From Chryseobacterium binzhouense (GTDB lineage: Bacteria; Bacteroidota; Bacteroidia; Flavobacteriales; Weeksellaceae): a stretch of DNA of 64,000 bases. Of this stretch, positions 1 to 64,000 are shown piece by piece. The DNA lies in the NCBI RefSeq assembly GCF_007474545.1, contig NZ_VKOG01000001.1, positions 62,001 to 126,000 on the forward strand. Reading direction: 5' to 3'. Within the stretch, counting starts at the first letter, position 1. Every line of letters starts with the position of its first letter. Under the pieces are notes generated by a model, which was not told the DNA's origin, ran no database searches, and saw only the letters and a program-made list of their open reading frames with translations. A program made the translations under genes and the position numbers.

Positions 1-1
1 C

Positions 2-745
2 CTGATGCCGGTTGCCATTGCCAACTATAAACTTTTTCCTAAAAAGCATTTAAAATGGCTCATATTAGCTGCATTTACAGGAAATTTTTTTCCGATGTTC
101 TTATTTCCGATGGCAGAAAAGGAAATCAGCAGCAGCATTGCAGGAATTGTCAATTCTATGATGCCGATATTTGTGATCATCGTGGGTGCACTGGTCTGGA
201 AATTCAGCACTACAAAACGTCAGATTACGGGCGTATTGATAAGCTTTACCGGAGTATGCATTCTTGCTTTCGGAGGAGATGACGGGACAAAATTCAAGAT
301 TTTACCGATTGTATTTCTTCTTTTGGCAACTCTTTGCTACGCAATAAGCACAACAACAGTAAAATCTAAGCTGATGGAAGTGCCTTCTACTATTTTATCA
401 GCATTTGTCTTTTCTTTTGTTTTGTTTTTGCCATCCGTGTTTTCATTATTATCAACAGGCTTTGCATCGCAATTTACCTTCAGTAAGGAAAATATGATCG
501 GAATTGGGTTTGTAAGTCTGCTTTCCGTCTTTGGTACTGGTCTGGCTATGATGATGAATTACCGGCTTCTGAAAGTTTCTACGCCACTTTTTGCTTCAAC
601 AGTCACTTTACTGATGCCTATTGTAGCCATTATCTGGGGAGTTTTGGACGGTGAAAAACTCACCCCGTTTCAATCTTCGGGTGCAGCCGTTATTATTGCA
701 GGTCTTCTTTTTTTAAGATCAAAAACTACCGTTGTAAAGAAATAA
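2..745 (+). CDS. EamA/DMT-family transporter, C-terminal part (cut by window edge)
   Basis: Inner-membrane drug/metabolite-superfamily permease; substrate unknown. About 247 residues are visible with the repeated long hydrophobic helices separated by short loops that are typical of EamA proteins. The C-terminal half repeats the pattern of the N-terminal half and ends in a short basic tail (VVKK). Family members are usually about 290-300 residues with ten helices, and the frame is open to the first base of the window, so one or two N-terminal helices probably lie outside. The first visible ATG at position 5 is therefore probably internal. No partner gene follows; a separate unit begins at 868. 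Confidence 0.8.
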   Translation: MMPVAIANYKLFPKKHLKWLILAAFTGNFFPMFLFPMAEKEISSSIAGIVNSMMPIFVIIVGALVWKFSTTKRQITGVLISFTGVCILAFGGDDGTKFKILPIVFLLLATLCYAISTTTVKSKLMEVPSTILSAFVFSFVLFLPSVFSLLSTGFASQFTFSKENMIGIGFVSLLSVFGTGLAMMMNYRLLKVSTPLFASTVTLLMPIVAIIWGVLDGEKLTPFQSSGAAVIIAGLLFLRSKTTVVKK

Positions 746-867
746 TCTTTTTGCATGATCTTCATTTTAAATGAATGAAAAAATGATAATCTTCATAGAT
801 TAAAAAAATCTTAAACAAGCGCGGATATTTATTTATTTAATAATTTTGTAACATAAAATTTATAAGA

Positions 868-1752
868 ATGGGGGTTATTCTAAAACCTATTGATATAGTA
901 GATGATATTTCTAAGGAAGACTTCTTGGAGAAATACCTAAAGCCGAGAAAACCGGTGGTCATCAAGAATATGGCAAGGAAGTGGCCGGCTTACCAAAAAT
1001 GGACGATGGATTATATGAAAGAGGTTGTAGGCGACGTTACTGTTCCTCTATATGACAGTTCCAAAGCAGATCCTGCCGCTCCGATTAATGCTCCTACTTC
1101 AGAAATGAAATTTGCAGATTATATAGATCTGATTCAAAGAGAGCCTACCGATCTAAGAATCTTCTTCTTCGATCCTATCAAAAAAGCTAACAGACTTCTG
1201 GATGATTATATTTCACCTAAAGAATTGATGGGAGGTTTTCTGGACAAATTTCCTTCTATGTTTTTTGGAGGGAAAGGCTCTGTTACATTTCTGCATTATG
1301 ATATAGATTTAGCACATATCTTCCATACTCATTTTAACGGACGAAAACACATTCTGCTTTTTGATTATAAGTGGAAAGACAGACTATACAAATTACCGTA
1401 TGCAACTTATGCCTTGGAGGATTTTGATATTTCAAATCCTGATTTTGAAAAATTTCCGGCATTGGACGGAGTTGAAGGGATAGAATGCTTTTTGGAGCAT
1501 GGCGACACGCTGTTTATGCCGACAGGATGGTGGCACTGGATGAAATATTTAGACGGCAGCTTCTCTATTTCTCTTCGTGCATGGGATAAATCCTGGGCAG
1601 TAAAGACCAAATCTCTTTACAATCTGACAATTCAGAGGAATCTTGATAATTTTATGAAAGCAAGATTTAAGAAAAAATACATGGACTGGAAAGAGAAAAA
1701 AGCTATTGAAAGAGCCAATTATGCCTTAAAAAAAGGCTTACCCAGAAAATAA
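868..1752 (+). CDS. Cupin-like (JmjC/cupin_8-type) protein, putative Fe(II)/2OG oxygenase
   Basis: A 294-residue soluble protein of the bacterial cupin-like/JmjC class. The early segment RKPVVIKNMARKWPA is the typical entry to this fold. A metal-binding HxD pair is visible at H143/D145 (LHYDID), and the distal histidine at about H223 sits in TGWWHW after GDTLFMP, the usual order of the Fe(II) facial triad. Relatives hydroxylate proteins or small molecules using 2-oxoglutarate, but the substrate here cannot be inferred. The C-terminus is lysine-rich. It is monocistronic, with a hairpin terminator just after the stop. Family call is firm; catalytic activity is inferred. Confidence 0.8.
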   Translation: MGVILKPIDIVDDISKEDFLEKYLKPRKPVVIKNMARKWPAYQKWTMDYMKEVVGDVTVPLYDSSKADPAAPINAPTSEMKFADYIDLIQREPTDLRIFFFDPIKKANRLLDDYISPKELMGGFLDKFPSMFFGGKGSVTFLHYDIDLAHIFHTHFNGRKHILLFDYKWKDRLYKLPYATYALEDFDISNPDFEKFPALDGVEGIECFLEHGDTLFMPTGWWHWMKYLDGSFSISLRAWDKSWAVKTKSLYNLTIQRNLDNFMKARFKKKYMDWKEKKAIERANYALKKGLPRK

Positions 1753-1770
1753 TATTTAGAAATAATAAAT

Positions 1771-1798
1771 AAACCCGAAACATTCTTCGGGTTATTTT
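1771..1798 (+). terminator. Intrinsic terminator after the cupin-like gene
   Basis: Stem AACCCGAA / TTCGGGTT (1772-1779 with 1786-1793), 6-nt loop, followed by TATTTTG. The remaining sequence up to 2111 is AT-rich; I see no gene or clear repeat in it. Confidence 0.75.
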
Positions 1799-2111
1799 GT
1801 AATATCTTTACCAATGTTCTCCTGAGTAAATACTCTTGAGCAATTCTAAAAACTAAAATCATTGATAAAGCTGAGGGAAATTACAATGTCATCGGAACTC
1901 AAATGTTCTTCCAAATTTGATTAATAAAGTTCTTTTCATGGAAATTGTTTTCAGAATCATTTCAAATTTAATAAAATAATTTCAATATATGTGGTATTTC
2001 AGCAAATATTTAACGAATACTTTATATAGAATTAATTTCAATATCACATTTATTCTTTCTTTATACCATTCTGATAGTTATTATTAATTACTCTAAGCAA
2101 ATGAAAATTTG

Positions 2112-2119
2112 TAAATTTG
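2112..2119 (+). promoter_or_regulatory. -7 promoter box of the bacilliredoxin gene
   Basis: TAAATTTG matches the Bacteroidota -7 consensus TAnnTTTG and lies 21 nt before the ATG at 2141. I see no clear -33 TTG element at the right spacing. Confidence 0.5.
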
Positions 2120-2140
2120 CAGTAATAAAACTTATAAAAA

Positions 2141-2551
2141 ATGTATCCAACAGATTTAGTAATGCCGATGAAGGCTGAACTTACAGATAAAGGTTTTGAA
2201 GATTTGGCAACACCGGCACAGGTAGAAGATGCCTTAAAAAAAACAGGGACTACCCTTTTGGTTATCAATTCCGTATGCGGTTGTGCAGCTGGAGCAGCAA
2301 GACCCGGAGTTGTATATTCTTTAACAGGAGATAAAAAACCCGATCATTTAACGACCGTTTTTGCCGGTTATGATACGGAAGCCGTTGCAGAGGCAAGAAA
2401 ACACCTGGCTCCGTTTCCTCCAAGTTCTCCATGTGTAGCTCTTTTCAAGGATGGTGAGTTGGTTCACATGCTGGAAAGACACCATATTGAAGGGAATCCT
2501 GCCGGAGCAATTGCAGCCAATCTTCAGGCAGCTTATGATGAGTACTGTTAA
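2141..2551 (+). CDS. BrxA/BrxB-family bacilliredoxin (YphP/YqiW-like)
   Basis: A 136-residue thioredoxin-fold protein. The hallmark CGC motif is at residues 46-48 (NSVCGCAAG), followed by the family's ARPG stretch and the conserved PPSSPC segment; the last residue is also cysteine. In Firmicutes these proteins remove bacillithiol from proteins, and several Bacteroidota carry homologues. Whether this organism makes bacillithiol cannot be seen here. Length matches the family. The gene has its own promoter box and terminator, so it is monocistronic. Confidence 0.88.
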   Translation: MYPTDLVMPMKAELTDKGFEDLATPAQVEDALKKTGTTLLVINSVCGCAAGAARPGVVYSLTGDKKPDHLTTVFAGYDTEAVAEARKHLAPFPPSSPCVALFKDGELVHMLERHHIEGNPAGAIAANLQAAYDEYC

Positions 2552-2571
2552 AATTAACCCTTGAAATAATC

Positions 2572-2603
2572 AAACCGTTACAAAATTTGTAGCGGTTTTT
2601 TTG
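2572..2603 (+). terminator. Intrinsic terminator after the bacilliredoxin gene
   Basis: Stem AAACCGtTAC / GTaGCGGTTT with one mismatch around an AT loop, followed by seven T residues. Confidence 0.8.
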
Positions 2604-2635
2604 TTGAAATCATGCTCAGGAAATTCAAATATTAT

Positions 2636-2643
2636 TATATTTG
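2636..2643 (+). promoter_or_regulatory. -7 promoter box of the GH3-like gene, deciding its start
   Basis: TATATTTG matches TAnnTTTG. It ends only 5 nt before the ATG at 2649. This rules out the longer frame that begins at 2601 upstream of the promoter, and predicts a nearly leaderless mRNA. Confidence 0.55.
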
Positions 2644-2648
2644 TCCTA

Positions 2649-4169
2649 ATGGCAACCAAAGCACTTTTTAACACCGTCGTCAACTGGTTTATTCGTCAGA
2701 GAATAGATCAGATCCAAAATTTCATGAAATATCCTGTTGAAACCCAAAACGGAATATTGTTTTCGCAATTATTTCATGCAGAAGATACGGAATACGGTAA
2801 AAAATACGGTTTCAATTCTATTTCCAGCTATCAGGATTTTATCAGCAAAGTTCCGGTTGTCGCTTATGAAGACTTTGAGTCCTATATAGAAAAAGCCAGA
2901 CAAGGACAAAAAGATGTAAGCTGGCCTGGATACATTAAGCATTTTGCAAAATCTTCGGGAACAACAAATGCAAAAAGCAAATTCATCCCCATCTCTTCCG
3001 AAAGTCTTGAATACTGCCATTTAAAAGCAGGAAAGGACATGGTTTCCATTTACGCAAACAATCATCCCGAAAATCAGCTTTTCACTAACAAAAACTTACG
3101 TCTAGGCGGAAGCTCTGAGCTATACGCAGACTTCAACACAAAATTTGGTGATCTTTCGGCAATTTTGATCGACAACCTTCCTTTCTGGGTAGAAATTACC
3201 ACCACTCCGAGCAAAAAAGTTTCGCTCATGGGAGAATGGGAAAGCAAGCTGAAAGCTATTGTTGCAGAAGTGAAAAATGAAGATGTAGGAAGCATTCTGG
3301 GAGTTCCCAGCTGGATGATGGTACTTTTACAAAGAGTACTGAAGGAAACCGATGCCAACAGCGTTTCTGAACTCTGGCCCAATCTTGAAGTATTTTTCCA
3401 TGGTGGAATCAGTTTCAAACCATACAGGGAACAGTATAAACCGATTATCGGAAAAGATATTAACTATTATGAAATCTACAATGCTTCCGAAGGCTTCTTT
3501 GGAATTCAGGACAGATCGAATAGTGACGAAATGCTTCTGATGCTGGATTACGGAATTTTTTATGAATTTATTCCTATGGATCAGTTCCACCGTTCTAATC
3601 CTAAAGTGGTATCTCTGGAAGATGTGGAAATCGGGAAAAATTACGCTATGGTAATTACCACTAATGGCGGGCTTTGGCGATATCTAATCGGAGACACTGT
3701 TATTTTTACTTCTCTGGATCCTTTCAGAATAAAAATTACAGGAAGAACGAAACATTACATCAACGCTTTTGGTGAAGAACTGATGATTACCAATGTAGAA
3801 TCGGCTCTTACAAAAGCATGTGAGGAAACCAATTCTTCTGTAACCGATTTTACCGGTGCTCCTATTTTCATGAAAGAAAATGAAAGCGGCGCACACGAAT
3901 GGATCTTTGAATTTAGCAAAGCACCCGAAAATCTAGATGAGTTCACAGATATTTTTGACCGTCATTTAAAATCCATAAATTCTGATTACGAAGCTAAAAG
4001 ATATAACAATATCACGTTGAGAAAGCCCGTAGTTCACATAGCAAGACCCCATCTTTTCTATTGCTGGCTGGAATCTAAAGGAAAACTGGGCGGACAGAAC
4101 AAAGTTCCCCGTTTAAGCAATGACAGAGAATATATTGACCCTCTTCTTGAGCTTAATCAGCAACAATAA
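2649..4169 (+). CDS. GH3 auxin-responsive-promoter-family protein
   Basis: A 506-residue member of the bacterial GH3 branch of the ANL adenylate-forming superfamily. Plant members conjugate amino acids to acyl hormones; the bacterial substrate is unknown. Visible family features are the nucleotide-binding loop KSSGTTNAKSKFIP near residue 100, EIYNASEGFFGIQ in the middle, and LWRYLIGDTVIFTS followed by KITGRTKHYINAFGEEL, the hinge before the C-terminal lid. I chose the ATG at 2649 because a promoter box ends 5 nt upstream. Its stop codon directly abuts the stop of the convergent menD, with no terminator between them. Confidence 0.82.
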   Translation: MATKALFNTVVNWFIRQRIDQIQNFMKYPVETQNGILFSQLFHAEDTEYGKKYGFNSISSYQDFISKVPVVAYEDFESYIEKARQGQKDVSWPGYIKHFAKSSGTTNAKSKFIPISSESLEYCHLKAGKDMVSIYANNHPENQLFTNKNLRLGGSSELYADFNTKFGDLSAILIDNLPFWVEITTTPSKKVSLMGEWESKLKAIVAEVKNEDVGSILGVPSWMMVLLQRVLKETDANSVSELWPNLEVFFHGGISFKPYREQYKPIIGKDINYYEIYNASEGFFGIQDRSNSDEMLLMLDYGIFYEFIPMDQFHRSNPKVVSLEDVEIGKNYAMVITTNGGLWRYLIGDTVIFTSLDPFRIKITGRTKHYINAFGEELMITNVESALTKACEETNSSVTDFTGAPIFMKENESGAHEWIFEFSKAPENLDEFTDIFDRHLKSINSDYEAKRYNNITLRKPVVHIARPHLFYCWLESKGKLGGQNKVPRLSNDREYIDPLLELNQQQ

Positions 4170-5846
4170 TTACATATCTTTCAGGAAGTTGAAGTAAGCT
4201 TTCTGTGTATCTGCATTCGTTTTGCCCTGGGTATTAACTTCCAATATCTTAGGCTGAACGTCGGGCTTGAAAAAGTTTCCCAAAACACGATCAAGCGTTC
4301 CGTCATCATCTACTTTCACATAAGAAAAACCAAAATGTTTTGCTAAAAACTCAGCATTCTTCTGATGTTTGGTAGAAATAAATTCATCTACCGTATTGGA
4401 ATTGGCATTTCCGGGACCAGGGATTATTTTGAAAATATTTCCTTCTCCGTTATTAAAAATGATAATTCTTGTAAATGGCGGAATGTATTGATTCCAAAGA
4501 CCATTAATATCATAGAAAAAGCTTAAATCTCCCGTCACCAGCAAAGTTGGGTTCGGATTTTTTATGGCAAAACCCATGGCGGTTGATGTGGATCCGTCGA
4601 TTCCGCTTGTCCCTCTGTTGCAGTACATCTTTCTTTTTCCAAAATCAAATAACTGAGCATACCGTATTGCCGAACTGTTGCTGAAATGCAGGTTATAATT
4701 CTCCGGAACACTTTCTGAAATTCTGTTGAAAAAATAAAAATCTGAAAATTCAATCAAATTTAAAAACTTACGATGTTTTTTATCTTTTTTATCTCTTAAT
4801 ACATCCCAAAGGTTATAAAAAGGTCTTGGTTCAAGATTAATAAAGTTCAGCAGTTTTGAAAAGAAATTTTCAGGTTTGGTTTCAATTTTCTGCGTCAGAG
4901 AAAAATAAGTATCCGGCTGCCATATTTCATCAAGATGCCAATGCTGTTTGGGGTTTGCAGATCTCAGAAATTGCTTTATTTTTTTGGAAACTACATTTTG
5001 TCCTACCGTGATAAGCAAATCCGGAGCATAGGTTTTAAAATCCTGCTCTGTGAAACCAAAAATATAACGGTCGATATGCCTGAAAAACTTTTCGTGATAA
5101 AGATTAGAATTGGCTTCCGATAAAACCACCACAGAATGATTTTTCACCAATTGCGACAGCTGATTTTCAAGTTCCGCACTATAATCTCTAGTCCCCACTA
5201 AAATCATGATACGCTGTGAGGTGTTCCAATCTGCGATAAGACCTGAGGGAATTTCATATTCTTTTTGCTTAATGGTTTTCTCTACCACCGGAAAAGTCGG
5301 AAGTTCTGAAACCAAATCATATAAAGGCTCTTCCAACGGAATATTGATATGAACCGGACCTCTTTTTTCAAAACAAAGCTCAATAGCTTTTTTAATAATT
5401 TCTGAATTGATCTCTTCTGCATTGTCTTTGGAGTCTTCTACCAACTGAAAATCTCCGCATGAATGCTGCTGAAAAAGATTGTTTTGGCGAATGGTCTGTC
5501 CATCAAAAAGGTCTACATAATCTGTAGGACGGTCTGCCGTGAAAATCAGCAGCGGAATATTAGAATAAAAAGCTTCTGTAACCGCAGGATAATAATTTGT
5601 TGCCGCAGAACCGCTTGTGCAGGTAATTGCGACTGGTTTTTTCTCACTCATTGCCATCCCAAGAGCAACAAATGCCGCACTTCTCTCGTCAACAATACTG
5701 TAACAGTTGAAATCATCCATCTCTGAAAAATGAATTGCCAATGGAGCATTTCTGGATCCCGGAGAAATAACAACATCTAAAATGCCATATTGCTGAAGAA
5801 GATTGGCAAGCACCTGAATACTTCGCTTGGAAGAATATTTTTTCAT
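4170..5846 (-). CDS. menD: MenD, SEPHCHC synthase (menaquinone biosynthesis)
   Basis: Thiamin-diphosphate enzyme joining 2-oxoglutarate and isochorismate to give 2-succinyl-5-enolpyruvyl-6-hydroxy-3-cyclohexene-1-carboxylate in menaquinone synthesis. The 558-residue length fits. The N-terminal VISPGSRNAPL and VDERSAAFVALGMA are MenD signatures, and VTGDLSFFYDINGLWN near residue 440 is the ThDP/Mg-binding GD...N motif. No other men genes are in the window. The start is supported by a -7 box 4 nt upstream. Its stop codon abuts that of the convergent GH3 gene. Confidence 0.95.
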   Translation of the reverse strand: MKKYSSKRSIQVLANLLQQYGILDVVISPGSRNAPLAIHFSEMDDFNCYSIVDERSAAFVALGMAMSEKKPVAITCTSGSAATNYYPAVTEAFYSNIPLLIFTADRPTDYVDLFDGQTIRQNNLFQQHSCGDFQLVEDSKDNAEEINSEIIKKAIELCFEKRGPVHINIPLEEPLYDLVSELPTFPVVEKTIKQKEYEIPSGLIADWNTSQRIMILVGTRDYSAELENQLSQLVKNHSVVVLSEANSNLYHEKFFRHIDRYIFGFTEQDFKTYAPDLLITVGQNVVSKKIKQFLRSANPKQHWHLDEIWQPDTYFSLTQKIETKPENFFSKLLNFINLEPRPFYNLWDVLRDKKDKKHRKFLNLIEFSDFYFFNRISESVPENYNLHFSNSSAIRYAQLFDFGKRKMYCNRGTSGIDGSTSTAMGFAIKNPNPTLLVTGDLSFFYDINGLWNQYIPPFTRIIIFNNGEGNIFKIIPGPGNANSNTVDEFISTKHQKNAEFLAKHFGFSYVKVDDDGTLDRVLGNFFKPDVQPKILEVNTQGKTNADTQKAYFNFLKDM

Positions 5847-5850
5847 AAAG

Positions 5851-5858
5851 CAAATTTA
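5851..5858 (-). promoter_or_regulatory. -7 promoter box of menD
   Basis: The minus strand reads TAAATTTG, then CTTT, then ATG. At this spacing the transcript would start at or just before the start codon, i.e. leaderless or nearly so. Confidence 0.5.
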
Positions 5859-5933
5859 ACTTATAAATACCTAATTCTAAAATGATTTAATTCAAAAAAA
5901 CTGTAAATTAGCCCCACGTAAAATTTCTATAAA

Positions 5934-6884
5934 ATGGATAAAATACCTAGTGTAGACCTGCGTGATTTCCTTTCGGACAACCCGGAACGCAAACAGAAAT
6001 TTGTAAATGAAATCGGAAAAGCTTATGAAGAAATTGGCTTTGTTGCCTTAAAGGGACATTTCCTGGATGATAAGCTTGTGAGTGAATTGTATGGTGAGGT
6101 GAAAAACTTTTTTGATCTTCCCGTGGAAACCAAACAAAAGTATGAGATTCCCGGAATTGGAGGACAAAGAGGCTACGTCGGTTTCGGAAAAGAAACTGCA
6201 AAAGGATTTAAAAAAGGAGATTTGAAAGAGTTTTGGCATTTCGGACAGTATGTTTCGGATGATTCAAAATACAAAAGCAAATATCCCGATAACGTCATCG
6301 TTGAAGAACTTCCAAAATTCAACGAAGTAGGAAAAGAAACCTACCAGATGCTCGAAAAAACAGGAAAATATGTTTTAAGAGCCTTAGCTTTATACCTTGG
6401 TCTTGATGAGTTCTATTTTGATGATAAAATTGCAGAAGGAAATTCTATTTTAAGACCTATTCATTACCCGCCAATTACTGAAGAGCCAGATGATGCGGTA
6501 AGAGCTGCAGCGCATGGCGACATCAATCTGATTACCCTTCTAATGGGTTCTCAAGGAAAAGGTCTTCAGGTTCAAAACCATAAAGGAGAATGGATTGATG
6601 CGATTGCAGAACCTGATGAATTGATGATTAACGTTGGAGATATGTTATCCAGACATACCAATAATAAATTGAAATCTACGATTCACAGAGTGGTAAATCC
6701 GCCTAGAGAATTATGGGGAACTTCAAGATATTCTATCCCATTCTTTATGCATCCTGTAAGCGAAATGTCGCTGAATGCACTGGAAAACTGTGTAGATGAA
6801 AATCATCCTAAATTATATGAGGACACAACTGCAGGAGAGTTTTTACATGAAAGATTAATAGAATTAGGATTAATTAAAAAATAA
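5934..6884 (+). CDS. Isopenicillin N synthase-family 2OG-Fe(II) oxygenase
   Basis: A 316-residue oxygenase of the 2-oxoglutarate/Fe(II) superfamily. The N-terminal half (IPSVDLRDF, then YEEIGFVALKGH) is the DIOX_N-type segment. The Fe triad is visible as H194xD196 (AAHGDINLITLL) and H251 (STIHRVVNP), with R265-x-S267 (RYS) ready to bind the cosubstrate carboxylate. All catalytic residues are present, so an active enzyme is expected. The substrate is unknown, and no biosynthetic neighbours hint at beta-lactam or ethylene chemistry. Monocistronic, followed by a strong terminator. An imperfect -7 box (TAAATTAG) precedes it. Confidence 0.88.
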   Translation: MDKIPSVDLRDFLSDNPERKQKFVNEIGKAYEEIGFVALKGHFLDDKLVSELYGEVKNFFDLPVETKQKYEIPGIGGQRGYVGFGKETAKGFKKGDLKEFWHFGQYVSDDSKYKSKYPDNVIVEELPKFNEVGKETYQMLEKTGKYVLRALALYLGLDEFYFDDKIAEGNSILRPIHYPPITEEPDDAVRAAAHGDINLITLLMGSQGKGLQVQNHKGEWIDAIAEPDELMINVGDMLSRHTNNKLKSTIHRVVNPPRELWGTSRYSIPFFMHPVSEMSLNALENCVDENHPKLYEDTTAGEFLHERLIELGLIKK

Positions 6885-6888
6885 TATC

Positions 6889-6915
6889 AACCGGGCTCTA
6901 ACGCTCGGTTTTTTT
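6889..6915 (+). terminator. Intrinsic terminator after the oxygenase gene
   Basis: Eight-base-pair stem AACCGGGC / GCTCGGTT (one G-T pair), short loop, then a T-run. Confidence 0.8.
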
Positions 6916-6969
6916 ATTGGTTAGATCAAAGCTTCTTTAGAGAAAAATGCGAGTTTAATTTTGAACATA

Positions 6970-7000
6970 AAAAAAGACTTACATTACTGTAAGCCTTTTG
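6970..7000 (-). terminator. Intrinsic terminator of the first tRNA-Asn unit
   Basis: On the minus strand, directly after the tRNA: GGCTTACA, GTAA loop, TGTAAGTC, then a run of T. Near-copy of the element at 7225-7256. Confidence 0.75.
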
Positions 7001-7074
7001 CTCCTCCTGCTGGGCTCGAACCAGCGACCCTCTGATTAACAGTCAGATGCTCTAACCAACTGAGCTAAGGAGGA
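7001..7074 (-). tRNA. tRNA-Asn (anticodon GTT)
   Basis: The minus strand folds as a 74-nt tRNA. The acceptor stem pairs TCCTCCT with AGGAGGA and has a G discriminator. The D arm contains AGCTCAGTTGGTTAGAGC, the anticodon arm is CTGACTGTTAATCAG with GTT, and the T arm is GCTGGTTCGAGCCCAGC. No CCA is encoded. The sequence is identical to the copy at 7258-7331. Confidence 0.97.
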
Positions 7075-7096
7075 ATTTCCTATTGTTTTAGTGGTG

Positions 7097-7104
7097 CAAA
7101 TATA
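7097..7104 (-). promoter_or_regulatory. -7 promoter box of the first tRNA-Asn gene
   Basis: TATATTTG on the minus strand, followed by GCACCACT, 22 nt before the mature 5' end. The same arrangement precedes the second copy. Confidence 0.6.
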
Positions 7105-7224
7105 AAATGAAAAACAATATCACGCAAATATTTTTTCTTCAAAATTAACGCAAAGCGTTTATGGTACTAACTTTCAGTAAATTAAATTTTAATATTTATT
7201 GTAATAATCTTTTACAAACAAAAT

Positions 7225-7256
7225 AAAAAAGACTCACATTGCTGTAAGTCTTTTTT
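7225..7256 (-). terminator. Intrinsic terminator of the second tRNA-Asn unit
   Basis: The minus strand reads AAAAAAGACTTACA, GCAA loop, TGTGAGTC, then TTTTTT. One mismatch in the stem. Confidence 0.8.
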
Positions 7257-7257
7257 G

Positions 7258-7331
7258 CTCCTCCTGCTGGGCTCGAACCAGCGACCCTCTGATTAACAGT
7301 CAGATGCTCTAACCAACTGAGCTAAGGAGGA
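7258..7331 (-). tRNA. tRNA-Asn (anticodon GTT), second copy
   Basis: Identical over 74 nt to the copy at 7001-7074, with the same GTT anticodon and G discriminator. The pair sits in tandem, 257 bp apart. Each has its own TATATTTG promoter box and hairpin terminator, so they are separate transcription units rather than one precursor. Confidence 0.97.
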
Positions 7332-7353
7332 ATGTCCTTGTTTTTAAGTGGTG

Positions 7354-7361
7354 CAAATATA
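7354..7361 (-). promoter_or_regulatory. -7 promoter box of the second tRNA-Asn gene
   Basis: TATATTTG on the minus strand, 22 nt before the mature tRNA 5' end, followed by the same GCACCACT as in the other copy. Confidence 0.6.
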
Positions 7362-7410
7362 GGACAGATATTTATACCTCACAAATTTTTACGTGAAAAA
7401 ATTTTAAAAA

Positions 7411-8757
7411 TTAAAGCTTATTAGTGAAAATTTTGAAAATATCAGCTCCAAATATCAACAGCATCAATCCTAAAAGAAATATAACTCCCACCATTTGAGC
7501 ATTTTCCAAAACTTTCTGCGGAACAGGCTTCCCAACAATCATTTCATACAATGTAAAAATAACATGACCGCCATCTAAGCCTGGAATAGGGATTAGATTT
7601 AAAAAAGCCAGCCACACAGAAAACATTGCTGTAAAACTCCAGAACATCGTCCAGTCAATAGAAACACTTCCGTCTTTTGCTTTATCAACAGGCATATTTT
7701 TGATAATAGCCAAAGGACCTCCTACTTTCTTATAACCCTGCACTTTTCTATTGAAAACAAGCTTGAATTGCTTAACCTGATATGTTAAACTTTCAATACT
7801 TCTTGTAAATCCCCTTCCAATAGATTCAAAGAAATTAAAATGTTTTGTTTCTGCAAATTTCTCTAAATACTTGAAAGAAGCTAATCCTAAAGTCCCTTCT
7901 TTTGAAACAGATAGAACTAAAGGCTGTATAGTTCCCGCTCTGGATACCTCAACATTAATGTCTTTCCCAGCATTGTTTTTTACAACACCTTGAAATTCAT
8001 CATAATAGTTAATTCTTTTTCCATCTACAGATACTATCTGATCTCCAACTTTCAAACCAGCCTCAGCTGTTTTAGGGTTATAAATAGAATCAATCACAGC
8101 AGGATATCTTGGGGTGAGAAAAGCTTTTGGATTTTCGTCCCTGAAAGCTAAAGCCTTACCATCATCGTTGGTTGGGAATGTTACTTCTTTCCCTCCTCTC
8201 AAAACGGTAATTTCATCACTGAGTAAAATATCTAGAGAAAGTTTATCAAGATTGTTCTGAGTTTTTCCATCTACTTTTAGAATTTTATCTCCATCCTGAA
8301 AGCCCATTGCTTTAGCAACATTCGTATAGTTCATTTGTACATCTTCCTTGGTGCTGTCAAAAACTGTTTCACCATTAAAAAACGACAGACAGCCATAAAT
8401 AATCCAAGCCAGGAAAAAGTTTACCGTAACACCGCCCAACATGATGATTAATCTCTGCCAAGCCGGTTTTGCTCTGAATTCCCAAGGTTGTGCAGGCTGT
8501 TTCAGCTGTTCAGTATCCATGCTTTCATCAACCATTCCTGCAATTTTTACATAGCCTCCGAAAGGAAGCCATCCGATACCGTATTCGGTTTCTCCTACTT
8601 TCTTTTTTACAACAGAAAACCAAGGATCAAAGAAAAGATAAAATTTCTCCACTTTGGTTTTGAACCATTTTGCAGGTAAAAAATGCCCAAGCTCGTGAAG
8701 AATTACTAAAATAGAAATACTCAATATAAATTGAAAGATCTTAATTGCTAATTCCAT
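7411..8757 (-). CDS. rseP: RseP, site-2 intramembrane zinc protease (M50)
   Basis: Inner-membrane metalloprotease that cuts membrane-bound substrates such as anti-sigma factors and leftover signal peptides. The 448-residue length fits. The zinc motif HELGH is at residues 21-25 in the first membrane helix, and LIPIPGLDGGHV near residue 400 supplies the third ligand. Between them are periplasmic PDZ segments (for example GLKVGDQIVSVDG near 235), and further hydrophobic helices lie near 100 and at the C-terminus. A -7 promoter box lies just upstream. Neighbours do not reveal a specific substrate. Confidence 0.95.
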   Translation of the reverse strand: MELAIKIFQFILSISILVILHELGHFLPAKWFKTKVEKFYLFFDPWFSVVKKKVGETEYGIGWLPFGGYVKIAGMVDESMDTEQLKQPAQPWEFRAKPAWQRLIIMLGGVTVNFFLAWIIYGCLSFFNGETVFDSTKEDVQMNYTNVAKAMGFQDGDKILKVDGKTQNNLDKLSLDILLSDEITVLRGGKEVTFPTNDDGKALAFRDENPKAFLTPRYPAVIDSIYNPKTAEAGLKVGDQIVSVDGKRINYYDEFQGVVKNNAGKDINVEVSRAGTIQPLVLSVSKEGTLGLASFKYLEKFAETKHFNFFESIGRGFTRSIESLTYQVKQFKLVFNRKVQGYKKVGGPLAIIKNMPVDKAKDGSVSIDWTMFWSFTAMFSVWLAFLNLIPIPGLDGGHVIFTLYEMIVGKPVPQKVLENAQMVGVIFLLGLMLLIFGADIFKIFTNKL

Positions 8758-8781
8758 TAATTGTTTTTAGATTTTAATTTG

Positions 8782-8789
8782 CAAAGGTA
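8782..8789 (-). promoter_or_regulatory. -7 promoter box of rseP
   Basis: TACCTTTG on the minus strand, 24 nt before the rseP ATG. Confidence 0.5.
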
Positions 8790-8808
8790 ACAATAATCAA
8801 TAGGATGC

Positions 8809-8840
8809 CAAATAAAAAGCTTCTCGTAATGAGAAGCTTT
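8809..8840 (-). terminator. Intrinsic terminator after the beta-barrel-like gene
   Basis: Perfect 10-bp stem AAAGCTTCTC / GAGAAGCTTT with a 5-nt loop, followed on the minus strand by TTATT. It lies between the gene at 8861-9298 and the rseP promoter. Confidence 0.85.
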
Positions 8841-8860
8841 GTCATATATTGATATTGCTA

Positions 8861-9298
8861 TTAAAAATTAAAGGAAACGCCTAAGCTTCCGTTATTCCCC
8901 ACTTCAGCAAAAACACCAACTTTATCGGTGAAGAAATATCTCGCTCCAATATGAGCTCCAATTCCGAAATCTCTTCCCAGAACTCCCAGATCAACACCCG
9001 GATAAATATCCAATTGCTCCGGAAGATCCAATGCTTCTCTTAAGTGAAAATTCAGACGCCCAAAAATAAAAACCCTGTTATCTTTATTATTGTCTCTGTA
9101 ATTGTCAAAATAAGCATTACCTCCCGCACCAATAGAAATAACGTCACTGAGACCATAGTCATACGTTGCTGTTATGCCCGTTCCATATCCCCATGCATTA
9201 AGTCCTAAATTAACTTTCTGATCACCTTTTCCAGTATAAGCCTGTGCATTGGCTGCGATTCCCGCAAAAAGCATCAGCACCAAAATCATTTTTTTCAT
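8861..9298 (-). CDS. Small outer-membrane beta-barrel-like protein
   Basis: A 145-residue protein with a signal peptide (MKKMILVLMLFAGIAANAQA, probable cleavage after AQA). The rest alternates polar and aromatic residues in strand-like blocks and ends in the phenylalanine-terminated segment GVSFNF, the usual beta-signal of outer-membrane barrels. It resembles the small barrel families of Flavobacteriia (DUF6646 from memory; not checked). Function unknown. It has its own terminator and does not form an operon with rseP. Confidence 0.7.
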   Translation of the reverse strand: MKKMILVLMLFAGIAANAQAYTGKGDQKVNLGLNAWGYGTGITATYDYGLSDVISIGAGGNAYFDNYRDNNKDNRVFIFGRLNFHLREALDLPEQLDIYPGVDLGVLGRDFGIGAHIGARYFFTDKVGVFAEVGNNGSLGVSFNF

Positions 9299-9399
9299 AA
9301 TAGATTTATTATTTAAAGATCATAAAAAAAATATCTGCATCAAAAATAAAACCGAAATCAGTTTAAAACTGTATTTTTATAGAAGATAAAACAGGCATT

Positions 9400-10152
9400 A
9401 TGAAAATCACAGGAATTAACTTAGATATTATCTGGAAAAATAAACTAAAAAACTTTGACAATATAGCACACGAAATCAGAGATGAAAAAGCAGATCTTTT
9501 TATTCTTCCTGAAATGTTTTCTACAGGATTCTGCATGGATGCTGCTGAAGTTTCAGACCGTAACGGAGAATCTTTGGAGTTTTTGAAGAAAATGGCACAA
9601 GAAAAAAATGCTGCTTTTTGCGGAAGCGTTCCGGTGGAGTCAGAAGGAAACTTTTACAATAGAATGTACTTTGTGAAACCCGATTCGGAAGTTGAGTATT
9701 ATGACAAAAGACACTTATTTTCATTTTCAGGGGAAGATAAAGTTTACACTCCGGGAAAGGAACGCATTATTGTTGAATATTCAGGAATCCGTTTTCTGTT
9801 ACAGGTTTGCTATGATCTTCGCTTTCCTGTTTTCTCAAGAAATAATGATGATTATGATGCCATATTATATGTTGCCAATTGGCCAGAAAAAAGAGTCGGA
9901 GCCTGGGAACATCTTTTAAAGGCAAGAGCTATTGAGAATCTGTCGTTTGTTTTTGGCTTAAATAGAATTGGCACAGACGGAAATAATCTTTTGTACAAAG
10001 AAAGTTCTCACTGTTTTTTTGCAGACGGAAGAGAAATTTCAACAAAAAAAGGAAATCTGATCTCATCAGAATTAAATGTATCCGAACTGAACGAGTTTAG
10101 AAAACATTTTCAGTTTTTAAACGACAGAGATGATTTCCTAATAAAGATGTAG
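9400..10152 (+). CDS. Nitrilase-superfamily amidohydrolase, omega-amidase-like (YafV type)
   Basis: A 250-residue cytoplasmic carbon-nitrogen hydrolase. The complete Glu-Lys-Cys triad is visible: E38 in LPEMFSTGF, K103 in YDKRHLF and C137 in VCYDLRFP. The combination of MFSTGF with CYDLRFP is characteristic of the YafV/omega-amidase branch, which removes the omega amide from alpha-ketoglutaramate or alpha-ketosuccinamate as metabolite repair. Length is typical and the start is the only sensible ATG. It is monocistronic between a divergent gene on the left and a convergent one on the right. Confidence 0.87.
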   Translation: MKITGINLDIIWKNKLKNFDNIAHEIRDEKADLFILPEMFSTGFCMDAAEVSDRNGESLEFLKKMAQEKNAAFCGSVPVESEGNFYNRMYFVKPDSEVEYYDKRHLFSFSGEDKVYTPGKERIIVEYSGIRFLLQVCYDLRFPVFSRNNDDYDAILYVANWPEKRVGAWEHLLKARAIENLSFVFGLNRIGTDGNNLLYKESSHCFFADGREISTKKGNLISSELNVSELNEFRKHFQFLNDRDDFLIKM

Positions 10153-10168
10153 TATTATTTCCGTAAAC

Positions 10169-10651
10169 TTATTTAAAAATATCTTTAAAATTCTGCGTTA
10201 ATGTTTGTTCTTCATAGCCTAGATATTTAAACTCTCCTTGAATTTCATTCTTAATTTTAAAATAGTTCCGATGATAATACTGTGAGATTTTAGCAATCTT
10301 GTTTCCGTCTTTATACAAGTAAAGATACTCATAAACATTGCTTCTAAATTCTACCCTGCTATATTTCCAGCCGTTTATTTCATTTTTCATGAAGGATGTA
10401 GGAAATATTCCAAAAAAATATTTCACGACAACCTCCCTTCCTTTTATTTGAAAAATTATTGCTTTTGTTCTTATCTCACTAAAAAGAGACACAAATATAA
10501 AAATAGTTATTAATGAAAAAAATATTGTATGAAATAACTCGCCACTATTAGAAGACAAAGATGTTTGTAAAATTTTTATCATCAAAAACACAGAAAATAA
10601 AAATGCTAAACCTATTAAATAAGCTCTAATTGAAAACTTTGTTTTAATCAC
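10169..10651 (-). CDS. Hypothetical two-helix membrane protein
   Basis: A 160-residue protein I do not recognise. Two hydrophobic helices (about residues 8-28 and 40-58) are followed by a soluble stretch rich in aromatic and basic residues (VVVKYFFGIFP, YEYLYLYKDGNKIAKI). This layout resembles small bacterial PH-like membrane proteins, but no diagnostic motif is visible. The start lies 2 nt from the stop of the DUF4126 gene upstream, so the two are probably co-transcribed. Function unknown. Confidence 0.65.
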   Translation of the reverse strand: MIKTKFSIRAYLIGLAFLFSVFLMIKILQTSLSSNSGELFHTIFFSLITIFIFVSLFSEIRTKAIIFQIKGREVVVKYFFGIFPTSFMKNEINGWKYSRVEFRSNVYEYLYLYKDGNKIAKISQYYHRNYFKIKNEIQGEFKYLGYEEQTLTQNFKDIFK

Positions 10652-10653
10652 CT

Positions 10654-11253
10654 TTATTGTTTTATTCTTAATTTAGTTAACTTCCGCCAAGCTTTTCTTC
10701 CGAAAAAAATAATTAAAACCACACATAATATCGCTAAAACAGCAGCTACAAACGGGGCAATCATTGCCAAAACAGTCATAATTCCGGCTCCTGCTGTTTC
10801 TGTAGTTCCTACAAAATTATTCCCAAGACCTGCAGTTGTTGCCGTAGAAGCTGCTCTAATCCCGGCAAAACCCGAACTGATGGTTGCTGCAGTTCCACCG
10901 CCTGCAATAAGCGCCAATCCCCATTGCGGAAGAGTTCCTAAATCTGAAAATTGGCTCGCAAAAAGGACAGAACCAGCAACGGTTGCCATAGGAACCGAAA
11001 TTGTATCCAGAAAATTATCAACAACAGGGATATAATATGCTAAAATTTCTGCCACAGTTGCAATTCCGGTGGTAATAAGTGCAGGAAGCGATGAAAGCCA
11101 TTCAAAAGTTTCAAGCGAAGGAATCCACTGAAAGTAAGATGCCAAACTTACAGCAAACATAGGTAAGAAAACACGGAAACCCGTTGCAGCAGCAAGTCCG
11201 ACTCCTATAAATACACTTAATAAAAAAGAAAAATAGGGAATTTGGTCTAACAT
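10654..11253 (-). CDS. DUF4126-family membrane protein
   Basis: A 199-residue inner-membrane protein with four to five glycine/alanine-rich helices. The segment GVGLAAATGFRVFLPMF and the later GGGTAATISSGFAGIRAASTATTAGLGN are typical of the DUF4126 family, whose function is unknown. A TTG-initiated extension of four codons is possible (from 11265), but the ATG at 11253 is the simpler start. It ends with a basic tail (KLRIKQ) and is followed after 2 nt by the hypothetical membrane protein at 10169-10651. Confidence 0.8.
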   Translation of the reverse strand: MLDQIPYFSFLLSVFIGVGLAAATGFRVFLPMFAVSLASYFQWIPSLETFEWLSSLPALITTGIATVAEILAYYIPVVDNFLDTISVPMATVAGSVLFASQFSDLGTLPQWGLALIAGGGTAATISSGFAGIRAASTATTAGLGNNFVGTTETAGAGIMTVLAMIAPFVAAVLAILCVVLIIFFGRKAWRKLTKLRIKQ

Positions 11254-11401
11254 TTTATTTGTCAATTGTTTGACTAAAGCTACAAAAAATATAGATAATA
11301 CAATCTCTAAAAAATCATTCGGGATTATTAAATACCATTTGTTTTGAACAATGCATTTAATAAAATTTATTTCAGATATGACGCTCCTGCGTACTGTAAA
11401 A

Positions 11402-11782
11402 TCAGCTTTTACTTTTATTCTGGGATTTGCAAAGAGTGATAAACTGAGACTCTACCTCCTGAAAATTTGCAGGCATTTCATTTGAAACCCAAAAAAGCAT
11501 TGCGGTTGTTCTGTCTCCGAAACTCTCCGTAAACAAAGATTTATTTAACCGGTAAGATTCTCTTAAAAGACGTTTTATCCGATTTCGGTGTACTGCCTTT
11601 TTAAAGTACCTTTTAGAAACAGAAACTCCGAATTTTGTTCTGTCAGCCTGTAATTGCGGATGATTTTTAAGAATAATAATCCGAAGATTCCCAGAGGTTT
11701 TCCATTTACCTTTTGCAAAAAGCAAGTCAATTTCAGACTTCTTTTTAAGTTTTTCGGCTTTCGGATATTTATAATCAGGCAT
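11402..11782 (-). CDS. rnpA: RnpA, ribonuclease P protein component
   Basis: Basic 126-residue protein subunit of RNase P, which matures tRNA 5' ends. The family core FGVSVSKRYFKKAVHRNRIKRLLRE occupies residues 51-75 and carries the RNR signature. The start codon overlaps the stop of tcdA by 1 nt (TAATG), implying translational coupling. In many bacteria rnpA follows rpmH near the origin; here it ends a tatD-tcdA-rnpA operon instead, and no rpmH is present in the window. Confidence 0.95.
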   Translation of the reverse strand: MPDYKYPKAEKLKKKSEIDLLFAKGKWKTSGNLRIIILKNHPQLQADRTKFGVSVSKRYFKKAVHRNRIKRLLRESYRLNKSLFTESFGDRTTAMLFWVSNEMPANFQEVESQFITLCKSQNKSKS

Positions 11783-12507
11783 TAATTTTTTTTCACTAAA
11801 TAATTAATCACTTCCGCAGCAGCATACAAACCAAAAATAGCCGGAATAAAACTTATCGTTCCATAGAAAGACCTTTTGTAATTGGTTCCGTCTGTCATTT
11901 TAAGACTGTCATCTTTCTGAAGTTCATCAGAAAAAACACATTTGAATCCTTTGTTTATTTTTTCTTTTCTCAATCTTTTTCTCACCTGTTTAGCAAGATA
12001 GCAATTTTGAGTTTTACTGATATCTTTCACCATTACTTTAGAAGGATCGGTTTTTCCGCCGGCTCCCATTGAACTGATGATTTTAATCTTTCTTTTTTTT
12101 GCAGACTTTATTAAGGTAAGCTTTGGGGTAACGCTGTCAATACAATCTAAAACATAGTTAAAATTACCTTTGTCTAATATTTCATCCATTCTTTCAGGAT
12201 TCAGAAATTCGTTGATTTTAACTAAATTAAGTTTAGGATTAATATCTAAAAGCCTCTCCGCAACTACTTCTACTTTATGTTTTCCAACAGTTGAATGAAG
12301 AGCAGGCAATTGTCTGTTAATGTTGGTAATATCAACCGTGTCTCCATCAACAATCGTCATATTTCCCACGCCTGCTCTGGCAAGAAATTCTGCCGCAAAA
12401 GACCCGACACCTCCAAGTCCAACAACCAGAACAGATGCTTTGTTCAGTTTTTCCAAACCATCCTCTTTAATCAGAAGCTCTGTTCTTTCCAGCCAGTATT
12501 TATCCAT
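11782..12507 (-). CDS. tcdA: TcdA, tRNA threonylcarbamoyladenosine dehydratase (ThiF/E1-like)
   Basis: ATP-dependent enzyme that cyclises the t6A base at position 37 of ANN-decoding tRNAs to ct6A. The 241-residue E1-like protein shows the nucleotide-binding GLGGVGSFAAEFLARAGVG at residues 30-48, followed by VDGDTVDITNINRQLPA and the central LDCIDSV. The length and the absence of a ubiquitin-like partner favour TcdA over ThiF or MoeB. It overlaps tatD by 8 nt upstream and rnpA by 1 nt downstream, so the three form a tight operon with a tRNA-processing flavour. Confidence 0.9.
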   Translation of the reverse strand: MDKYWLERTELLIKEDGLEKLNKASVLVVGLGGVGSFAAEFLARAGVGNMTIVDGDTVDITNINRQLPALHSTVGKHKVEVVAERLLDINPKLNLVKINEFLNPERMDEILDKGNFNYVLDCIDSVTPKLTLIKSAKKRKIKIISSMGAGGKTDPSKVMVKDISKTQNCYLAKQVRKRLRKEKINKGFKCVFSDELQKDDSLKMTDGTNYKRSFYGTISFIPAIFGLYAAAEVINYLVKKN

Positions 12508-13126
12508 TTTGTATTGTTTCTAAATTTTCTAAAATCTGTGATTGAAGCTGTTCCAAAGAAATTCCTTTAAGTTCTGAAACTTTAGCATACAGCTCTTCGA
12601 CGGCAAAATTACCGTCATCCGTTTCCAAAAACAGTTTATCTAAAGGAATTTTTTTCACTGTATTCTGCAAAGATAAATTATAGAGAACCGCTTTTCCAAA
12701 ACTTAGATAGAAATTATTCTTCAGCAAATCATCAGCAACATTCTGCTTTTTATTAAAACCATGAATAATCATGGGCTGCTGAGAAAATTTCCTGAATGAA
12801 ATTACCTCGTAATATTTTCTCACACAATGAATAATCACCGGCTTTTTTACTTCATTAGCAATTTCTATCTGCTTAAAAAAAACCTCTTCCTGAATTTTCT
12901 CATCAATGGGAACCAAAGAATCTAAACCACACTCACCTATTGCAAAACAGTTTTTCAAAATCGCAGATTGAAGCCAGTCTAATTGTTGATGAATATTTTC
13001 TACACTAATATCCTTAGGATGAATCCCTACAGAATAAGGAAAGTCATCCGGATTCTCATTTAAATTTAAACTATAAATTCCGAAGCTTAGCTGTTTTTTA
13101 TGATGATGAAAATCAAAAAATTCCAT
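12500..13126 (-). CDS. TatD-family metal-dependent hydrolase
   Basis: A 208-residue TIM-barrel hydrolase of the TatD (deoxyribonuclease/amidohydrolase) family. Metal ligands can be placed at the N-terminal FHHH (residues 6-9, replacing the usual DxHxH), E65 in IGECGLD, H100 in VIIHC, H122 in IIHGF and D170 in LETDDG. An in-frame upstream extension to 13186 lacks family similarity, so I chose the ATG at 13126, whose product begins MEFFDFHHH. It is shorter than the usual ~260 residues. First gene of the tatD-tcdA-rnpA operon. Confidence 0.82.
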   Translation of the reverse strand: MEFFDFHHHKKQLSFGIYSLNLNENPDDFPYSVGIHPKDISVENIHQQLDWLQSAILKNCFAIGECGLDSLVPIDEKIQEEVFFKQIEIANEVKKPVIIHCVRKYYEVISFRKFSQQPMIIHGFNKKQNVADDLLKNNFYLSFGKAVLYNLSLQNTVKKIPLDKLFLETDDGNFAVEELYAKVSELKGISLEQLQSQILENLETIQNG

Positions 13127-13194
13127 TGTCAAAAATACGTTTTTAAGCCTGATTAAAAATAATATTGATTCTCCGTTATTAATCATACCGCTTT

Positions 13195-13292
13195 TTAACG
13201 CAAAGGATCGCTAAGATTCCTTTATATACTAACTGTTTTTAAGTTCGCAAAGGCGTTTCACTCAGCAAAGAACTCAAAGGTTTTTCAATTAT
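13195..13292. repeat. Degenerate intergenic repeat built on the motif CGCAAAG
   Basis: Between the tatD operon and the TetR gene: AACGCAAAG, CGCTAAG, CGCAAAG, GCAAAG and CAAAG occur within 90 bp. The same AACGCAAAG/CTTTGCGTT word occurs at about 7148 and, on both strands, inside the array at 50.1-50.6 kb, always outside genes. I see no promoter here with confidence. Confidence 0.5.
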
Positions 13293-13375
13293 GTCAAGTT
13301 ACAGACAATCATAAAATAATTAAACAAATGTTTATAAGAGAAGAAAAAATGACTATTTTTACTAAAACTGAATAC

Positions 13376-14005
13376 ATGGCAAAAAAATTTTCGGAAAAAC
13401 AAATGCACATTCTGGATGTTGCAGAAGAACTGATTGCCCAAAAAGGATTTGAAGGTACTTCCGTGAGAGACATTTCGACAAAAGCCAATATCAACGTAGC
13501 GATGATTTCCTATTATTTTGGTTCGAAAGAGAAGATGATGGCATCATTATATCAATACAGAGTTCTTAAGACAAGGGAAAATTTTTCTGAATTTGCCGAT
13601 ACCATTAAAAACGGCAAACCTGAAATGCAAATGAAAGAAATGATCAAATACATTGTCAATCAACTTTTTAAATACAATTATTTCCACGGTTTTGTGACCC
13701 AGGAACTTCGCCATACCGAAAGTCTTAAAGATGAACTGATGGAATTTTACCAGCTTTTTGTAAGAAAACTGGATGAGGTAATCAAAAAAGGAGTTACAAC
13801 AGGCGTTTTCACTTTTACTCCAAAAGCAGAAGATTTGCTTACTACGGTGATTGGCTCTACCCTGTTTGTGATCCGCAATAAAAATTTTTACGAATTGTAC
13901 GTACCTCATAAAGATGCAGAATCCTATCAGAAAGAAGCAGAAAAAAAGGTAAAAATGAATCTGCTGATGAGCGTTTTTGCACTTTTGGGATATGCATCAG
14001 AATAA
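13376..14005 (+). CDS. TetR/AcrR-family transcriptional regulator
   Basis: A 209-residue repressor. The N-terminal helix-turn-helix covers roughly residues 6-52, with the classic GTSVRDISTKANINVAMISYYFGSKEKMM. The C-terminal helical ligand domain has the motif of Bacteroidota TetR_C proteins. An upstream in-frame ATG at 13328 would add 16 residues, but similarity to the family begins at MAKKFSEKQ, so I prefer 13376. It is not next to an obvious efflux gene; its target is unknown. It could control itself or the divergent tatD operon. Confidence 0.88.
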   Translation: MAKKFSEKQMHILDVAEELIAQKGFEGTSVRDISTKANINVAMISYYFGSKEKMMASLYQYRVLKTRENFSEFADTIKNGKPEMQMKEMIKYIVNQLFKYNYFHGFVTQELRHTESLKDELMEFYQLFVRKLDEVIKKGVTTGVFTFTPKAEDLLTTVIGSTLFVIRNKNFYELYVPHKDAESYQKEAEKKVKMNLLMSVFALLGYASE

Positions 14006-14124
14006 ATTTAAAGAAGTTTTGATCAAAAATGGTTGAAATTTATTAATTCGACTTTTTGAAAATACTTTACCTTCTGTTTTTACGTTAAATAATCATAAAA
14101 AAAAATCTTTTAGCAAAAAAGTTA

Positions 14125-14132
14125 TATTTTTG
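14125..14132 (+). promoter_or_regulatory. -7 promoter box of bamD
   Basis: TATTTTTG matching TAnnTTTG, 42 nt before the bamD start codon. Confidence 0.5.
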
Positions 14133-14174
14133 CAAATTGATAGTACGGTAAACCCGTGAACTGTTACATTGTAT

Positions 14175-15170
14175 ATGAAAAAATATTTTTTAGGTATTTT
14201 CGCCGTAGCTGTTTTGGCAGCATGTAAAAGTCAGCAGGAAAAAGCATTGAGAAGTGCAGACAAAAACTTCATTCTGAAAACCGCTAACGAAAATTTCGCC
14301 AAAAAGAAATGGAAAAATGCTTTGGCATTATATGACAGACTTCCTAATCTTGTTGCAGGAACAGACGATGCTCCGAATGTAGTATTCAACTCTGCTTATG
14401 CCAATTATTATGATAAAAACTACAGACTTGCAGGAAATCAGTTTAAAAATTTCGCAGTGAGTTTTCCTCAGGACAACAGAAAAGAAGAAGCTGCCTATAT
14501 GTCGGCTTTATGCTACTACAACGGTTCTATGGATTATAACCTAGATCAGTCAAGCACAGAATTGGCAATCAATGAGCTGCAGGATTTTATTAACAACTAT
14601 CCTTCTTCTGAAAGATCAAAAAACATCAATACGATGATTGATGAATTGTCTTATAAACTGGAATTTAAAGCTTATGAAAACGCCAGACAATATTTCAAAA
14701 TGGGTGATTACAAATCTACGTCCGTTGCTTTTGAAAATGTTCTGGAAGACTTTCCAAGTACGAAACTGCGTCCGAAAATCTATGACTACATGATGAGGGC
14801 GCGTTATCTTTTAGCTCAAAACTCTGTTTATGACCTTAAAGAAGAACGTATTGAAAGTGCTTTGGCATTTACCAGACAGGTAGAAAAGGATCTTCCGGGT
14901 ACAGAATACTCCAAGACAGCTGCAGATTTGAGGGAAAAACTTGAAAAAGAAAAGAAAGACTTTGCTGTCGTAAAAAAACAAACTGAAGAAAGAATTGCCG
15001 TTCTTACAGCAAAACAGAAAAAAATGGCAGATAAACTGGCTGCAGACTCAAAAACAGAACAGCAGATTAAAGACCAGATCTCCAACGAAAAGCAGGCAAA
15101 GCAGATTCAGAGAGACAGCGCAGTAATAAATACACCTCCACCCGCAGCAACTTTCAGAATTCAAAGATAA
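14175..15170 (+). CDS. bamD: BamD, outer-membrane protein assembly lipoprotein
   Basis: Lipoprotein of the BAM complex, which inserts beta-barrels into the outer membrane. The 331-residue product starts with a lipoprotein signal (VLAAC, lipidated C17), followed by TPR-like repeats (for example KNALALYDRLPNL, then DNRKEEAAYMSALCYY) typical of BamD/YfiO. A lysine/glutamate-rich coiled coil (about residues 255-310) and a proline-rich tail extend it beyond the E. coli protein. The ATG at 14175 gives a proper signal peptide; a TTG two codons upstream is unnecessary. It is followed by rpoZ, a familiar Flavobacteriia order. Confidence 0.92.
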   Translation: MKKYFLGIFAVAVLAACKSQQEKALRSADKNFILKTANENFAKKKWKNALALYDRLPNLVAGTDDAPNVVFNSAYANYYDKNYRLAGNQFKNFAVSFPQDNRKEEAAYMSALCYYNGSMDYNLDQSSTELAINELQDFINNYPSSERSKNINTMIDELSYKLEFKAYENARQYFKMGDYKSTSVAFENVLEDFPSTKLRPKIYDYMMRARYLLAQNSVYDLKEERIESALAFTRQVEKDLPGTEYSKTAADLREKLEKEKKDFAVVKKQTEERIAVLTAKQKKMADKLAADSKTEQQIKDQISNEKQAKQIQRDSAVINTPPPAATFRIQR

Positions 15171-15174
15171 TTCG

Positions 15175-15182
15175 TAGATTTG
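15175..15182 (+). promoter_or_regulatory. -7 promoter box of rpoZ
   Basis: TAGATTTG, 30 nt before the rpoZ ATG, suggesting rpoZ can be transcribed separately from bamD. Confidence 0.5.
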
Positions 15183-15212
15183 CCAACTTATAATTAAATT
15201 AATTTTCTCAAA

Positions 15213-15539
15213 ATGAGCGTAAAAGATACAAAAGCAGAAGTAAACACCATTACTTACGATAAGGATAAGATTGAAGACAAAGTAGGCTCAATCTACGAAG
15301 CTATTGTCATCATGGGAAAAAGAGCAGAGCAGATCAATGCAGAGATCCGTACTGAATTGCACAACAAGTTAGACGAATTTGCAGTACACAACTCTACTTT
15401 GGAAGAAGTTTTTGAAAACAGAGAGCAGATTGAAATCTCAAAACATTACGAAAAACTTCCTAAACCTACATCTATCGCAATTCAGGAATGGCTTGATGAC
15501 GATGTATACTTCAGAAAAACTGAAGACAGACAGAAATAA
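15213..15539 (+). CDS. rpoZ: RpoZ, RNA polymerase omega subunit (Bacteroidota type)
   Basis: A 108-residue protein of the divergent Bacteroidota omega/Rpb6 family. Conserved core GSIYEAIVIMGKRAEQIN lies at residues 26-43; the acidic middle NSTLEEVFENREQIEISKHYE follows, and the end is ALT-independent with a charged tail. Omega helps assemble and stabilise RNA polymerase around the beta-prime subunit. The bamD-rpoZ-coaBC-DUF4835-recN order supports the call. It is followed by a perfect 12-bp hairpin at 15559-15594. Confidence 0.88.
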   Translation: MSVKDTKAEVNTITYDKDKIEDKVGSIYEAIVIMGKRAEQINAEIRTELHNKLDEFAVHNSTLEEVFENREQIEISKHYEKLPKPTSIAIQEWLDDDVYFRKTEDRQK

Positions 15540-15558
15540 TCAAATTTTTATATTATAG

Positions 15559-15594
15559 GCAAAGGTCATAGAAGAATACTTTTATGACCTTTGC
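15559..15594 (+). terminator. Perfect 12-bp hairpin between rpoZ and coaBC
   Basis: GCAAAGGTCATA pairs with TATGACCTTTGC across a 12-nt loop. Only a weak T tract follows, so it may be a partial terminator or an mRNA-stabilising element rather than a full stop before coaBC. Confidence 0.6.
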
Positions 15595-15652
15595 TGTTTA
15601 TATGAATGTTTGTGAAAAAAAATAAGTAATTTAGACGTTTAAAAAATATTTC

Positions 15653-16855
15653 ATGAGTATTTCCGGAAAAAAAATTCTCATCGCAGTTTCCGGCGGAATT
15701 GCAGCTTATAAAATTCATTTTCTGATCAGAGAGCTTATTAAAAAAGAAGCGGAAGTACAGGTAATCATGTCTCCGGAAACAGAACATTTCGTTACAAAGC
15801 TGAGCCTCTCAACCCTTTCAAAAAAACCTGTTTATTCTGAGTTTTACAGTGAAAACGGAACGTGGAACAGCCATGTGGAAATGGCACTTTGGGCAGATAT
15901 TATTTTGGTTGCACCGTGTACGGCAAATACGTTGGCAAAAATGATCCACGGAATGTGCGACAATCTTTTGATTGCTACATATATGTCTGCAAAATGTCCT
16001 GTTTTTATTGCTCCTGCAATGGATCTGGATATGTATCAGCATCCTTCCACCAAAAATAACCTGGAAATGGCAGAAGATTTCGGACACATTGTTATTCCTG
16101 CTGAAAGCGGAGAATTGGCAAGCGGTCTTTTCGGACAGGGAAGAATGGCAGAACCAGAAACAATTATAAAAACTATAGAAAGTTTTTTCGATTTGAATTA
16201 CAAAAAAAGTTTAGCCGGAAAAACAGTACTGATAACCGCAGGACCTACTTACGAAGCGATTGATCCTGTAAGGTTTATCGGGAATCATTCTTCAGGAAAA
16301 ATGGGATATTCTTTAGCTGAAGAAGCAGCAAAAAGAGGCGCAAAAGTGATTCTTATTTCGGGACCTTCTTCTCTAAAAACCATCAATGAAAATATTGATA
16401 TACATAGAATTACCTCAGCGAATGAAATGTACGAAAAGGTTTTTGAATTCTACGAAACATCCGACATTGCCATTGCAAGTGCTGCGGTTGCTGATTATGC
16501 TCCAAAAGTAGTTGCCGCAGAAAAAATTAAAAAAAATGATGATATACTCACAATAGAGCTAGTTAAAAATCCGGATATCCTTAAAGCAATGGGCGAGCAG
16601 AAAACCCGTCAGATTTTAGTAGGATTTGCTTTGGAAACCAACAATGAAGAGGAAAATGCAAAAGCTAAACTCAAAAAGAAAAATTTAGATTTAATCGTTC
16701 TTAATTCTCTTAGAGACGAAGGTGCCGGCTTTAAAAATGACACCAACAAAATAAAAATTTTTACCAGAACAGAAAAACTTGAATTTGGACTAAAATCTAA
16801 AGAAAATGTAGCAATAGACATCCTTGATTGTATTGAAACTCAGATTTTAAAATAA
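15653..16855 (+). CDS. coaBC: CoaBC, phosphopantothenoylcysteine synthetase/decarboxylase
   Basis: Bifunctional coenzyme A enzyme. The N-terminal flavoprotein domain (residues ~1-180) decarboxylates phosphopantothenoylcysteine and shows the FMN-binding VSGGIAAYK near residue 9 and PAMDLDMYQHPST. The C-terminal domain (from about 188) ligates cysteine to 4'-phosphopantothenate and starts with TAGPTYEAIDPVRFIGNHSSGKMG, the diagnostic CoaB motif, followed by AAVADYAP. The 400-residue length is normal. It belongs to the bamD-recN cluster. Confidence 0.95.
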   Translation: MSISGKKILIAVSGGIAAYKIHFLIRELIKKEAEVQVIMSPETEHFVTKLSLSTLSKKPVYSEFYSENGTWNSHVEMALWADIILVAPCTANTLAKMIHGMCDNLLIATYMSAKCPVFIAPAMDLDMYQHPSTKNNLEMAEDFGHIVIPAESGELASGLFGQGRMAEPETIIKTIESFFDLNYKKSLAGKTVLITAGPTYEAIDPVRFIGNHSSGKMGYSLAEEAAKRGAKVILISGPSSLKTINENIDIHRITSANEMYEKVFEFYETSDIAIASAAVADYAPKVVAAEKIKKNDDILTIELVKNPDILKAMGEQKTRQILVGFALETNNEEENAKAKLKKKNLDLIVLNSLRDEGAGFKNDTNKIKIFTRTEKLEFGLKSKENVAIDILDCIETQILK

Positions 16856-16966
16856 ATTTTATAAATTTCCGTTTTGAATATTTAATATAAAAATAAGACT
16901 ACCATATCTGTTGATGCATAAGGATTATGATGCAACAGCATGGCTTCAAAACAATGAAATCTCTTT

Positions 16967-17866
16967 ATGAAAAAAATAATCATACTTTTTTTCCTGATTC
17001 TGTTTAATTTCAGCTTTTCGCAGGAAATTCTTGCTACTGTTCAGGTAAATTCCCAGCTTCTTGGAGGAAGTAATACTCAGGCTTATAAAGCTTTAGAAAA
17101 AAGTTTACGGGATTTTATCAATAACACAAGCTGGACAGGCAAGAAACTTCAGAATTTTGAGAAAATAAAATCAAATTTTGCCATTGTTCTCAGCGAAAGA
17201 GACGGAAACAGGTTCAAAGGAACCATTGTTGTACAGGCAGTTCGTCCGGTTTTCAACAGTTCTTATGAATCTCCTTTACTGAATCTCCAGGATACACGAT
17301 TTGCCTTTGAATATGCTGAAAACGAAAATTTAATCTTTAATGAAAGACAATTTTCCGGCAGAAACCTGATTGACGTTATCAGTTTTTATGTCTATCTTAT
17401 CTTAGGTTATGATGCAGACAGTTTCCAATCAATGGGAGGAAGCCAGTGGTTTTCAAAAGCACAGCAAATTGCGCAAAACTCGCAAAACAGAGGCTACGAT
17501 GGCTGGAATCAAATCAACGAACCAAGGAGCCGATCCATTTTAATAGGAGAAATCCTGAATCCGAACATGAATCAGCTGCGCTCTACGATTTATACTTATC
17601 ACAGAGCCGGACTAGACGGATTATACAATCAGGATCAGACGCAGTCTAAAAAAATTATAGCCGATGCTATTATGCAGTTGAAAACTTACGAAAATACTTT
17701 TCAGCAGAATTATTTTTTCAACTTATTTATGGATACCAAAGCTGACGAAATTTTCAATATTTTCAATTCCGGAAATAACGGCTCTGTCAACATCAATAAT
17801 CTGAAACAGCAGATGATTGTCTTTTCACCCAAGAATACAGAATCACGATGGAATAAATGGAAATAA
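16967..17866 (+). CDS. DUF4835-family exported protein
   Basis: A 299-residue protein with a signal peptide (MKKIIILFFLILFNFSFSQ). The mature part begins with ILATVQVNSQLLGGSNTQAY and contains DYRR-like strand-helix blocks ending in FSPKNTESRWNKWK. This is the DUF4835 family of Flavobacteriia, nearly always encoded between coaBC and recN. It is secreted or periplasmic; the molecular function is unknown. Genomic linkage to bamD has led me to suspect an envelope role, but that is inference only. Confidence 0.85.
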   Translation: MKKIIILFFLILFNFSFSQEILATVQVNSQLLGGSNTQAYKALEKSLRDFINNTSWTGKKLQNFEKIKSNFAIVLSERDGNRFKGTIVVQAVRPVFNSSYESPLLNLQDTRFAFEYAENENLIFNERQFSGRNLIDVISFYVYLILGYDADSFQSMGGSQWFSKAQQIAQNSQNRGYDGWNQINEPRSRSILIGEILNPNMNQLRSTIYTYHRAGLDGLYNQDQTQSKKIIADAIMQLKTYENTFQQNYFFNLFMDTKADEIFNIFNSGNNGSVNINNLKQQMIVFSPKNTESRWNKWK

Positions 17867-17901
17867 AAAAGTTTAATTCCCGAATTCTGAATTCCAAATT
17901 T

Positions 17902-17909
17902 TATCTTTG
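17902..17909 (+). promoter_or_regulatory. -7 promoter box of recN
   Basis: TATCTTTG, 30 nt before the recN ATG at 17939. An out-of-frame ATG at 17919 opens a 19-codon frame that overlaps the recN start. Confidence 0.5.
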
Positions 17910-17938
17910 CAGTATAAAATGAAATCTGCTTCTGATCT

Positions 17939-19588
17939 ATGCTTTCGAGAATTTACATTAAAAACTTTGCTCTGATTGATGCACTTGATGTTTCCTTAAA
18001 AAATGGTTTACAGGTAATTACCGGTGAAACAGGGGCGGGAAAATCTATTATCCTGGGTGCACTCCGATTGATCTTAGGAGAAAGAGCAGACAGTAAATCT
18101 ATTTCAAAAACCGACGAGAAAAGCATTGTTGAGACGGAATTTAACCTCAACAATCAGTTTAAGAAATTCTTCATCGAAAATGATCTTGATTATGAACATC
18201 ACACGATTATAAGAAGAGAAATTCTGCCTTCCGGAAAATCCAGAGCTTTTATCAACGATGTTCCGGTTACTCTTGATGTTCTGAAAGAGCTTTCTTCACA
18301 GCTGATTGATATTCATTCTCAGTTCGAGACCTCAAATCTTTTTACGGCAGAATATCAGTTCAAAATTATTGACGGACTTTCTGAAAACAAGACTTTAATA
18401 GAAAATTATCAGCAGGATTTCCTGGAATTCCAAAGCCTGAAAACCCAGCTTAAAAAACTACAAATACAGCTTTCTGAAAACACAAAAGAAAGTGATTACA
18501 AACTGTTTCTGCTGAATGAGCTCGAAGATCTTAAATTAGATGATATTAATTTTGAAGATCTTCAAAACCAGCTTTCGGTACAGGAAAATGCAGGAATGAT
18601 CTCGGAAAATCTTGCTCAGATTTTATCAAGATTTCATCAGGAAGAAATGGGAATTTTGACATTTTTCAACGAAGCAAGGTCTAAACTCTCTAAAATTGCA
18701 GATGTTTCCAATACCTTTACAGAGCTTAATGAAAGACTGGAAACTTCTTTTGTGGAAGTAAAAGATATTATTTCTGAACTGGAAGATGAGGCAGAAAAAG
18801 TAGAAATCAATCCCGAAAATTTAGCCCAACTTTTAGATCTGAATAATAAAATCAACACTTTATTTCTAAAACACAATGTTTCTGACGTAAAGAGCTTAAT
18901 TGAAATTCGGGATCAGCTTTCAGGCGAACAGAGAGGAACGGCAGAAATAGAAATTCAGATACGGGAAACGCAGGAAGATATTTTCCGAAAAGAAAAATCA
19001 ATGGAGAATTTAGCCCAAAAACTTTCCAGAAACAGAAAAAAAAGCATTCCTGTTTTCGTCAAAAAAGCAGAAGATCTTCTTAAAAAACTAGGTCTGGAAA
19101 AAGCTAAAGTTGATATTGAGCTTACAGATTCGCAAGACTTTAATCAATTTGGAAAAGAAAATATCCAACTGTTGTTTCAGGCAAATTCAGGTTTCCCTTT
19201 GAAGCCGATTCAGACAGCTATTTCAGGAGGTGAGAGATCCCGTGTTATGTTGGCTGTTAAAAAAATTATTGCCGAAAGTGATGAGCTTCCTACGCTTATT
19301 TTAGATGAAATTGATACCGGAGTTTCCGGAAAAGTTGCCGAAGAAATTGGAAATCTGATGCGTGAAATGTCTGAAGATATGCAATTGATTGTCATTTCTC
19401 ACTTAGCACAGGTTGCCGCCAAAGGCAATAATAATTACAAAGTCGTAAAGCAGGATGTTGCAGGAAAAACGCAGTCTACCATCATTCCGTTGAACGATGA
19501 AGAAAAGCTGAACGAAATTGCACAGCTTCTTTCCGGAAGTAAAATTACTGAAGCGGCTTTGACGCAGGCGAGGGAACTGATTGGATAA
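17939..19588 (+). CDS. recN: RecN, SMC-like DNA repair ATPase
   Basis: A 549-residue protein that helps tether or repair double-strand breaks. Walker A GETGAGKS is at residues 29-36 after LSRIYIKNFALID. A long coiled coil spans roughly 150-370. The ABC signature AISGGERSRVMLA precedes Walker B TLILDEIDTGVSG in the C-terminal quarter, and VISHLAQVAA supplies the switch histidine. Length and motif order match RecN. It is the last gene of the bamD cluster and has its own promoter box. No SOS-like operator is evident. Confidence 0.95.
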   Translation: MLSRIYIKNFALIDALDVSLKNGLQVITGETGAGKSIILGALRLILGERADSKSISKTDEKSIVETEFNLNNQFKKFFIENDLDYEHHTIIRREILPSGKSRAFINDVPVTLDVLKELSSQLIDIHSQFETSNLFTAEYQFKIIDGLSENKTLIENYQQDFLEFQSLKTQLKKLQIQLSENTKESDYKLFLLNELEDLKLDDINFEDLQNQLSVQENAGMISENLAQILSRFHQEEMGILTFFNEARSKLSKIADVSNTFTELNERLETSFVEVKDIISELEDEAEKVEINPENLAQLLDLNNKINTLFLKHNVSDVKSLIEIRDQLSGEQRGTAEIEIQIRETQEDIFRKEKSMENLAQKLSRNRKKSIPVFVKKAEDLLKKLGLEKAKVDIELTDSQDFNQFGKENIQLLFQANSGFPLKPIQTAISGGERSRVMLAVKKIIAESDELPTLILDEIDTGVSGKVAEEIGNLMREMSEDMQLIVISHLAQVAAKGNNNYKVVKQDVAGKTQSTIIPLNDEEKLNEIAQLLSGSKITEAALTQARELIG

Positions 19589-19635
19589 AAACTGTTATTA
19601 TTTTTCGTAATAAACTTCCAAACAGTACATTTTTA

Positions 19636-19643
19636 TATATTTG
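19636..19643 (+). promoter_or_regulatory. -7 promoter box of the antitoxin-like gene
   Basis: TATATTTG, 18 nt before the ATG at 19662, within the small AT palindrome region TACGTATAAA. Confidence 0.5.
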
Positions 19644-19661
19644 TACGTATAAATTTTTATT

Positions 19662-19880
19662 ATGGTTTCTAAACTTACAATAAAATTAGATGAAAATGTT
19701 ATCGAACGTGCTAAGGAATATGCTTCCAAAAAAAAGCTAAGTTTATCAAGACTGATAGAAAATTATCTTGATTCCTTAATCCGCTCTCAAGATGATTATT
19801 TTGAAATCTCGCCTTTTGTAAAAAGTATATCAACAGGAAAAAGTCTCCCAAACGATTTAAATAAAAATTTGTTTACATAA
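19662..19880 (+). CDS. DUF6364/ribbon-helix-helix-type antitoxin-like protein, orphan
   Basis: A 72-residue protein. The N-terminal strand SKLTIKLDENVIERAKEYA followed by the helix SLSRLIENYLDSL is typical of small ribbon-helix-helix antitoxins such as the DUF6364 group. These are usually followed directly by a PIN-domain toxin; here a terminator follows within 6 nt of the stop and the next gene is a peptidase. It therefore looks like an orphan antitoxin or a stand-alone repressor. It has its own promoter box. Confidence 0.75.
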   Translation: MVSKLTIKLDENVIERAKEYASKKKLSLSRLIENYLDSLIRSQDDYFEISPFVKSISTGKSLPNDLNKNLFT

Positions 19881-19885
19881 TATTT

Positions 19886-19911
19886 AAGCTTCCTCAAAGA
19901 AGCTTTTTTTA
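19886..19911 (+). terminator. Intrinsic terminator after the antitoxin-like gene
   Basis: AAGCTTC, 6-nt loop, GAAGCTT, then TTTTTT. Confidence 0.85.
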
Positions 19912-19927
19912 TTCAATTAACTTTCCT

Positions 19928-19935
19928 TATTTTTG
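19928..19935 (+). promoter_or_regulatory. -7 promoter box of the prolyl oligopeptidase gene
   Basis: TATTTTTG, 15 nt before the ATG at 19951. Confidence 0.5.
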
Positions 19936-19950
19936 ATAAAATCCTTTTAG

Positions 19951-22062
19951 ATGAATTTTAAACCAATCTTATTAACGGCTGGAGTATTATTTTCGGTCCA
20001 ATTTTCAGCTCAAAAAATGCAGTACCCTAAAGCTATCAAAGGAAATCAAACCGATATATATTTCGGAAATTCTGTTGCCGATCCTTACAGAGATTTAGAA
20101 AATGATTCTGATGCTACCAAAAAATGGGTTGATCAGGAAGTTGCTTTCAGCGAAAGATATTTATCGCAAATTCCTTACAGACAGGAAATCGTAAAACAAT
20201 TAACAGATACCTGGAACTACGAAAAGATAGGAGCCCCTTTCAAAGAAGGTGATTATACATACTATTATAAAAACAACGGTTTGCAGGCACAATCTGTACT
20301 GTACAGAACTCATAATAAAACAAAAACAACCGAAGTCTTTTTAGATCCCAATAAATTTTCAGAAAAAGGCACCACTTCTCTTTCCGGACTGTCATTCAAC
20401 AAAAAAGGCAATCTTGCAGCCTACTCCATTTCAGAAGGAGGAAGCGACTGGAACAAAATTATCATCATGGATGCGGTTACCAAAAAACAGATCGATGAAA
20501 CCATTGTTGATGTAAAATTCAGCGGAATCTCGTGGTTAGGAGATGAAGGATTCTATTATTCCAGCTATGATAAGCCGAAAGAAGGAACTGTACTTTCCGG
20601 AATGACCGATAAACATAAAGTGTATTTCCACAAACTCGGAACCAAACAATCTGCAGATCAGCTGATTTTCGGAGGAGAAAAAACACCGAGAAGATATATC
20701 GGAGCCGGAGTTTCTGAAGATCAGAGATATCTGATTGTTTCTGCCGCTAACGCTACCAACGGAAACGAACTGTATATTAAAGATTTAAAAAAAGGCGGAG
20801 AATTTATCCAGATCAATAAAGGTTTTGATATCAATGCCAATATTGTTGATACGGACGGTGACAACCTTTATATTTTCACAGACAAAGATGCGCCAAATAT
20901 GCACCTGGTAAAAACTACCATTCAGAACCCTTCTCCCGAAACATGGAAAGACGTGATTCCTGAAACGGAAAATGTACTTGGTATTTCCGGCGGCGGCGGT
21001 TATTTTTTTGCTACTTATATGATTGATGCCATTGATCAGGTAAAACAATATGACAAAAACGGAAAACTCATCAGAGAAATTACACTTCCCGGAAAAGGAA
21101 ATGTAGGAGGTTTTGGTGGTAAAAAAGAGGAAAAAGAACTTTACTATTCTTTCAGTAACTACATCACTCCCGGAACGACCTATAAATTCAATGCAGATAC
21201 AGGTAAATCAGAAGTTTATCAGAAACCGAAAGTAAAGTTTAATCCTGAAGACTATGTTTCTGAACAGGTGTTTTATACCTCTAAAGACGGAACTAAAATT
21301 CCGATGATGATTAATTATAAAAAAGGAACCAAGCTGAACGGAAAAAATCCGACAATTCTATATTCATACGGAGGCTTTAATGTCAGTTTACAGCCTTCTT
21401 TCTCTGTAGTGAATGCAGTATGGATGGAAAACGGAGGAATTTATGCCGTTCCTAATATTCGCGGCGGAGGTGAATACGGTAAAAAATGGCATGATGCAGG
21501 AACTAAAATGCAGAAGAAAAATGTTTTTGAAGATTTTATTGCAGCAGGAGAATATTTGCAGCAGAAAGGTTACACTTCAAAAGAGTATATGGCAATCTCC
21601 GGAAGATCAAATGGCGGACTTCTCGTAGGAGCAACAATGACAATGCGACCAGATTTAGCCAAAGTTGCTTTTCCGGGAGTGGGTGTTCTGGATATGCTGA
21701 GATACAATAAGTTTACCGCAGGAGCAGGCTGGTCTTATGATTACGGAACTGCGGAAGATAACAAAGAAATGTTTGAATATCTGAAATCTTATTCGCCTGT
21801 ACATAATGTAAAAGCAGGAACCTGCTATCCTTCTACCATGATTATAACCAGCGATCATGATGACAGGGTGGTTCCGGCACATTCTTTCAAATTCGGAGCA
21901 GAATTGCAGGAAAAGCAAGGATGCAGCAACCCTGTTTTGATGAGAATTGAAAAAAATGCAGGACATGGTGCAGGAAGAGCAACCGATCAGGTAATCAGCG
22001 AAAATGCAGATTTAATTTCTTTTGCTTTGTATGAAATGGGAATTAAAAAGCTTAACAAATAA
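19951..22062 (+). CDS. Prolyl oligopeptidase-family serine peptidase (S9A), exported
   Basis: A 703-residue endopeptidase expected to cut short proline-containing peptides in the periplasm. A signal peptide (MNFKPILLTAGVLFSVQFSA) precedes the N-terminal segment YRDLENDSDATKKWVDQE, typical of S9A. A seven-bladed propeller occupies the middle. The C-terminal alpha/beta-hydrolase domain carries the nucleophile S553 (SGRSNGG), the DDRVVP aspartate motif at 637-642 and H672 (AGHGAGR). All catalytic residues are present and the length is normal. Monocistronic, closed by a bidirectional terminator. Confidence 0.94.
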   Translation: MNFKPILLTAGVLFSVQFSAQKMQYPKAIKGNQTDIYFGNSVADPYRDLENDSDATKKWVDQEVAFSERYLSQIPYRQEIVKQLTDTWNYEKIGAPFKEGDYTYYYKNNGLQAQSVLYRTHNKTKTTEVFLDPNKFSEKGTTSLSGLSFNKKGNLAAYSISEGGSDWNKIIIMDAVTKKQIDETIVDVKFSGISWLGDEGFYYSSYDKPKEGTVLSGMTDKHKVYFHKLGTKQSADQLIFGGEKTPRRYIGAGVSEDQRYLIVSAANATNGNELYIKDLKKGGEFIQINKGFDINANIVDTDGDNLYIFTDKDAPNMHLVKTTIQNPSPETWKDVIPETENVLGISGGGGYFFATYMIDAIDQVKQYDKNGKLIREITLPGKGNVGGFGGKKEEKELYYSFSNYITPGTTYKFNADTGKSEVYQKPKVKFNPEDYVSEQVFYTSKDGTKIPMMINYKKGTKLNGKNPTILYSYGGFNVSLQPSFSVVNAVWMENGGIYAVPNIRGGGEYGKKWHDAGTKMQKKNVFEDFIAAGEYLQQKGYTSKEYMAISGRSNGGLLVGATMTMRPDLAKVAFPGVGVLDMLRYNKFTAGAGWSYDYGTAEDNKEMFEYLKSYSPVHNVKAGTCYPSTMIITSDHDDRVVPAHSFKFGAELQEKQGCSNPVLMRIEKNAGHGAGRATDQVISENADLISFALYEMGIKKLNK

Positions 22063-22080
22063 TTATTTCATCAACAATAA

Positions 22081-22115
22081 AAAAAAGGCTGTTTTCCATG
22101 AGAACAGCCTTTTTT
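22081..22115. terminator. Bidirectional terminator between the peptidase and ABC genes
   Basis: AAAAAAGGCTGTTTTC pairs with GAGAACAGCCTTTTTT with one mismatch and a 3-nt loop. A/T runs on both sides suit the convergent genes ending at 22062 and 22131. Confidence 0.85.
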
Positions 22116-22130
22116 ATCAATAATAATTAG

Positions 22131-22850
22131 TTAGATTTCGCTGATCATATTGACCTGATCTGCAAAATACTGCTCAAGATCTTTTAAAGTTTCAGGATTG
22201 GTTTGGATATCTTTTACCATAACTCCTTTGTTAACCACAACAATTCTGTTACATACTTCAGTGGTATGAGAAAGATCGTGACTGGAAATCAGAAAAGTAA
22301 CTCCGCTTTGTCTGGATAAAACTTTGATCAGATTTTTAAGCTTGATCTGGGTAGAGGGGTCAAGATTGGCAAATGGCTCATCAAGAATAATAATTTCAGG
22401 ATTTCCGATGATCGCACCTACAATCCCAACTTTCTTTTGATTACCTTTCGATAAGTCTCTTACATATTTTCCCGAATTTAAAATTTCACCGCTGAAAAGA
22501 TCATGAAACTGCTTGAGAAATTCATCCACAGTAGCTTTATTCTGACCTCTCAGTTCTCCGATAAAATAAAAATATTCTTCAGGTGTTAAATATCCAATCA
22601 AAAAACTGTCGTCTACAAATGCAGAAACTTTGGATTTCCAGGCTTCAGATTCATTTACTTTAATTCCGTCAATACTTACAAACCCGGTACTTGGCTGAAT
22701 CAGATCAAGCATTAAGCTGAAAAGTGTTGTTTTCCCGGCTCCGTTGTTTCCTACAAGACCAAAAGTTTCTCCGTTGGGAATTTCCAGGTTTTCAATATTC
22801 AGAACGGTTGCCTTTCCGTATGTTTTAGATAAATTTTGTATCGTAATCAT
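22131..22850 (-). CDS. ABC transporter ATP-binding protein
   Basis: A 239-residue nucleotide-binding subunit. Walker A GNNGAGKT lies around residues 34-41, the signature is LSKGNQKKVG near 130, Walker B is IIILDEPFANLDP near 152, and the switch histidine is in ISSHDLSH. The sequence style (short domain, LTPEEYFYFIGELRGQ) matches export-type or membrane-remodelling ABC ATPases. It follows the DUF5687 permease gene by 4 nt in the same operon, so the two should form the transporter. Substrate unknown. Confidence 0.92.
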   Translation of the reverse strand: MITIQNLSKTYGKATVLNIENLEIPNGETFGLVGNNGAGKTTLFSLMLDLIQPSTGFVSIDGIKVNESEAWKSKVSAFVDDSFLIGYLTPEEYFYFIGELRGQNKATVDEFLKQFHDLFSGEILNSGKYVRDLSKGNQKKVGIVGAIIGNPEIIILDEPFANLDPSTQIKLKNLIKVLSRQSGVTFLISSHDLSHTTEVCNRIVVVNKGVMVKDIQTNPETLKDLEQYFADQVNMISEI

Positions 22851-22854
22851 TGTA

Positions 22855-24321
22855 TTAATCTTTGTTTTTGAATGCTTGTATTGTGGTGTATTTTTCTCTC
22901 TTATAGTGTTTCACGATAATATCAAATATTTTTTCCCTTAAAAAGAACCCAATTAATCCTAAAACAGCAATACTAATAACTGCCGCAGTCATTCCGGAAA
23001 AGTATTTCATGATTCCAAATACCACCATTGGTAAAATTAATTTAGGAATTAACAGCAACAATGCTTTAAGGTTAAAACTATTCTTCTGTCCCATTCTTTT
23101 TTCTTTAGAATTGAGGTCAACCTGCATTTTGTTGTATGCTCCGGACCAAAGCGTAAACTGGGAGTTCACCCCTATGTTATAAAGACCCGCTGCAAAAAAT
23201 GTTATGTAAATTTCCCAGCTTATCAAAGCATAAAAAAGAGCCAGAATCATAGAAAAGGAAGTCACAATAATCATCAGCCACCATTTTGCCTTAAGATACT
23301 CTTTATAAGGTACATTGAGCGTCATCATGAGCGGATAATAAGAACTGTCGAATGCAGGAACGCGCTGACCGAATAGAAACTGGAATCCTCCGGTTACGAA
23401 TAACCCCATAAACATCATCATATATGGTGTTTTATAAACAGGTGAGGTAAACATTAACAAACCGTAGAAAGTAAACATCAGACTTCCAAGAAGTACTCCT
23501 TTGGTTACTTTGTTTCTTCTGAGCATTTTGATATCATTGTTGATGAATGTACCCAGAGAGCCATATTTATTTAAAAAAGCAATATTTTCCGTTTTTCCTA
23601 CCTCTTGTTTTACCTCAAGACCTTTGTCCAGATAAAATTCTTTGAAGATATAACGGTAGCACAACTGCCAAAGCACAATAAAAAGCCCAACCGGAATCAG
23701 AGCAAAATACGGGCTTTCATACAAACTGTAAAATAATGTTTCTGAATAATTGAGTACCGGAACAATCTGGTAATATTCCAGCAAAGCAAAAGCAGCAATA
23801 ACCACCCCTACTCCGATAGCAACATTTTCTTTATCATTAAAAAATATATTGAGAAAGTTGTTCAGATAAAGCAGAGACGAAATCCCAACTAACCAGCACA
23901 AAACTCCTGAAATACTGTAACCGTTATACAGCAGAATGACCGAAAACGTGATGAAGAACCACGAATTCATCCAGCTAAAAGGCGAAAGAAAGGTTTTAAT
24001 TAAGGTATAGTTGACCAATGTTCTTTTCGGAATATTTAAAGTAAGAAATGGTTTGATATTCTGTGCGGAAATTTGCTGCATCATGTATTTAAACACGAGA
24101 TCTGCTACCCAAACCAAAATCAGATATTTTGAAACAACTTTCAAAGGATTCTGCTCCAGCTCTTTTTCTACGTAAAAAAACGCTAAAAATGCACCTCCAA
24201 TGAAATACAAAATGAAAGACAGAATTCCCAAAAAGCGAAAAATCTTCATCGCCAGATTGATTCCTAATGAAGTTCCCCGGAAAAAACTTTTGATCTCTAA
24301 TCTCAGAAATTTTAAAAACAT
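22855..24321 (-). CDS. DUF5687-family ABC permease
   Basis: A 488-residue integral membrane protein with about ten to twelve hydrophobic helices. The amphipathic start FLKFLRLEIKSFFRGTSLGIN and the later NNDIKMLRRNKVTKG are characteristic of the DUF5687 family, the permease partner of single-domain ATPases in Bacteroidota. It is first in a two-gene operon with the ATPase at 22131-22850. Substrate unknown. No -7 box is obvious within the preceding 110 nt. Confidence 0.85.
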   Translation of the reverse strand: MFLKFLRLEIKSFFRGTSLGINLAMKIFRFLGILSFILYFIGGAFLAFFYVEKELEQNPLKVVSKYLILVWVADLVFKYMMQQISAQNIKPFLTLNIPKRTLVNYTLIKTFLSPFSWMNSWFFITFSVILLYNGYSISGVLCWLVGISSLLYLNNFLNIFFNDKENVAIGVGVVIAAFALLEYYQIVPVLNYSETLFYSLYESPYFALIPVGLFIVLWQLCYRYIFKEFYLDKGLEVKQEVGKTENIAFLNKYGSLGTFINNDIKMLRRNKVTKGVLLGSLMFTFYGLLMFTSPVYKTPYMMMFMGLFVTGGFQFLFGQRVPAFDSSYYPLMMTLNVPYKEYLKAKWWLMIIVTSFSMILALFYALISWEIYITFFAAGLYNIGVNSQFTLWSGAYNKMQVDLNSKEKRMGQKNSFNLKALLLLIPKLILPMVVFGIMKYFSGMTAAVISIAVLGLIGFFLREKIFDIIVKHYKREKYTTIQAFKNKD

Positions 24322-24433
24322 GGTAGATTTCTTTTAAACATTAGTAAAGATAATGGTTTTATTGTTACAGAAATTTTACTGCAATCTAATCTTACTTTTT
24401 TATAATTTAAAAAAATTCTATAAGCAAAAATTA

Positions 24434-24472
24434 AAAGCAGGCGTGCTTTTTAAAAATGCACGCCTGCTTTTT
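24434..24472. terminator. Strong 13-bp terminator hairpin
   Basis: AAAGCAGGCGTGC pairs perfectly with GCACGCCTGCTTT across an 11-nt loop, with T/A runs on both sides. It stands between the ABC operon and the accessory island and can end transcripts coming from the island. Confidence 0.85.
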
Positions 24473-24474
24473 TG

Positions 24475-24537
24475 AAAAGCTCTCGTGGATTTTGGAAAAT
24501 CCTCGGGAGCTTTTGGTAAAATCCTTTAGAGGATTTT
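24475..24537. repeat. Two further adjacent inverted repeats at the island's end
   Basis: First, AAAAGCTCTCGTGGATTTT pairs with AAAATCCTCGGGAGCTTTT (24475-24493 with 24496-24514, two mismatched or wobble pairs). Second, AAAATCCT pairs with AGGATTTT (24518-24525 with 24530-24537). With the hairpin at 24434 this makes three in 105 bp. AAAATCC/GGATTTT is shared between the two, which suggests duplication of part of the element. Confidence 0.75.
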
Positions 24538-24572
24538 GGAGAATGGTTTAGATGAGTTTATTTCTTTGAAGT

Positions 24573-25106
24573 CTATCTATTGGAATATATAAGTTTTCCG
24601 TATTCTTTTATGGAAATAAACTTTATTTCTTTTTCAAATTTTATTTTTTCCAGTTGTTTATGCAACTTTTTTGTTCCCTGCACTTTATTAATTGAAGCAT
24701 CAGAAAATTTAAAAATAAAATATTCTTCTACCTTTTCATTACCAGCTTTTACGTTTTGTCCTATAAAATAGTTTTTATCAAAAGTAAATTTATCAAATTG
24801 ATTCTCTGTTATTATTTTCCCTCCTCCTGCATTGTAATTAACGTTTAAATCATTTACTAAACGTCCTTTATCGTTAGATTCTATACATTGGATAGCGTAA
24901 GGATAAACTAACGGATATCTCCACCAATCAAAGATACCAGGATAGGTATAATATTTTTCAGGTACTTTGCCTTTATATTTTGCAGACTCAAACTTTTTCA
25001 GACTATCAACATAAGCATTGTGTGGTTTTGCAGCAGTTATAGGTTCATTTTTCCTATTACATGACAATAGTAAGATTAGACAAAATAATTGTAATATTTT
25101 TTTCAT
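24573..25106 (-). CDS. Hypothetical lipoprotein of the accessory island
   Basis: A 177-residue protein not recognised. The start at 25106 gives a clean lipoprotein signal (MKKILQLFCLILLLSC, lipidated C16); a longer frame from 25133 would place extra residues before it. The mature part is charged and aromatic (KYYTYPGIFDWWRYPLVYPYA) with lysine-rich helices at the end (KKLHKQLEKIKFEKEIKF). It is the last gene of the minus-strand island and is followed by strong hairpins. It could be an accessory or immunity-like factor; that rests on context only. Confidence 0.65.
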   Translation of the reverse strand: MKKILQLFCLILLLSCNRKNEPITAAKPHNAYVDSLKKFESAKYKGKVPEKYYTYPGIFDWWRYPLVYPYAIQCIESNDKGRLVNDLNVNYNAGGGKIITENQFDKFTFDKNYFIGQNVKAGNEKVEEYFIFKFSDASINKVQGTKKLHKQLEKIKFEKEIKFISIKEYGKLIYSNR

Positions 25107-25117
25107 GAACCATAATA

Positions 25118-25546
25118 TTATTTGACTATCCATTTTTTAAATAAGTACCAATTTAATATTCCTAATAAAATACTAATGATTATAAAAAAATCATTTATTT
25201 CTCCCTTATTAAAAATAAAAATTGCCAGCAGATAAATTATCACAGAATATAACATATGTATCCACATTTTATTTTTATATTCTAAAATAATAAGATATAA
25301 AAGCAAAAAAGCCCATATATAAATCATAATTACAAAAGCAAAGAAGTCATAAAAAATAACAATTGCTAAAGAAAATGTACTTTGTTTGATATTATATATT
25401 GTGTAGACTTCTACGTTTGTAAACGAGGTCAGTAAACCGAATAATATTTGCAATATATTTTTTACAATTAAAAATATATACATAATACCAATGAGTATTA
25501 CTGTGTTTTTTAAATGAAACATTAATGGGATTAATTTTTTTATCAC
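25118..25546 (-). CDS. Hypothetical membrane protein of the accessory island
   Basis: A 142-residue, very hydrophobic protein with about four membrane helices. The frame starts with GTG overlapping the stop of the upstream lipoprotein gene (TAGTG). The first codons (MIKKLIPL) closely match the start of the two upstream lipoproteins (MIRKLIPF) at DNA level, then similarity stops. The true start may be the ATG at 25522 (MFHLKNTVIL). I recognise no family. The borrowed start suggests a recombination joint. Confidence 0.6.
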   Translation of the reverse strand: MIKKLIPLMFHLKNTVILIGIMYIFLIVKNILQILFGLLTSFTNVEVYTIYNIKQSTFSLAIVIFYDFFAFVIMIYIWAFLLLYLIILEYKNKMWIHMLYSVIIYLLAIFIFNKGEINDFFIIISILLGILNWYLFKKWIVK

Positions 25547-26010
25547 TACTTGACTTTAATATATCTTAAGTAATCTCCATGTTCTTGACCCTTTAAAGGA
25601 CGAATATAAAGATATAAAGTAAGTGCACTATCTTTTTTGCGAGAATAAATGTTAATTACACCACCGTCAGTCAATTCAGGTGAACTAATGCTAACACCAT
25701 CTTCTCCACTATAATAGTAAAAAAAACTACTCAACATTTCTTTTTTCAATTTCCAAGTTTTAGCATCAACATAATTATTAGCTGTAAAAGTTTTATCTAA
25801 CTTAACATTTAAGGTCAAACTTGTCTGTATTGGAATTCCAAATCTCTTTTTAGAATCTTCATCTAATTCATATATGCCTACAAATTTTTGAAATGGAATA
25901 TCTTTATTATTTAAGATAGGTACAAATTCCTCATTAAATGCTGCTTTCGGACCGTCTTGGCAGTTCGAAAGCAACAATAGAGATAGAAATGGGATTAATT
26001 TTCTTATCAC
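25546..26010 (-). CDS. Small lipoprotein, second tandem paralogue
   Basis: A 154-residue predicted lipoprotein. The first 30 residues (MIRKLIPFLSLLLLSNCQDG onward, C17) are identical to those of the neighbour at 26010-26486, and the C-terminus shares KGQEHGDYLRYIKVK. The middle has diverged strongly. The GTG start overlaps the stop of the upstream paralogue (TAGTG), so translation is coupled. The residue before the lipidated Cys is Asn, unusual for a lipobox. Function unknown; the pattern suits rapidly diversifying immunity-like or inhibitor proteins. Confidence 0.7.
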   Translation of the reverse strand: MIRKLIPFLSLLLLSNCQDGPKAAFNEEFVPILNNKDIPFQKFVGIYELDEDSKKRFGIPIQTSLTLNVKLDKTFTANNYVDAKTWKLKKEMLSSFFYYYSGEDGVSISSPELTDGGVINIYSRKKDSALTLYLYIRPLKGQEHGDYLRYIKVK

Positions 26011-26486
26011 TACTTAACTTTAATATATCTTAAGTAATCTCCATGTTCCTGTCCTTTTATTGGTGGTGTGTAGATATATAAAGCTAATACACTATCTTTT
26101 TTACGGTAGTAGATTTCAAATCCACCACCTCCATTAAAATCTAAATCTCTAGACCTGAAATTTAAAAAAGATTCCTTGAATTTATTTGTATACAGTAACT
26201 TTCCTTCAAGTTTCTTTAATCGTAAACTGTCTGTCTTATAGTCTAAATAATTTTCTGCAACAAATGTAGAATCATTTCTTACAGTCAATAATATACTATC
26301 ATTACAAATGATTTTATATCTTTTCTTAGAATCTTCATCCAACTGATATTTTCCAACTAATTTTTCAAAAGGCAATTCCTTATTGAGGTTTGCTTTGACG
26401 AACTCTTCATTAAATGCTGCTTTCGGACCGTCTTGGCAGTTCGAAAGCAACAATAGAGATAGAAATGGGATTAACTTTCTTATCAT
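26010..26486 (-). CDS. Small lipoprotein, first tandem paralogue
   Basis: A 158-residue predicted lipoprotein (MIRKLIPFLSLLLLSNCQDG, C17) immediately downstream of the large split gene (10-nt gap). ATG start. The mature part has strand-like blocks (GGGGFEIYYRKKDSVLALYIYT). It shares an identical N-terminus and near-identical C-terminus with the next gene. Position after a large exported protein and duplication with a divergent core are what one expects of an immunity gene, but there is no sequence proof. No family recognised. Confidence 0.7.
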   Translation of the reverse strand: MIRKLIPFLSLLLLSNCQDGPKAAFNEEFVKANLNKELPFEKLVGKYQLDEDSKKRYKIICNDSILLTVRNDSTFVAENYLDYKTDSLRLKKLEGKLLYTNKFKESFLNFRSRDLDFNGGGGFEIYYRKKDSVLALYIYTPPIKGQEHGDYLRYIKVK

Positions 26487-26496
26487 TTTTTTATTT

Positions 26497-27888
26497 CTAA
26501 GGTACTGTTATTATTTCATACCATCCAAAAGTTTCCCCAATCGTTCCCCCAAGATGAACACCTTCTCCTCTCGGTTTATCTGGAATAATACTATCATCAA
26601 GCGGATTACCATTGTAATCATTCAATCCTCTTGTTCCTGATTGCCAACCCGTTTTATTTTTTATAACAAATGTAAGTTTATACTGATTATTTCCCAAGGG
26701 TGTTATAGTAATAACCGTTGGATAAGAACCCAGACAAAACTGCATTCCATCTAGTTTTGTAATGGTGTCAACTGTAGCATCAGACCCAAATCCCCATTCG
26801 CCAGTTACGGGTGTTAGCACGCCATTCTGAATGTTATTAATAGCTATCCTTTTTAAGTCTAAAACAGACTTGTCATCTGGAATTCCATTTTTCATTTTAT
26901 GTGCGGAAAGATATCTCATCGGTATAATGTTTGGGCTGGGAATTCCACTTATTGTATAATCGGAGCCTGAAAATCCTATCGTAGGTAAGGTAAAGCCGGT
27001 CGTGTTATTAACAGGAAAATCTCCCAATTCGAATAACCAGCATAGTAAAATATCAGTCCATTTCATATATTTGGGATTGTACTGTATTGGTATTTCGTAT
27101 TGAACTCCAGCTTTAAGATAAGCCAAAAATTCATTTACTTTTTGCAATGAATTAGGATGCTGTGTAAAGTATTGTGAAGCATGCTCGTAGATTATTCTTC
27201 CATATTTAACTGCACTTGCAGCGTTCTGTTTGATTAGGTAAATCATATATTCTTTAGCCAATGTCCATACAGGATTTTGGACATTGACTTGGCTTACCGT
27301 ATTATTTTTTTCTGCTATAAGTATATCTGTAAATGCTAATGCAAATTTATTAGCAAAGGTTACATCGGAAGTATTATTGTAATTAATTCCTTTAAATAAT
27401 ATTTTATTTAAATCTTCCGGATAGTTTGTAAAATGGTTTTTTACACTTGGATTTTCCTGCAAAAAGTTGTGAGCAAATGTTAACATTGGTTGAAACTCCG
27501 CCCAAGTAACATTTTGATTTTCCCAACTAAACTGCGCTGCCCATTTTACGAAATTTTCTCCCTGTTGATTTTGGTTGGCATTGTAATAGGTTTGTAGACC
27601 GTTATAAAATTGTGTGTTAGAATTGAGAAGCGCCTTAACATCTGTGGGAAGACCTCTTACAATCATTGTAAAAGACATAGGTAAGATAGGCTGTGTCGGA
27701 ATGATAACAGGACAGCCTCCTTCACCAATATTACTGTTAGGATCTCCGGGCTGGGTAGCAACACTACAAGGTTCGGGATTGGCGGCAATTTGTACAAGGT
27801 TCACCGCCTCCCCCGTTGCCTGTTCCGCCACCTTCACCTGCCCACCAATCATTTCCACCGGTTTCGTTACCCGTATAGATAAAATCAC
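26497..27888 (-). CDS. C-terminal part of the large exported protein (out of frame with 27764..28561)
   Basis: Up to 463 residues, but probably only those from about 27780 onward (about 427 residues) are authentic. The frame has a GTG but no signal peptide, and its first ~36 codons run through the Gly-rich linker of the upstream gene in the wrong frame. Removing one base near 27781-27790 would join both frames into one lipoprotein of about 687 residues. The core is rich in Asn, Gln, Tyr and helices (for example YNANQNQQGENFVKWAAQF). The end, containing GWQSGTRGLNDYNGNPLDD and TIGETFGWYEII, is strand-like. No known domain recognised. Confidence 0.6.
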   Translation of the reverse strand: MILSIRVTKPVEMIGGQVKVAEQATGEAVNLVQIAANPEPCSVATQPGDPNSNIGEGGCPVIIPTQPILPMSFTMIVRGLPTDVKALLNSNTQFYNGLQTYYNANQNQQGENFVKWAAQFSWENQNVTWAEFQPMLTFAHNFLQENPSVKNHFTNYPEDLNKILFKGINYNNTSDVTFANKFALAFTDILIAEKNNTVSQVNVQNPVWTLAKEYMIYLIKQNAASAVKYGRIIYEHASQYFTQHPNSLQKVNEFLAYLKAGVQYEIPIQYNPKYMKWTDILLCWLFELGDFPVNNTTGFTLPTIGFSGSDYTISGIPSPNIIPMRYLSAHKMKNGIPDDKSVLDLKRIAINNIQNGVLTPVTGEWGFGSDATVDTITKLDGMQFCLGSYPTVITITPLGNNQYKLTFVIKNKTGWQSGTRGLNDYNGNPLDDSIIPDKPRGEGVHLGGTIGETFGWYEIITVP

Positions 27889-28561
27889 ATCTATATACCA
27901 TTGTAGTGTGCCAACCCGGTTTGCGATCTGCGCTACAGTCTCCCCATGATTCTGTGTTCCACATCCCGTGTTGGTTTTCGCTGCATACTGTTACAAAGGT
28001 GTCTTGCTCCTGCCATCCACAGGCTGTCATCCCTTTTGACAATGGATTATATGTTCCCTGAGATAATTCAGTAATAGTTGTTTTATTTTTGGTGTCTACA
28101 AACCCACCGTTTCTCAAAGTTTCTTTTTCCTGTGAACTAAGATTATAGCTCACCAAAAGTTCTTTGTATGTACCGTCAGATAAAGGCGACAATACTAAAT
28201 TTTCTACAGGATCAGTCGGTAAAGCATTTTCTCTTACCAAATTGAATGTGTAGGTATGATAATTGGGACCGTTCTCAATATACAGAACTTCATCTGTGTC
28301 AATTAGTACGCCGTTGTTATAGCTGATTACCTTGCCTTGTATATTGGTTTTAGATAAGCTTTTTAATGCAGTTTCAGCTTTGTCTATTTCTGTGAGAAGT
28401 CTGGCTTTGTGCTTTGCTTCGTTAAGCGAAATTCTTTTGGAAGTGAGTCGTGGCTGTGAGATTGTCTGATTTACCTCTTCGTTGTGAAAGTCTTCCGTCC
28501 TGCAGCTCAGGACTAAAAATGATAATGCAAAAAGCATCAGAAAACTGATTTTTTTCATCAT
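27764..28561 (-). CDS. N-terminal part of the large exported lipoprotein (frameshifted)
   Basis: A 265-residue frame with a lipoprotein signal (MMKKISFLMLFALSFLVLSC, C20). A helical segment rich in Lys/Glu (residues ~40-75) is followed by strand-rich sequence and a Cys/Trp-rich stretch (TACGWQEQDTFVTVCSENQHGMW). A Gly-rich linker (GEGGGTGNGGGGEP) then ends at an early stop. The Gly linker should lead into the next domain, which continues in the +1 frame. This is therefore the N-terminal delivery or anchor part of a split gene. It is preceded by the operator region shared with the divergent HTH gene. Confidence 0.65.
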   Translation of the reverse strand: MMKKISFLMLFALSFLVLSCRTEDFHNEEVNQTISQPRLTSKRISLNEAKHKARLLTEIDKAETALKSLSKTNIQGKVISYNNGVLIDTDEVLYIENGPNYHTYTFNLVRENALPTDPVENLVLSPLSDGTYKELLVSYNLSSQEKETLRNGGFVDTKNKTTITELSQGTYNPLSKGMTACGWQEQDTFVTVCSENQHGMWNTESWGDCSADRKPGWHTTMVYRCDFIYTGNETGGNDWWAGEGGGTGNGGGGEPCTNCRQSRTL

Positions 28562-28610
28562 GGTTTTTATTTATTTTAAAAATTACTTTGCAATGATAAA
28601 ATAAATTTTT

Positions 28611-28618
28611 CAAAGTAC
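28611..28618 (-). promoter_or_regulatory. Weak -7-like box of the large lipoprotein gene
   Basis: The minus strand reads GTACTTTG, one base short of the consensus spacing TAnnTTTG. Its -33 region would overlap the TATTCG repeats at 28631-28660. Confidence 0.35.
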
Positions 28619-28630
28619 TGCGATATTTTT

Positions 28631-28660
28631 TATTCGGGTATATTCGGTTTTAGTCGAATA
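28631..28660. promoter_or_regulatory. Putative operator of the divergent HTH regulator
   Basis: TATTCG occurs at 28631 and 28641 (direct repeat, 10-bp spacing, one helical turn), and CGAATA at 28655-28660 forms an inverted repeat with the second copy. The block lies between the two divergent promoters, next to the -7 box of the HTH gene. Confidence 0.5.
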
Positions 28661-28665
28661 ATTTT

Positions 28666-28673
28666 TACATTTG
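28666..28673 (+). promoter_or_regulatory. -7 promoter box of the HTH regulator
   Basis: TACATTTG, 13 nt before the ATG at 28687 and 5 nt after the putative operator. Confidence 0.5.
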
Positions 28674-28686
28674 TAAAAAATGCTTT

Positions 28687-29085
28687 ATGGTAAAGGAAAA
28701 GTTAATAAAAAAGAGAAACGAAAAAGATTTTACCCAAAAAGATCTGGCAGAATACCTGAACATCAGCCAGACCCAGTACAGCCGTAAAGAGAAAGGAGAG
28801 GTAGAAATCTCGGAAGAAGAATGGGAAAGAATCTCAAAACTGCTGGAAACTGAGGTGGAAGAGATAAAGGAAACTGATGAAAATAAATACACTAACAACT
28901 ATTTTGAAAATACTGTAACAAGCAGTTCATTTGGAAATGTTGGAGGTACTTTTTATTGTAACATTCCCGAGTTTCTTTTAGAAAACCAGAAAGAGCTGAT
29001 CGAAATGCTCAAAAAAGAAAACCGGCAGAAAGATACAGAAATAGAACTTCTGAAAAAGAGAATAGAAGAACTCGAAAAACGATAA
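28687..29085 (+). CDS. XRE-family helix-turn-helix regulator with C-terminal coiled coil
   Basis: A 132-residue DNA-binding protein. Residues ~4-60 form a Cro/CI-type HTH (FTQKDLAEYLNISQTQYSRKE, then ISEEEWERISKLLE). A linker with a Ser/Gly-rich segment follows, and residues ~98-132 form a heptad coiled coil (KKENRQKDTEIELLKKRIEEL) for dimerisation. It is divergent from the large lipoprotein operon with repeats between them, so it probably regulates that operon and itself. It has its own terminator. Confidence 0.85.
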   Translation: MVKEKLIKKRNEKDFTQKDLAEYLNISQTQYSRKEKGEVEISEEEWERISKLLETEVEEIKETDENKYTNNYFENTVTSSSFGNVGGTFYCNIPEFLLENQKELIEMLKKENRQKDTEIELLKKRIEELEKR

Positions 29086-29090
29086 ACAAC

Positions 29091-29117
29091 AATCCCCAAA
29101 GAACATCTTCGGGGATT
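29091..29117 (+). terminator. Intrinsic terminator after the HTH gene
   Basis: AATCCCC...AAGA pairs with TCTT...GGGGATT, followed by TTTTTAG. It also lies just downstream of the convergent M1 peptidase gene. Confidence 0.8.
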
Positions 29118-29127
29118 TTTTAGTAAG

Positions 29128-30969
29128 TTATTTCACCTCAACAAAATTGTCTTCCGGGTTGACATCTGCCATTCGCTGGCTGAAATCTATTCCCAAAACT
29201 TTCAGCTGAGATTTAGGGTAAGGAACTGTCAGGGTATATTCTTTCTGTGTCCACGGCCAGTAATTCAAAGTAATAAAATCACCAAAAGCATCTTTGGTTT
29301 TCCAGGTGCGGGTCATATTTAATGGAATCTGGTAAGTTACTATTTTATTATCTGCAGTAATCACAGAAAAATCAATCGGCATCGGAACCTGACTGTTATT
29401 CACCAAAGTAATCGTTGTAGATTTTGCGTCGTATTTTACACCCTTTATGCCGTAGTCGATGGTTTTTATGGTGTTAATCCAGTAGTGATGAAACCATTTC
29501 AGATCCATCCCGGAAATTTGCTGCGCAATATGAAGAAAATCTCTGTCGGAAGGATGTTTCATGCTCCATTCTTTAAAATATTCAGTCATGATTTTGGCTA
29601 AATTTTCTTCCCCTACGATATATCCTAACTGCACAAGATACAATTCGCCTTTCACATAACTTGCAAAGCTGTACGCCGTTCCGTTATCATGGTGATCTCC
29701 CAGCCAAACTGCGGGTTCTTCAATTCCCCTTTTCACGATATTTCTATAGGCATCCAGTTTTTCAACAAAAGCATTCGGCCGGTTGTCTTTTGGCGGAAAC
29801 AATTCGTGCATTACGATGCTTTCTGCATAACTCGTAAAACCTTCATCCATCCAAGGTCGCATCGGTTCATTGGTAGCCAGCATCTGCTGATACCACGAGT
29901 GTGAACCTTCGTGAATCATTAATCCCATTAAACCTTCCAGACCTTCGGCTTCACCTAAAATCATTGTACACATTCCGTATTCCATTCCACCATCACCGCC
30001 CTGAATAAATGCATAGGAAGGATAGGCATATCTTCCGAACCTGCTGTTCATGATCTGGAAATATTTTGAAACATAAGGTTTTGCTTCAGTCCAGTATTTC
30101 GTTTTATCATTTTTCTGATATACAAAATATACTTTCGGACCTTGTGGAACATCAAAACTTTCTACCGAATAATCTTTATCTGCAGCCCATGCAAAATCAA
30201 GCATATTTTTGGCAGTCCATTTCCATGTTGCTTTGTTTTTGTCTGCTTTAATTTTTGCAGAAGCTTCATATCCTTTCACTTCAGAAGGATTCAAAAGTGT
30301 TCCGCCCGCTCCTATTACATAATCTTTATTAATCTTGATCGTTACATCAAAATCTGCAAACGGTGCATGAAATTCTCTTCCAACATAATCGAACGCTGCC
30401 CATCCGTCGTAATCGTACTCAGAAATTTTAGGGTACCATTGCGTCATCGTCATATCAATGCCTTCCTTGTTATTTCTTCCGCTTCTTCTGATCTGCTGCG
30501 GAATTACGGCGTCCCAATTCATGGTGAAAGTAGTTTTTGAATTCGGTCTGATTGGTTCTGCCAAATATACTTTCATAACGGTTTCCTGAACTTCAAATTT
30601 CAGTTCTTTTCCGTTTTGCTTAATCCAGTGAATATTTTGTGACCCTTCCTGATCCTTGGGAATAGAAGCCAGCCTGGAAATTCCGTCTTTCTGCAATCTT
30701 CCGTCACCATTTTTACCTTGTCCTGCAACTCTTTGATCCATCATAGAATTAGGTTTGAAGGCATTCCAGTATAAATGAAAATATACAACCTTTAACTCAT
30801 CCGGGGAATTGTTGGTGTAGTCTAACGTCTGATTACCGGTGTAGGTAAATTTTTCAGCATTCACATCAATATCCATTTTGTACTTTGCATATTGCTGATA
30901 ATATGCTCCCTGCTGAGCCTGAAACTGCGTAATAATAAATGCAAACAGGATTGCTACTGATCTTTTCAT
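29128..30969 (-). CDS. M1-family zinc metallopeptidase, exported
   Basis: A 613-residue aminopeptidase-type enzyme with a signal peptide (MKRSVAILFAFIITQFQAQ). The zinc motif HEGSH (H353, E354, H357) is followed 18 residues later by E376 in WMDEGFTSYAE, the complete M1 HExxH-x18-E site. Just before it, QGGDGGMEYGMC replaces the usual GxMEN exopeptidase motif with a related GGMEY, so peptide specificity may differ from standard aminopeptidases. The protein has the N-terminal beta domain and a C-terminal strand-rich part. Monocistronic; periplasmic or surface location is expected. Confidence 0.92.
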   Translation of the reverse strand: MKRSVAILFAFIITQFQAQQGAYYQQYAKYKMDIDVNAEKFTYTGNQTLDYTNNSPDELKVVYFHLYWNAFKPNSMMDQRVAGQGKNGDGRLQKDGISRLASIPKDQEGSQNIHWIKQNGKELKFEVQETVMKVYLAEPIRPNSKTTFTMNWDAVIPQQIRRSGRNNKEGIDMTMTQWYPKISEYDYDGWAAFDYVGREFHAPFADFDVTIKINKDYVIGAGGTLLNPSEVKGYEASAKIKADKNKATWKWTAKNMLDFAWAADKDYSVESFDVPQGPKVYFVYQKNDKTKYWTEAKPYVSKYFQIMNSRFGRYAYPSYAFIQGGDGGMEYGMCTMILGEAEGLEGLMGLMIHEGSHSWYQQMLATNEPMRPWMDEGFTSYAESIVMHELFPPKDNRPNAFVEKLDAYRNIVKRGIEEPAVWLGDHHDNGTAYSFASYVKGELYLVQLGYIVGEENLAKIMTEYFKEWSMKHPSDRDFLHIAQQISGMDLKWFHHYWINTIKTIDYGIKGVKYDAKSTTITLVNNSQVPMPIDFSVITADNKIVTYQIPLNMTRTWKTKDAFGDFITLNYWPWTQKEYTLTVPYPKSQLKVLGIDFSQRMADVNPEDNFVEVK

Positions 30970-31084
30970 TGAAGAATTTAATTTGCCTAAAGATAAATAA
31001 ATTTTGAAAGAGACTAAAATTGTATATTACACACATTAGCTATCAAAAAAAGTTTTAAACAAACTTACTCAGATTTACAAATTG

Positions 31085-31555
31085 TTATTTGTTCTTTATC
31101 AGCTTCTTGATTAAACTAATCTGCCCCAAATGATAATAGGCATGCTCAATCATTCCGTCAATATTCCTTAAATAAGTTCCGTACTTTTCATCTACAAAAA
31201 CTTCATTCATTTTAGAATCGGGAATTTTCTCCAGCAAATCTGCAAATTTTTCAGCATCAGTCCAGAATTTATTCAAAAGATTTTCCCACTGCAGCTGAGA
31301 TTCAACAGGAGGAAGATCAAAGCTGTATTTGTCTCTGATTTCCAAATCGCCTCCTTCAAAAACATTGATTAACCCTGCAATATAATAATCAATATGAAAA
31401 GTAAGCATCGCAATTGTATTCAAATCAGCAATTTTCGTTGTTCCCTGTTCCCAGCTTATGTCAGAAAGCTGATCTTTGAAATTTGTATTGGCAATCCATT
31501 TTCCATCAAGGATTACTTCTCTGAATCTTTTGGCTAATTGTAAAGATGTACTCAT
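31085..31555 (-). CDS. DinB-like four-helix protein (DUF1572-type)
   Basis: A 156-residue helical protein. It begins SLQLAKRFREVILDGKWIANTNFKDQL, and histidines in LTFHIDYY near residue 54 and in IEHAYYHLGQISLIKKL near the end form the spaced His triad of DinB-like metal-binding proteins. Members act as metal-dependent thiol transferases or have no known role; specificity cannot be told. Length is typical. Monocistronic. Confidence 0.78.
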   Translation of the reverse strand: MSTSLQLAKRFREVILDGKWIANTNFKDQLSDISWEQGTTKIADLNTIAMLTFHIDYYIAGLINVFEGGDLEIRDKYSFDLPPVESQLQWENLLNKFWTDAEKFADLLEKIPDSKMNEVFVDEKYGTYLRNIDGMIEHAYYHLGQISLIKKLIKNK

Positions 31556-31609
31556 TTTTTTCTTAAAAATAAATCATTTTAGTCTTTTTTAAAAAACCAT
31601 GATATAAAA

Positions 31610-31641
31610 AATCCTTCAGGGCTTTAAAACCTTGAAGGATT
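31610..31641 (-). terminator. Intrinsic terminator after the gene at 31663-33354
   Basis: AATCCTTCA pairs with TGAAGGATT (31610-31618 with 31633-31641), extended by GG/CC inside, with AT-rich flanks giving T residues on the minus strand. Confidence 0.75.
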
Positions 31642-31662
31642 AAACTTTATCTACATTGAAAT

Positions 31663-33354
31663 CTATTTCCTGGTTGTAGCTTCTTTTGCTGCACTTTGTA
31701 ATATTTTTTCCAAAATTCTCAATGTAATAAGATACGTTGGTTTTACACCCGTCAATCCCAAACCACCTGAAGAAAGCGTACTTCCAGTTTCCAGAGGGTT
31801 ATCTGAAGCATAATAGGCGTAACACACAAATAAATCCGGTGCAATATGATGTCTGATTTTAGAAGCAACCTGAATCGCTTTCTGATAGTGTGCTCCTTCC
31901 ATTTCAAGTCCGATGGCTTTCCAAGAAGTATTCATGAAGTAGGAAAGAATATCTCTGTTTTGCAGTGAAGTTCCCAAAACGGTAATCATAGGTCCTTCAA
32001 AAGCCCGAAGTTCGTCGTCTATAAAATCATCCAGCTTTAAAGCATTTTCAAAAGGATAATTATCTGCTGTTCCTTCAAAAATATGTGAAGTCGGGATCAT
32101 AATATCACCTTTTCCACCGGCAAGAATCCCCGCTTTCCCCATAATGGAAACAGATTTTACTTTCATCATATAGACTTCACCTTTCTGTTCAAACGGTCTC
32201 AGTAATTCATCCATGATTTCATACGCTTGCTCACCAAAAGCATAGTCGAAAACTAAAACGACATCATCACCGCTGAATTTAATACTGCTGAATGGTGTAT
32301 TTTTTAAATCAACAGATTTTAAATCAATAATCTGAACATCAATATTACTGCCGCTCTTATCATCAATATAGATTAAACCCTGATCCTGAGAATATTTCAG
32401 AACTTTATCCCGAAGATCTTTCTTGTTTGAAATTTCTTCATATAATTTATAGTCGACTTCTTTTGCTTGCTTTTTATTCAATGCATCATTCGCAAACAGC
32501 ATATTTTTCACAGAATGCATATTGGCAGAAATAATGTGAAGCGGTCTCATGTGAAGATCGTTTTCAAATAAAACTTCCTTTAGTTTATGAGCCCATTTTT
32601 CGCCAAAATAATGATGCCCTACTCTTTCTTTTAAAATAGCACTGAAGTAAACCTCTCTTTCTCTAGTTTCTTTGGCATCTTCAAGACTTACTTTGCCTAA
32701 ATGATAGATGATTTTAAATAATCTGTCAGGATTTTCATCGTCCCCAAAAGTATTATAAGCGTTCAAGGTTTCGTCAAATGTTCTTCCTATTAAAGAAGAC
32801 AGATGAATCAGGGCAACTTCTTTTTCTTTTCTGCTGAATTTTTTTTCGCCTTTTACTACCTCTTCAATAATTTTGAAGGCTCTGGTCGGCTTCCAGTTTT
32901 CCTCCTGAATGAAGGCAAGATTTCTTATTTTGTCTGCTTCAATGAACAGAAATGTTAAGTGAGTAAGAATATCATAAATTTCTGAACGACCCAGAAGAAC
33001 CTCAATATTCATTTGGTGTTCATCTATTCTGTAACAGTTTCTTCTTCTTTTTTTTGGAACAATTGGCTCAAAACTTCCTTTATCAAAACCTTCATCTGAT
33101 GTAAGATGTATAAAAGCACATTCCTCAATACCTTCTGGAAGCCTGTCTAAAACATACATCAAACCATTGAGTTCCAATTTGCTTGGAATACTCATGGTAC
33201 CGTAAATTTCCGGATTGATCGTCTTCAACAAACTTCTAATGCTTTCTCCTGAAACTCCGCTCGGCTTAAAAAACCCTCTATAAAACAGGTGTCTCATAGA
33301 AATGTATAGTCTTTCAATTGCCTCGGTGGTTTCTCTCGCTCTAGAATTTGTCAT
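31663..33354 (-). CDS. Large conserved protein of unknown function (DUF6909-like)
   Basis: A 563-residue cytoplasmic protein, no signal peptide or membrane helix. It begins NSRARETTEAIERLYISMRHLFYRGFF and is rich in charged helices in the first 300 residues. The C-terminal half has alternating strands and helices with nucleotide-fold-like glycine patterns (VSIMGKAGILAGGKGDIMIP; YYASDNPLETGSTLSSGGLG). The latter recalls nucleoside-phosphorylase-type sequences, but no catalytic motif is certain. It probably belongs to a family limited to Bacteroidota (DUF6909 from memory). It is head-to-head with glutamine synthetase III, 373 bp apart. Confidence 0.65.
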   Translation of the reverse strand: MTNSRARETTEAIERLYISMRHLFYRGFFKPSGVSGESIRSLLKTINPEIYGTMSIPSKLELNGLMYVLDRLPEGIEECAFIHLTSDEGFDKGSFEPIVPKKRRRNCYRIDEHQMNIEVLLGRSEIYDILTHLTFLFIEADKIRNLAFIQEENWKPTRAFKIIEEVVKGEKKFSRKEKEVALIHLSSLIGRTFDETLNAYNTFGDDENPDRLFKIIYHLGKVSLEDAKETREREVYFSAILKERVGHHYFGEKWAHKLKEVLFENDLHMRPLHIISANMHSVKNMLFANDALNKKQAKEVDYKLYEEISNKKDLRDKVLKYSQDQGLIYIDDKSGSNIDVQIIDLKSVDLKNTPFSSIKFSGDDVVLVFDYAFGEQAYEIMDELLRPFEQKGEVYMMKVKSVSIMGKAGILAGGKGDIMIPTSHIFEGTADNYPFENALKLDDFIDDELRAFEGPMITVLGTSLQNRDILSYFMNTSWKAIGLEMEGAHYQKAIQVASKIRHHIAPDLFVCYAYYASDNPLETGSTLSSGGLGLTGVKPTYLITLRILEKILQSAAKEATTRK

Positions 33355-33699
33355 ATATTTAAATTTTTTATAAAAAGTCTGCTAAGTTACGAAAAATATT
33401 TTAAATGAAATTATTTGTTTGCTACCCAGCGTTTTAATAACCTAAATCCAATATAAATATTTCTTATTTTTAAAATTAAAGATTTTCGTCGCTTGTTTAA
33501 AAGTTACCGGAATAAATTTTCTTAACATTAAATATTGCTGTTTTAAAGTTCCTTTTAATCTCTCATATATTAATAGATATAAAACTTCAATTTGAAACTT
33601 ATCCCTTTTAAAAACCCATTCTATTTTAAAAAATATATTAAATTTTAAAAGCACCCCTTAAATTTCTAGGGTTAAAATTTTTTCAATTAGTTTTTTTTG

Positions 33700-33707
33700 T
33701 AAATTTG
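33700..33707 (+). promoter_or_regulatory. -7 promoter box of glnN
   Basis: TAAATTTG, 20 nt before the glnN ATG. The rest of the 33355-33727 interval is AT-rich; a 70-codon minus-strand frame in it has no recognisable protein character. I see no clear binding site. Confidence 0.5.
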
Positions 33708-33727
33708 CCCTATAAAATCAACCCAGT

Positions 33728-35923
33728 ATGTCAACTTTAAGATTCAAAGCGTTAGAAACTTTACCATTCAAGGACTTCAGAAGAGATAATTCTGTAGAAG
33801 TTCCCGTGAAATTGTCAGAATTATTCTGCCAGAATGTTTTCTCAGAAGAGACAATGAGAGAATATTTAACAAAGGAAGCATTCCAGTCTATTATGGATGC
33901 AGTAAAAAAGGGAAGCAAAATCCAGAGACACATTGCGGATCAGGTTGCGGTAGCCATGAAAGATTGGGCAATGAGCAAAGGAGTGACTCACTACACTCAC
34001 TGGTTTCAGCCTTTGACAGGTTCTACTGCAGAGAAGCATGACTCATTCTTCACGCCAATCGAAGGAGGAAGAGCAATCGAAAGATTCAGTGGAAATTTAC
34101 TGATCCAGCAGGAACCAGATGCGTCTTCTTTTCCGAATGGAGGTATCAGAAACACTTTTGAAGCAAGAGGTTACACCGCCTGGGATCCAACATCACCTGC
34201 ATTTATCATGGGAACTACTTTATGTATTCCTTCAATCTTCATTTCTTATACCGGAGAAACTTTAGATTATAAAGCGCCTCTTTTAAGAGCATTAAATGCC
34301 GTAGATGAAGCTGCAACCAACGTAATGCAGTATTTCGACAAAAACGTAACAAAAGTAACGCCTACTTTAGGTTGGGAGCAGGAGTATTTCCTGGTTGATT
34401 CTGCTTTGTATCAATCCCGTCCGGATTTGGTTTTAACAGGCAAAACATTATTAGGACACTCTCCAGCAAAAGGACAGCAGTTAGACGACCATTATTTCGG
34501 TTCTATTCCTACAAGAGTAATGAATTTCATGAAAGAGCTGGAAGTGGAATGTATGAAATTGGGTATTCCTGTAACAACAAGACACAACGAGGTTGCCCCA
34601 AACCAATTTGAGCTGGCTCCAATGTTTGAAGAAGTAAACGTTGCAGTAGACCACAACTCTTTGTTGATGGATGTTATGGCAAGAACTGCTCACAGACATC
34701 ATTTCCATATTTTATTTCACGAAAAACCATTTGCCGGGGTAAACGGAAGCGGAAAGCACAACAACTGGTCTTTAGCAACCAATACCGGTGAAAATCTTTT
34801 AAGCCCGGGAAAAAACCCTAAAAAAAACTTACAGTTCTTAACGTTCTTCGTAAATACAATTAAGGCTGTTCACGAATATGCAGATCTTTTGAGAGCAAGT
34901 ATCGCCTCTGCAAGCAATGACCACAGATTAGGAGCCAATGAAGCTCCACCGGCAATTATTTCCGTATTCATCGGAAGCCAGTTGTTCAGAGTTTTGGAAG
35001 AGCTTGAAAAAGTAACAGAAGGAAAACTTTCACCAGACGAAAAAACAGATTTAAAACTAAATGTAGTAGGAAAAATTCCTGAGATTTTGCTGGACAACAC
35101 CGACAGAAACAGAACTTCTCCATTTGCATTTACAGGAAATAAATTCGAAATCAGAGCGGTAGGTTCTTCTGCAAACTGTGCAGAATCTATGACGGTTATG
35201 AACACAATTGCCGCAAAACAATTAAACGATTTCAGAAAAGAAGTAGACGCTTTAATTGAAAAAGGACTGAAGAAAGACGAAGCTATTTTCAATGTACTGA
35301 GAGAGTACATCAAACAGTGCAAAAACATCATGTTTGAAGGTGACGGATATTCTGATGACTGGGCTCTGGAAGCCGAAAAAAGAGGTCTTAACAATCTAAA
35401 GACTACGCCGGAAGCTCTTAAACAGGAAATGGATGAGAAATTTTTGGCTCTTTACGAAGAAATGGGAATTTTCACACACAGAGAAGTTGAAGCAAGAAAC
35501 GAAATCAAGCTGGAAAAATATTCTACCGTTATTGATATTGAAGCAAGAGTATTAAGTGATATCGCAAGAAACCACATTATTCCTTCTGCTTTAAATTATC
35601 AGAACCGATTGATTGAAAACGTAAAAGGATTAAAAGAAATATTTGGTGATGAAGAATTCAGACCTTTGGCAAAAGAACAAATGAGTCTTATCACAAGTAT
35701 TTCTGAGAATATTTCTAAAATGAAGCTGGGCGTTGAAGATCTTATCAAAGCAAGAGAAGCTGCAAAAGCAGTTACAGATAGCCAAAAGCAGGCAGAAGAC
35801 TACTGCAACAAAGTAAAACCTTTATTTGATGTAATCAGAGAAGCATCGGATGATCTTGAAATGATGGTAGACGATGAGCTTTGGCCAATGACAAAATACA
35901 GAGAAATGTTATTTACAAGATAA
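33728..35923 (+). CDS. glnN: Glutamine synthetase type III (GlnN)
   Basis: A 731-residue GSIII, the large form of glutamine synthetase common in Bacteroidota, making glutamine from glutamate, ammonia and ATP. Family hallmarks include THYTHWFQPLTGSTAEKHD near residue 90, the active-site GWEQEYFLVD with metal-binding glutamates, NGSGKHNNWSLAT near 340 and a long helical C-terminal region. Length is diagnostic, since types I and II are about 350-470 residues. It is monocistronic with a strong terminator; nitrogen control is likely, but no binding site is recognisable. Confidence 0.96.
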   Translation: MSTLRFKALETLPFKDFRRDNSVEVPVKLSELFCQNVFSEETMREYLTKEAFQSIMDAVKKGSKIQRHIADQVAVAMKDWAMSKGVTHYTHWFQPLTGSTAEKHDSFFTPIEGGRAIERFSGNLLIQQEPDASSFPNGGIRNTFEARGYTAWDPTSPAFIMGTTLCIPSIFISYTGETLDYKAPLLRALNAVDEAATNVMQYFDKNVTKVTPTLGWEQEYFLVDSALYQSRPDLVLTGKTLLGHSPAKGQQLDDHYFGSIPTRVMNFMKELEVECMKLGIPVTTRHNEVAPNQFELAPMFEEVNVAVDHNSLLMDVMARTAHRHHFHILFHEKPFAGVNGSGKHNNWSLATNTGENLLSPGKNPKKNLQFLTFFVNTIKAVHEYADLLRASIASASNDHRLGANEAPPAIISVFIGSQLFRVLEELEKVTEGKLSPDEKTDLKLNVVGKIPEILLDNTDRNRTSPFAFTGNKFEIRAVGSSANCAESMTVMNTIAAKQLNDFRKEVDALIEKGLKKDEAIFNVLREYIKQCKNIMFEGDGYSDDWALEAEKRGLNNLKTTPEALKQEMDEKFLALYEEMGIFTHREVEARNEIKLEKYSTVIDIEARVLSDIARNHIIPSALNYQNRLIENVKGLKEIFGDEEFRPLAKEQMSLITSISENISKMKLGVEDLIKAREAAKAVTDSQKQAEDYCNKVKPLFDVIREASDDLEMMVDDELWPMTKYREMLFTR

Positions 35924-35949
35924 CATCTGTAAAGTTCCATATTAGTGAT

Positions 35950-35979
35950 AGTTCTCCGGTTTTTCCGGAGAACTTTTTT
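35950..35979 (+). terminator. Intrinsic terminator after glnN
   Basis: Perfect 10-bp stem AGTTCTCCGG / CCGGAGAACT with a 5-nt T loop and a T tail. Confidence 0.92.
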
Positions 35980-36050
35980 ATTGAAATCTAAGCATTTATT
36001 TAACAATAAAAGCACTTGTAATTATTGAAAAATAAAAGATCTACTTCTAT

Positions 36051-36146
36051 TATGTTAAAAAATCTTAATAAAAAAAACCGCCGGTTTGCCATAAATGGAA
36101 GCCTGCGGTTTGTTTTCTTTTAACATACTTAAAAAATATGTTAAAA
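36051..36146. repeat. Nested inverted-repeat element between glnN and the NlpC gene
   Basis: TATGTTAAAA (36051-36060) pairs with TTTTAACATA (36118-36127). Inside that, AAACCGC pairs with GCGGTTT around a GGTTTGCC-rich core. A further TATGTTAAAA copy at 36137-36146 can pair with the same TTTTAACATA. The inner hairpin followed by TTTGTTTTC resembles a terminator, but glnN already has one at 35950. Confidence 0.6.
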
Positions 36147-36203
36147 TGTGTTAAATCAAGAACCTGATAATACTCATATACAGGCACTTTTCTGGGGAAT
36201 ATC

Positions 36204-36211
36204 TACTTTTG
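36204..36211 (+). promoter_or_regulatory. -7 promoter box of the NlpC/P60 gene
   Basis: TACTTTTG, 52 nt before the ATG at 36264. Confidence 0.45.
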
Positions 36212-36263
36212 TATTGCTTTAGAGAAATAAATATTCCTTTTTAACACGGATAATAAAATTTAT

Positions 36264-36956
36264 ATGAAGAAAAGAGTTTTGTTTTATTTAGTTGCTTTTG
36301 TTTCTACATTATCATTACAATCTTGCGTTACCAACTATGTGGTATCAAAACCAGCAACTTATGCTAAAGAGTACAAAACAGATGCCAAACTAGCCGCAGT
36401 AGATACTCAATTGGAAAAGGATAAAAAATTGCTAATCAGTTCTTTTGTTTCAGAAAAAGCAGTTGCTTTATCCAATGCTAAAAATTCTTTGAAGAGTTTA
36501 GAAATTGCAAAAGCAATCAAGCACAGCAAAACAATTGACAATATTTTAGCCGAAGCATCTACTTACTTGGGAACACCTTACAGATATGGAGGAACTACAA
36601 GAAACGGAATAGATTGTTCAGCATTTGTTCTTTCAGTATTCGGAGCTGCTGCAGGTCTTAGCTTACCAAGAGTAGCCGCATCTCAGGCTCAGGAAGGAGA
36701 AAGTGTAGATAAAGAAAACCTTCAGAAAGGTGATTTGATTTTCTTTTCTCACGGTAGAAGAATATCTCACGTAGGAATTGTAGAAGAAGTTACTGAAGAT
36801 GGAGAAATAAAGTTTATTCACGCCGCAACTTCTAAAGGTGTCATGGTTTCTTCGCTGAATGATTCTTATTGGGGACCTAAATACAGATTCGCCAAAAGAG
36901 TAATCAACGAAAACGGAGAAAATTACAACAGCCTTGCATCTGCATCAGGATTTTAG
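36264..36956 (+). CDS. NlpC/P60 (C40) peptidoglycan endopeptidase lipoprotein
   Basis: A 230-residue lipoprotein (LSLQSC, lipidated C21) expected to cut peptide stems in peptidoglycan. After a helical spacer (residues ~50-95), the C40 domain begins at about residue 97 with TYLGTPYRYGGTTRNGIDCSAFV. C118 is the nucleophile, and the histidine lies in ISHVGIVEE, followed by FIHAATSKGV. The catalytic set is complete. Monocistronic, with own promoter box and terminator. Substrate bond not determinable. Confidence 0.93.
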   Translation: MKKRVLFYLVAFVSTLSLQSCVTNYVVSKPATYAKEYKTDAKLAAVDTQLEKDKKLLISSFVSEKAVALSNAKNSLKSLEIAKAIKHSKTIDNILAEASTYLGTPYRYGGTTRNGIDCSAFVLSVFGAAAGLSLPRVAASQAQEGESVDKENLQKGDLIFFSHGRRISHVGIVEEVTEDGEIKFIHAATSKGVMVSSLNDSYWGPKYRFAKRVINENGENYNSLASASGF

Positions 36957-36980
36957 TCTTAAATAATTGATTATATAAAT

Positions 36981-37010
36981 AAAGCCATCAGTTTTTGATG
37001 GCTTTAATTT
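36981..37010. terminator. Terminator after the NlpC gene, convergent with the mre operon
   Basis: Perfect AAAGCCATCA / TGATGGCTTT stem with a 5-nt loop and T/A-rich flanks. It lies 28 nt from the end of the minus-strand pentapeptide gene, so it may serve both. Confidence 0.85.
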
Positions 37011-37038
37011 TTGTTTATAATAATATGAATCAAAATAA

Positions 37039-37620
37039 CTAACTGTTTTTATCAACTTCTATATCAAGATGACGTAATAGACCATAAACTTCAGAAAGTG
37101 AAAATTTCGTCTTTCTGAGATTATTTTGGGCTGGATTAATTGTATAGTTAAAAGAAGTTCTCAAATCTGCTTTTTCCAAATTGGTTCTGTCGAAAATAGT
37201 CCCGCTTAAATCACAGTTTGAAATAACAGAGCTTGAAATATCAGCTTCAGAAAAATCAACTTCAATAAGCTTTGAATTCTTAAACTGAGTTTTTCTAATG
37301 GTTGATTTATAAAAGACAGAATTGTTCAAAGCACAACCCTCGAATTTAAAAGACATTCCAAATTCGTTACAGTCATTGAAAGTCATTCCGTACATTTTAC
37401 AGTCTTTAAAAGCAACTTCACGAAAAGCAGTTCCAATAAGTTTGGTCATGCTTAAGTTACTTTCGATAAATTCGCAGTCAGTAAATCTAAATCCGGAAAT
37501 ATTTAAGTATTCAAAATTACAGTTTCGGAAAGTACAGTTTTCATACTCGCCCAAATTTAAAGGTTTTTGAGTGAAATTTATATTTTCAAAACTTTCATCC
37601 GCAATGTAAATTTCTTTCAT
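37039..37620 (-). CDS. Pentapeptide-repeat protein
   Basis: A 193-residue soluble protein built of pentapeptide repeats A(D/N)LxX-like: CTFRNCNFEYLNISGFRFTDC, then ADISSSVISNCDLSGTIFDRTNLEKADL. These stack into a right-handed quadrilateral beta-helix. Some family members protect DNA gyrase from inhibitors, but most have no known job. It starts 20 nt after rodA ends and is probably the last gene of the mre operon. Confidence 0.9.
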   Translation of the reverse strand: MKEIYIADESFENINFTQKPLNLGEYENCTFRNCNFEYLNISGFRFTDCEFIESNLSMTKLIGTAFREVAFKDCKMYGMTFNDCNEFGMSFKFEGCALNNSVFYKSTIRKTQFKNSKLIEVDFSEADISSSVISNCDLSGTIFDRTNLEKADLRTSFNYTINPAQNNLRKTKFSLSEVYGLLRHLDIEVDKNS

Positions 37621-37640
37621 AGTAATATTTAATTTCCTTA

Positions 37641-38888
37641 TTAAACCAAGCTGTTTTTATCTGCGTAATTCAATTTGAAAAAGATAAATGTCAAGATTGA
37701 AAAGGCAAGCAAGGAACTGCCGCCATAACTAAAGTAAGGCAAAGGGATACCTACTGTTGGAAACAGCCCCATTACCATTCCTAAATTGATAGAAAAGTGC
37801 ATAAACAGAATAGACGCAAAGCAGTACCCGAAAACCCTGTTAAAGACAGATTTCTGCTGTTCAGAGAGATAATAAATCCTGCCAATGTAAATAAGGTAAA
37901 AAAGTACCAAAATTGTGCTTCCAAGGAAGCCCCACTCTTCACCCACCGTACAAAAAATATAGTCGGTTTCCTGCTCAGGAACAAATTTTCCCTGAGTAAC
38001 GGAACCTTCTCTGTAGCCTTTTCCCGTAAGTCCACCAGATCCGATTGCTGTTTTTGAATACAATAAATTATATCCAGATGTATCTCTAAATTCTCTTTCA
38101 CCTTTGTATAAAACCTCTACTCTTTCCTGCTGGTGTTTTGGTAATTTCTCAAAAATGATCGGCGAAATAAAAGACAAAGCTGCCAAGCCTAAAATTACCG
38201 CAACGCCGGGTAACAGATTATAAATATTTTTTCGAAGAAAGGCGGCATTAAAAAGAAACCAAAGCAGACCAATGAAAATGATAAATACAGTAAAATACCA
38301 TAAACTCCATCCTAATGGATCATTAAGGTAATTGGCTATTAGAAAAACCGATGCAAAAAGTGTCCCGATAAAAAAAAGCTGACCGCTAAGACCTTCCCTG
38401 TATAATGCTATAAAAAATGCCGTAAAAACAAGTAACGAACCCACATCCGGAATTGATAATACAACTACAGCAGGAATAGCAATAATTCCTAAAACGGTAA
38501 TTAAAGACTTTCGGTTGCTGAGATTAAATTCTGCTCCGGAAACATAATTTGCCAACATCAGCGCAACTCCTATTTTGGAAAATTCCACAGGCTGCATTGT
38601 AAAACTTCCGAATTTGTACCAGTTTTTCTGCCCCAGTATTTCTGTCCCGAAGACATGCAGACCCGCAAGCATCAGCACACCACCAATGTAAATGATCCCT
38701 GACATATTTTCGAAAAATTTGCTCCTGCTGAAAAAAATAATAATTCCAATAAAAATAGAAATCCCGAAAAACAAAAGCTGCTTTTTACCCAAACCCTCAT
38801 CTACACTATAAATATTGGCAATAGCGAAAACGCAGAGCAAGAAATACAAACCCAGTCCAATTTTATCTATTCCTTCTGTCCATTTCAT
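37641..38888 (-). CDS. rodA: RodA, rod-shape SEDS peptidoglycan glycosyltransferase
   Basis: A 415-residue SEDS-family membrane enzyme that polymerises glycan strands with PBP2 during elongation. Ten hydrophobic helices are visible. The conserved segment QQERVEVLYKG, then GSGGLTGKGYREGSVTQGKFVPEQETDYIFCTVGEEWG, is the RodA/FtsW signature, and GIPLPYFSYGGSSLL is near the C-terminus. The ATG at 38888 overlaps the end of mrdA by 26 nt. Operon mreB-C-D-mrdA-rodA. Confidence 0.95.
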   Translation of the reverse strand: MKWTEGIDKIGLGLYFLLCVFAIANIYSVDEGLGKKQLLFFGISIFIGIIIFFSRSKFFENMSGIIYIGGVLMLAGLHVFGTEILGQKNWYKFGSFTMQPVEFSKIGVALMLANYVSGAEFNLSNRKSLITVLGIIAIPAVVVLSIPDVGSLLVFTAFFIALYREGLSGQLFFIGTLFASVFLIANYLNDPLGWSLWYFTVFIIFIGLLWFLFNAAFLRKNIYNLLPGVAVILGLAALSFISPIIFEKLPKHQQERVEVLYKGEREFRDTSGYNLLYSKTAIGSGGLTGKGYREGSVTQGKFVPEQETDYIFCTVGEEWGFLGSTILVLFYLIYIGRIYYLSEQQKSVFNRVFGYCFASILFMHFSINLGMVMGLFPTVGIPLPYFSYGGSSLLAFSILTFIFFKLNYADKNSLV

Positions 38889-40911
38889 TGTTTTTTGGTT
38901 TTGGAGATTCTGACTGTAGTTTTTTCTGTAAAGCTTCTTTCTTTTTCTTTGCCTGATTCAGGCTGTCCTGCATTTTTTTGAGTTTTAGCGAGTCCGGTTT
39001 AGGCTCTTTGTACAGCCCTTTTCTTTTTAGATCAGCAATCCACTGCCTTTTATATTCGGGCATAAAGCTGGAGGTAACCATTTTTTTATACAGATGCTCT
39101 CGTTTGAGATCTCCCATGATGTATTTTTCAGCAATAACAGTTGACGCCGGACCTGCCCATGTTGCACCAAAACCTGCATGTTCCATTACAGCAACTACCA
39201 CAATCTTTGGTTTGTCTGCAGGGGCAATCAATACAAAGATTGAGTTATCTTTCCCTTGCGGAACCTGCGCTGTTCCTGTTTTTGCAAGTTGCGTAAAATC
39301 ATTTGATTTCAATCCTCTTGCTGTTCCGGCAAGTACCACCGCTTCCATTCCTTTCAATACAGGATCAAAATGTTTTTTATCTACTAAAGTCTGATGTCTT
39401 TTCTTAAACCTTGGGTCCGGATTTGGCTTTCCGTCAATAGATTTAACGATATGCGGTGTGTAATACCATCCTTTATTTGCAATTGCTGCTACATAATTGG
39501 CAAGCTGAATTGGAGTAACGAGTACATCTCCCTGTCCCATTCCGTTGTAGATAGCTCCGGTTGACATTTCGTCCCAGTCTTTAAAATCCTGTCTTTTAGA
39601 TCCGCTGGCTTTCATAATTGCCTTGAATCTTCTTTCGTAAAAGTCTCCGGAAGGAATTCTTCCCTTTGCTCCGACAGCAAAATCGTTATTCAGGAATTCA
39701 CCAACTCCGAAACTACTCATTATTTTCTTCCATTCATCCACACCCCGTGAAGGATTTCCTGGATATTTTTTAATTATTTTAATGAATGCATAGGTAAAAA
39801 AACAGTTGCTGGAAACCTGAATAGAAGGAATCAGCGGATCTGCACCGCCGTGACCTTTAATTCTTTTTCCTTTATAATAAAACCCGCCACCACAAGGAAA
39901 AATCGTTTTTTCGTCCATTACACCCATCTGCATCGCTGCCAAAGCAGTTAATAGCTTAAAGGTTGATCCGGGAGGATAAGCTGCCTGTAAAGAACGGTCA
40001 AAAGTAGGCTTATTCTCGTAAATAGTATCTTTTGATAAGGCATAAAGATTTTTAGACTTATTGGGACCTGTGAAAAGATTAGGATCAATATCCGGTCCTG
40101 TCGCCGCCACCAAAACCTCACCGTTGTTAGGATCAAGAGCTACAATTGCGCCATGTTTGTTGACAAGCATTTCTTCTGCCATTCTCTGCAGATCATAGTC
40201 AATAGTTAAAGTTATGTCTTTTCCTGTTACGACATCACGATCCAGAGTTCCGTTTTTGTATGGACCAACATTTCTTAGCTTAATGTCTTTCTGAATGTAT
40301 TTAACACCCTTTATTCCTCTCAATTCTTTTTCATAAGACTTTTCCACGCCTGTCTTACCAATAAGATCTCCAGGAAGATAATATATGGAGTCTTTTTTAA
40401 TTTCACGATCGTTAACTTCACTCGTATATCCCAGCAAATTCCCGGAAGTTGATACTTCATATTGCCTCTGAGGACGCTGAACGATATTGAATGCCGGATA
40501 TTTGAATATAATTTCCTGCACTCTGGCAATGTCTTCTCTGCTCAAGTCTTTCAGAAAAGTCATGGGTGTAAGTTTGGAATAATATTTTTCAGTCTTAATT
40601 TTATTAATCCTGTTGATAAAGTCCTTTTCAGTAATTTTCATTAAATTACAAAAAGCTGCAGTATCAAAATCGGGCTTCATCAATGCCTGGGTAAAAGAAA
40701 TTTCATACGCAGGCTGATTCCCAACCAAAATTTTTCCGTTTCTGTCGAAAATAACGCCGCGCTGTGGAATGACGTATTCAGTCTTGATGGAAGTATTCGC
40801 AGCATTAAGAGCATACCGGTCGGTAAACAGTTGCAAATAAGAAAGTCTTGCTATAAAAATTACAGCAATGATGATAAGAATAGATAAGATTTTTAAATGA
40901 CGTGGGTTCAA
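38863..40911 (-). CDS. mrdA: Penicillin-binding protein 2 (MrdA), elongation transpeptidase
   Basis: Class B PBP that crosslinks peptidoglycan in the lateral wall. A membrane anchor (residues ~8-26) is followed by the dimerisation domain with RGVIFDRNGKILVGN. The transpeptidase shows S316-x-x-K (YPPGSTFK), SSN (QVSSNCF) and KTG (LAKTGTAQ). The 682-residue length includes a Lys-rich C-terminal extension beyond the catalytic domain (about residues 640-680). It overlaps mreD by 4 nt and rodA by 26 nt. Confidence 0.95.
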   Translation of the reverse strand: MNPRHLKILSILIIIAVIFIARLSYLQLFTDRYALNAANTSIKTEYVIPQRGVIFDRNGKILVGNQPAYEISFTQALMKPDFDTAAFCNLMKITEKDFINRINKIKTEKYYSKLTPMTFLKDLSREDIARVQEIIFKYPAFNIVQRPQRQYEVSTSGNLLGYTSEVNDREIKKDSIYYLPGDLIGKTGVEKSYEKELRGIKGVKYIQKDIKLRNVGPYKNGTLDRDVVTGKDITLTIDYDLQRMAEEMLVNKHGAIVALDPNNGEVLVAATGPDIDPNLFTGPNKSKNLYALSKDTIYENKPTFDRSLQAAYPPGSTFKLLTALAAMQMGVMDEKTIFPCGGGFYYKGKRIKGHGGADPLIPSIQVSSNCFFTYAFIKIIKKYPGNPSRGVDEWKKIMSSFGVGEFLNNDFAVGAKGRIPSGDFYERRFKAIMKASGSKRQDFKDWDEMSTGAIYNGMGQGDVLVTPIQLANYVAAIANKGWYYTPHIVKSIDGKPNPDPRFKKRHQTLVDKKHFDPVLKGMEAVVLAGTARGLKSNDFTQLAKTGTAQVPQGKDNSIFVLIAPADKPKIVVVAVMEHAGFGATWAGPASTVIAEKYIMGDLKREHLYKKMVTSSFMPEYKRQWIADLKRKGLYKEPKPDSLKLKKMQDSLNQAKKKKEALQKKLQSESPKPKNNEMDRRNR

Positions 40912-41414
40912 ACTTTTTGTTTGATTTTAAAGATTAATGCGTAAATAACGATAAATATAAAGGAAATACCTGTAGTTACCAACACATTAAGCAAGATTTC
41001 AAAAATTCTGCTGAATTTAAAAAATTCAATATACTGCACCAAAAGCTGATGCAGAAAAATACTTGACAACAAAAACAGCAGAAACTGTGACCACTGCAAA
41101 GACTGAAAAGAGAAAAAGTCTGTAGAAGTATCTGTAGAAGTACGAAAAATCAAAGTACGGAAATACGCAATCAATGTAGTTGCAAATGCATTAATTCCCC
41201 AAGAGTATAAAAATGCATCTATAGCCAGACCCATTAAAAAACTTAAAGCTAAAAATTGAAATTTATTTCTGAAAAAAGGATAAAACATGACAAACACCGG
41301 ATATAAAACCGGAGTAAATTTCCCGAACAGCGTAATGCGGTTGAGCACAAAAATCTGCAACGCAACCAGAAAAGCCATTATTAAAATATCGGTAAATATG
41401 GTTCTGCTAATCAT
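40908..41414 (-). CDS. mreD: MreD, rod-shape-determining membrane protein
   Basis: A 168-residue inner-membrane protein with five to six helices, starting SRTIFTDILIMAFLVALQIF. Sequence is poorly conserved in this family; the identification rests on size, hydrophobicity and its position between mreC (8-nt overlap) and mrdA (4-nt overlap). MreD bridges MreC and the elongation machinery. Translational coupling to both neighbours is likely. Confidence 0.9.
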   Translation of the reverse strand: MISRTIFTDILIMAFLVALQIFVLNRITLFGKFTPVLYPVFVMFYPFFRNKFQFLALSFLMGLAIDAFLYSWGINAFATTLIAYFRTLIFRTSTDTSTDFFSFQSLQWSQFLLFLLSSIFLHQLLVQYIEFFKFSRIFEILLNVLVTTGISFIFIVIYALIFKIKQKV

Positions 41415-42261
41415 GTTCTTTTTTTATTACAGCCTGCATGGTATCCTGTATTTTCTGAACCTCTGCTTTTTTAAGGTTTTTTACTACATATACTTTATTC
41501 AATGCACCCATTTTCTCACTAAGTTCCACAGAAATATCCCAAAAGCCTGTTTTGTTGTCTACTGAATAACCGGCAATTGTTCCAATCATCACACCTTTAG
41601 GAAAAATAGCAGATTTGCCGTCGGTTTCAATGGTATCTCCTATCTTTAAAGAAACATATTTAGGAACATCAGACAAATGCATGAGACGGGAATTTTCGCC
41701 TCTCCATGTCAACGTTCCAAAATATCCGGAATTTTTTAAAGCAGCATTGATCCTTATTTTATTTACACTTAAAACCGATTGAACCAATGCATAACTATCG
41801 GTAGAATTGATAACGATCCCAGCAATACCTTTCGGTGCCATCACCCCCATCTGCGGAAAAACACCATCTTTCTTTCCTCGATTGATGGTAAAATAATTGT
41901 CTCTTCTGTTGATGCTGTTGAAAACAATTTCTCCGTCAACAAAAGTATAGATCTGCCCACCGCCAATTGTATCATGTACTTTTCTGAATTGCGGATTATC
42001 TGCTCCCTGTTTTCCATAAAGCTCAATCATTAATGCTTTATTCTGGGCAACGAGATCTTCATTAATCTTTTTCAGTTTTAAATAAGAAACACCTTCGTCT
42101 ATATACCCGGAAACTCTGGAGTTAAAAGCAGCAGTTTGTCCTGCAAGCCAGGATTTCTGCATTGCATTTTTAGAAAATATCAGAATAATAGCAATAATTT
42201 GCAGGAAAATAAAGAATACAAAAAGCGCATTCTTAGAAAATAATCTCAGCAAAAATCCCAT
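41407..42261 (-). CDS. mreC: MreC, rod-shape-determining protein
   Basis: A 284-residue bitopic protein. An N-terminal membrane helix (residues ~12-31) is followed by a coiled coil and the periplasmic beta domain with NRRDNYFTINRGKKDGVFPQMGVMAPKGIAGIV, the conserved MreC core. It links cytoplasmic MreB to periplasmic PBP2/RodA. It follows mreB by 27 nt and overlaps mreD by 8 nt. Confidence 0.95.
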   Translation of the reverse strand: MGFLLRLFSKNALFVFFIFLQIIAIILIFSKNAMQKSWLAGQTAAFNSRVSGYIDEGVSYLKLKKINEDLVAQNKALMIELYGKQGADNPQFRKVHDTIGGGQIYTFVDGEIVFNSINRRDNYFTINRGKKDGVFPQMGVMAPKGIAGIVINSTDSYALVQSVLSVNKIRINAALKNSGYFGTLTWRGENSRLMHLSDVPKYVSLKIGDTIETDGKSAIFPKGVMIGTIAGYSVDNKTGFWDISVELSEKMGALNKVYVVKNLKKAEVQKIQDTMQAVIKKEHD

Positions 42262-42288
42262 TCCGATAAAAAGTCGTAAAAATTAAAA

Positions 42289-43314
42289 TTATTTGATAAG
42301 GAAGTTGAATTTATCCATATTTTTCAACGCAATCCCTGTACCGCGTACTACTGCTCTCAAAGGATCTTCAGCTACAAAAACAGGAAGACCTGTCTTCTTG
42401 TGCAATCTGTCTGCAAGACCTCTTAGTAAAGCACCTCCTCCTGCAAGATAAATTCCGGTTTTGTAAATATCTGCAGCCAATTCCGGCGGTGTAAGAGAAA
42501 GAGTTTCCATCACTGAATCTTCAATTCTGATGATTGATTTATCCAGAGCACGGGCAATTTCTTTGTAGCCTACCATAATTTCTTTCGGCTTACCGGTAAT
42601 AAGGTCTCTTCCCTGTACCGGAATATCGTCGATATCCACATCAAGATCTTCAACCGCAGAACCTACTTCAATTTTCACTCTTTCAGCAGTTCTTTCTCCG
42701 ATATATAAATTGTGGTGAGTTCTTAAAAAATAAGCAATGTCATTAGTAAATACATCGCCTGCAATTTTTACAGATTTGTCACAAACAATACCTCCTAAAG
42801 CCACAACAGCAATTTCGGTAGTACCGCCGCCTATATCAATGATCATATTACCTTCAGGTTTCTGAACATCAATACCAACTCCTATTGCAGCAGCCATTGG
42901 CTCATAAATCAATCGTACTTCTTTAGCGTTTACTTTCTGAGCAGAATCTCTTACCGCTCTTTTTTCAACTTCCGTTATTCCGGAAGGAATACAGATTACG
43001 ATTCTAAGAGCCGGCTGGATAAATTTTCCTTTAATCCCGGGAATCAACTTGATAAATTCCTTGATCATGTGCTCTGAAGCATGAAAATCTGCGATAACGC
43101 CATCCTTTAGCGGACGGATTGTTTTAATATCTTCATGGGTTTTACCCTGCATATGTTTTGCCTGTTCACCTACTGCAATCGGTTTTCCCGTAGAACGCTC
43201 TATCGCAACAATAGATGGCTGGTCTATAACAATTTTATTATTATGGATGATAAGCGTGTTGGCAGTTCCCAGGTCTATCGCAATTTCTTGCGTAAACATA
43301 TCGAATAAACTCAT
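42289..43314 (-). CDS. mreB: MreB, actin-like rod-shape protein
   Basis: A 341-residue actin homologue that forms membrane-bound filaments to direct lateral wall synthesis. Residues 14-21 (IDLGTANT) form the phosphate-1 loop, MIIDIGGGTTEIAVV near 160 the phosphate-2 loop and YLAGGGALLRGL near 295 the adenosine motif. First gene of the mre operon. Unusually for this window, an AGGAG ribosome-binding sequence lies 7 nt before the ATG, alongside a -7 promoter box. Confidence 0.97.
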   Translation of the reverse strand: MSLFDMFTQEIAIDLGTANTLIIHNNKIVIDQPSIVAIERSTGKPIAVGEQAKHMQGKTHEDIKTIRPLKDGVIADFHASEHMIKEFIKLIPGIKGKFIQPALRIVICIPSGITEVEKRAVRDSAQKVNAKEVRLIYEPMAAAIGVGIDVQKPEGNMIIDIGGGTTEIAVVALGGIVCDKSVKIAGDVFTNDIAYFLRTHHNLYIGERTAERVKIEVGSAVEDLDVDIDDIPVQGRDLITGKPKEIMVGYKEIARALDKSIIRIEDSVMETLSLTPPELAADIYKTGIYLAGGGALLRGLADRLHKKTGLPVFVAEDPLRAVVRGTGIALKNMDKFNFLIK

Positions 43315-43338
43315 AATTTTCTCCTTGATTTAAGTTTA

Positions 43339-43346
43339 CAAAGATA
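43339..43346 (-). promoter_or_regulatory. -7 promoter box of the mre operon, with AGGAG site
   Basis: TATCTTTG on the minus strand, 24 nt before the mreB ATG. Between them the leader contains AAGGAGAAAATT, a Shine-Dalgarno-like sequence rarely seen in this window. Confidence 0.55.
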
Positions 43347-43486
43347 TAAATTTCACACTAGTAAAAAATAATAAGTTTTATATAATTTGGTTAAATTTTT
43401 ATTAAAATGATATTTTTCCTGATCTTATTTTTTTAGCCTACGATTTACATCTGATTTTACAGGATTGCAACGGTTTATAAAAAATA

Positions 43487-43525
43487 TAAGTCCCCGTCCA
43501 TAATTTCTGCCGGAGACTTACATTT
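43487..43525 (-). terminator. Putative terminator after the M15 peptidase gene
   Basis: TAAGTC at 43487-43492 pairs with GACTTA at 43515-43520, with partly matching C/G inner bases (CCCCG against CGG). AT runs flank it. Imperfect stem, so medium confidence. Confidence 0.5.
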
Positions 43526-43558
43526 TTTACATTTCTCTTTGATAATGAGCAATAAAGC

Positions 43559-44059
43559 TTAAGTAATTACATAATCATCTTCGTTCCTTTTCATTTTAGA
43601 CAGATTTCTCCAAGTAGTTTTTACCAAACCTTTTGATGTCAGAATATTCTTTTTTTCAAAGTGAGGAAGATCTTTAAATGTTTTCCAGTTACCACCCCAA
43701 TCCCATCCGTATTTTGCAAAAATTTTCACACATTCGTACCAATCGGCAACCCGGTCATTATCCCAATCTTTTACAGTGTCCCAGCTTGCCGTTTTTCCAT
43801 CAATAATCAGACAAATATCTACTGCCAATCCGTAATTATGAATACTCTGTCCTGCCTTTGCATTGGTTACTTTTTTTCCGGAAGTAATCCTTCCGATTGC
43901 ATATAATTTTTCCTGCTCTTCAAAACTTCTCCACCCTTGGGTAATTCTGATTTTAGCTCTTCCTGTTAATGCTTCATTGCATTCTTTTATAATCTTTTTC
44001 ACCTCATCTCTTACCAAAGGATGAAGTCTTTCAATTCTCTGAAGCGTTGCTTTGTCCAT
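43559..44059 (-). CDS. M15-family peptidase, L-alanyl-D-glutamate endopeptidase-like (CwlK type)
   Basis: A 166-residue protein without signal peptide. RITQGWRSFEEQEKLYAIGR near residue 40, SIHNYGLAVDICLI near 72 (His and Asp zinc ligands) and LPHFEKK near 132 (third ligand) are the VanY/CwlK (M15) motifs. Related enzymes cut L-Ala-D-Glu bonds in peptidoglycan, and phage endolysins also use this fold. The lack of a signal peptide and the compact size resemble endolysins, but no phage genes are nearby. Confidence 0.88.
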   Translation of the reverse strand: MDKATLQRIERLHPLVRDEVKKIIKECNEALTGRAKIRITQGWRSFEEQEKLYAIGRITSGKKVTNAKAGQSIHNYGLAVDICLIIDGKTASWDTVKDWDNDRVADWYECVKIFAKYGWDWGGNWKTFKDLPHFEKKNILTSKGLVKTTWRNLSKMKRNEDDYVIT

Positions 44060-44170
44060 GATTTTTTTAAAATTTTAAATTTTCTCCGGAACAAATGTAG
44101 AGGCATAATGCGACAAAACTCGTCGTGTTATAAATTATTTAAAGCATTGAAAACAAGACAATTAAATCAA

Positions 44171-44193
44171 ATGTTAAAATTTAAATTTAACAT
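44171..44193. promoter_or_regulatory. Palindromic candidate operator upstream of the UmuC-type gene
   Basis: ATGTTAAA, 7-nt AT centre, TTTAACAT: eight-base perfect inverted arms. It ends 21 nt before the -7 box, i.e. over the expected -33 region, a typical repressor position. Confidence 0.5.
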
Positions 44194-44214
44194 AACAATC
44201 TGTTTAAAAATTTT

Positions 44215-44222
44215 TAGATTTG
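44215..44222 (+). promoter_or_regulatory. -7 promoter box of the UmuC-type polymerase gene
   Basis: TAGATTTG, 24 nt before the ATG at 44247. Confidence 0.5.
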
Positions 44223-44246
44223 TCTTTCCAAATACTTATTCTATAA

Positions 44247-45524
44247 ATGTACGCTCTGGTAGATTGCAACAATTTTTTCGTGTCCTGTGAAAGAACTTTA
44301 GATCCTTCACTGGAAGATAAACCTGTTGTGGTACTTTCTAATAATGACGGATGTGTTGTTTCCAGAAGCAAAGAAGCAAAAGATCTCGGGATTCCGATGG
44401 CAGCTCCTGCATTTAAATATAAGGAGCTTTTCAAGAAGCATGATGTAAAATGTTTTTCGGCAAAATTTGAACTTTATAATTTTAAAAGTCAGGAGGTGAT
44501 CCGGATTTCCAGATCATATGTAGGAAAAAATGACTATGAAATCTACAGTATTGATGAACTTTTTCTGGATCTCCGAAGCTTTAAATATGTTGATATTTCA
44601 GAATACTGCCTTAAGCTTAAAGAAGAAATCAAGCTTAAAACCCATATTCCTGTAAGCATAGGTATTGCCCCTACAAAAACACTCTGTAAAATTGCCAACA
44701 GAATTGTAAAAAAAGATCCTGAAAGATTCAATGGAGTATTTATACTGGATACTCCCGAAAAAATTGAAAAAGCTTTAAAATGGCTTAACATCGGTGATGT
44801 ATGGGGAATCGGAAGACGCCTTGCGGTAAAAATGCATGATAACGGCGTTTATAAAGCCTGGGATCTTCTACAGAAACCTGAAATGTGGGTTCGTAAAATC
44901 ATGGGAATTCATGGAGTAAGAATGGTGAATGAGTTAAAAGGAATCCGCCAGCTCGAATTAGGCACTCCTTCTGCCAAAAAATCTATTGCGGTAACCCGAA
45001 GTTTTATGGAAATGCTGACAAAAAAAGAGGATGTTCGTGAGCGTGTAGAAACTTTCGGAATGTATTGCTCTGAACGTTTGAGAAAACAGAATACCTGCTG
45101 CAAAATGGTAACCGTTTTTCTACAAACCAACCGCTTCAGAAAAGATTTACCAGAATACAGAAATGCCAAAACCCAGATTCTTCCCAATCCTACCAACTCA
45201 TCAATCCTGATTGGCAGAGTTGTGAATGATCTGTTTGAATCTATATTTGAAGAAGGGTTTCACTATAAAAAAGCCGGAGTGATTGTCAACGATTTTGTTC
45301 CTGAAGATCAAAGGCTGATCAATCTATTTGAGGAAGACACCCAAAACCAGCATTTGCCCGTAATGAAAGCCATGGATGCAATGAATAAGAAATACGGAAA
45401 AGATAAAGTGCGCCTCGGAAGTATGAGCGGAGAAAATACTTGGGGAAGAAAACAATTGTCTCCTGAGTATGAAAATTTTTTAAAAAACAATGTACTTACA
45501 GAAGCTAATTTCAGATTTCATTAA
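44247..45524 (+). CDS. umuC: Y-family DNA polymerase, UmuC type (no umuD beside it)
   Basis: A 425-residue translesion polymerase. Catalytic acidic residues are in MYALVDCNNFFVSCER (D6) and YSIDELFLDL (S101-I-D103-E104); the family norm at position 105 is Ala, here Leu. GIAPTKTLCKIANRIVKK and the helix-hairpin-helix DVWGIGRRLAVKM follow, and the little-finger and C-terminal UmuC region (ENTWGRKQLSPEYEN) completes it. Pol V normally needs UmuD' encoded just upstream, but no umuD-like frame exists here. A partner elsewhere in the genome or UmuD-independent action is possible. Confidence 0.9.
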   Translation: MYALVDCNNFFVSCERTLDPSLEDKPVVVLSNNDGCVVSRSKEAKDLGIPMAAPAFKYKELFKKHDVKCFSAKFELYNFKSQEVIRISRSYVGKNDYEIYSIDELFLDLRSFKYVDISEYCLKLKEEIKLKTHIPVSIGIAPTKTLCKIANRIVKKDPERFNGVFILDTPEKIEKALKWLNIGDVWGIGRRLAVKMHDNGVYKAWDLLQKPEMWVRKIMGIHGVRMVNELKGIRQLELGTPSAKKSIAVTRSFMEMLTKKEDVRERVETFGMYCSERLRKQNTCCKMVTVFLQTNRFRKDLPEYRNAKTQILPNPTNSSILIGRVVNDLFESIFEEGFHYKKAGVIVNDFVPEDQRLINLFEEDTQNQHLPVMKAMDAMNKKYGKDKVRLGSMSGENTWGRKQLSPEYENFLKNNVLTEANFRFH

Positions 45525-45570
45525 AGTTTAATTGATTTTCACGTCTGAAAAATTAATTTCAATCTGGAAT

Positions 45571-46704
45571 TCAGGAAAAGAATTTCACCGTTTCATTTAC
45601 CAGAAATTTCACCTGATCCGGTCTTCCTCTATCCGTTTTAGGGAGATTATTGTAGCTTCCGGTTCTTACAACTACCATTTTATATTGAGGAATGATGATA
45701 ATGTACTGCCCCTGTAAACCTAAGAAATAATAATGCTTAATAGGATTATCATGATTGATCCAAAGTCCCATTCCATAAATTTCCTGAGATTTTTTGGTTG
45801 GAGTCCGCATTTCATTAATAAAATTTAGACTTAAAAGCTGTTTACCATCAAATTCGCCATCATTTAGAAATAATTGTCCGAGCTTGGCAAAGTCTCTGGA
45901 AGTAGCGTGAATGCAGCAATAAGTTTTTTCCATTCCTGCTTTATCAGTACTCCACAGTGCATCATATTCCATTCCCAAAGGAATCCAGAATTTTTCAGAT
46001 AAATAATCTGCTAAAGTATTATTCACCGCTTTCTTGACCGCAAAGCCTAAAAGCTGAGTTGAGCCGCTTTGATATTCAAACATTTCTCCGGGCATTCCTT
46101 TGAATTTTCTTGAAAAAGTAGCATTGATAAGACTTTTTCCGTAATAAGCTTTTGCATTCGGAAGGAAAGGATTTTTATAATCTTCAATCCAGTCCAATCC
46201 AGATTCCATCTGAGCAAGATTTTTTAACGTGAGACTTCCTGCTAATGTTTTGGTTTTAAACTCATCAAAATAATCAGAGAATTTATCATCAAGGCTTTTA
46301 ATTTTTCCTTCTTCTAAAGCTTTCCCCAACAACATTACGGTTATAGCTTTAGCCATAGAAAATGAGTTGGTGAGAGATGTTTTTTTGTAATTTTTAAAGT
46401 ACTGCTCATGCACCAGTTTTCCGTCTTTTACTACTAAAAAAGATGCTGTGTGAGATTGTAATAAATCATCAACGATATTTTTCGGTAATTCTTTTTTATT
46501 ATAATCTTCCGTTTTCTTCCAAGCTTTTGGGGTTTTAGTAGAAATGATATTTCCCGTGAAATAATTTCCGTCATCAATATTTGCGCTGGTTTTTCCTTTC
46601 AGATAGGTTTTAGAAATACCGTTCAGTAGATATTCGTAGCCGGAAATGTATAGAGCAAGAATTGCAATAACAAAAAAAACTACAACAGAAATGAGAATTA
46701 CCAT
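45571..46704 (-). CDS. Serine hydrolase, beta-lactamase/class C-like fold
   Basis: A 377-residue membrane-anchored protein (N-terminal helix, residues ~1-22). The S116-M-A-K119 motif (SFSMAKA) is the SxxK nucleophile site of the class C beta-lactamase/D,D-peptidase family. FEYQSGSTQLLGF supplies the tyrosine motif, and FLGLQGQYIIIIP stands where HxG/KTG-type sequences occur. These family features fit esterases or peptidases more than true beta-lactamases. No ampR-like regulator nearby. Convergent with the UmuC-type gene. Confidence 0.85.
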   Translation of the reverse strand: MVILISVVVFFVIAILALYISGYEYLLNGISKTYLKGKTSANIDDGNYFTGNIISTKTPKAWKKTEDYNKKELPKNIVDDLLQSHTASFLVVKDGKLVHEQYFKNYKKTSLTNSFSMAKAITVMLLGKALEEGKIKSLDDKFSDYFDEFKTKTLAGSLTLKNLAQMESGLDWIEDYKNPFLPNAKAYYGKSLINATFSRKFKGMPGEMFEYQSGSTQLLGFAVKKAVNNTLADYLSEKFWIPLGMEYDALWSTDKAGMEKTYCCIHATSRDFAKLGQLFLNDGEFDGKQLLSLNFINEMRTPTKKSQEIYGMGLWINHDNPIKHYYFLGLQGQYIIIIPQYKMVVVRTGSYNNLPKTDRGRPDQVKFLVNETVKFFS

Positions 46705-46751
46705 AATGTTTGATCTTGAACAAATTTAAACTAATTTTAAAATTATGCCTA

Positions 46752-46780
46752 AAAAAAGCCCTGATTTCTCAAGGCTTTCT
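46752..46780 (-). terminator. Intrinsic terminator after glyS
   Basis: AAAGCC-c-TGA pairs with TCA-a-GGCTTT, tetraloop TTTC, followed by T residues on the minus strand. Confidence 0.8.
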
Positions 46781-46782
46781 GT

Positions 46783-48324
46783 CTATATTTTAGAAAGTAA
46801 ATTTCTGAAGTTTGTTTTCTCATCAATGATTCTTCTCAGATCAGAAACAGCAACTCTTTCCTGCTGCATCGTGTCTCTGTCTCTTATCGTCACGGTGTGA
46901 TCGGTAAGCGAATCGTGATCTACTGTGATACAATAAGGTGTACCGATGGCGTCTTGTCTTCTGTAGCGTTTTCCGATAGCATCTTTCTCTTCGTAGAATA
47001 AATTGAAATCGTATTTCAGATCGTTGAAAATATTCTCAGCATATTCTGCCAAACCGTCTCTCTTCATCAACGGAAGAATCGCTGCTTTTATTGGTGCCAA
47101 AGCAGGAGGTAAAGATAAAACTGTTCTTTCTGAACCGTCTTCCAATACTTCGTCTCTTAAACAATGAGAGAAAATAGAAAGGAATAATCTGTCTAAACCT
47201 ACCGAAGTTTCCACAACATAAGGAACATAATTTTCATTTCTTTCCGGATCGAAGAACTGAAGTTTTCTTCCTGAAAATTCTTCATGCGCTTTTAAATCAA
47301 AATCTGTTCTTGAGTGAATTCCTTCCAGTTCTTTAAATCCGAACGGGAAATTAAATTCAATATCTGCAGCTGCATTAGCATAATGCGCTAATTTTTCATG
47401 ATCATGGAATCTGTAATTTTCATCACCCAAACCTAAAGCTTTGTGCCAGTTCAGACGTTTTTGCTTCCATTGTTCGTAAAATTCAAGTTCAGTTCCCGGA
47501 GCCACGAAGAACTGCATTTCCATCTGTTCAAACTCACGCATTCTGAAGATAAACTGTCTCGCAACAATTTCGTTTCTAAATGCTTTTCCAATTTGGGCAA
47601 TACCGAAAGGAAGTCTGTGACGCGAAGTTTTCTGTACATTCAGGAAATTAACGAAAATTCCCTGCGCGGTTTCCGGCCTTAAATAAAGATCCATCGCAGA
47701 ATCTGCCGAAGCTCCTAATTTAGTTCCGAACATTAAGTTGAATTGTCTTACTTCCGTCCAGTTTTTAGAACCTGTATCGGGATCAGCAATTTCCAGTTCT
47801 TCAATTAATGCTTTTACATCAGCAAGATCTTCATTTTCAAGAGATTTTGCCAATCTTGAAAGAATAGCTTCTCTTTTCGCTCTGTATTCTAAAATTTTAG
47901 GGTTTGTCGCTTCAAACTGAGCTTTATCAAAAGACTCACCGAATCTTTTCGCTGCTTTTTCAATTTCCTTGTTCTCTTTGTCTTCAATTTTAGCACAGTA
48001 ATCCTCCACCAAAACATCCGCTCTGAAACGTTTTTTAGAATCTTTATTGTCAATCAAAGGATCATTAAAAGCATCAACGTGACCAGAAGCTTTCCAGGTT
48101 GTAGGGTGCATCAAAATTGCCGAATCAATTCCCACAATATTCTCGTTCAGCTGTACCATCGCTTTCCACCAATATTGTTTGATATTATTTTTCAGTTCTG
48201 CACCATTCTGTCCATAATCATAAACAGCGGATAAACCATCGTAGATCTCACTAGAAGGGAAAATAAAACCGTATTCTTTAGCGTGAGAAATCACTTTCTT
48301 GAAAACATCTTCTTGCTTTGCCAT
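46783..48324 (-). CDS. glyS: Glycyl-tRNA synthetase, single-chain class II (alpha2 type)
   Basis: Charges tRNA-Gly. I chose the ATG at 48324 because the product then starts MAKQEDVFKKVISHAKEYGF, the family N-terminus, and a -7 promoter box lies about 22 nt upstream; the in-frame extension to 48420 has no similarity. The 513-residue length is normal. Class II features include LRPETAQGIFVNF, RNEIVARQFIFRMREFEQME (motif 2) and VVETSVGLDRLFL near the C-terminal third (motif 3). Unlike proteobacterial GlyQ/GlyS it is a single polypeptide. Monocistronic. Confidence 0.95.
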   Translation of the reverse strand: MAKQEDVFKKVISHAKEYGFIFPSSEIYDGLSAVYDYGQNGAELKNNIKQYWWKAMVQLNENIVGIDSAILMHPTTWKASGHVDAFNDPLIDNKDSKKRFRADVLVEDYCAKIEDKENKEIEKAAKRFGESFDKAQFEATNPKILEYRAKREAILSRLAKSLENEDLADVKALIEELEIADPDTGSKNWTEVRQFNLMFGTKLGASADSAMDLYLRPETAQGIFVNFLNVQKTSRHRLPFGIAQIGKAFRNEIVARQFIFRMREFEQMEMQFFVAPGTELEFYEQWKQKRLNWHKALGLGDENYRFHDHEKLAHYANAAADIEFNFPFGFKELEGIHSRTDFDLKAHEEFSGRKLQFFDPERNENYVPYVVETSVGLDRLFLSIFSHCLRDEVLEDGSERTVLSLPPALAPIKAAILPLMKRDGLAEYAENIFNDLKYDFNLFYEEKDAIGKRYRRQDAIGTPYCITVDHDSLTDHTVTIRDRDTMQQERVAVSDLRRIIDEKTNFRNLLSKI

Positions 48325-48346
48325 AATTTTTTTTACGTCTGAACTG

Positions 48347-48354
48347 CAAAAATA
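48347..48354 (-). promoter_or_regulatory. -7 promoter box of glyS
   Basis: TATTTTTG on the minus strand, 22 nt before the ATG at 48324. It confirms that the longer frame to 48420 is not translated. Confidence 0.55.
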
Positions 48355-48543
48355 GTGAAAAAGCAGGAAGTAAAGAGATGACAGATGGAAGTTTTTAATT
48401 TTGAAATTATTAGAAGCCAATAACCTGCTTGTGGTTTATCGTAAAGCTGTCGAAAAGTATATCTTTTTCGCCATCTCTTATTTTAAACCAAATCAGAAAA
48501 AGGATGTTGCTACAATCGGTGTTATTGAAAAACAAGTTCTAAA

Positions 48544-48984
48544 TTATCTTTTCTTTTTAGATTCTTCAAGATAGTTTTCAACATAATTTTCATAAATACT
48601 CTTTAAAATATTACTTTCTCCGGCAAAATAAGAAACAGCTCCATCAACGGTCTTAATATGTTTTTTCAACTTCAAATTATATAAAATAAATTTATATGTG
48701 AGAAATATTGAAAGTAAGATGACTGTTATAAAGTTTCCCCAAATTAATTCTATAGTCTTTTCATAGTAACCGTGGTCTGAATATGATTTAATTGAATTGT
48801 AAACTAGAAATAATACAGCAATTACATTTAAAGATGCAATTAAATAATTAAAAATTTCATTTTGTCTGATATGTATTAAATCTTTCTGAAATTCAGAAAA
48901 TTGCTGCTCTTTCGCATTCATTCTCTGGATTTTAAATAGCTTGTAATTACGAATTTCTTCATTTATATTGTCTGTTTCGGTCAT
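48544..48984 (-). CDS. Hypothetical two-helix membrane protein
   Basis: A 146-residue protein I do not recognise. The first 40 residues are charged and helical (NEEIRNYKLFKIQRMNAKEQ). Two hydrophobic segments follow (about 44-66 and 76-96: IASLNVIAVLFLVYN; FITVILLSIFLTYKFIL), then a charged tail that could form a short coiled coil (ENYVENYLEESKKKR). No motif indicates a function. It is transcribed away from the palindrome at 49051-49080. Confidence 0.6.
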   Translation of the reverse strand: MTETDNINEEIRNYKLFKIQRMNAKEQQFSEFQKDLIHIRQNEIFNYLIASLNVIAVLFLVYNSIKSYSDHGYYEKTIELIWGNFITVILLSIFLTYKFILYNLKLKKHIKTVDGAVSYFAGESNILKSIYENYVENYLEESKKKR

Positions 48985-49050
48985 TATTTTTTGTTTTAAT
49001 CAAATATAGTTTTTTAAATTAATTTTGGTTCAAAAATAATGCATTATTAC

Positions 49051-49080
49051 AACCTGATAAGTTTAAGAACTCATCAGGTT
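49051..49080. promoter_or_regulatory. 30-bp near-perfect palindrome between divergent genes
   Basis: AACCTGAT-aa-GTT-taag-AAC-tc-ATCAGGTT. Eight plus three base pairs are symmetric around a 4-nt centre. It lies between divergent genes (48984 minus, 49119 plus), so it is not a terminator for either; it could be an operator or a dispersed palindromic repeat. Confidence 0.55.
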
Positions 49081-49118
49081 AAATCAAAATTTATTGTACA
49101 TTTAAAATAAAATTTATC

Positions 49119-49313
49119 ATGAGAAAAAGATTCGAATACAAAACGGTTATTATTGAGCCTAAAGGATTTTGGGGAACCAAATATGAACCTGCAGATATTG
49201 ATAAAACCCTAAATCAATACGGAAGTGAAGGATGGGAGTTGGTGACTGCAGAAAGTAGAGATTACGGAGGAAGCTCTTATGGTATTATTTATACTTTTAA
49301 AAGAGAATTATAA
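49119..49313 (+). CDS. DUF4177-family small protein
   Basis: A 64-residue protein. FEYKTVIIEPKGFWG, then DIDKTLNQYGSEGWELV and a final strand IIYTFKREL match the beta-alpha-beta pattern of DUF4177 (function unknown). It ends 24 nt before the pseudouridine synthase gene and is likely co-transcribed. No signal peptide. Confidence 0.82.
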   Translation: MRKRFEYKTVIIEPKGFWGTKYEPADIDKTLNQYGSEGWELVTAESRDYGGSSYGIIYTFKREL

Positions 49314-49337
49314 AACTATTATTTTTAGTTTTGTCCC

Positions 49338-50033
49338 ATGTTAGAAATCCTTTATCGTGACGAACATCTTATTGCCATTAACAAACCCAGCGGATTATTG
49401 GTTCACAAATCTTTTTATTCCGGAGAAGCAGATATGTATGCAATTCAGGAACTGAGAAAACAAATCGGACAAAAAGTGTATCCGGTTCATCGTTTAGACC
49501 GAAAAACTTCCGGTGTTTTATTGTTTACTCTAGATAAAGAAACGCTGAGAATGATGAGTACCCAATTTGAAAATAAAATGGTTGAAAAGAAATATATCGC
49601 TATTCTGCGAGGCTGGACGAAAGAGGAAGAAACGATTGATTATGATCTGGTTAACGAAAACGAAATTACACAAAATGCAATAACGTACTATCGCCGTTTG
49701 CAAACTTCGGAAATAGATTTACCCTTTTTAAAGCATCCAACTTCGAGATATTGTCTCGTTGAAGCGATTCCTGAGACAGGAAGATTTCATCAGCTGAGAA
49801 AACATTTTAAACATATACTGCATCCGATTTTAGGTTGCAGAAAACATGGTTGTAATAAACAGAATAAATTGTGGCTTCAGACTTTTGGAATTAACAAAAT
49901 GACTCTTCATGCCCATCAACTAATTTTTAATCATCCTGTTTCTAATGAAAGAATTACGGTAAAAGCTACTATTGATGATGATTTTAAAAGAGTGGGAGAT
50001 ATTTTAAATTTTGATTTAAATTCTTATTCTTAG
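49338..50033 (+). CDS. TruC-like RluA-family pseudouridine synthase
   Basis: A 231-residue enzyme converting uridine to pseudouridine in RNA. The catalytic motif HRLDRKTSGVLLF is at residues 51-63 with D54 as the nucleophile; the N-terminus LEILYRDEHLIAINKPSGLLVHKS and the later PETGRFHQLRKHFKH are RluA-family motifs. Compact size without an S4 domain fits TruC, which acts at U65 of tRNA, but the target is inferred. Followed by the tandem array at 50052-50590. Confidence 0.88.
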   Translation: MLEILYRDEHLIAINKPSGLLVHKSFYSGEADMYAIQELRKQIGQKVYPVHRLDRKTSGVLLFTLDKETLRMMSTQFENKMVEKKYIAILRGWTKEEETIDYDLVNENEITQNAITYYRRLQTSEIDLPFLKHPTSRYCLVEAIPETGRFHQLRKHFKHILHPILGCRKHGCNKQNKLWLQTFGINKMTLHAHQLIFNHPVSNERITVKATIDDDFKRVGDILNFDLNSYS

Positions 50034-50051
50034 TAATTTAAATTAATTTTA

Positions 50052-50089
50052 ATGCAAAAATTATATTTTATCTTGTATTATTTAAGACA
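50052..50089. repeat. Diverged tail of a repeat unit (start of the array)
   Basis: AATGCAAAAATT onward to TTATTTAAGACA aligns with the last ~38 bp of the full units (AACGCAAAAATC ... TTATTTTAAGCA) with several changes. It is an old partial copy at the left end. Confidence 0.6.
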
Positions 50090-50278
50090 GCAAAGGCAAA
50101 TAAATTTGCTACGCGAAGCTTGAAAATATGGCTTAATCAATCAGCTTGTTGATTAATACTTTGCTCCTTAAAATGTGAGCAATAATTGATAAAACTTTGC
50201 GTTTAATTTTATATTTTACTTTTCAATTCTGTAAGCATTTAACGCAAAAATCTATTTCCATGCTTTTTATTTTAAGCA
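50090..50278. repeat. Tandem repeat unit 1 (189 bp), with cloverleaf-like segment 50090-50164
   Basis: About 95% identical to unit 2. Paired arms: outer GCAAAG/CTTTGC (50090-50095 with 50159-50164); GCAAA-TAAA-TTTGC; AAGC/GCTT; and AATCAG-CTTG-TTGATT, where unit 2 has CTGATT, giving a G-U pair here. The second half contains CTTTGCGTT and AACGCAAAA as distant inverted arms. Confidence 0.85.
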
Positions 50279-50468
50279 GCAAAGGCAAATAAATTTGCTA
50301 TGCGAAGCTTGAAAACATGGCTTAATCAAATCAGCTTGCTGATTAATACTTTGCTCCTTAAAATGTGAGCAATAATTGATAAAGCTTTGCGTTTAATTTT
50401 ATATTTTACTTTTCAATTCTGTAATCATTTAACGCAAAGATCTATTTCAATGCTTTTTATTTTAAGCA
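50279..50468. repeat. Tandem repeat unit 2 (190 bp), with cloverleaf-like segment 50279-50354
   Basis: Best-paired copy. Outer stem GCAAAG/CTTTGC (50279-50284 with 50349-50354); hairpin GCAAA-TAAA-TTTGC; hairpin AAGC/GCTT; hairpin AATCAG-CTTG-CTGATT, whose CUUG tetraloop is closed by G-C. The segment is 76 nt with four stems around a junction. It lacks the conserved bases of a real tRNA. Confidence 0.85.
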
Positions 50469-50590
50469 GCAAAGGCAATAAATTGCTACGCGAAGCTTGA
50501 AAACATGGCTTAATCAAATCAACTTGTTGATTAATACTTTGCTCCTTAAAATATTAATTCAATAAAATACATCTTTGCGTTAAAAAATTA
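50469..50590. repeat. Tandem repeat unit 3 (truncated), with cloverleaf-like segment 50469-50542
   Basis: The first 83 bp (to about 50551) match units 1 and 2, then similarity fades except for a CTTTGCGTTAAAA word near 50573. In the first hairpin one A and its partner T are both missing (GCAA-TAAA-TTGC); in the last, AATCAA-CTTG-TTGATT carries an A-U pair where unit 2 has G-C. Both changes keep the stems. Confidence 0.8.
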
Positions 50591-50690
50591 TCTTGCAGAT
50601 TACACAGATGTTTGTTTTTTATATATCCAATTTATAACACCTTTTTTCATAAAATATCATACATTAACCAAACATTAATTTTAAAATGAG

Positions 50691-50698
50691 TATTTTTG
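50691..50698 (+). promoter_or_regulatory. -7 promoter box of pyrD
   Basis: TATTTTTG, 15 nt before the ATG at 50714 and about 100 bp beyond the repeat array. Confidence 0.5.
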
Positions 50699-50713
50699 TA
50701 AAACTTTTTTTCA

Positions 50714-51751
50714 ATGTACAAATCGCTCATTCGCCCGATTCTTTTCAAATTTGATCCCGAAGAAGTTCATCATTTTACTTTTTCGATGTTGAAAAATTTC
50801 GGTTTCCTTACCAAATTATTTTTTCCTAAACCTATTGAAGATAAACGTCTTGAAAGAGAAGTTTTTGGATTGAAATTTAAAAACCCAGTTGGTTTGGCTG
50901 CCGGTTTTGATAAGAATGCGGTTTTATTTAATGAACTGGGAGATTTAGGATTCGGTTTTGTAGAAATTGGTACGGTTACGCCAAAAGCTCAGGCTGGAAA
51001 TCCTAAAAAAAGATTGTTCCGACTGATTGAAGATGGCGGAATTATCAACAGAATGGGCTTCAACAATGATGGTCTTGAAGCGGCGATCGAAAAACTTAAA
51101 GGCAACAAAGGCAAAATTATTATCGGTGGAAACATCGGAAAAAACACGAACACAACACCTGAAAATTATACTCAGGATTATTTGGATTGTTTTGAAGGTC
51201 TTCATCCTTACGTAGATTATTTTGTACTGAATGTAAGCTGCCCGAATGTTGGAAGTCACGCAAAACTGGAAGATGTTGAGTATTTGAGAGAGCTGATTAC
51301 AGCTGTAAAAGAAATTAATCAAACCAAAGTAAATCCAAAACCAATTCTTCTAAAAATAGCTCCGGATCTGAATAATCAGCAATTGGACGAAATTATAGAA
51401 CTGATTGCAGAAACAAAGATCGACGGAATTGTGGTTTCTAATACTTCTGTGAACAGAGAAGGTCTGAAAACTTCACCGGAAGTTTTAGCAGAAATCGGAA
51501 ATGGTGGTTTGAGCGGAAAACCAATTCGTGAACGCAGCACAAAAATGATTAAATATCTTTCAAATAAAAGCAACAGAGCTTTCCCGATCATCGGAGTTGG
51601 TGGAATTCATTCTGCAAAAGATGCCATTGAAAAACTGGATGCGGGAGCAACTTTAGTTCAGTTGTACACAGGTTTTATTTACGAAGGTCCGCAATTGATT
51701 AACGATATTAATCAGGAAATTTTGACGAGAGCGGGTAGAATTTCGAGGTAA
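50714..51751 (+). CDS. pyrD: Dihydroorotate dehydrogenase, quinone-type (class 2)
   Basis: FMN enzyme oxidising dihydroorotate to orotate in pyrimidine synthesis, passing electrons to menaquinone. The 345-residue length and N-terminal extension ([23 protein letters not shown]) mark class 2, membrane-associated via that helix. [36 protein letters not shown] and [13 protein letters not shown] (catalytic Ser region) are family motifs; [13 protein letters not shown] and [15 protein letters not shown] bind FMN. Monocistronic, promoter box and terminator present. A menaquinone user in an organism with menD fits. Confidence 0.96.
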
Positions 51752-51769
51752 TTTTTAAAGTAAAATATT

Positions 51770-51801
51770 GAAAAGCAAAATCCACTTCGATTTTGCTTTT
51801 C
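51770..51801. terminator. Bidirectional terminator between pyrD and the DUF445 gene
   Basis: GAAAAGCAAAATC pairs perfectly with GATTTTGCTTTTC across a 6-nt loop, with T/A flanks, between convergent genes. Confidence 0.88.
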
Positions 51802-51809
51802 GTGTTTAT

Positions 51810-53054
51810 TTATAAGAAAAAGTGTGACACCGTATAAATTATCAAACCGACCAATCCGCCAACTAAAGTTCCATTCACGCGGATAAATTGCAGGTCTTTA
51901 CCGACCTCTAACTCAAGCTTTTCGCTTAATTCTTTACCTTGCCAGTTTCCGACTGTTGAACTGATGAGGTTTCCTGCTTGATGAGTATTTCTCAGAATAT
52001 ATTTGTAAGCAGTTACTCTTACCCAATTGTCAATTTTATTCTGAAGATTTTCATCAGTTTTAAGATTTTGAGAAAACTCATTTAGATTTTTTGTAATGTA
52101 TTTTTTAAGTGAAGAAGTTTCTTCCTGCAATTCTGTGCTCAGTGTTTTTTTAATTGAATCCCAGATGTCGTTTGAATATTCTTTTAATTTATCATCTTTC
52201 AGAAAATCATTTTTAATAGTTTTAAATTCGTCATTCCATTTCGGATCTTCTTTTAATTCATTAGAAAAATCATAAATCTTTTTTGTAATTAAAGATCTGA
52301 TTTCGTGATCGGTATCCTCTTCTACTTCACGGAAGAAATCTGAAAGTCCGCTTGCAATTTTTTGGGCGATTTTATTATCTACAAAAGAAGGAATAAAAGA
52401 ATAGCTCCCTTTTTTTACTCTTTCCTGAATCATTCCGTCGTTTTCAATAAGGTAGTCTTTAATCTGTTTGGAAAGATTGGTCACAATTTTCTGATGATCA
52501 TTTTTGTCTAAAAGATAAATAATTCCGTTTCCTAAAATTTGGTTAAGCTGAATAGTATCAGTCATTTCCGAAACCTTTTTGCTGATAAAAGTACTCACTT
52601 CAGAATCATCCAGTTTATTAAGAATATCCAAAATGATGTCCGAAATATTTTTGATTAAAGCTTCCTGATTTCTTTCTTTTGAAAGCCATTCTCCCACAAA
52701 ATTTGAAATTTTTATTTTCTGAATATAAGGACGAATAGTTTCTGGCGAAAGAAAATTAGAAACCACAAAATTTCCAAGATTATCGCCCAATTTCTGTTTG
52801 CTGTTTTCAATCAGGTTTGTATGAGGAATCGGCAGACCAAGAGGGCGGCGAAAAAGTGCGGTTACGGCAAACCAATCTGCCAAAGCTCCTACCATTGCAG
52901 CCTCAGAAAATGCTCTTACATAGCCTATCCAATGAGAATGATGTGTTTTCTGAAGGATTGTGGTTACTACAAAAATTACTGCCATCAAAACAAAAAGTCC
53001 GGTGGCAAAAGCTTTATATTTATTGAGCTGTTTTCTTTTACTATTATCATTCAT
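51810..53054 (-). CDS. DUF445-family membrane protein
   Basis: A 414-residue protein. Two N-terminal hydrophobic segments surround the signature HWIGYVRAFSEAAMVGALADWFAVTALFRRPLGLPIPHT, the hallmark of DUF445. A long, charged helical domain follows (residues ~90-370), and a final hydrophobic helix (GGLVGLIIYTVSHFFL) anchors the C-terminus, giving a hairpin topology. Function unknown (YheB-like). Monocistronic. Confidence 0.9.
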   Translation of the reverse strand: MNDNSKRKQLNKYKAFATGLFVLMAVIFVVTTILQKTHHSHWIGYVRAFSEAAMVGALADWFAVTALFRRPLGLPIPHTNLIENSKQKLGDNLGNFVVSNFLSPETIRPYIQKIKISNFVGEWLSKERNQEALIKNISDIILDILNKLDDSEVSTFISKKVSEMTDTIQLNQILGNGIIYLLDKNDHQKIVTNLSKQIKDYLIENDGMIQERVKKGSYSFIPSFVDNKIAQKIASGLSDFFREVEEDTDHEIRSLITKKIYDFSNELKEDPKWNDEFKTIKNDFLKDDKLKEYSNDIWDSIKKTLSTELQEETSSLKKYITKNLNEFSQNLKTDENLQNKIDNWVRVTAYKYILRNTHQAGNLISSTVGNWQGKELSEKLELEVGKDLQFIRVNGTLVGGLVGLIIYTVSHFFL

Positions 53055-53263
53055 ATCATCAAGTGTAATAAATTGGTGATAAGTTCGTTTAATATAATGT
53101 TATCGCAAAATCAATCTTAAATAATTTCAAAAAACATTCCATAAATAGATTTTAACTTAATTTTTAACAATAAATTTCATTATAAAACGGAAGAATTTGC
53201 GTTAAAATCTCTTAAATTGAGTTAAACTGCTGTTTCAATAACGTACTGACAATTATGTTTTTA

Positions 53264-53271
53264 TAATTTTG
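53264..53271 (+). promoter_or_regulatory. -7 promoter box of the L,D-transpeptidase-like gene
   Basis: TAATTTTG, 32 nt before the ATG at 53304. Confidence 0.45.
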
Positions 53272-53303
53272 CATGACCTAATTAAATTTAACATAATATT
53301 TAA

Positions 53304-54065
53304 ATGAAAGGATTTTATAGGTTATTAGGAATGGTTTATCTCATAACAACTTCTTTTTATCTTTCTCCAAAGAAAAATGTTACAGAAAATAAAAAAATCA
53401 TCGCCGAAAGAACAGTAAAAACAACTCCGGAAAATGTATCTAACGAAAAAACCGGCAATCTAAGTTCATCTGAAGAACTTTACAATTCCATCTTATTTGA
53501 TGATGAAAATAAACTGAATTTTGATGTTTTTGCAAAAGCAATTTTAGGATTTAACAATCTTAAAAAAGCAGGAAAACTGAATGAAGATGCTCATCTGCTG
53601 ACCGTTTGTGATTTCTCTATGTCTTCCAACAAAAAAAGACTTTGGGTAATTGATATGAACGAAAGAAAAGTAGTTTTCAATTCTTTAGTAGCACACGGTA
53701 AGAACACCGGTGAGGAATTTGCGGAAAAATTTTCAAATACTGAGAGTTCGTACCAAAGCAGTTTGGGCTTTTATATTACCGATACCACTTACGAGGGTGG
53801 AAACGGCTATTCACTAAGACTTTTGGGAATGGATAAAGGTTTTAATGATGCCGCTTTACAAAGAGCCGTAGTGATGCACGGTGCAAATTACGTAAGTGAA
53901 GAATTTGCTGCCACTCACAAAAGAATCGGAAGAAGCTGGGGTTGTCCCGCTGTTCCGAGAGCTTTGGCAGAACCTATCATCAACACCATCAAAGGCAAAA
54001 ATGTACTCTTCATTTACTATCCTGATGAAAATTACCTCTCATCTTCCGAGTGGTTAAAATCATAA
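53304..54065 (+). CDS. Murein L,D-transpeptidase catalytic-domain family protein
   Basis: A 253-residue exported protein (N-terminal hydrophobic stretch MVYLITTSFYLS). DFSMSSNKKRLWVIDMNERKVVFNSLVAHGKNTG starts the YkuD-like domain. The active-site motif GRSWGCPAVP includes C214, preceded by VMHGANYVSEE with the histidine. Close relatives in Flavobacteriia are annotated as L,D-transpeptidase catalytic-domain proteins. They would form 3-3 crosslinks or attach proteins to peptidoglycan, but activity for this branch is not proven. Monocistronic. Confidence 0.86.
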   Translation: MKGFYRLLGMVYLITTSFYLSPKKNVTENKKIIAERTVKTTPENVSNEKTGNLSSSEELYNSILFDDENKLNFDVFAKAILGFNNLKKAGKLNEDAHLLTVCDFSMSSNKKRLWVIDMNERKVVFNSLVAHGKNTGEEFAEKFSNTESSYQSSLGFYITDTTYEGGNGYSLRLLGMDKGFNDAALQRAVVMHGANYVSEEFAATHKRIGRSWGCPAVPRALAEPIINTIKGKNVLFIYYPDENYLSSSEWLKS

Positions 54066-54071
54066 AAAATT

Positions 54072-54099
54072 AAAGCAGTCTAAATAGGCTGCTTTTTTT
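54072..54099 (+). terminator. Intrinsic terminator after the transpeptidase-like gene
   Basis: AAAGCAG-tCT pairs with GG-CTGCTTT (one mismatch) around AATA, followed by seven T. Confidence 0.82.
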
Positions 54100-54120
54100 G
54101 GCACTAAAAAAACAATTGTT

Positions 54121-54142
54121 TATCACTATTTTTGTAGTGATA
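54121..54142. promoter_or_regulatory. Palindrome centred on a -7-like box, 5' of the receptor-like gene
   Basis: TATCACTA, TTTTTG centre, TAGTGATA: eight-base perfect arms. The motif TATTTTTG (54127-54134) lies inside, so a regulator bound there would block a promoter. If it serves the gene at 54376, the leader is about 235 nt. The interval 54143-54375 shows no other clear element. Confidence 0.5.
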
Positions 54143-54375
54143 TTTTTTTATTTAGATTTGCCAATCAATTTAAATCTCCGTCTTGTGTAACAAAAAAGTT
54201 TTAATGATAACTAATTATTCAACCTTTTAGGGTTTAAAAGATTTCAGATAAGAAATTTTACCACAATAATTTAAACTATAAAAAAAGTAAATCTTATCAA
54301 TCGCAATGATTTTAAAAGCAAATTAATAAATCAGCGACTGCATAAGATTAATAAAAACAATAAATATCTACATAT

Positions 54376-57078
54376 ATGAAAATAAAAATCTCCCTTTTCC
54401 TGATGTTTTTTTTCTCTCTCATCACGTTTGCACAGAAAACTGTTACGGGAAAAATTACAGATGAAGACGGCGTAGCCATTCCAAGCGCAAGTGTAACGAT
54501 TGAAGAGCCGGGAAAAGATGCCATTTTAGCTTATGGAATTACCAATTCTAAAGGTGAATATAAAGTAACATTTACCTCATCTGAGTCTAATGTAGATCTT
54601 AAGGTAAAAGCATTTAATCAAAAAACTCTTACTCAACAAATCAGCAACAGCAATCAGAATCTTAGCTTTAGGCTTCAGCCGGAGGCTACAGAGATAAAAG
54701 AAGTACAGCTGAAAACCAAGATGATCACAGCTCGTGGAGACACCATTGCATACGATCTTAAAGCATTCGACAGTAAAAATGACCGAACGCTTGCTGATGT
54801 AATGAAAAAAATCCCGGGAATTGAAGTGAAAACCGACGGAACCGTTCTCTATCAAGGTAATCCTATCAATAAATTTTATGTAGAAGGAAAAGACCTGATG
54901 GAAGGCGGCTACGGAACTATTAATAACTCGCTTCCAAAAGATGCGGTTGCAAAAGTTGAGGTTCTGGAAAATCATCAGCCTGTGAAAATGCTGCAGGGGA
55001 AAATTCCTTCTGATGCAGCTGCCCTTAATATTAAACTTAAAAAAAATGTCACCATGACCGGAAGAGGCGAAGTCGGAAGTGGTTTTGGTGATCCATGGTT
55101 GTGGAATGTAAAACTTACCCCGATGTTTTTCAGTAAAAAACAGCAGTGGGTTCTCAATTACAAAACCAACAACATGGGAGAACAGGTAGAAAATGAAGGC
55201 AACATTATCGGTTTTGGAAGTTCATGGGAAGGAAGAAGAAGCAATATAGGACAAAATAACTGGCTTAGTGTAGAAAATGCAAGTGTTCCTAATCTTCCCG
55301 TACGAAGATATTTATTCAATAATGTTCATTATTTATCCGCCAATTACCTTACTAATATTGATAAAAAGCAGGAATGGGAACTGAAAACCAATGCCAATTA
55401 TACTAATAATGCGGTGGAAAGAGAATCGACGACGTATGTTACCGATTTCCAGCAAAATACACAGTACGGGTACAGCTTTTTAAACAATTTTTATACAGAT
55501 AAACTAAAAGGGGAATTGATTTTTACGAAAAACGCAAAAAAAGGTTTCTTTAAAAATGTTACTACTTTCTCGCAATTCTGGAATGGGGAAAGAGCTGACG
55601 CAAACAGATGGGATGCTTTGAGCAACAGATTCGGAAATCAGTCTGTACAATCTCCAACTTCTTCATTTCAAAACTCTTTAAGCACCATTATTCCGTGGAA
55701 GGAAAAAATGGTTAATTTAAAATCATACATCAGCTATCAGGATGATAATCAGACTTTACAGATAACACCAGCCAATTACCTACAGATTCCGTTTATTCAA
55801 AATAATGCATTTACAACAATACCTTTTGCTCCCGGAAGTATTGCCTTACAAAATTACCGAATGAAAACTTTAGACACATCGCATTCGGCAAATATTAGCT
55901 TTACTACGAAAGGATGGACTTTTACTCCACAGATTGGTGTTGATTTTTCTACGGACAATCTTACAACAAACTTTGACGGCGTTACAACAGGAGTTGTAGG
56001 AGCGCCAGATTTCAACAGCCCATTATATGACAATGCCTTGAAATTCACAGAAGTTACACCATCTGCCTCAGTAGGAATCAACTATAAATCTGATGCATGG
56101 AGTTTATTTTCTAATATTCCTGTAAATTTCAACAGCATCAAAGCTGAAGATCCGGCAAGAAATGTTTACAAAACCTTAAACAGAACAACTTTTACTCCTA
56201 ATATTTTTGCTCAGTACACTTTCGCTTCTTTCTTTAAGGCAAGTATTAACGGAAACATCAGCAATAATTTCGGAGATATTCAGACTGCCTATGCAGGATA
56301 TATTTTAACAAGTCCCGGAGGTTTTAATGTAATGAATGCTAATAATCCAATCCCGCAAACCACTACAAAGAGTTTGGGAGGAAGATTAGAATACAGAAAT
56401 CCGCTTAATAACTTATTTTTCAATACAGGATACAGATTGAGTGATTCTAAAAATAATTTGCTGGCATCAAGCAGAGTAAATGAGTCAGGATTTAGTGTAA
56501 TCGAATATATTGAGAGAGAAAACAATAGACAAACGAATACTTTATACGCGGAAATTGGAAAATACTTTCCAAAATTTAAGACTAATCTATCGGTAACATT
56601 CAACGAGACTGAAACAACTTCACAACAGCTTAGAAACAACGACTTTATTGATAACAAAAATACAGGAAATACACTTGGTTTCAAATTCAACAACACATAT
56701 TTCTCCTGGATGAGTATTGATTTTAATCTTTCGAAGAGCTGGACAAAACAAACTAACGGAATTCAGGACAACAAAACCGAAGGCTACAATCACAACCTGA
56801 ATGTATTCTTTTATCCTTTGGAAAATCACACAATCGGTTTTTACTGGGATCAGATCAACTCAACGTTTGTGGATACACAATACCAAAATGCATTTTATGA
56901 CTTGTCTTATCAGTTTAGCTGGGCAAGTAAAAAAATAGATTTTGAACTAAAATGGATGAATATTGCCAACCGAAAAGTTTTTGAAAGAATTGATCTCAAC
57001 TTAGCTACAGTAGCACAAACAACCATGTTGCTCCGTCCAAGCCAGGTAATGTTTACCGTTAAATTCAACTTCAAATAA
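54376..57078 (+). CDS. TonB-receptor-like outer-membrane beta-barrel with carboxypeptidase-like regulatory domain
   Basis: A 900-residue outer-membrane protein. A signal peptide (residues ~1-20, ending TFA) is followed by a CarboxypepD-reg-like domain (KTVTGKITDEDGVAIPSASVTI). The plug-like segment (LADVMKKIPGIEVKTDGTVLYQGNPINKFYVEGKDLM) is next, and a long strand-rich barrel ends in MFTVKFNFK with a terminal aromatic. No clear TonB box is visible, so substrate import via TonB is uncertain. It is followed by a GLPGLI-family gene after 194 bp, a pairing often seen in Flavobacteriia. Ligand unknown. Confidence 0.88.
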   Translation: MKIKISLFLMFFFSLITFAQKTVTGKITDEDGVAIPSASVTIEEPGKDAILAYGITNSKGEYKVTFTSSESNVDLKVKAFNQKTLTQQISNSNQNLSFRLQPEATEIKEVQLKTKMITARGDTIAYDLKAFDSKNDRTLADVMKKIPGIEVKTDGTVLYQGNPINKFYVEGKDLMEGGYGTINNSLPKDAVAKVEVLENHQPVKMLQGKIPSDAAALNIKLKKNVTMTGRGEVGSGFGDPWLWNVKLTPMFFSKKQQWVLNYKTNNMGEQVENEGNIIGFGSSWEGRRSNIGQNNWLSVENASVPNLPVRRYLFNNVHYLSANYLTNIDKKQEWELKTNANYTNNAVERESTTYVTDFQQNTQYGYSFLNNFYTDKLKGELIFTKNAKKGFFKNVTTFSQFWNGERADANRWDALSNRFGNQSVQSPTSSFQNSLSTIIPWKEKMVNLKSYISYQDDNQTLQITPANYLQIPFIQNNAFTTIPFAPGSIALQNYRMKTLDTSHSANISFTTKGWTFTPQIGVDFSTDNLTTNFDGVTTGVVGAPDFNSPLYDNALKFTEVTPSASVGINYKSDAWSLFSNIPVNFNSIKAEDPARNVYKTLNRTTFTPNIFAQYTFASFFKASINGNISNNFGDIQTAYAGYILTSPGGFNVMNANNPIPQTTTKSLGGRLEYRNPLNNLFFNTGYRLSDSKNNLLASSRVNESGFSVIEYIERENNRQTNTLYAEIGKYFPKFKTNLSVTFNETETTSQQLRNNDFIDNKNTGNTLGFKFNNTYFSWMSIDFNLSKSWTKQTNGIQDNKTEGYNHNLNVFFYPLENHTIGFYWDQINSTFVDTQYQNAFYDLSYQFSWASKKIDFELKWMNIANRKVFERIDLNLATVAQTTMLLRPSQVMFTVKFNFK

Positions 57079-57083
57079 AACAG

Positions 57084-57110
57084 AAAGCCAATCAGGAAGA
57101 TTGGCTTTTT
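57084..57110 (+). terminator. Intrinsic terminator after the outer-membrane gene
   Basis: Perfect AAAGCCAATC / GATTGGCTTT with a 5-nt loop and T tail. The GLPGLI gene therefore needs its own promoter or read-through. Confidence 0.88.
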
Positions 57111-57272
57111 TAATGTTCATTCAAAAAATAATTTAAAAAAAGTGTAACATTTTTTATATAACCCCAACTAATTAATTAAAATAAACATTCAAATCTCTAT
57201 AAAATAGATTGATGATTTAATAAGCACAGATGAATAACTATAATTATCTATATTCTTAAATAAATATCTATT

Positions 57273-58160
57273 ATGAAAAATATACTATCATTCTTATTTA
57301 TTGCTGTTTTTGCCATTGCAAATGCGCAGGAAACCGCAAATAGATTTTTTTATGAATTGACTTATGTACCAAATAAGGATTCTTTGGAAAAGAAAAACAA
57401 AGAAATGATGATCCTGGATATTACAAAAGATAAATCTATTTACCGCGATTATCTTGCTGTTTCTCAAGATTCAATCTTAAAAGTTGAAGTAGAGGCTATG
57501 CAAAAGGCTGGGGTTTTTAAAGATTTATCAAAAACATTGAAACAGCCGAAATTTTCTCATGTAATTACTAAGACATATCCGTCAATGGACGTTTCTTATG
57601 CAGATTATATATTGCAGGACAAAGTGAGCTATAAAGATGGAAGCTCATTAGTCTGGAATATTTCCAATGAAAAAGCTAAAATCGGTACTTATGACACTCA
57701 GAAAGCCACTACAACTTTTGGAGGCAGAAAGTGGACTGCATGGTTTACAACAGAAGTGCCTTTTCAGGATGGACCTTACAAATTTAAAGGTTTACCCGGC
57801 TTAATTGTAAAGGTGGAAGATGATGCTAAAAATTATTCTTGGGAATTGAAGGGCAATAAAAAAATCGCTGATTACAATCCTGAAAGTTATTCAGAAAAAT
57901 TAATGAAGCAATTCGGACAAGGGAGAAACAACTTAGAAGTAAATAGAGAAAAATTTGAGCAAATGTATGCTGCTTATAAAAAAGATCCTTTTGGAAGCAT
58001 TAGATCCCAATTATCACAAATCCCGGCAGATGCAAAAATGCCTGATGGAACATCAATGTCTCAAATGATGAAAGATGCTGAAGAAAGAATGAAAAAATAT
58101 TTAAGCGAAAATAACAACTCTATTGAGATTCTTGAGGCAACAGCAAAAAAGAAAAAATAG
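57273..58160 (+). CDS. GLPGLI-family exported protein
   Basis: A 295-residue protein with a signal peptide (MKNILSFLFIAVFAIANAQ). The namesake motif is present exactly: YKFKGLPGLIVKVEDD around residue 170, after FTTEVPFQDGP. The C-terminus is lysine-rich (KMPDGTSMSQMMKDAEERMKK) and ends in KKKK. Such proteins are restricted to Bacteroidota, usually next to an outer-membrane protein as here, and have no known biochemical role. Separated from the upstream receptor-like gene by a terminator. Confidence 0.92.
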   Translation: MKNILSFLFIAVFAIANAQETANRFFYELTYVPNKDSLEKKNKEMMILDITKDKSIYRDYLAVSQDSILKVEVEAMQKAGVFKDLSKTLKQPKFSHVITKTYPSMDVSYADYILQDKVSYKDGSSLVWNISNEKAKIGTYDTQKATTTFGGRKWTAWFTTEVPFQDGPYKFKGLPGLIVKVEDDAKNYSWELKGNKKIADYNPESYSEKLMKQFGQGRNNLEVNREKFEQMYAAYKKDPFGSIRSQLSQIPADAKMPDGTSMSQMMKDAEERMKKYLSENNNSIEILEATAKKKK

Positions 58161-58189
58161 CATTCATATTTAACTAAACTATATTTTGA

Positions 58190-58223
58190 TAAACCCAGAT
58201 ACTATTCGTATTTGGGTTTATTT
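58190..58223 (+). terminator. Intrinsic terminator after the GLPGLI gene
   Basis: TAAACCCAgATAC pairs with GTATtTGGGTTTA around a 5-nt loop (one mismatched pair), then TTTAT. Confidence 0.82.
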
Positions 58224-58259
58224 ATGAATTTTCATTATTTAGATTAAATTTAAATAGCG

Positions 58260-58267
58260 TATATTTG
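58260..58267 (+). promoter_or_regulatory. -7 promoter box of feoA
   Basis: TATATTTG, 11 nt before the TTG start codon of feoA. Confidence 0.55.
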
Positions 58268-58278
58268 CACTCAAAATT

Positions 58279-58551
58279 TTGGCTTTGCAGGATATTTCAT
58301 TACACAATCTTAGCAGCTTTCCCAAAAACAAATTGGGGATAATTATCGGTTATGATAACGACGGAATGGATATGCCTGTGAAGATCATAGAAATGGGGCT
58401 GCTTCCTCATACTACTTTCAGAATTCTTTATCAGGCTCCTTTCGGAGGACCCCTTTATGTGGAGTTTGGAGAAGAGAAAAGCAGGATCGCTCTTCGCCGG
58501 GAAGAGGCAGACTTTATCACTGTAGAAGAATTGACAGATGCGGGAAAATAA
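58279..58551 (+). CDS. feoA: FeoA, ferrous iron transport accessory protein (TTG start)
   Basis: A 90-residue SH3-like protein that works with FeoB. The chain LQDISLHNLSSFPKNKLG, then PVKIIEMGLLPHTTFRILYQAPFGGPLYVEFG, is the FeoA pattern. There is no ATG near the start; the promoter box 11 nt upstream puts the TTG at 58279 in the right place (the next TTG is at 58285). It overlaps feoB by 14 nt, so translation is coupled. Feo genes are usually Fur-controlled, but I see no Fur box. Confidence 0.92.
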   Translation: MALQDISLHNLSSFPKNKLGIIIGYDNDGMDMPVKIIEMGLLPHTTFRILYQAPFGGPLYVEFGEEKSRIALRREEADFITVEELTDAGK

Positions 58552-60511
58552 TCAAAAACAAATTCTATTAGTAGGAAATCCAAACGTCGGAAAATCTACT
58601 CTCTTTAATGCTCTTTCCAATAAAAAACAAAAAACCGGAAATTATGCAGGCGTTACCGTTTCCAGCCATTCCGGGAGATACACTTACAAAAATGAAGAGG
58701 TAGAAATTATAGATTTACCCGGATCATACAGCATCTATCCAAGCTCAGAAGATGAGGCTATTTTTTCTCAGTTTTTGATTGAGAATCAGAAAAAGTATTC
58801 CGGTGTCATTTATATTCTTGAAGCTCTAAGCATTAAGAGAGGTCTTTTACTTTTTCAGCAGATACAGGATTTGGGAATCCCAATGATTTTGGTTCTTAAT
58901 CAGATAGATCAGGCGGAAAGAAGAGGAATTCATATTGATGCAGATAAGCTGTCTGAAAAGCTCCATATAAAAATTATTAAAACCAATGCAAAAGAACAGT
59001 TAGGCATCGAAGCTATAAAGGAGGCTGTACTTAACAATGATTTTGCGCTAACTAATAATTCAGTTTTTAAAATACCTTCAGAACATCAGGAAAAATTATC
59101 CGGTAACACTTATCAGGACTGGCTTAAAATAACTTTAGCTAAAAGTACTGAGCAAGAAAAAAGTCTAAACCCTAAAAGGTTACAGGTGCAGGAAACAGTA
59201 AGACGTTACCAAAATATTGACGGAATACTTTCTGAAGTCATTTCAAAAAAAGCACAGTTTAAAGAACTCCTTACAGAAAAGCTGGATAAAATTCTTGTAC
59301 ACCCGGTTTTAGGATACTTCTTCTTTTTGCTGGTACTTTTAATAATTTTTCAGAGCGTTTTCTTTATCGCAGAATATCCGATGAACTGGATTGATGCACT
59401 TTTTGCCTGGCTTTCAGAAACTTCAGCAGCCTATCTTCCCGAAGGACCTGTAAATTCATTAGTCTCTAAGGGGATTATTCCCGGATTAGGCGGAATTATT
59501 ATTTTTGCTCCTCAAATCGGAATTTTACTGTATTTCCTTTATCTTTTGGAGGATTCGGGATATATGGCAAGAGTGGTTTTCCTGATGGATAGAATCCTGC
59601 GTCCTTTCGGATTAAACGGAAAAAGTATTGTGCCTTTGGTTTCCGGAACTGCGTGTGCGATTCCTGCTGTAATTTCTACAAGGAATATTGAGAACTTAAA
59701 GGAAAGATTATTGACCATTCTGGTGACACCTTTTATGACCTGTTCTGCAAGACTTCCGGTTTACAGTATTATTATCGGATTAATCATTTCAGACAAAACT
59801 GTTTTCGGAATTCATTACAAAGCTTTGGTGCTCTTAGGCATGTATCTTCTAGGATTTTTCGTCGCTTTATTTTCGGCTTTTATTTTGAAAAATTTCATTA
59901 AAGAAGACAAAAAAACATATCTGGTGATGGATCTTCCTACTTATAAAAAGCCTTTATTCGGGTATGATTTTCAGTTAGTTTTAGGCAAAGTATGGGAGTT
60001 TATTACCGGAGCCGGAAAAATAATTTTTGTTGTAAGCATCATCATCTGGTTTTTAAGCTATTTTGGTCCTAAAGAAAAGCCGGAACAATGGGTTGCCGCT
60101 GACGTTTCGCTGGATCATTCTTATTTAGCAAGAATGGGAAAAGTATTAGAACCTGCTATAGAGCCTTTAGGCTATGACTGGAAAATGGGGGTCGGTATTC
60201 TAACCAGTTTTGTGGCAAGAGAAGTTTTCGTAGGTACGATGTCAACATTATACAGTCTTGACGATGACGTTCCAGAAGGAAAAATAATTGACAAAATGCG
60301 TCATGATGTAAAACCCAATGGCGAAAAAGTCTTCAGCTTTGCAACAGGAATTTCTATACTTTTATTCTATGCTTTTGCGATGCAGTGCGTTTCTACGATT
60401 GCAGTAGTATATAGAGAAACAAAAAGCTTAAAATGGACAGCCTTACAGGTAATTATGATGACCGGTTTGGCATATTTTGTGTCGATGATTGTATATCAGA
60501 TTTTAAAATAA
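58538..60511 (+). CDS. feoB: FeoB, ferrous iron transport GTPase/permease
   Basis: A 657-residue Fe(II) transporter. The N-terminal GTPase has G1 GNPNVGKS at residues 13-20, G3 DLPGSYS near 60 and G4-type NQID near 125. A membrane domain follows with about eight to ten helices and two Gate-type blocks, including SGTACAIPAVISTR, CSARLPVYSI and SFVAREVFVGTMSTLYS. Full length. Operon feoA-feoB-Cys-rich peptide; it overlaps feoA and is followed 1 nt later by the small gene at 60513. Confidence 0.97.
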   Translation: MRENNQKQILLVGNPNVGKSTLFNALSNKKQKTGNYAGVTVSSHSGRYTYKNEEVEIIDLPGSYSIYPSSEDEAIFSQFLIENQKKYSGVIYILEALSIKRGLLLFQQIQDLGIPMILVLNQIDQAERRGIHIDADKLSEKLHIKIIKTNAKEQLGIEAIKEAVLNNDFALTNNSVFKIPSEHQEKLSGNTYQDWLKITLAKSTEQEKSLNPKRLQVQETVRRYQNIDGILSEVISKKAQFKELLTEKLDKILVHPVLGYFFFLLVLLIIFQSVFFIAEYPMNWIDALFAWLSETSAAYLPEGPVNSLVSKGIIPGLGGIIIFAPQIGILLYFLYLLEDSGYMARVVFLMDRILRPFGLNGKSIVPLVSGTACAIPAVISTRNIENLKERLLTILVTPFMTCSARLPVYSIIIGLIISDKTVFGIHYKALVLLGMYLLGFFVALFSAFILKNFIKEDKKTYLVMDLPTYKKPLFGYDFQLVLGKVWEFITGAGKIIFVVSIIIWFLSYFGPKEKPEQWVAADVSLDHSYLARMGKVLEPAIEPLGYDWKMGVGILTSFVAREVFVGTMSTLYSLDDDVPEGKIIDKMRHDVKPNGEKVFSFATGISILLFYAFAMQCVSTIAVVYRETKSLKWTALQVIMMTGLAYFVSMIVYQILK

Positions 60512-60512
60512 A

Positions 60513-60665
60513 ATGGATAATTCTTTAATCTTTCAGTATATCGTTGTTGCGTTAATTGTGATTTTCGCCTGCTACTCTCTGTACAGAATTATCCGTAAGA
60601 ACTTTTCAACAAAAAAATTCAGTTCCAAGAGAAGCAATTGCGATAAAGATTGCAGATGCTCGTAG
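60513..60665 (+). CDS. FeoB-associated Cys-rich membrane peptide (50 aa)
   Basis: A small gene starting 1 nt after the feoB stop. The product begins MDNSLIFQYIVVALIVIFAC, with one membrane helix (residues ~7-24), followed by a basic tail and four cysteines at C20, C43, C47 and C49 (CxxxCxC at the end). This layout matches the FeoB-associated Cys-rich membrane protein family (PF12669-type), which is thought to assist FeoB, perhaps as a metal-binding or regulatory subunit in bacteria without FeoC. Position in the feo operon supports it. Confidence 0.87.
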   Translation: MDNSLIFQYIVVALIVIFACYSLYRIIRKNFSTKKFSSKRSNCDKDCRCS

Positions 60666-60695
60666 TTTAGTATTTGTAAAATAATTTAACTAATT

Positions 60696-60703
60696 TAGTT
60701 TTG
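60696..60703 (+). promoter_or_regulatory. -7 promoter box of the DUF4421 gene
   Basis: TAGTTTTG, 13 nt before the TTG start at 60717. A TTTG at 60673-60676 is at about -33 distance. Confidence 0.5.
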
Positions 60704-60716
60704 CAAATATTTCCTC

Positions 60717-61733
60717 TTGGATAAGTATTTCTTATTTATTGCCACTGTATTTTCTTTTCTCAGCCTTAAAGCTCAGAGCATATCTGATTCTGCAAAAATA
60801 ATTTCATACGAAGAAAAACTCATCCTTAGAATTAATTTTGACACCAATATTGAAGACTTTGTAGCTTCTTTTAAAAATTCCGACAGAGATTTTCAGACAA
60901 GGCTTTCCATCAACAATAAAATCAGAACATCGTTTTCAATAGATTATAAGATTATTAGTGCAGCATTATCTTTTACACCCGATTTCATTCCCGGAAATGA
61001 CGATAATAACCTCAAAGGTAAAAGTTCATATACTGATTTCAGATTCAGATTTTTTCCTGATCAGATTATTCAGACATTAGGATACAGAAATGTGAAAGGT
61101 TTTTATCTCGACAATATGGAAGACTTTTTTCCTGATTGGCAAAAAGGAAAAGATCCGTATTTTCAGTTCCCGAATCTAAAGATTCAAACCTTTAGCGGCA
61201 GTACATCGTATGTATTCAACAAAGATTTTTCATTAAAAAGCATTCTTTATCAGCGTGAATGGCAAAATTACAGCTCCGGAAGCCTGATTCCGGAGATAGA
61301 GTATGATCTTTCTTTATTTAAAAACAAAATTGATGAAGTTAGAACGAAAGAAACACAGCTCAATGTAGGATTTAATCTTGGCTATCATTACAATTGGGTC
61401 ATTCGAAAGAAAGTCAATATTGCACCGTATTTTTTCACAGGAATTGGCAGAAAATGGACAAGCTATAAAGCAGATATTCAAAATTTCCCCGCTGAAAGAA
61501 ACAATTATTGGGTAGGAAAAGCAGGAGCAGGAATTCATTTGGGTTATAATTCAGAAACTTTTTTTTCAGGCATAAAATTAAATTTGAATTCGTCTTACTA
61601 CAGGGAAGATTCGTCCTCTGAAATTACTAATACGAATGTTTTTGGCTTGATTTATTTTGGATATCGCTTTCCACCTCCCAAAATATTAAAAAGAAGTTAC
61701 GATAACGTAAAGAAAAAAGTTCCCATCTTATAA
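60717..61733 (+). CDS. DUF4421-family outer-membrane protein (TTG start)
   Basis: A 338-residue protein with a signal peptide reading MDKYFLFIATVFSFLSLKAQ when the TTG at 60717 initiates. No ATG is nearby, and the promoter box 13 nt upstream supports this start. The mature part has strand-like alternation (for example TDFRFRFFPDQIIQTLGYRNVKG and FFGYRFPPP-like repeats near the end), as in DUF4421 outer-membrane barrels. Function unknown. The final ~15 residues are basic. It is separate from the feo operon. Confidence 0.78.
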   Translation: MDKYFLFIATVFSFLSLKAQSISDSAKIISYEEKLILRINFDTNIEDFVASFKNSDRDFQTRLSINNKIRTSFSIDYKIISAALSFTPDFIPGNDDNNLKGKSSYTDFRFRFFPDQIIQTLGYRNVKGFYLDNMEDFFPDWQKGKDPYFQFPNLKIQTFSGSTSYVFNKDFSLKSILYQREWQNYSSGSLIPEIEYDLSLFKNKIDEVRTKETQLNVGFNLGYHYNWVIRKKVNIAPYFFTGIGRKWTSYKADIQNFPAERNNYWVGKAGAGIHLGYNSETFFSGIKLNLNSSYYREDSSSEITNTNVFGLIYFGYRFPPPKILKRSYDNVKKKVPIL

Positions 61734-61749
61734 ATTGTAGGTATTTGAG

Positions 61750-61757
61750 TATCTTTG
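61750..61757 (+). promoter_or_regulatory. -7 promoter box of glmM
   Basis: TATCTTTG, 37 nt before the glmM ATG. Confidence 0.5.
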
Positions 61758-61794
61758 CAAAAATTTAATTCAACGTAAATCAGAATAAACTAAA

Positions 61795-63177
61795 ATGTCA
61801 TTAATAAAAAGTATTTCAGGAATCCGCGGAACAATTGGTGGTAAAGTAGGCGATAATTTGACACCGCTTGATGTTGTAAAATTTGCTTCTGCTTTCGGAA
61901 CCTGGCTTCAGAATAATAAAAACAAAAAAGACTTAACTTTAATCATCGGGCGTGATGCAAGGATTTCAGGATCGATGGTTAATTCTCTGGTTACTGCAAC
62001 TTTACAGGGATTGGGAATCAACGTGGTTGATTTAGGTCTTTCTACCACACCGACTGTTGAAGTGATGGTTCCTGAGCTCAATGCAGATGGCGGAATTATC
62101 TTAACCGCTTCTCACAACCCAAAACAATGGAACGCGCTTAAACTTTTGAACGAAAAAGGAGAATTCATCAGCGGAGAAAATGGTGCTGAAGTTTTGTCTT
62201 TAGCTGAAAATGAAGATTTCAATTATGCAGAAGTTGATGACCTGGGAAAATACGAAACCAGAGAAGATGCATTTGATATTCATATACAGAAGATCTTAGA
62301 TTTACCCATGGTAGATGTAGAAGCTATCAAATCGAAAAAATATAAAATTGTTCTGGATGCCGTAAACTCTACCGGAGGAATTGCCATCCCGATGCTTTTG
62401 GAGAAGTTAGGCTGTGAAACCATAAAGCTGTATTGCGAACCCAACGGACAGTTCCCTCACAATCCTGAACCCTTAAAAGAGCATTTAGGAGATATTTGTG
62501 AATTGGTAACAAAAGAAAAGGCTGATTTTGGCGTTGTAGTAGATCCTGACGTGGACAGACTGGCTTTAATTGATGAGAAAGGAGAAATGTTTGGCGAAGA
62601 ATATACTTTGGTTGCCGTTGCTGATTATTTGCTGAAAAATAAAAACGGTGCAGCAATTTCCAACCTTTCCTCAAGCCGTGCTTTAAGAGATGTTGCCCGT
62701 TCACATAATTCAGAATACTTTGCAAGCGCAGTAGGTGAAGTAAATGTGGTGAATTTAATGAAAGAAAAAAACGCAGTAATTGGCGGTGAGGGAAATGGCG
62801 GAATCATCTATCCTGATCTGCATTACGGAAGAGACTCTTTAGTAGGTGTTGCGTTGTTTTTAACACATCTGGCTAAAGAAAACAAAACGGTTTCCGAACT
62901 GAGGGAAGGTTACCCAAGTTATTTCATGGGGAAAAAGAAAATTGAACTGACTTCCGGAATAAATGTGGATGATCTTTTAACTAAAATGGAAAAAGAATAT
63001 CAAAATGAAGAGGTTTCAACCGTGGATGGCGTAAAGATAGATTTTGAGAACAGCTGGGTTCACCTTAGAAAGTCGAATACAGAACCGATTATCAGAATTT
63101 ACACCGAAGCTAAATCTCAGGAAGAAGCCGATAAGCTGGGTGATGATATGATAGCTAAAATCAATAGTTTGATTTAG
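61795..63177 (+). CDS. glmM: GlmM-type phosphoglucosamine mutase
   Basis: Converts glucosamine-6-phosphate to glucosamine-1-phosphate for UDP-GlcNAc synthesis, feeding peptidoglycan and LPS. Serine S106 in LTASHNPKQWNALK is the phosphorylated nucleophile. The metal-binding loop DPDVDRLALID near residue 248 (DxDxD), the sugar-binding GEGNGGIIYPD near 325 and the phosphate loop RKSNTEPIIRIYTEA near the C-terminus are all present. The 460-residue length is typical of Bacteroidota phosphohexomutases; PgmB/ManB specificity cannot be excluded by motif alone. Confidence 0.92.
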   Translation: MSLIKSISGIRGTIGGKVGDNLTPLDVVKFASAFGTWLQNNKNKKDLTLIIGRDARISGSMVNSLVTATLQGLGINVVDLGLSTTPTVEVMVPELNADGGIILTASHNPKQWNALKLLNEKGEFISGENGAEVLSLAENEDFNYAEVDDLGKYETREDAFDIHIQKILDLPMVDVEAIKSKKYKIVLDAVNSTGGIAIPMLLEKLGCETIKLYCEPNGQFPHNPEPLKEHLGDICELVTKEKADFGVVVDPDVDRLALIDEKGEMFGEEYTLVAVADYLLKNKNGAAISNLSSSRALRDVARSHNSEYFASAVGEVNVVNLMKEKNAVIGGEGNGGIIYPDLHYGRDSLVGVALFLTHLAKENKTVSELREGYPSYFMGKKKIELTSGINVDDLLTKMEKEYQNEEVSTVDGVKIDFENSWVHLRKSNTEPIIRIYTEAKSQEEADKLGDDMIAKINSLI

Positions 63178-63301
63178 AAAAACACAATCATTTTCATCAT
63201 TTTAAAAAATTATTATTATTAAATTTATAGTCATTAAGATTTTCAGAAGCGGGGATTAGTATATCTCATATCTCAGGTCTTAAATCTTAAAACTCGTTAT
63301 A

Positions 63302-64000
63302 TTGGAAGAATATTTTGGAAATGAACTTGTAAAGAAGTTCGAGGAAATGATGGAAAACAATGATGAATTCTACTTTGATACAGAAGAGTTGGAAGACATT
63401 ATTGTCTATTATCTGGAGTTGGGAGATTTTAATTATGCCGATATGGCTGTTAATTATGGTCTCAAGCTACATCCCAATTCTTTAGACATCAAGATCAAAA
63501 AGCTTGAAGTGCTGTTAGAATGGGAAGATTATAATATGGCGAAAGAACTCATAGACGAGCTCAAAGGTTCATCTATGGAAAACACAGATTTTCTGGTGTG
63601 CTACGCCAAATATTATTCTAATTTGGGAAATCCGAAAAAATCAATAGAAATCTGTAAAAAAGCATTGGAGCTCGAAGAAGAGGAAAACTTTCTCAACAAT
63701 TTCATTGCAGATGAATATATAAATCTTGGCGACCCTTTTAATGCTCTAAAACATTATCAGCAAGCCTTGAAAGAAGATCCTACGGATGAATATTCATTGG
63801 AAAATGCCATGATTTGCTTTAATGATCTCAACAAAAGCGAAGAAGCCATTGCTTTTCTGAATGCTTATCTTGACGATTTTCCTTATTCAGAAATCGCATG
63901 GAGTGAGTACGGACAATATTATTTTAACCGGAAAAATTATGAAGAGGCTATCAAAGGCTTCGATTATATGCTTGCAATCAATTCCGGCGCAGTTGGAGTT
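63302..64000 (+). CDS. TPR (tetratricopeptide) protein, N-terminal part, cut by window edge
   Basis: The frame is open to the end of the window, giving at least 233 residues. It starts LEEYFGNELVKKFEEMMENN from a TTG at 63302 (read as Met); the first ATG in frame is about 15 codons later. Helix pairs in the TPR pattern repeat at about 34-residue spacing: GDFNYADMAVNYGLKLHPNS, GNPKKSIEICKKALELEEEE, GDPFNALKHYQQALKEDPTD, KNYEEAIKGFDYMLAINSG. It is a protein-protein scaffold; partner unknown. No signal peptide. Confidence 0.82.
   Translation, partial: MEEYFGNELVKKFEEMMENNDEFYFDTEELEDIIVYYLELGDFNYADMAVNYGLKLHPNSLDIKIKKLEVLLEWEDYNMAKELIDELKGSSMENTDFLVCYAKYYSNLGNPKKSIEICKKALELEEEENFLNNFIADEYINLGDPFNALKHYQQALKEDPTDEYSLENAMICFNDLNKSEEAIAFLNAYLDDFPYSEIAWSEYGQYYFNRKNYEEAIKGFDYMLAINSGAVGV

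Follow-up and report, generated by a model that had tools for sequence, protein, structure and literature searches.

The array between rlu and pyrD

The window, by which we mean the whole stretch of 64,000 nucleotides that was analyzed, contains a repeat array between rlu and pyrD (Table 1). The preliminary description had placed tandem repeats of ~190 bp between a pseudouridine synthase gene and pyrD, and these were real: Tandem Repeats Finder reported a period of 190 from 50081 to 50552, and a 150-nt stretch recurred in the array at 97% identity with a spacing of 190 nt. The array was, however, not composed of two complete and two partial units. It consisted of three elements, each running from AACGCAAA to CTTTGCGTT, that were separated by 37-nt spacers.

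Each element was ~150 nt long and had three hairpins within two nested stems, the outer one being AACGCAAAG/CTTTGCGTT and the inner one TTTTAAG..GCAAAG/CTTTGC..CTTAAAA. Their order was AACGCAAA(G), ~22 nt, TTTTAAGnnGCAAAG, hairpin 1 (GCAAATAAATTTGC), hairpin 2 (AAGC..GCTT), hairpin 3 (AATCAGCTTGCTGATT), CTTTGCnnCTTAAAA, ~25 nt and CTTTGCGTT. The worn 5' end of element 1 read ATGCAAAA. In the window, AACGCAAAG occurred 6 times versus 0.59 expected, and none of 100 shuffles reached 6. Inspection of the array sequence revealed no ORF within the elements. Core lengths fell within the 74–76 nt described before, and all stem and loop sequences quoted for the cores were present. One A/T pair was indeed missing from hairpin 1 of element 3, and the loop of hairpin 3 was closed by G-U, G-C and A-U in elements 1, 2 and 3, respectively.

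Table 1. Positions of the array elements, their neighboring genes and a worn copy elsewhere in the window
Feature	Position	Strand	Remarks
rlu, RNA pseudouridylate synthase, PF00849	49338..50033	+	Stop codon ~18 nt upstream of element 1
Element 1, outer stem to outer stem, 5' end worn	50051..50203	+	From sequence; R1 135.7 bits (copy is part of R1)
Element 1, cloverleaf core	50090-50164		75 nt
Spacer 1	50204..50240		37 nt; recurs nearly identical as spacer 2
Element 2	50241..50393	+	R1 147.4 bits (in model); RNA fold -41.3 kcal/mol, z -2.6
Element 2, cloverleaf core	50279-50354		76 nt
Spacer 2	50394..50430		37 nt
Element 3	50431..50581	+	R1 147.6 bits (in model)
Element 3, cloverleaf core	50469-50542		74 nt
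pyrD, dihydroorotate dehydrogenase, PF01180	50714..51751	+	Start ~132 nt downstream of element 3
Worn copy, apparently family B (AACGCAAAG ... TTCGCAAAGGCGTTTCACTCAGCAAAG; CGCAAAGGCGTTTCACTCAGCAAAG)	13192..13282	+	Read by eye, unscored

The Rfam search found no rRNA match in the window, and the array sits outside any rRNA gene. At 50051-50581, no Rfam family reached its gathering score, in line with the earlier view that the segments are of tRNA size yet are not tRNAs. The 9 sub-threshold matches were mostly to miRNA-type models, the best of which was MIR6140 (32.8 bits with a gathering score of 140, E 0.00037). At window positions 7001-7331, two tRNA genes with an equal Rfam score of 70.6 bits were found on the minus strand ~180 nt apart, with a single isolated AACGCAAAG between them.

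Distribution, sites and structure of the family

BLAST of one unit matched 14 places in the genome that harbors the window, including arrays at C1:298 kb, C11:335 kb, C11:253 kb and C10:402 kb. The covariance model R1 was built from 11 copies of this genome, including the three window elements; the four C10 copies were left out and were recovered by R1 at 65.7–80.6 bits. R1 matched in 107 of 119 genomes of the genus (E<=0.001, with scoring of up to 26 candidates in each genome), which bears out the suggestion of a small repeat family. In the taxonomic family, it matched in 33 of 148 genomes, which belonged to 4 of the 33 genera (with scoring of up to 20 candidates in each genome). An exact-pattern scan of named genomes returned 40 stretches, 38 of which were titled Chryseobacterium; the remaining two came from Epilithonimonas lactis and a Weeksellaceae MAG. 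Neither the phage nor the plasmid collections contained a family match at E<=1e-5, and the viral_contigs collection contained no exact pattern match. A phage, plasmid or viral origin was thus dropped. The accessible parts of the literature searched (among others PMC4990558, PMC5524665, PMC2817692, and PMC12306157; most subscription journals lay outside it) contained no description of the cloverleaf family or of GxxExxY hairpin elements.

Three arrays of the same genome (L004, L005, and L007) all finished with a near-identical extra stretch, CTAAATCGCTAATGCGACAAAACTT. L004 and L005 adjoined paralogous genes beginning with MKKLYSGAFLVC, and L007 had the same upstream flank. In L113:6001-6820 of C. 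kimseyorum, whose array contains a run of N, and in L068:878-1694, left halves were repeated in tandem with a period of ~100 bp and were followed by one closing right half.

The elements tended to be bordered by a T run before and an A run after them (TTTTTN and NAAAAA). Among 55 loci, T was found at -2 in 51 and A at +3 in all 55. Direct repeats at the borders were no longer than those of cross-pairs (3.56 vs. 3.69 nt), so that no target-site duplication was seen at these 55 loci. Nor was a recent jump of an element seen in the loci compared.

The rlu-pyrD site was read by eye in 22 relatives of the same genus. The family of the window (family A) was present in four of them (L022, L023, L024, and L026, the first three inverted), and a sister family B, whole or partial, in five (L027, L028, L031, L033, and L038). 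Two had the outer word(s) together with another palindrome (L035 and L029), while 11 were without family A, family B and the outer words. Elements 1 and 2 were closest to the rlu-pyrD copies of other species (77–78%). For element 3, the nearest copy outside the window array was the rlu-pyrD copy of G073 (82% identity). Of 15 rlu-pyrD rows compared, the nearest copy was an orthologue in 10 and came from another locus in 5. We take the window array to be a probable descendant of an element long resident at this site. Inversions of the whole element between species at the same site were found at rlu-pyrD (L022, L023, L024, and L057) and at a second site (L144 and L151). The latter, termed the GH2-site, is a single orthologous site; genes for GxxExxY and a glycosyl hydrolase 2 lie downstream of it at 20 of 20 loci. 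According to a crude ORF finder, the neighboring genes of 53 loci, many of which are orthologues and so not independent, were co-directional at 40, divergent at 7 and convergent at 6. At 10 of 13 rlu-pyrD loci, the element lay 4–31 nt from the rlu stop codon.

The cloverleaf fold reported before was found for elements 2 and 3, which fold as nested cloverleafs (Table 1), but not for element 1 when folded alone. The z score of element 2 was -2.8 for the reverse strand and -1.9 with DNA parameters, and two other members of the family folded at z -3.3 and -4.7. It had also been claimed that changes among the copies keep the pairing. On the three window copies alone this would be anecdotal; the claim is borne out by 71 copies of the family and by 20 orthologous copies elsewhere. 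In the alignment of the 71 copies, which was fitted to the model, 93.2% of cells were paired. Compared with shuffles that ignore the relatedness of the copies, changes on both sides were more frequent (50 vs. 19.4 cells) and the covariation score was higher (0.098 vs. 0.069, reached by 0 of 500 shuffles), whereas the number of pairs with double changes was unremarkable (8 vs. 6.9).

The 20 GH2-site copies were aligned without structure. From this alignment, RNAalifold alone predicted 15 pairs, which made up the outer stem and portions of hairpins 1 and 3; 5 of the 15 had double changes. A fuller structure, drawn by adding hairpin 2 and the inner stem to this prediction by hand, was 90.5% paired. 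Against shuffles that again ignore relatedness, it had 11 pairs with double changes versus 7.0 (6 of 500 shuffles reached 11) and a covariation score of 0.179 versus 0.123 (0 of 500). One pair of the GCAAAG stem was broken in 12 of the 20 copies. The outer stem was paired in 93.9% of cells among the 71 copies and in 99.4% among the 20 GH2-site copies.

G-U on one strand corresponds to A-C on the other. In a core set of 28 pairs, from which the variable stem, the final pair of hairpin 1 and the outermost pair had been removed, the 1988 cells of the 71 copies contained 28 G-U and 30 A-C (p 0.90); over all 36 pairs, the counts were 72 and 59. These near-equal counts thus show no selection for a particular RNA strand, and nothing in this balance favors RNA over DNA.

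GxxExxY genes and their inverted arms

The C10 array is directly upstream of a GxxExxY gene. The GxxExxY family (TIGR04256; PF13366, PDDEXK_3) consists of PD-(D/E)XK nucleases with a predicted fold similar to those of Cas4 and Hjc. It had 1–7 matches per genome in 12 chosen genomes of the genus, and 1–9 matches, with fragments counted, in 38 of 40 drawn ones. In the accessible text of the literature searched, no role of GxxExxY was described, although PMC8934634 mentions it in passing; nothing was found there for PDDEXK_3.

For 30 GxxExxY loci, the mean complementarity between the two flanks of the same gene was 27.8, compared to 14.9 for cross-paired flanks, with 17 of the 30 above the 95th and 9 above the 99th percentile. 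The control flanks of pyrD had a mean of 14.0 and a maximum of 23. As same-gene flanks are more complementary than cross-paired ones, many GxxExxY genes appear to sit between inverted arms. The arm words varied by locus and included CACAAAG, CAGATT, and CGCAAAG. At L153, L154, L149, L170 and others, the arms were of CACAAAG/CACAAAA or CAGATT rather than CGCAAAG. Cloverleafs matched by R1 were located upstream of GxxExxY at 22 of 45 loci scanned, namely at L224, L225 and each of the 20 GH2-site loci, which together represent two places; the R1 scan covered 15 of the 25 newly collected loci. The presence of the element did not track that of the gene: G004, G010, and G047 had the gene without an R1 match, and the reverse was found in G019.

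Two forms were found at a locus whose downstream gene encodes an ABC transporter component (PF00005) and whose upstream gene is permease-like by appearance. In L157 and L226, the left arm consists of CGCAAAGGCGCAAAG, 20 nt, TTTTAAGACGCAAGG and a hairpin and is followed by GxxExxY, after which the right arm consists of a hairpin, CCTTGCGTCTTAAAA, 17 nt and CTTTGCGCCTTTGCG. This is the architecture of the window elements with the GxxExxY gene in the position of hairpin 2. In L225 and L233, the same left arm is closed as a gene-less cloverleaf (R1 41 bits, E 1.3e-6), which is followed by the gene and then by a second right arm.

The ABC-transporter locus was read in 30 loci, from 60 genomes with a match. 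Thirteen of them contained neither gene nor cloverleaf, three contained the gene with arms only (L228 is internally deleted and L229 has a broken frame), and 11 contained the gene together with at least one cloverleaf matched by R1 at E<=0.1. Nine of these 11 matches had E<=0.0024, and those of L244 and L238 had 0.0056 and 0.034, respectively; the GxxExxY genes of L238 and L239 were split. In L252, the gene is accompanied by a gene-less element according to alignment and fold, which R1 misses. L253 contained a truncated gene and a cloverleaf-like stretch, and L234 was left unclassified. At this locus, the same arms thus enclose the gene in some species and a gene-less cloverleaf, mostly recognized by R1, in others, and the short element of L252 can be aligned to the two arms of L226, which carries the gene. 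We take this as the clearest indication that the cloverleaf and the gene-bearing element are one thing in two forms.

Arms were also compared with 13 GxxExxY loci chosen by hand, with z scores against 60 dinucleotide shuffles. The family B cloverleafs at the rlu-pyrD site (L033 in G023 and L038 in G020) matched the arms of GxxExxY elements at another locus (L164 and L165 in G018 and G073) with z of 24 and 20. For family A, represented by every fourth of the 71 copies, z was 3.9–6.4 with the arms of L157, L168, L225, and L165, and at most 2.1 with the other nine. R1 matched family B weakly (26.7–27.6 bits, E 0.006–0.009).

Interpretation and comparison with known systems

The window repeats are probably gene-less, MITE-like members of a group of hairpin-armed selfish elements whose full form carries GxxExxY; we estimate the probability of this reading at roughly 60%. 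The sequences themselves show the family with its covarying fold and its presence across the genus, the nested inverted arms, the two forms at one locus, the tandem arrays of the short form, the opposite orientations at the same site and no visible target-site duplication. The full form would comprise an outer arm, an AT-rich spacer, an inner arm, hairpin 1, the GxxExxY gene, hairpin 3, an inner arm, a spacer and an outer arm. The gene would be absent from the short form, where a short hairpin or stretch takes its place, so that the arms close into a cloverleaf, i.e., a multi-way junction with hairpin arms. The element would act at the DNA level. GxxExxY, whose predicted fold is like those of Cas4 and Holliday junction resolvases, may recognize or cut the junction once it is extruded, both in cis and in trans, which would help copies to spread or persist. 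Slippage, or unequal recombination among units, may generate the tandem arrays locally. Two observations speak against this mechanism: the loci compared revealed no recent jump, and the element and the gene do not consistently occur in the same genomes. A broader proposal is that GxxExxY elements are a transposable class of their own, in which the nuclease cuts an extruded DNA cloverleaf and moves or copies it without target-site duplication, the repeats are the non-autonomous form, and the S23p/IVP intervening sequences are elements of the same kind with other cargo. We put this proposal forward tentatively and think that it would more probably fail than hold.

The preliminary description had favored a structured non-coding element or a small repeat family under selection for shape. 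An RNA element, such as a 3'-UTR stabilizer, a processing site or a small RNA, that is kept for its RNA shape and copied genome-wide would account for the covarying pairing, the positions retained across many species and the short distance to the rlu stop codon at most rlu-pyrD loci. However, the G-U and A-C departures are about equal, both orientations occur at the same orthologous site, some loci lie between divergent (7 of 53) or convergent (6 of 53) genes by crude ORF calls, and all Rfam families stay below their gathering scores. A role as non-coding RNA is thus unsupported, and we regard this explanation as rather unlikely; the same kind of arms enclosing a nuclease gene elsewhere shifts the reading towards a selfish DNA element. 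That the array is a meaningless local tandem duplication is suggested by its regular spacing and high internal identity, but is refuted by the spread of the family across the genome and the genus and has next to no probability. Units unique to this place, with no pairing conserved in other genomes, were likewise contradicted by the genus-wide occurrence of both the family and its pairing.

A conventional MITE, mobilized by a DDE transposase acting on the AACGCAAAG ends, would fit the short inverted termini (TTTTTNACGCAAAG..CTTTGCGTNAAAAA), the sharp borders, the dispersal and the occurrence in both orientations. We consider it improbable given the lack of target-site duplication at the 55 loci, and in a pattern scan confined to 141 locus sequences, pairs of termini 260–4000 nt apart were tandem arrays or chance neighbors. 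Two odd pairs (L086 and L119) were neighboring words and a double element. Even more improbable are palindromes of the REP/BIME type moved by a RAYT (Y1 transposase). The genome has three Y1_Tnp genes, and REP-like palindromes (CCTTGTCAAGG..) are present at the rlu-pyrD site of relatives, but the palindromes around each of the three Y1 genes are different ones and no AACGCAAAG element was found in the 2-kb stretches viewed. These RAYT-like genes are those of L015-L017, with CCGTAGGAATG as an example of the flanking palindromes at L017. A type III toxin-antitoxin system, in which tandem RNA repeats accompany a nuclease gene, was also considered and rejected, as the orientation of the cloverleaf to GxxExxY varies by species and many copies are located elsewhere.

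If the proposed link between the hairpin-armed elements and GxxExxY is true, structure-guided selfish DNA would be one testable explanation for both the genus-wide repeats and the orphan nuclease, and the GxxExxY family would gain a testable role.

MITEs such as the enterobacterial ERIC and RU are non-coding, intergenic, multicopy elements of 100–200 bp with inverted termini. The cloverleaf family is similar to them in being short, non-coding, intergenic and multicopy with inverted termini. It differs in its covarying three-hairpin core, in the absence of visible target-site duplication and in its proposed partner, a PD-(D/E)XK nuclease instead of a DDE transposase; the arms are common to gene-less cloverleafs and GxxExxY elements, and GxxExxY may mobilize the former in trans. 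Similar to REP/BIME with RAYT, the elements are palindromic intergenic repeats in arrays. They are, however, longer and have nested stems, and the Y1 genes of the genome carry other palindromes. Integron attC sites are folded and have conserved RYYYAAC/GTTRRRY boxes. The folded site, the tandem arrays and the AAC/GTT ends resemble attC, but the AAC/GTT box is kept in some copies of the cloverleaf family and not in others (AAC, TAC, CAC, and GAC occur) and gene cassettes are absent; attC was therefore rejected.

Among the literature searched, as far as its text was accessible, the nearest published system is the intervening sequence (IVS) of 23S rRNA genes with S23p/IVP. It is described as a selfish hairpin element with complementary ends closing a stem whose loop holds a small ORF; heptamer repeats adjoin this ORF, which is subject to decay (PMC4990558). 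These features resemble those found here, except that the ORF of the relatives encodes GxxExxY and not S23p. In addition, the IVS sits in an rRNA gene and is excised from the transcript by RNase III, while the window elements are outside rRNA and without an ORF. The IVP family itself (four-helix-bundle/23S rRNA; TIGR02436, PF05635) had 3–18 matches per genome in 12 genomes of the genus. The IVP genes (L171-L200) were often located between co-directional genes, and many had complementary arms with words of ~7 nt, such as TTAGGNN/NNCCTAA. Flank complementarity was above the 95th percentile of cross-pairs at 14 of 30 loci, for instance at L189, whose neighbors, named by eye, are carA/carB-like, and below it at the groES/groEL-like loci L177 and L185. 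The IVP genes with arms look like IVS elements inside protein-coding operons. Similar anatomy around operon IVP genes would connect the elements described here to how rRNA intervening sequences spread.
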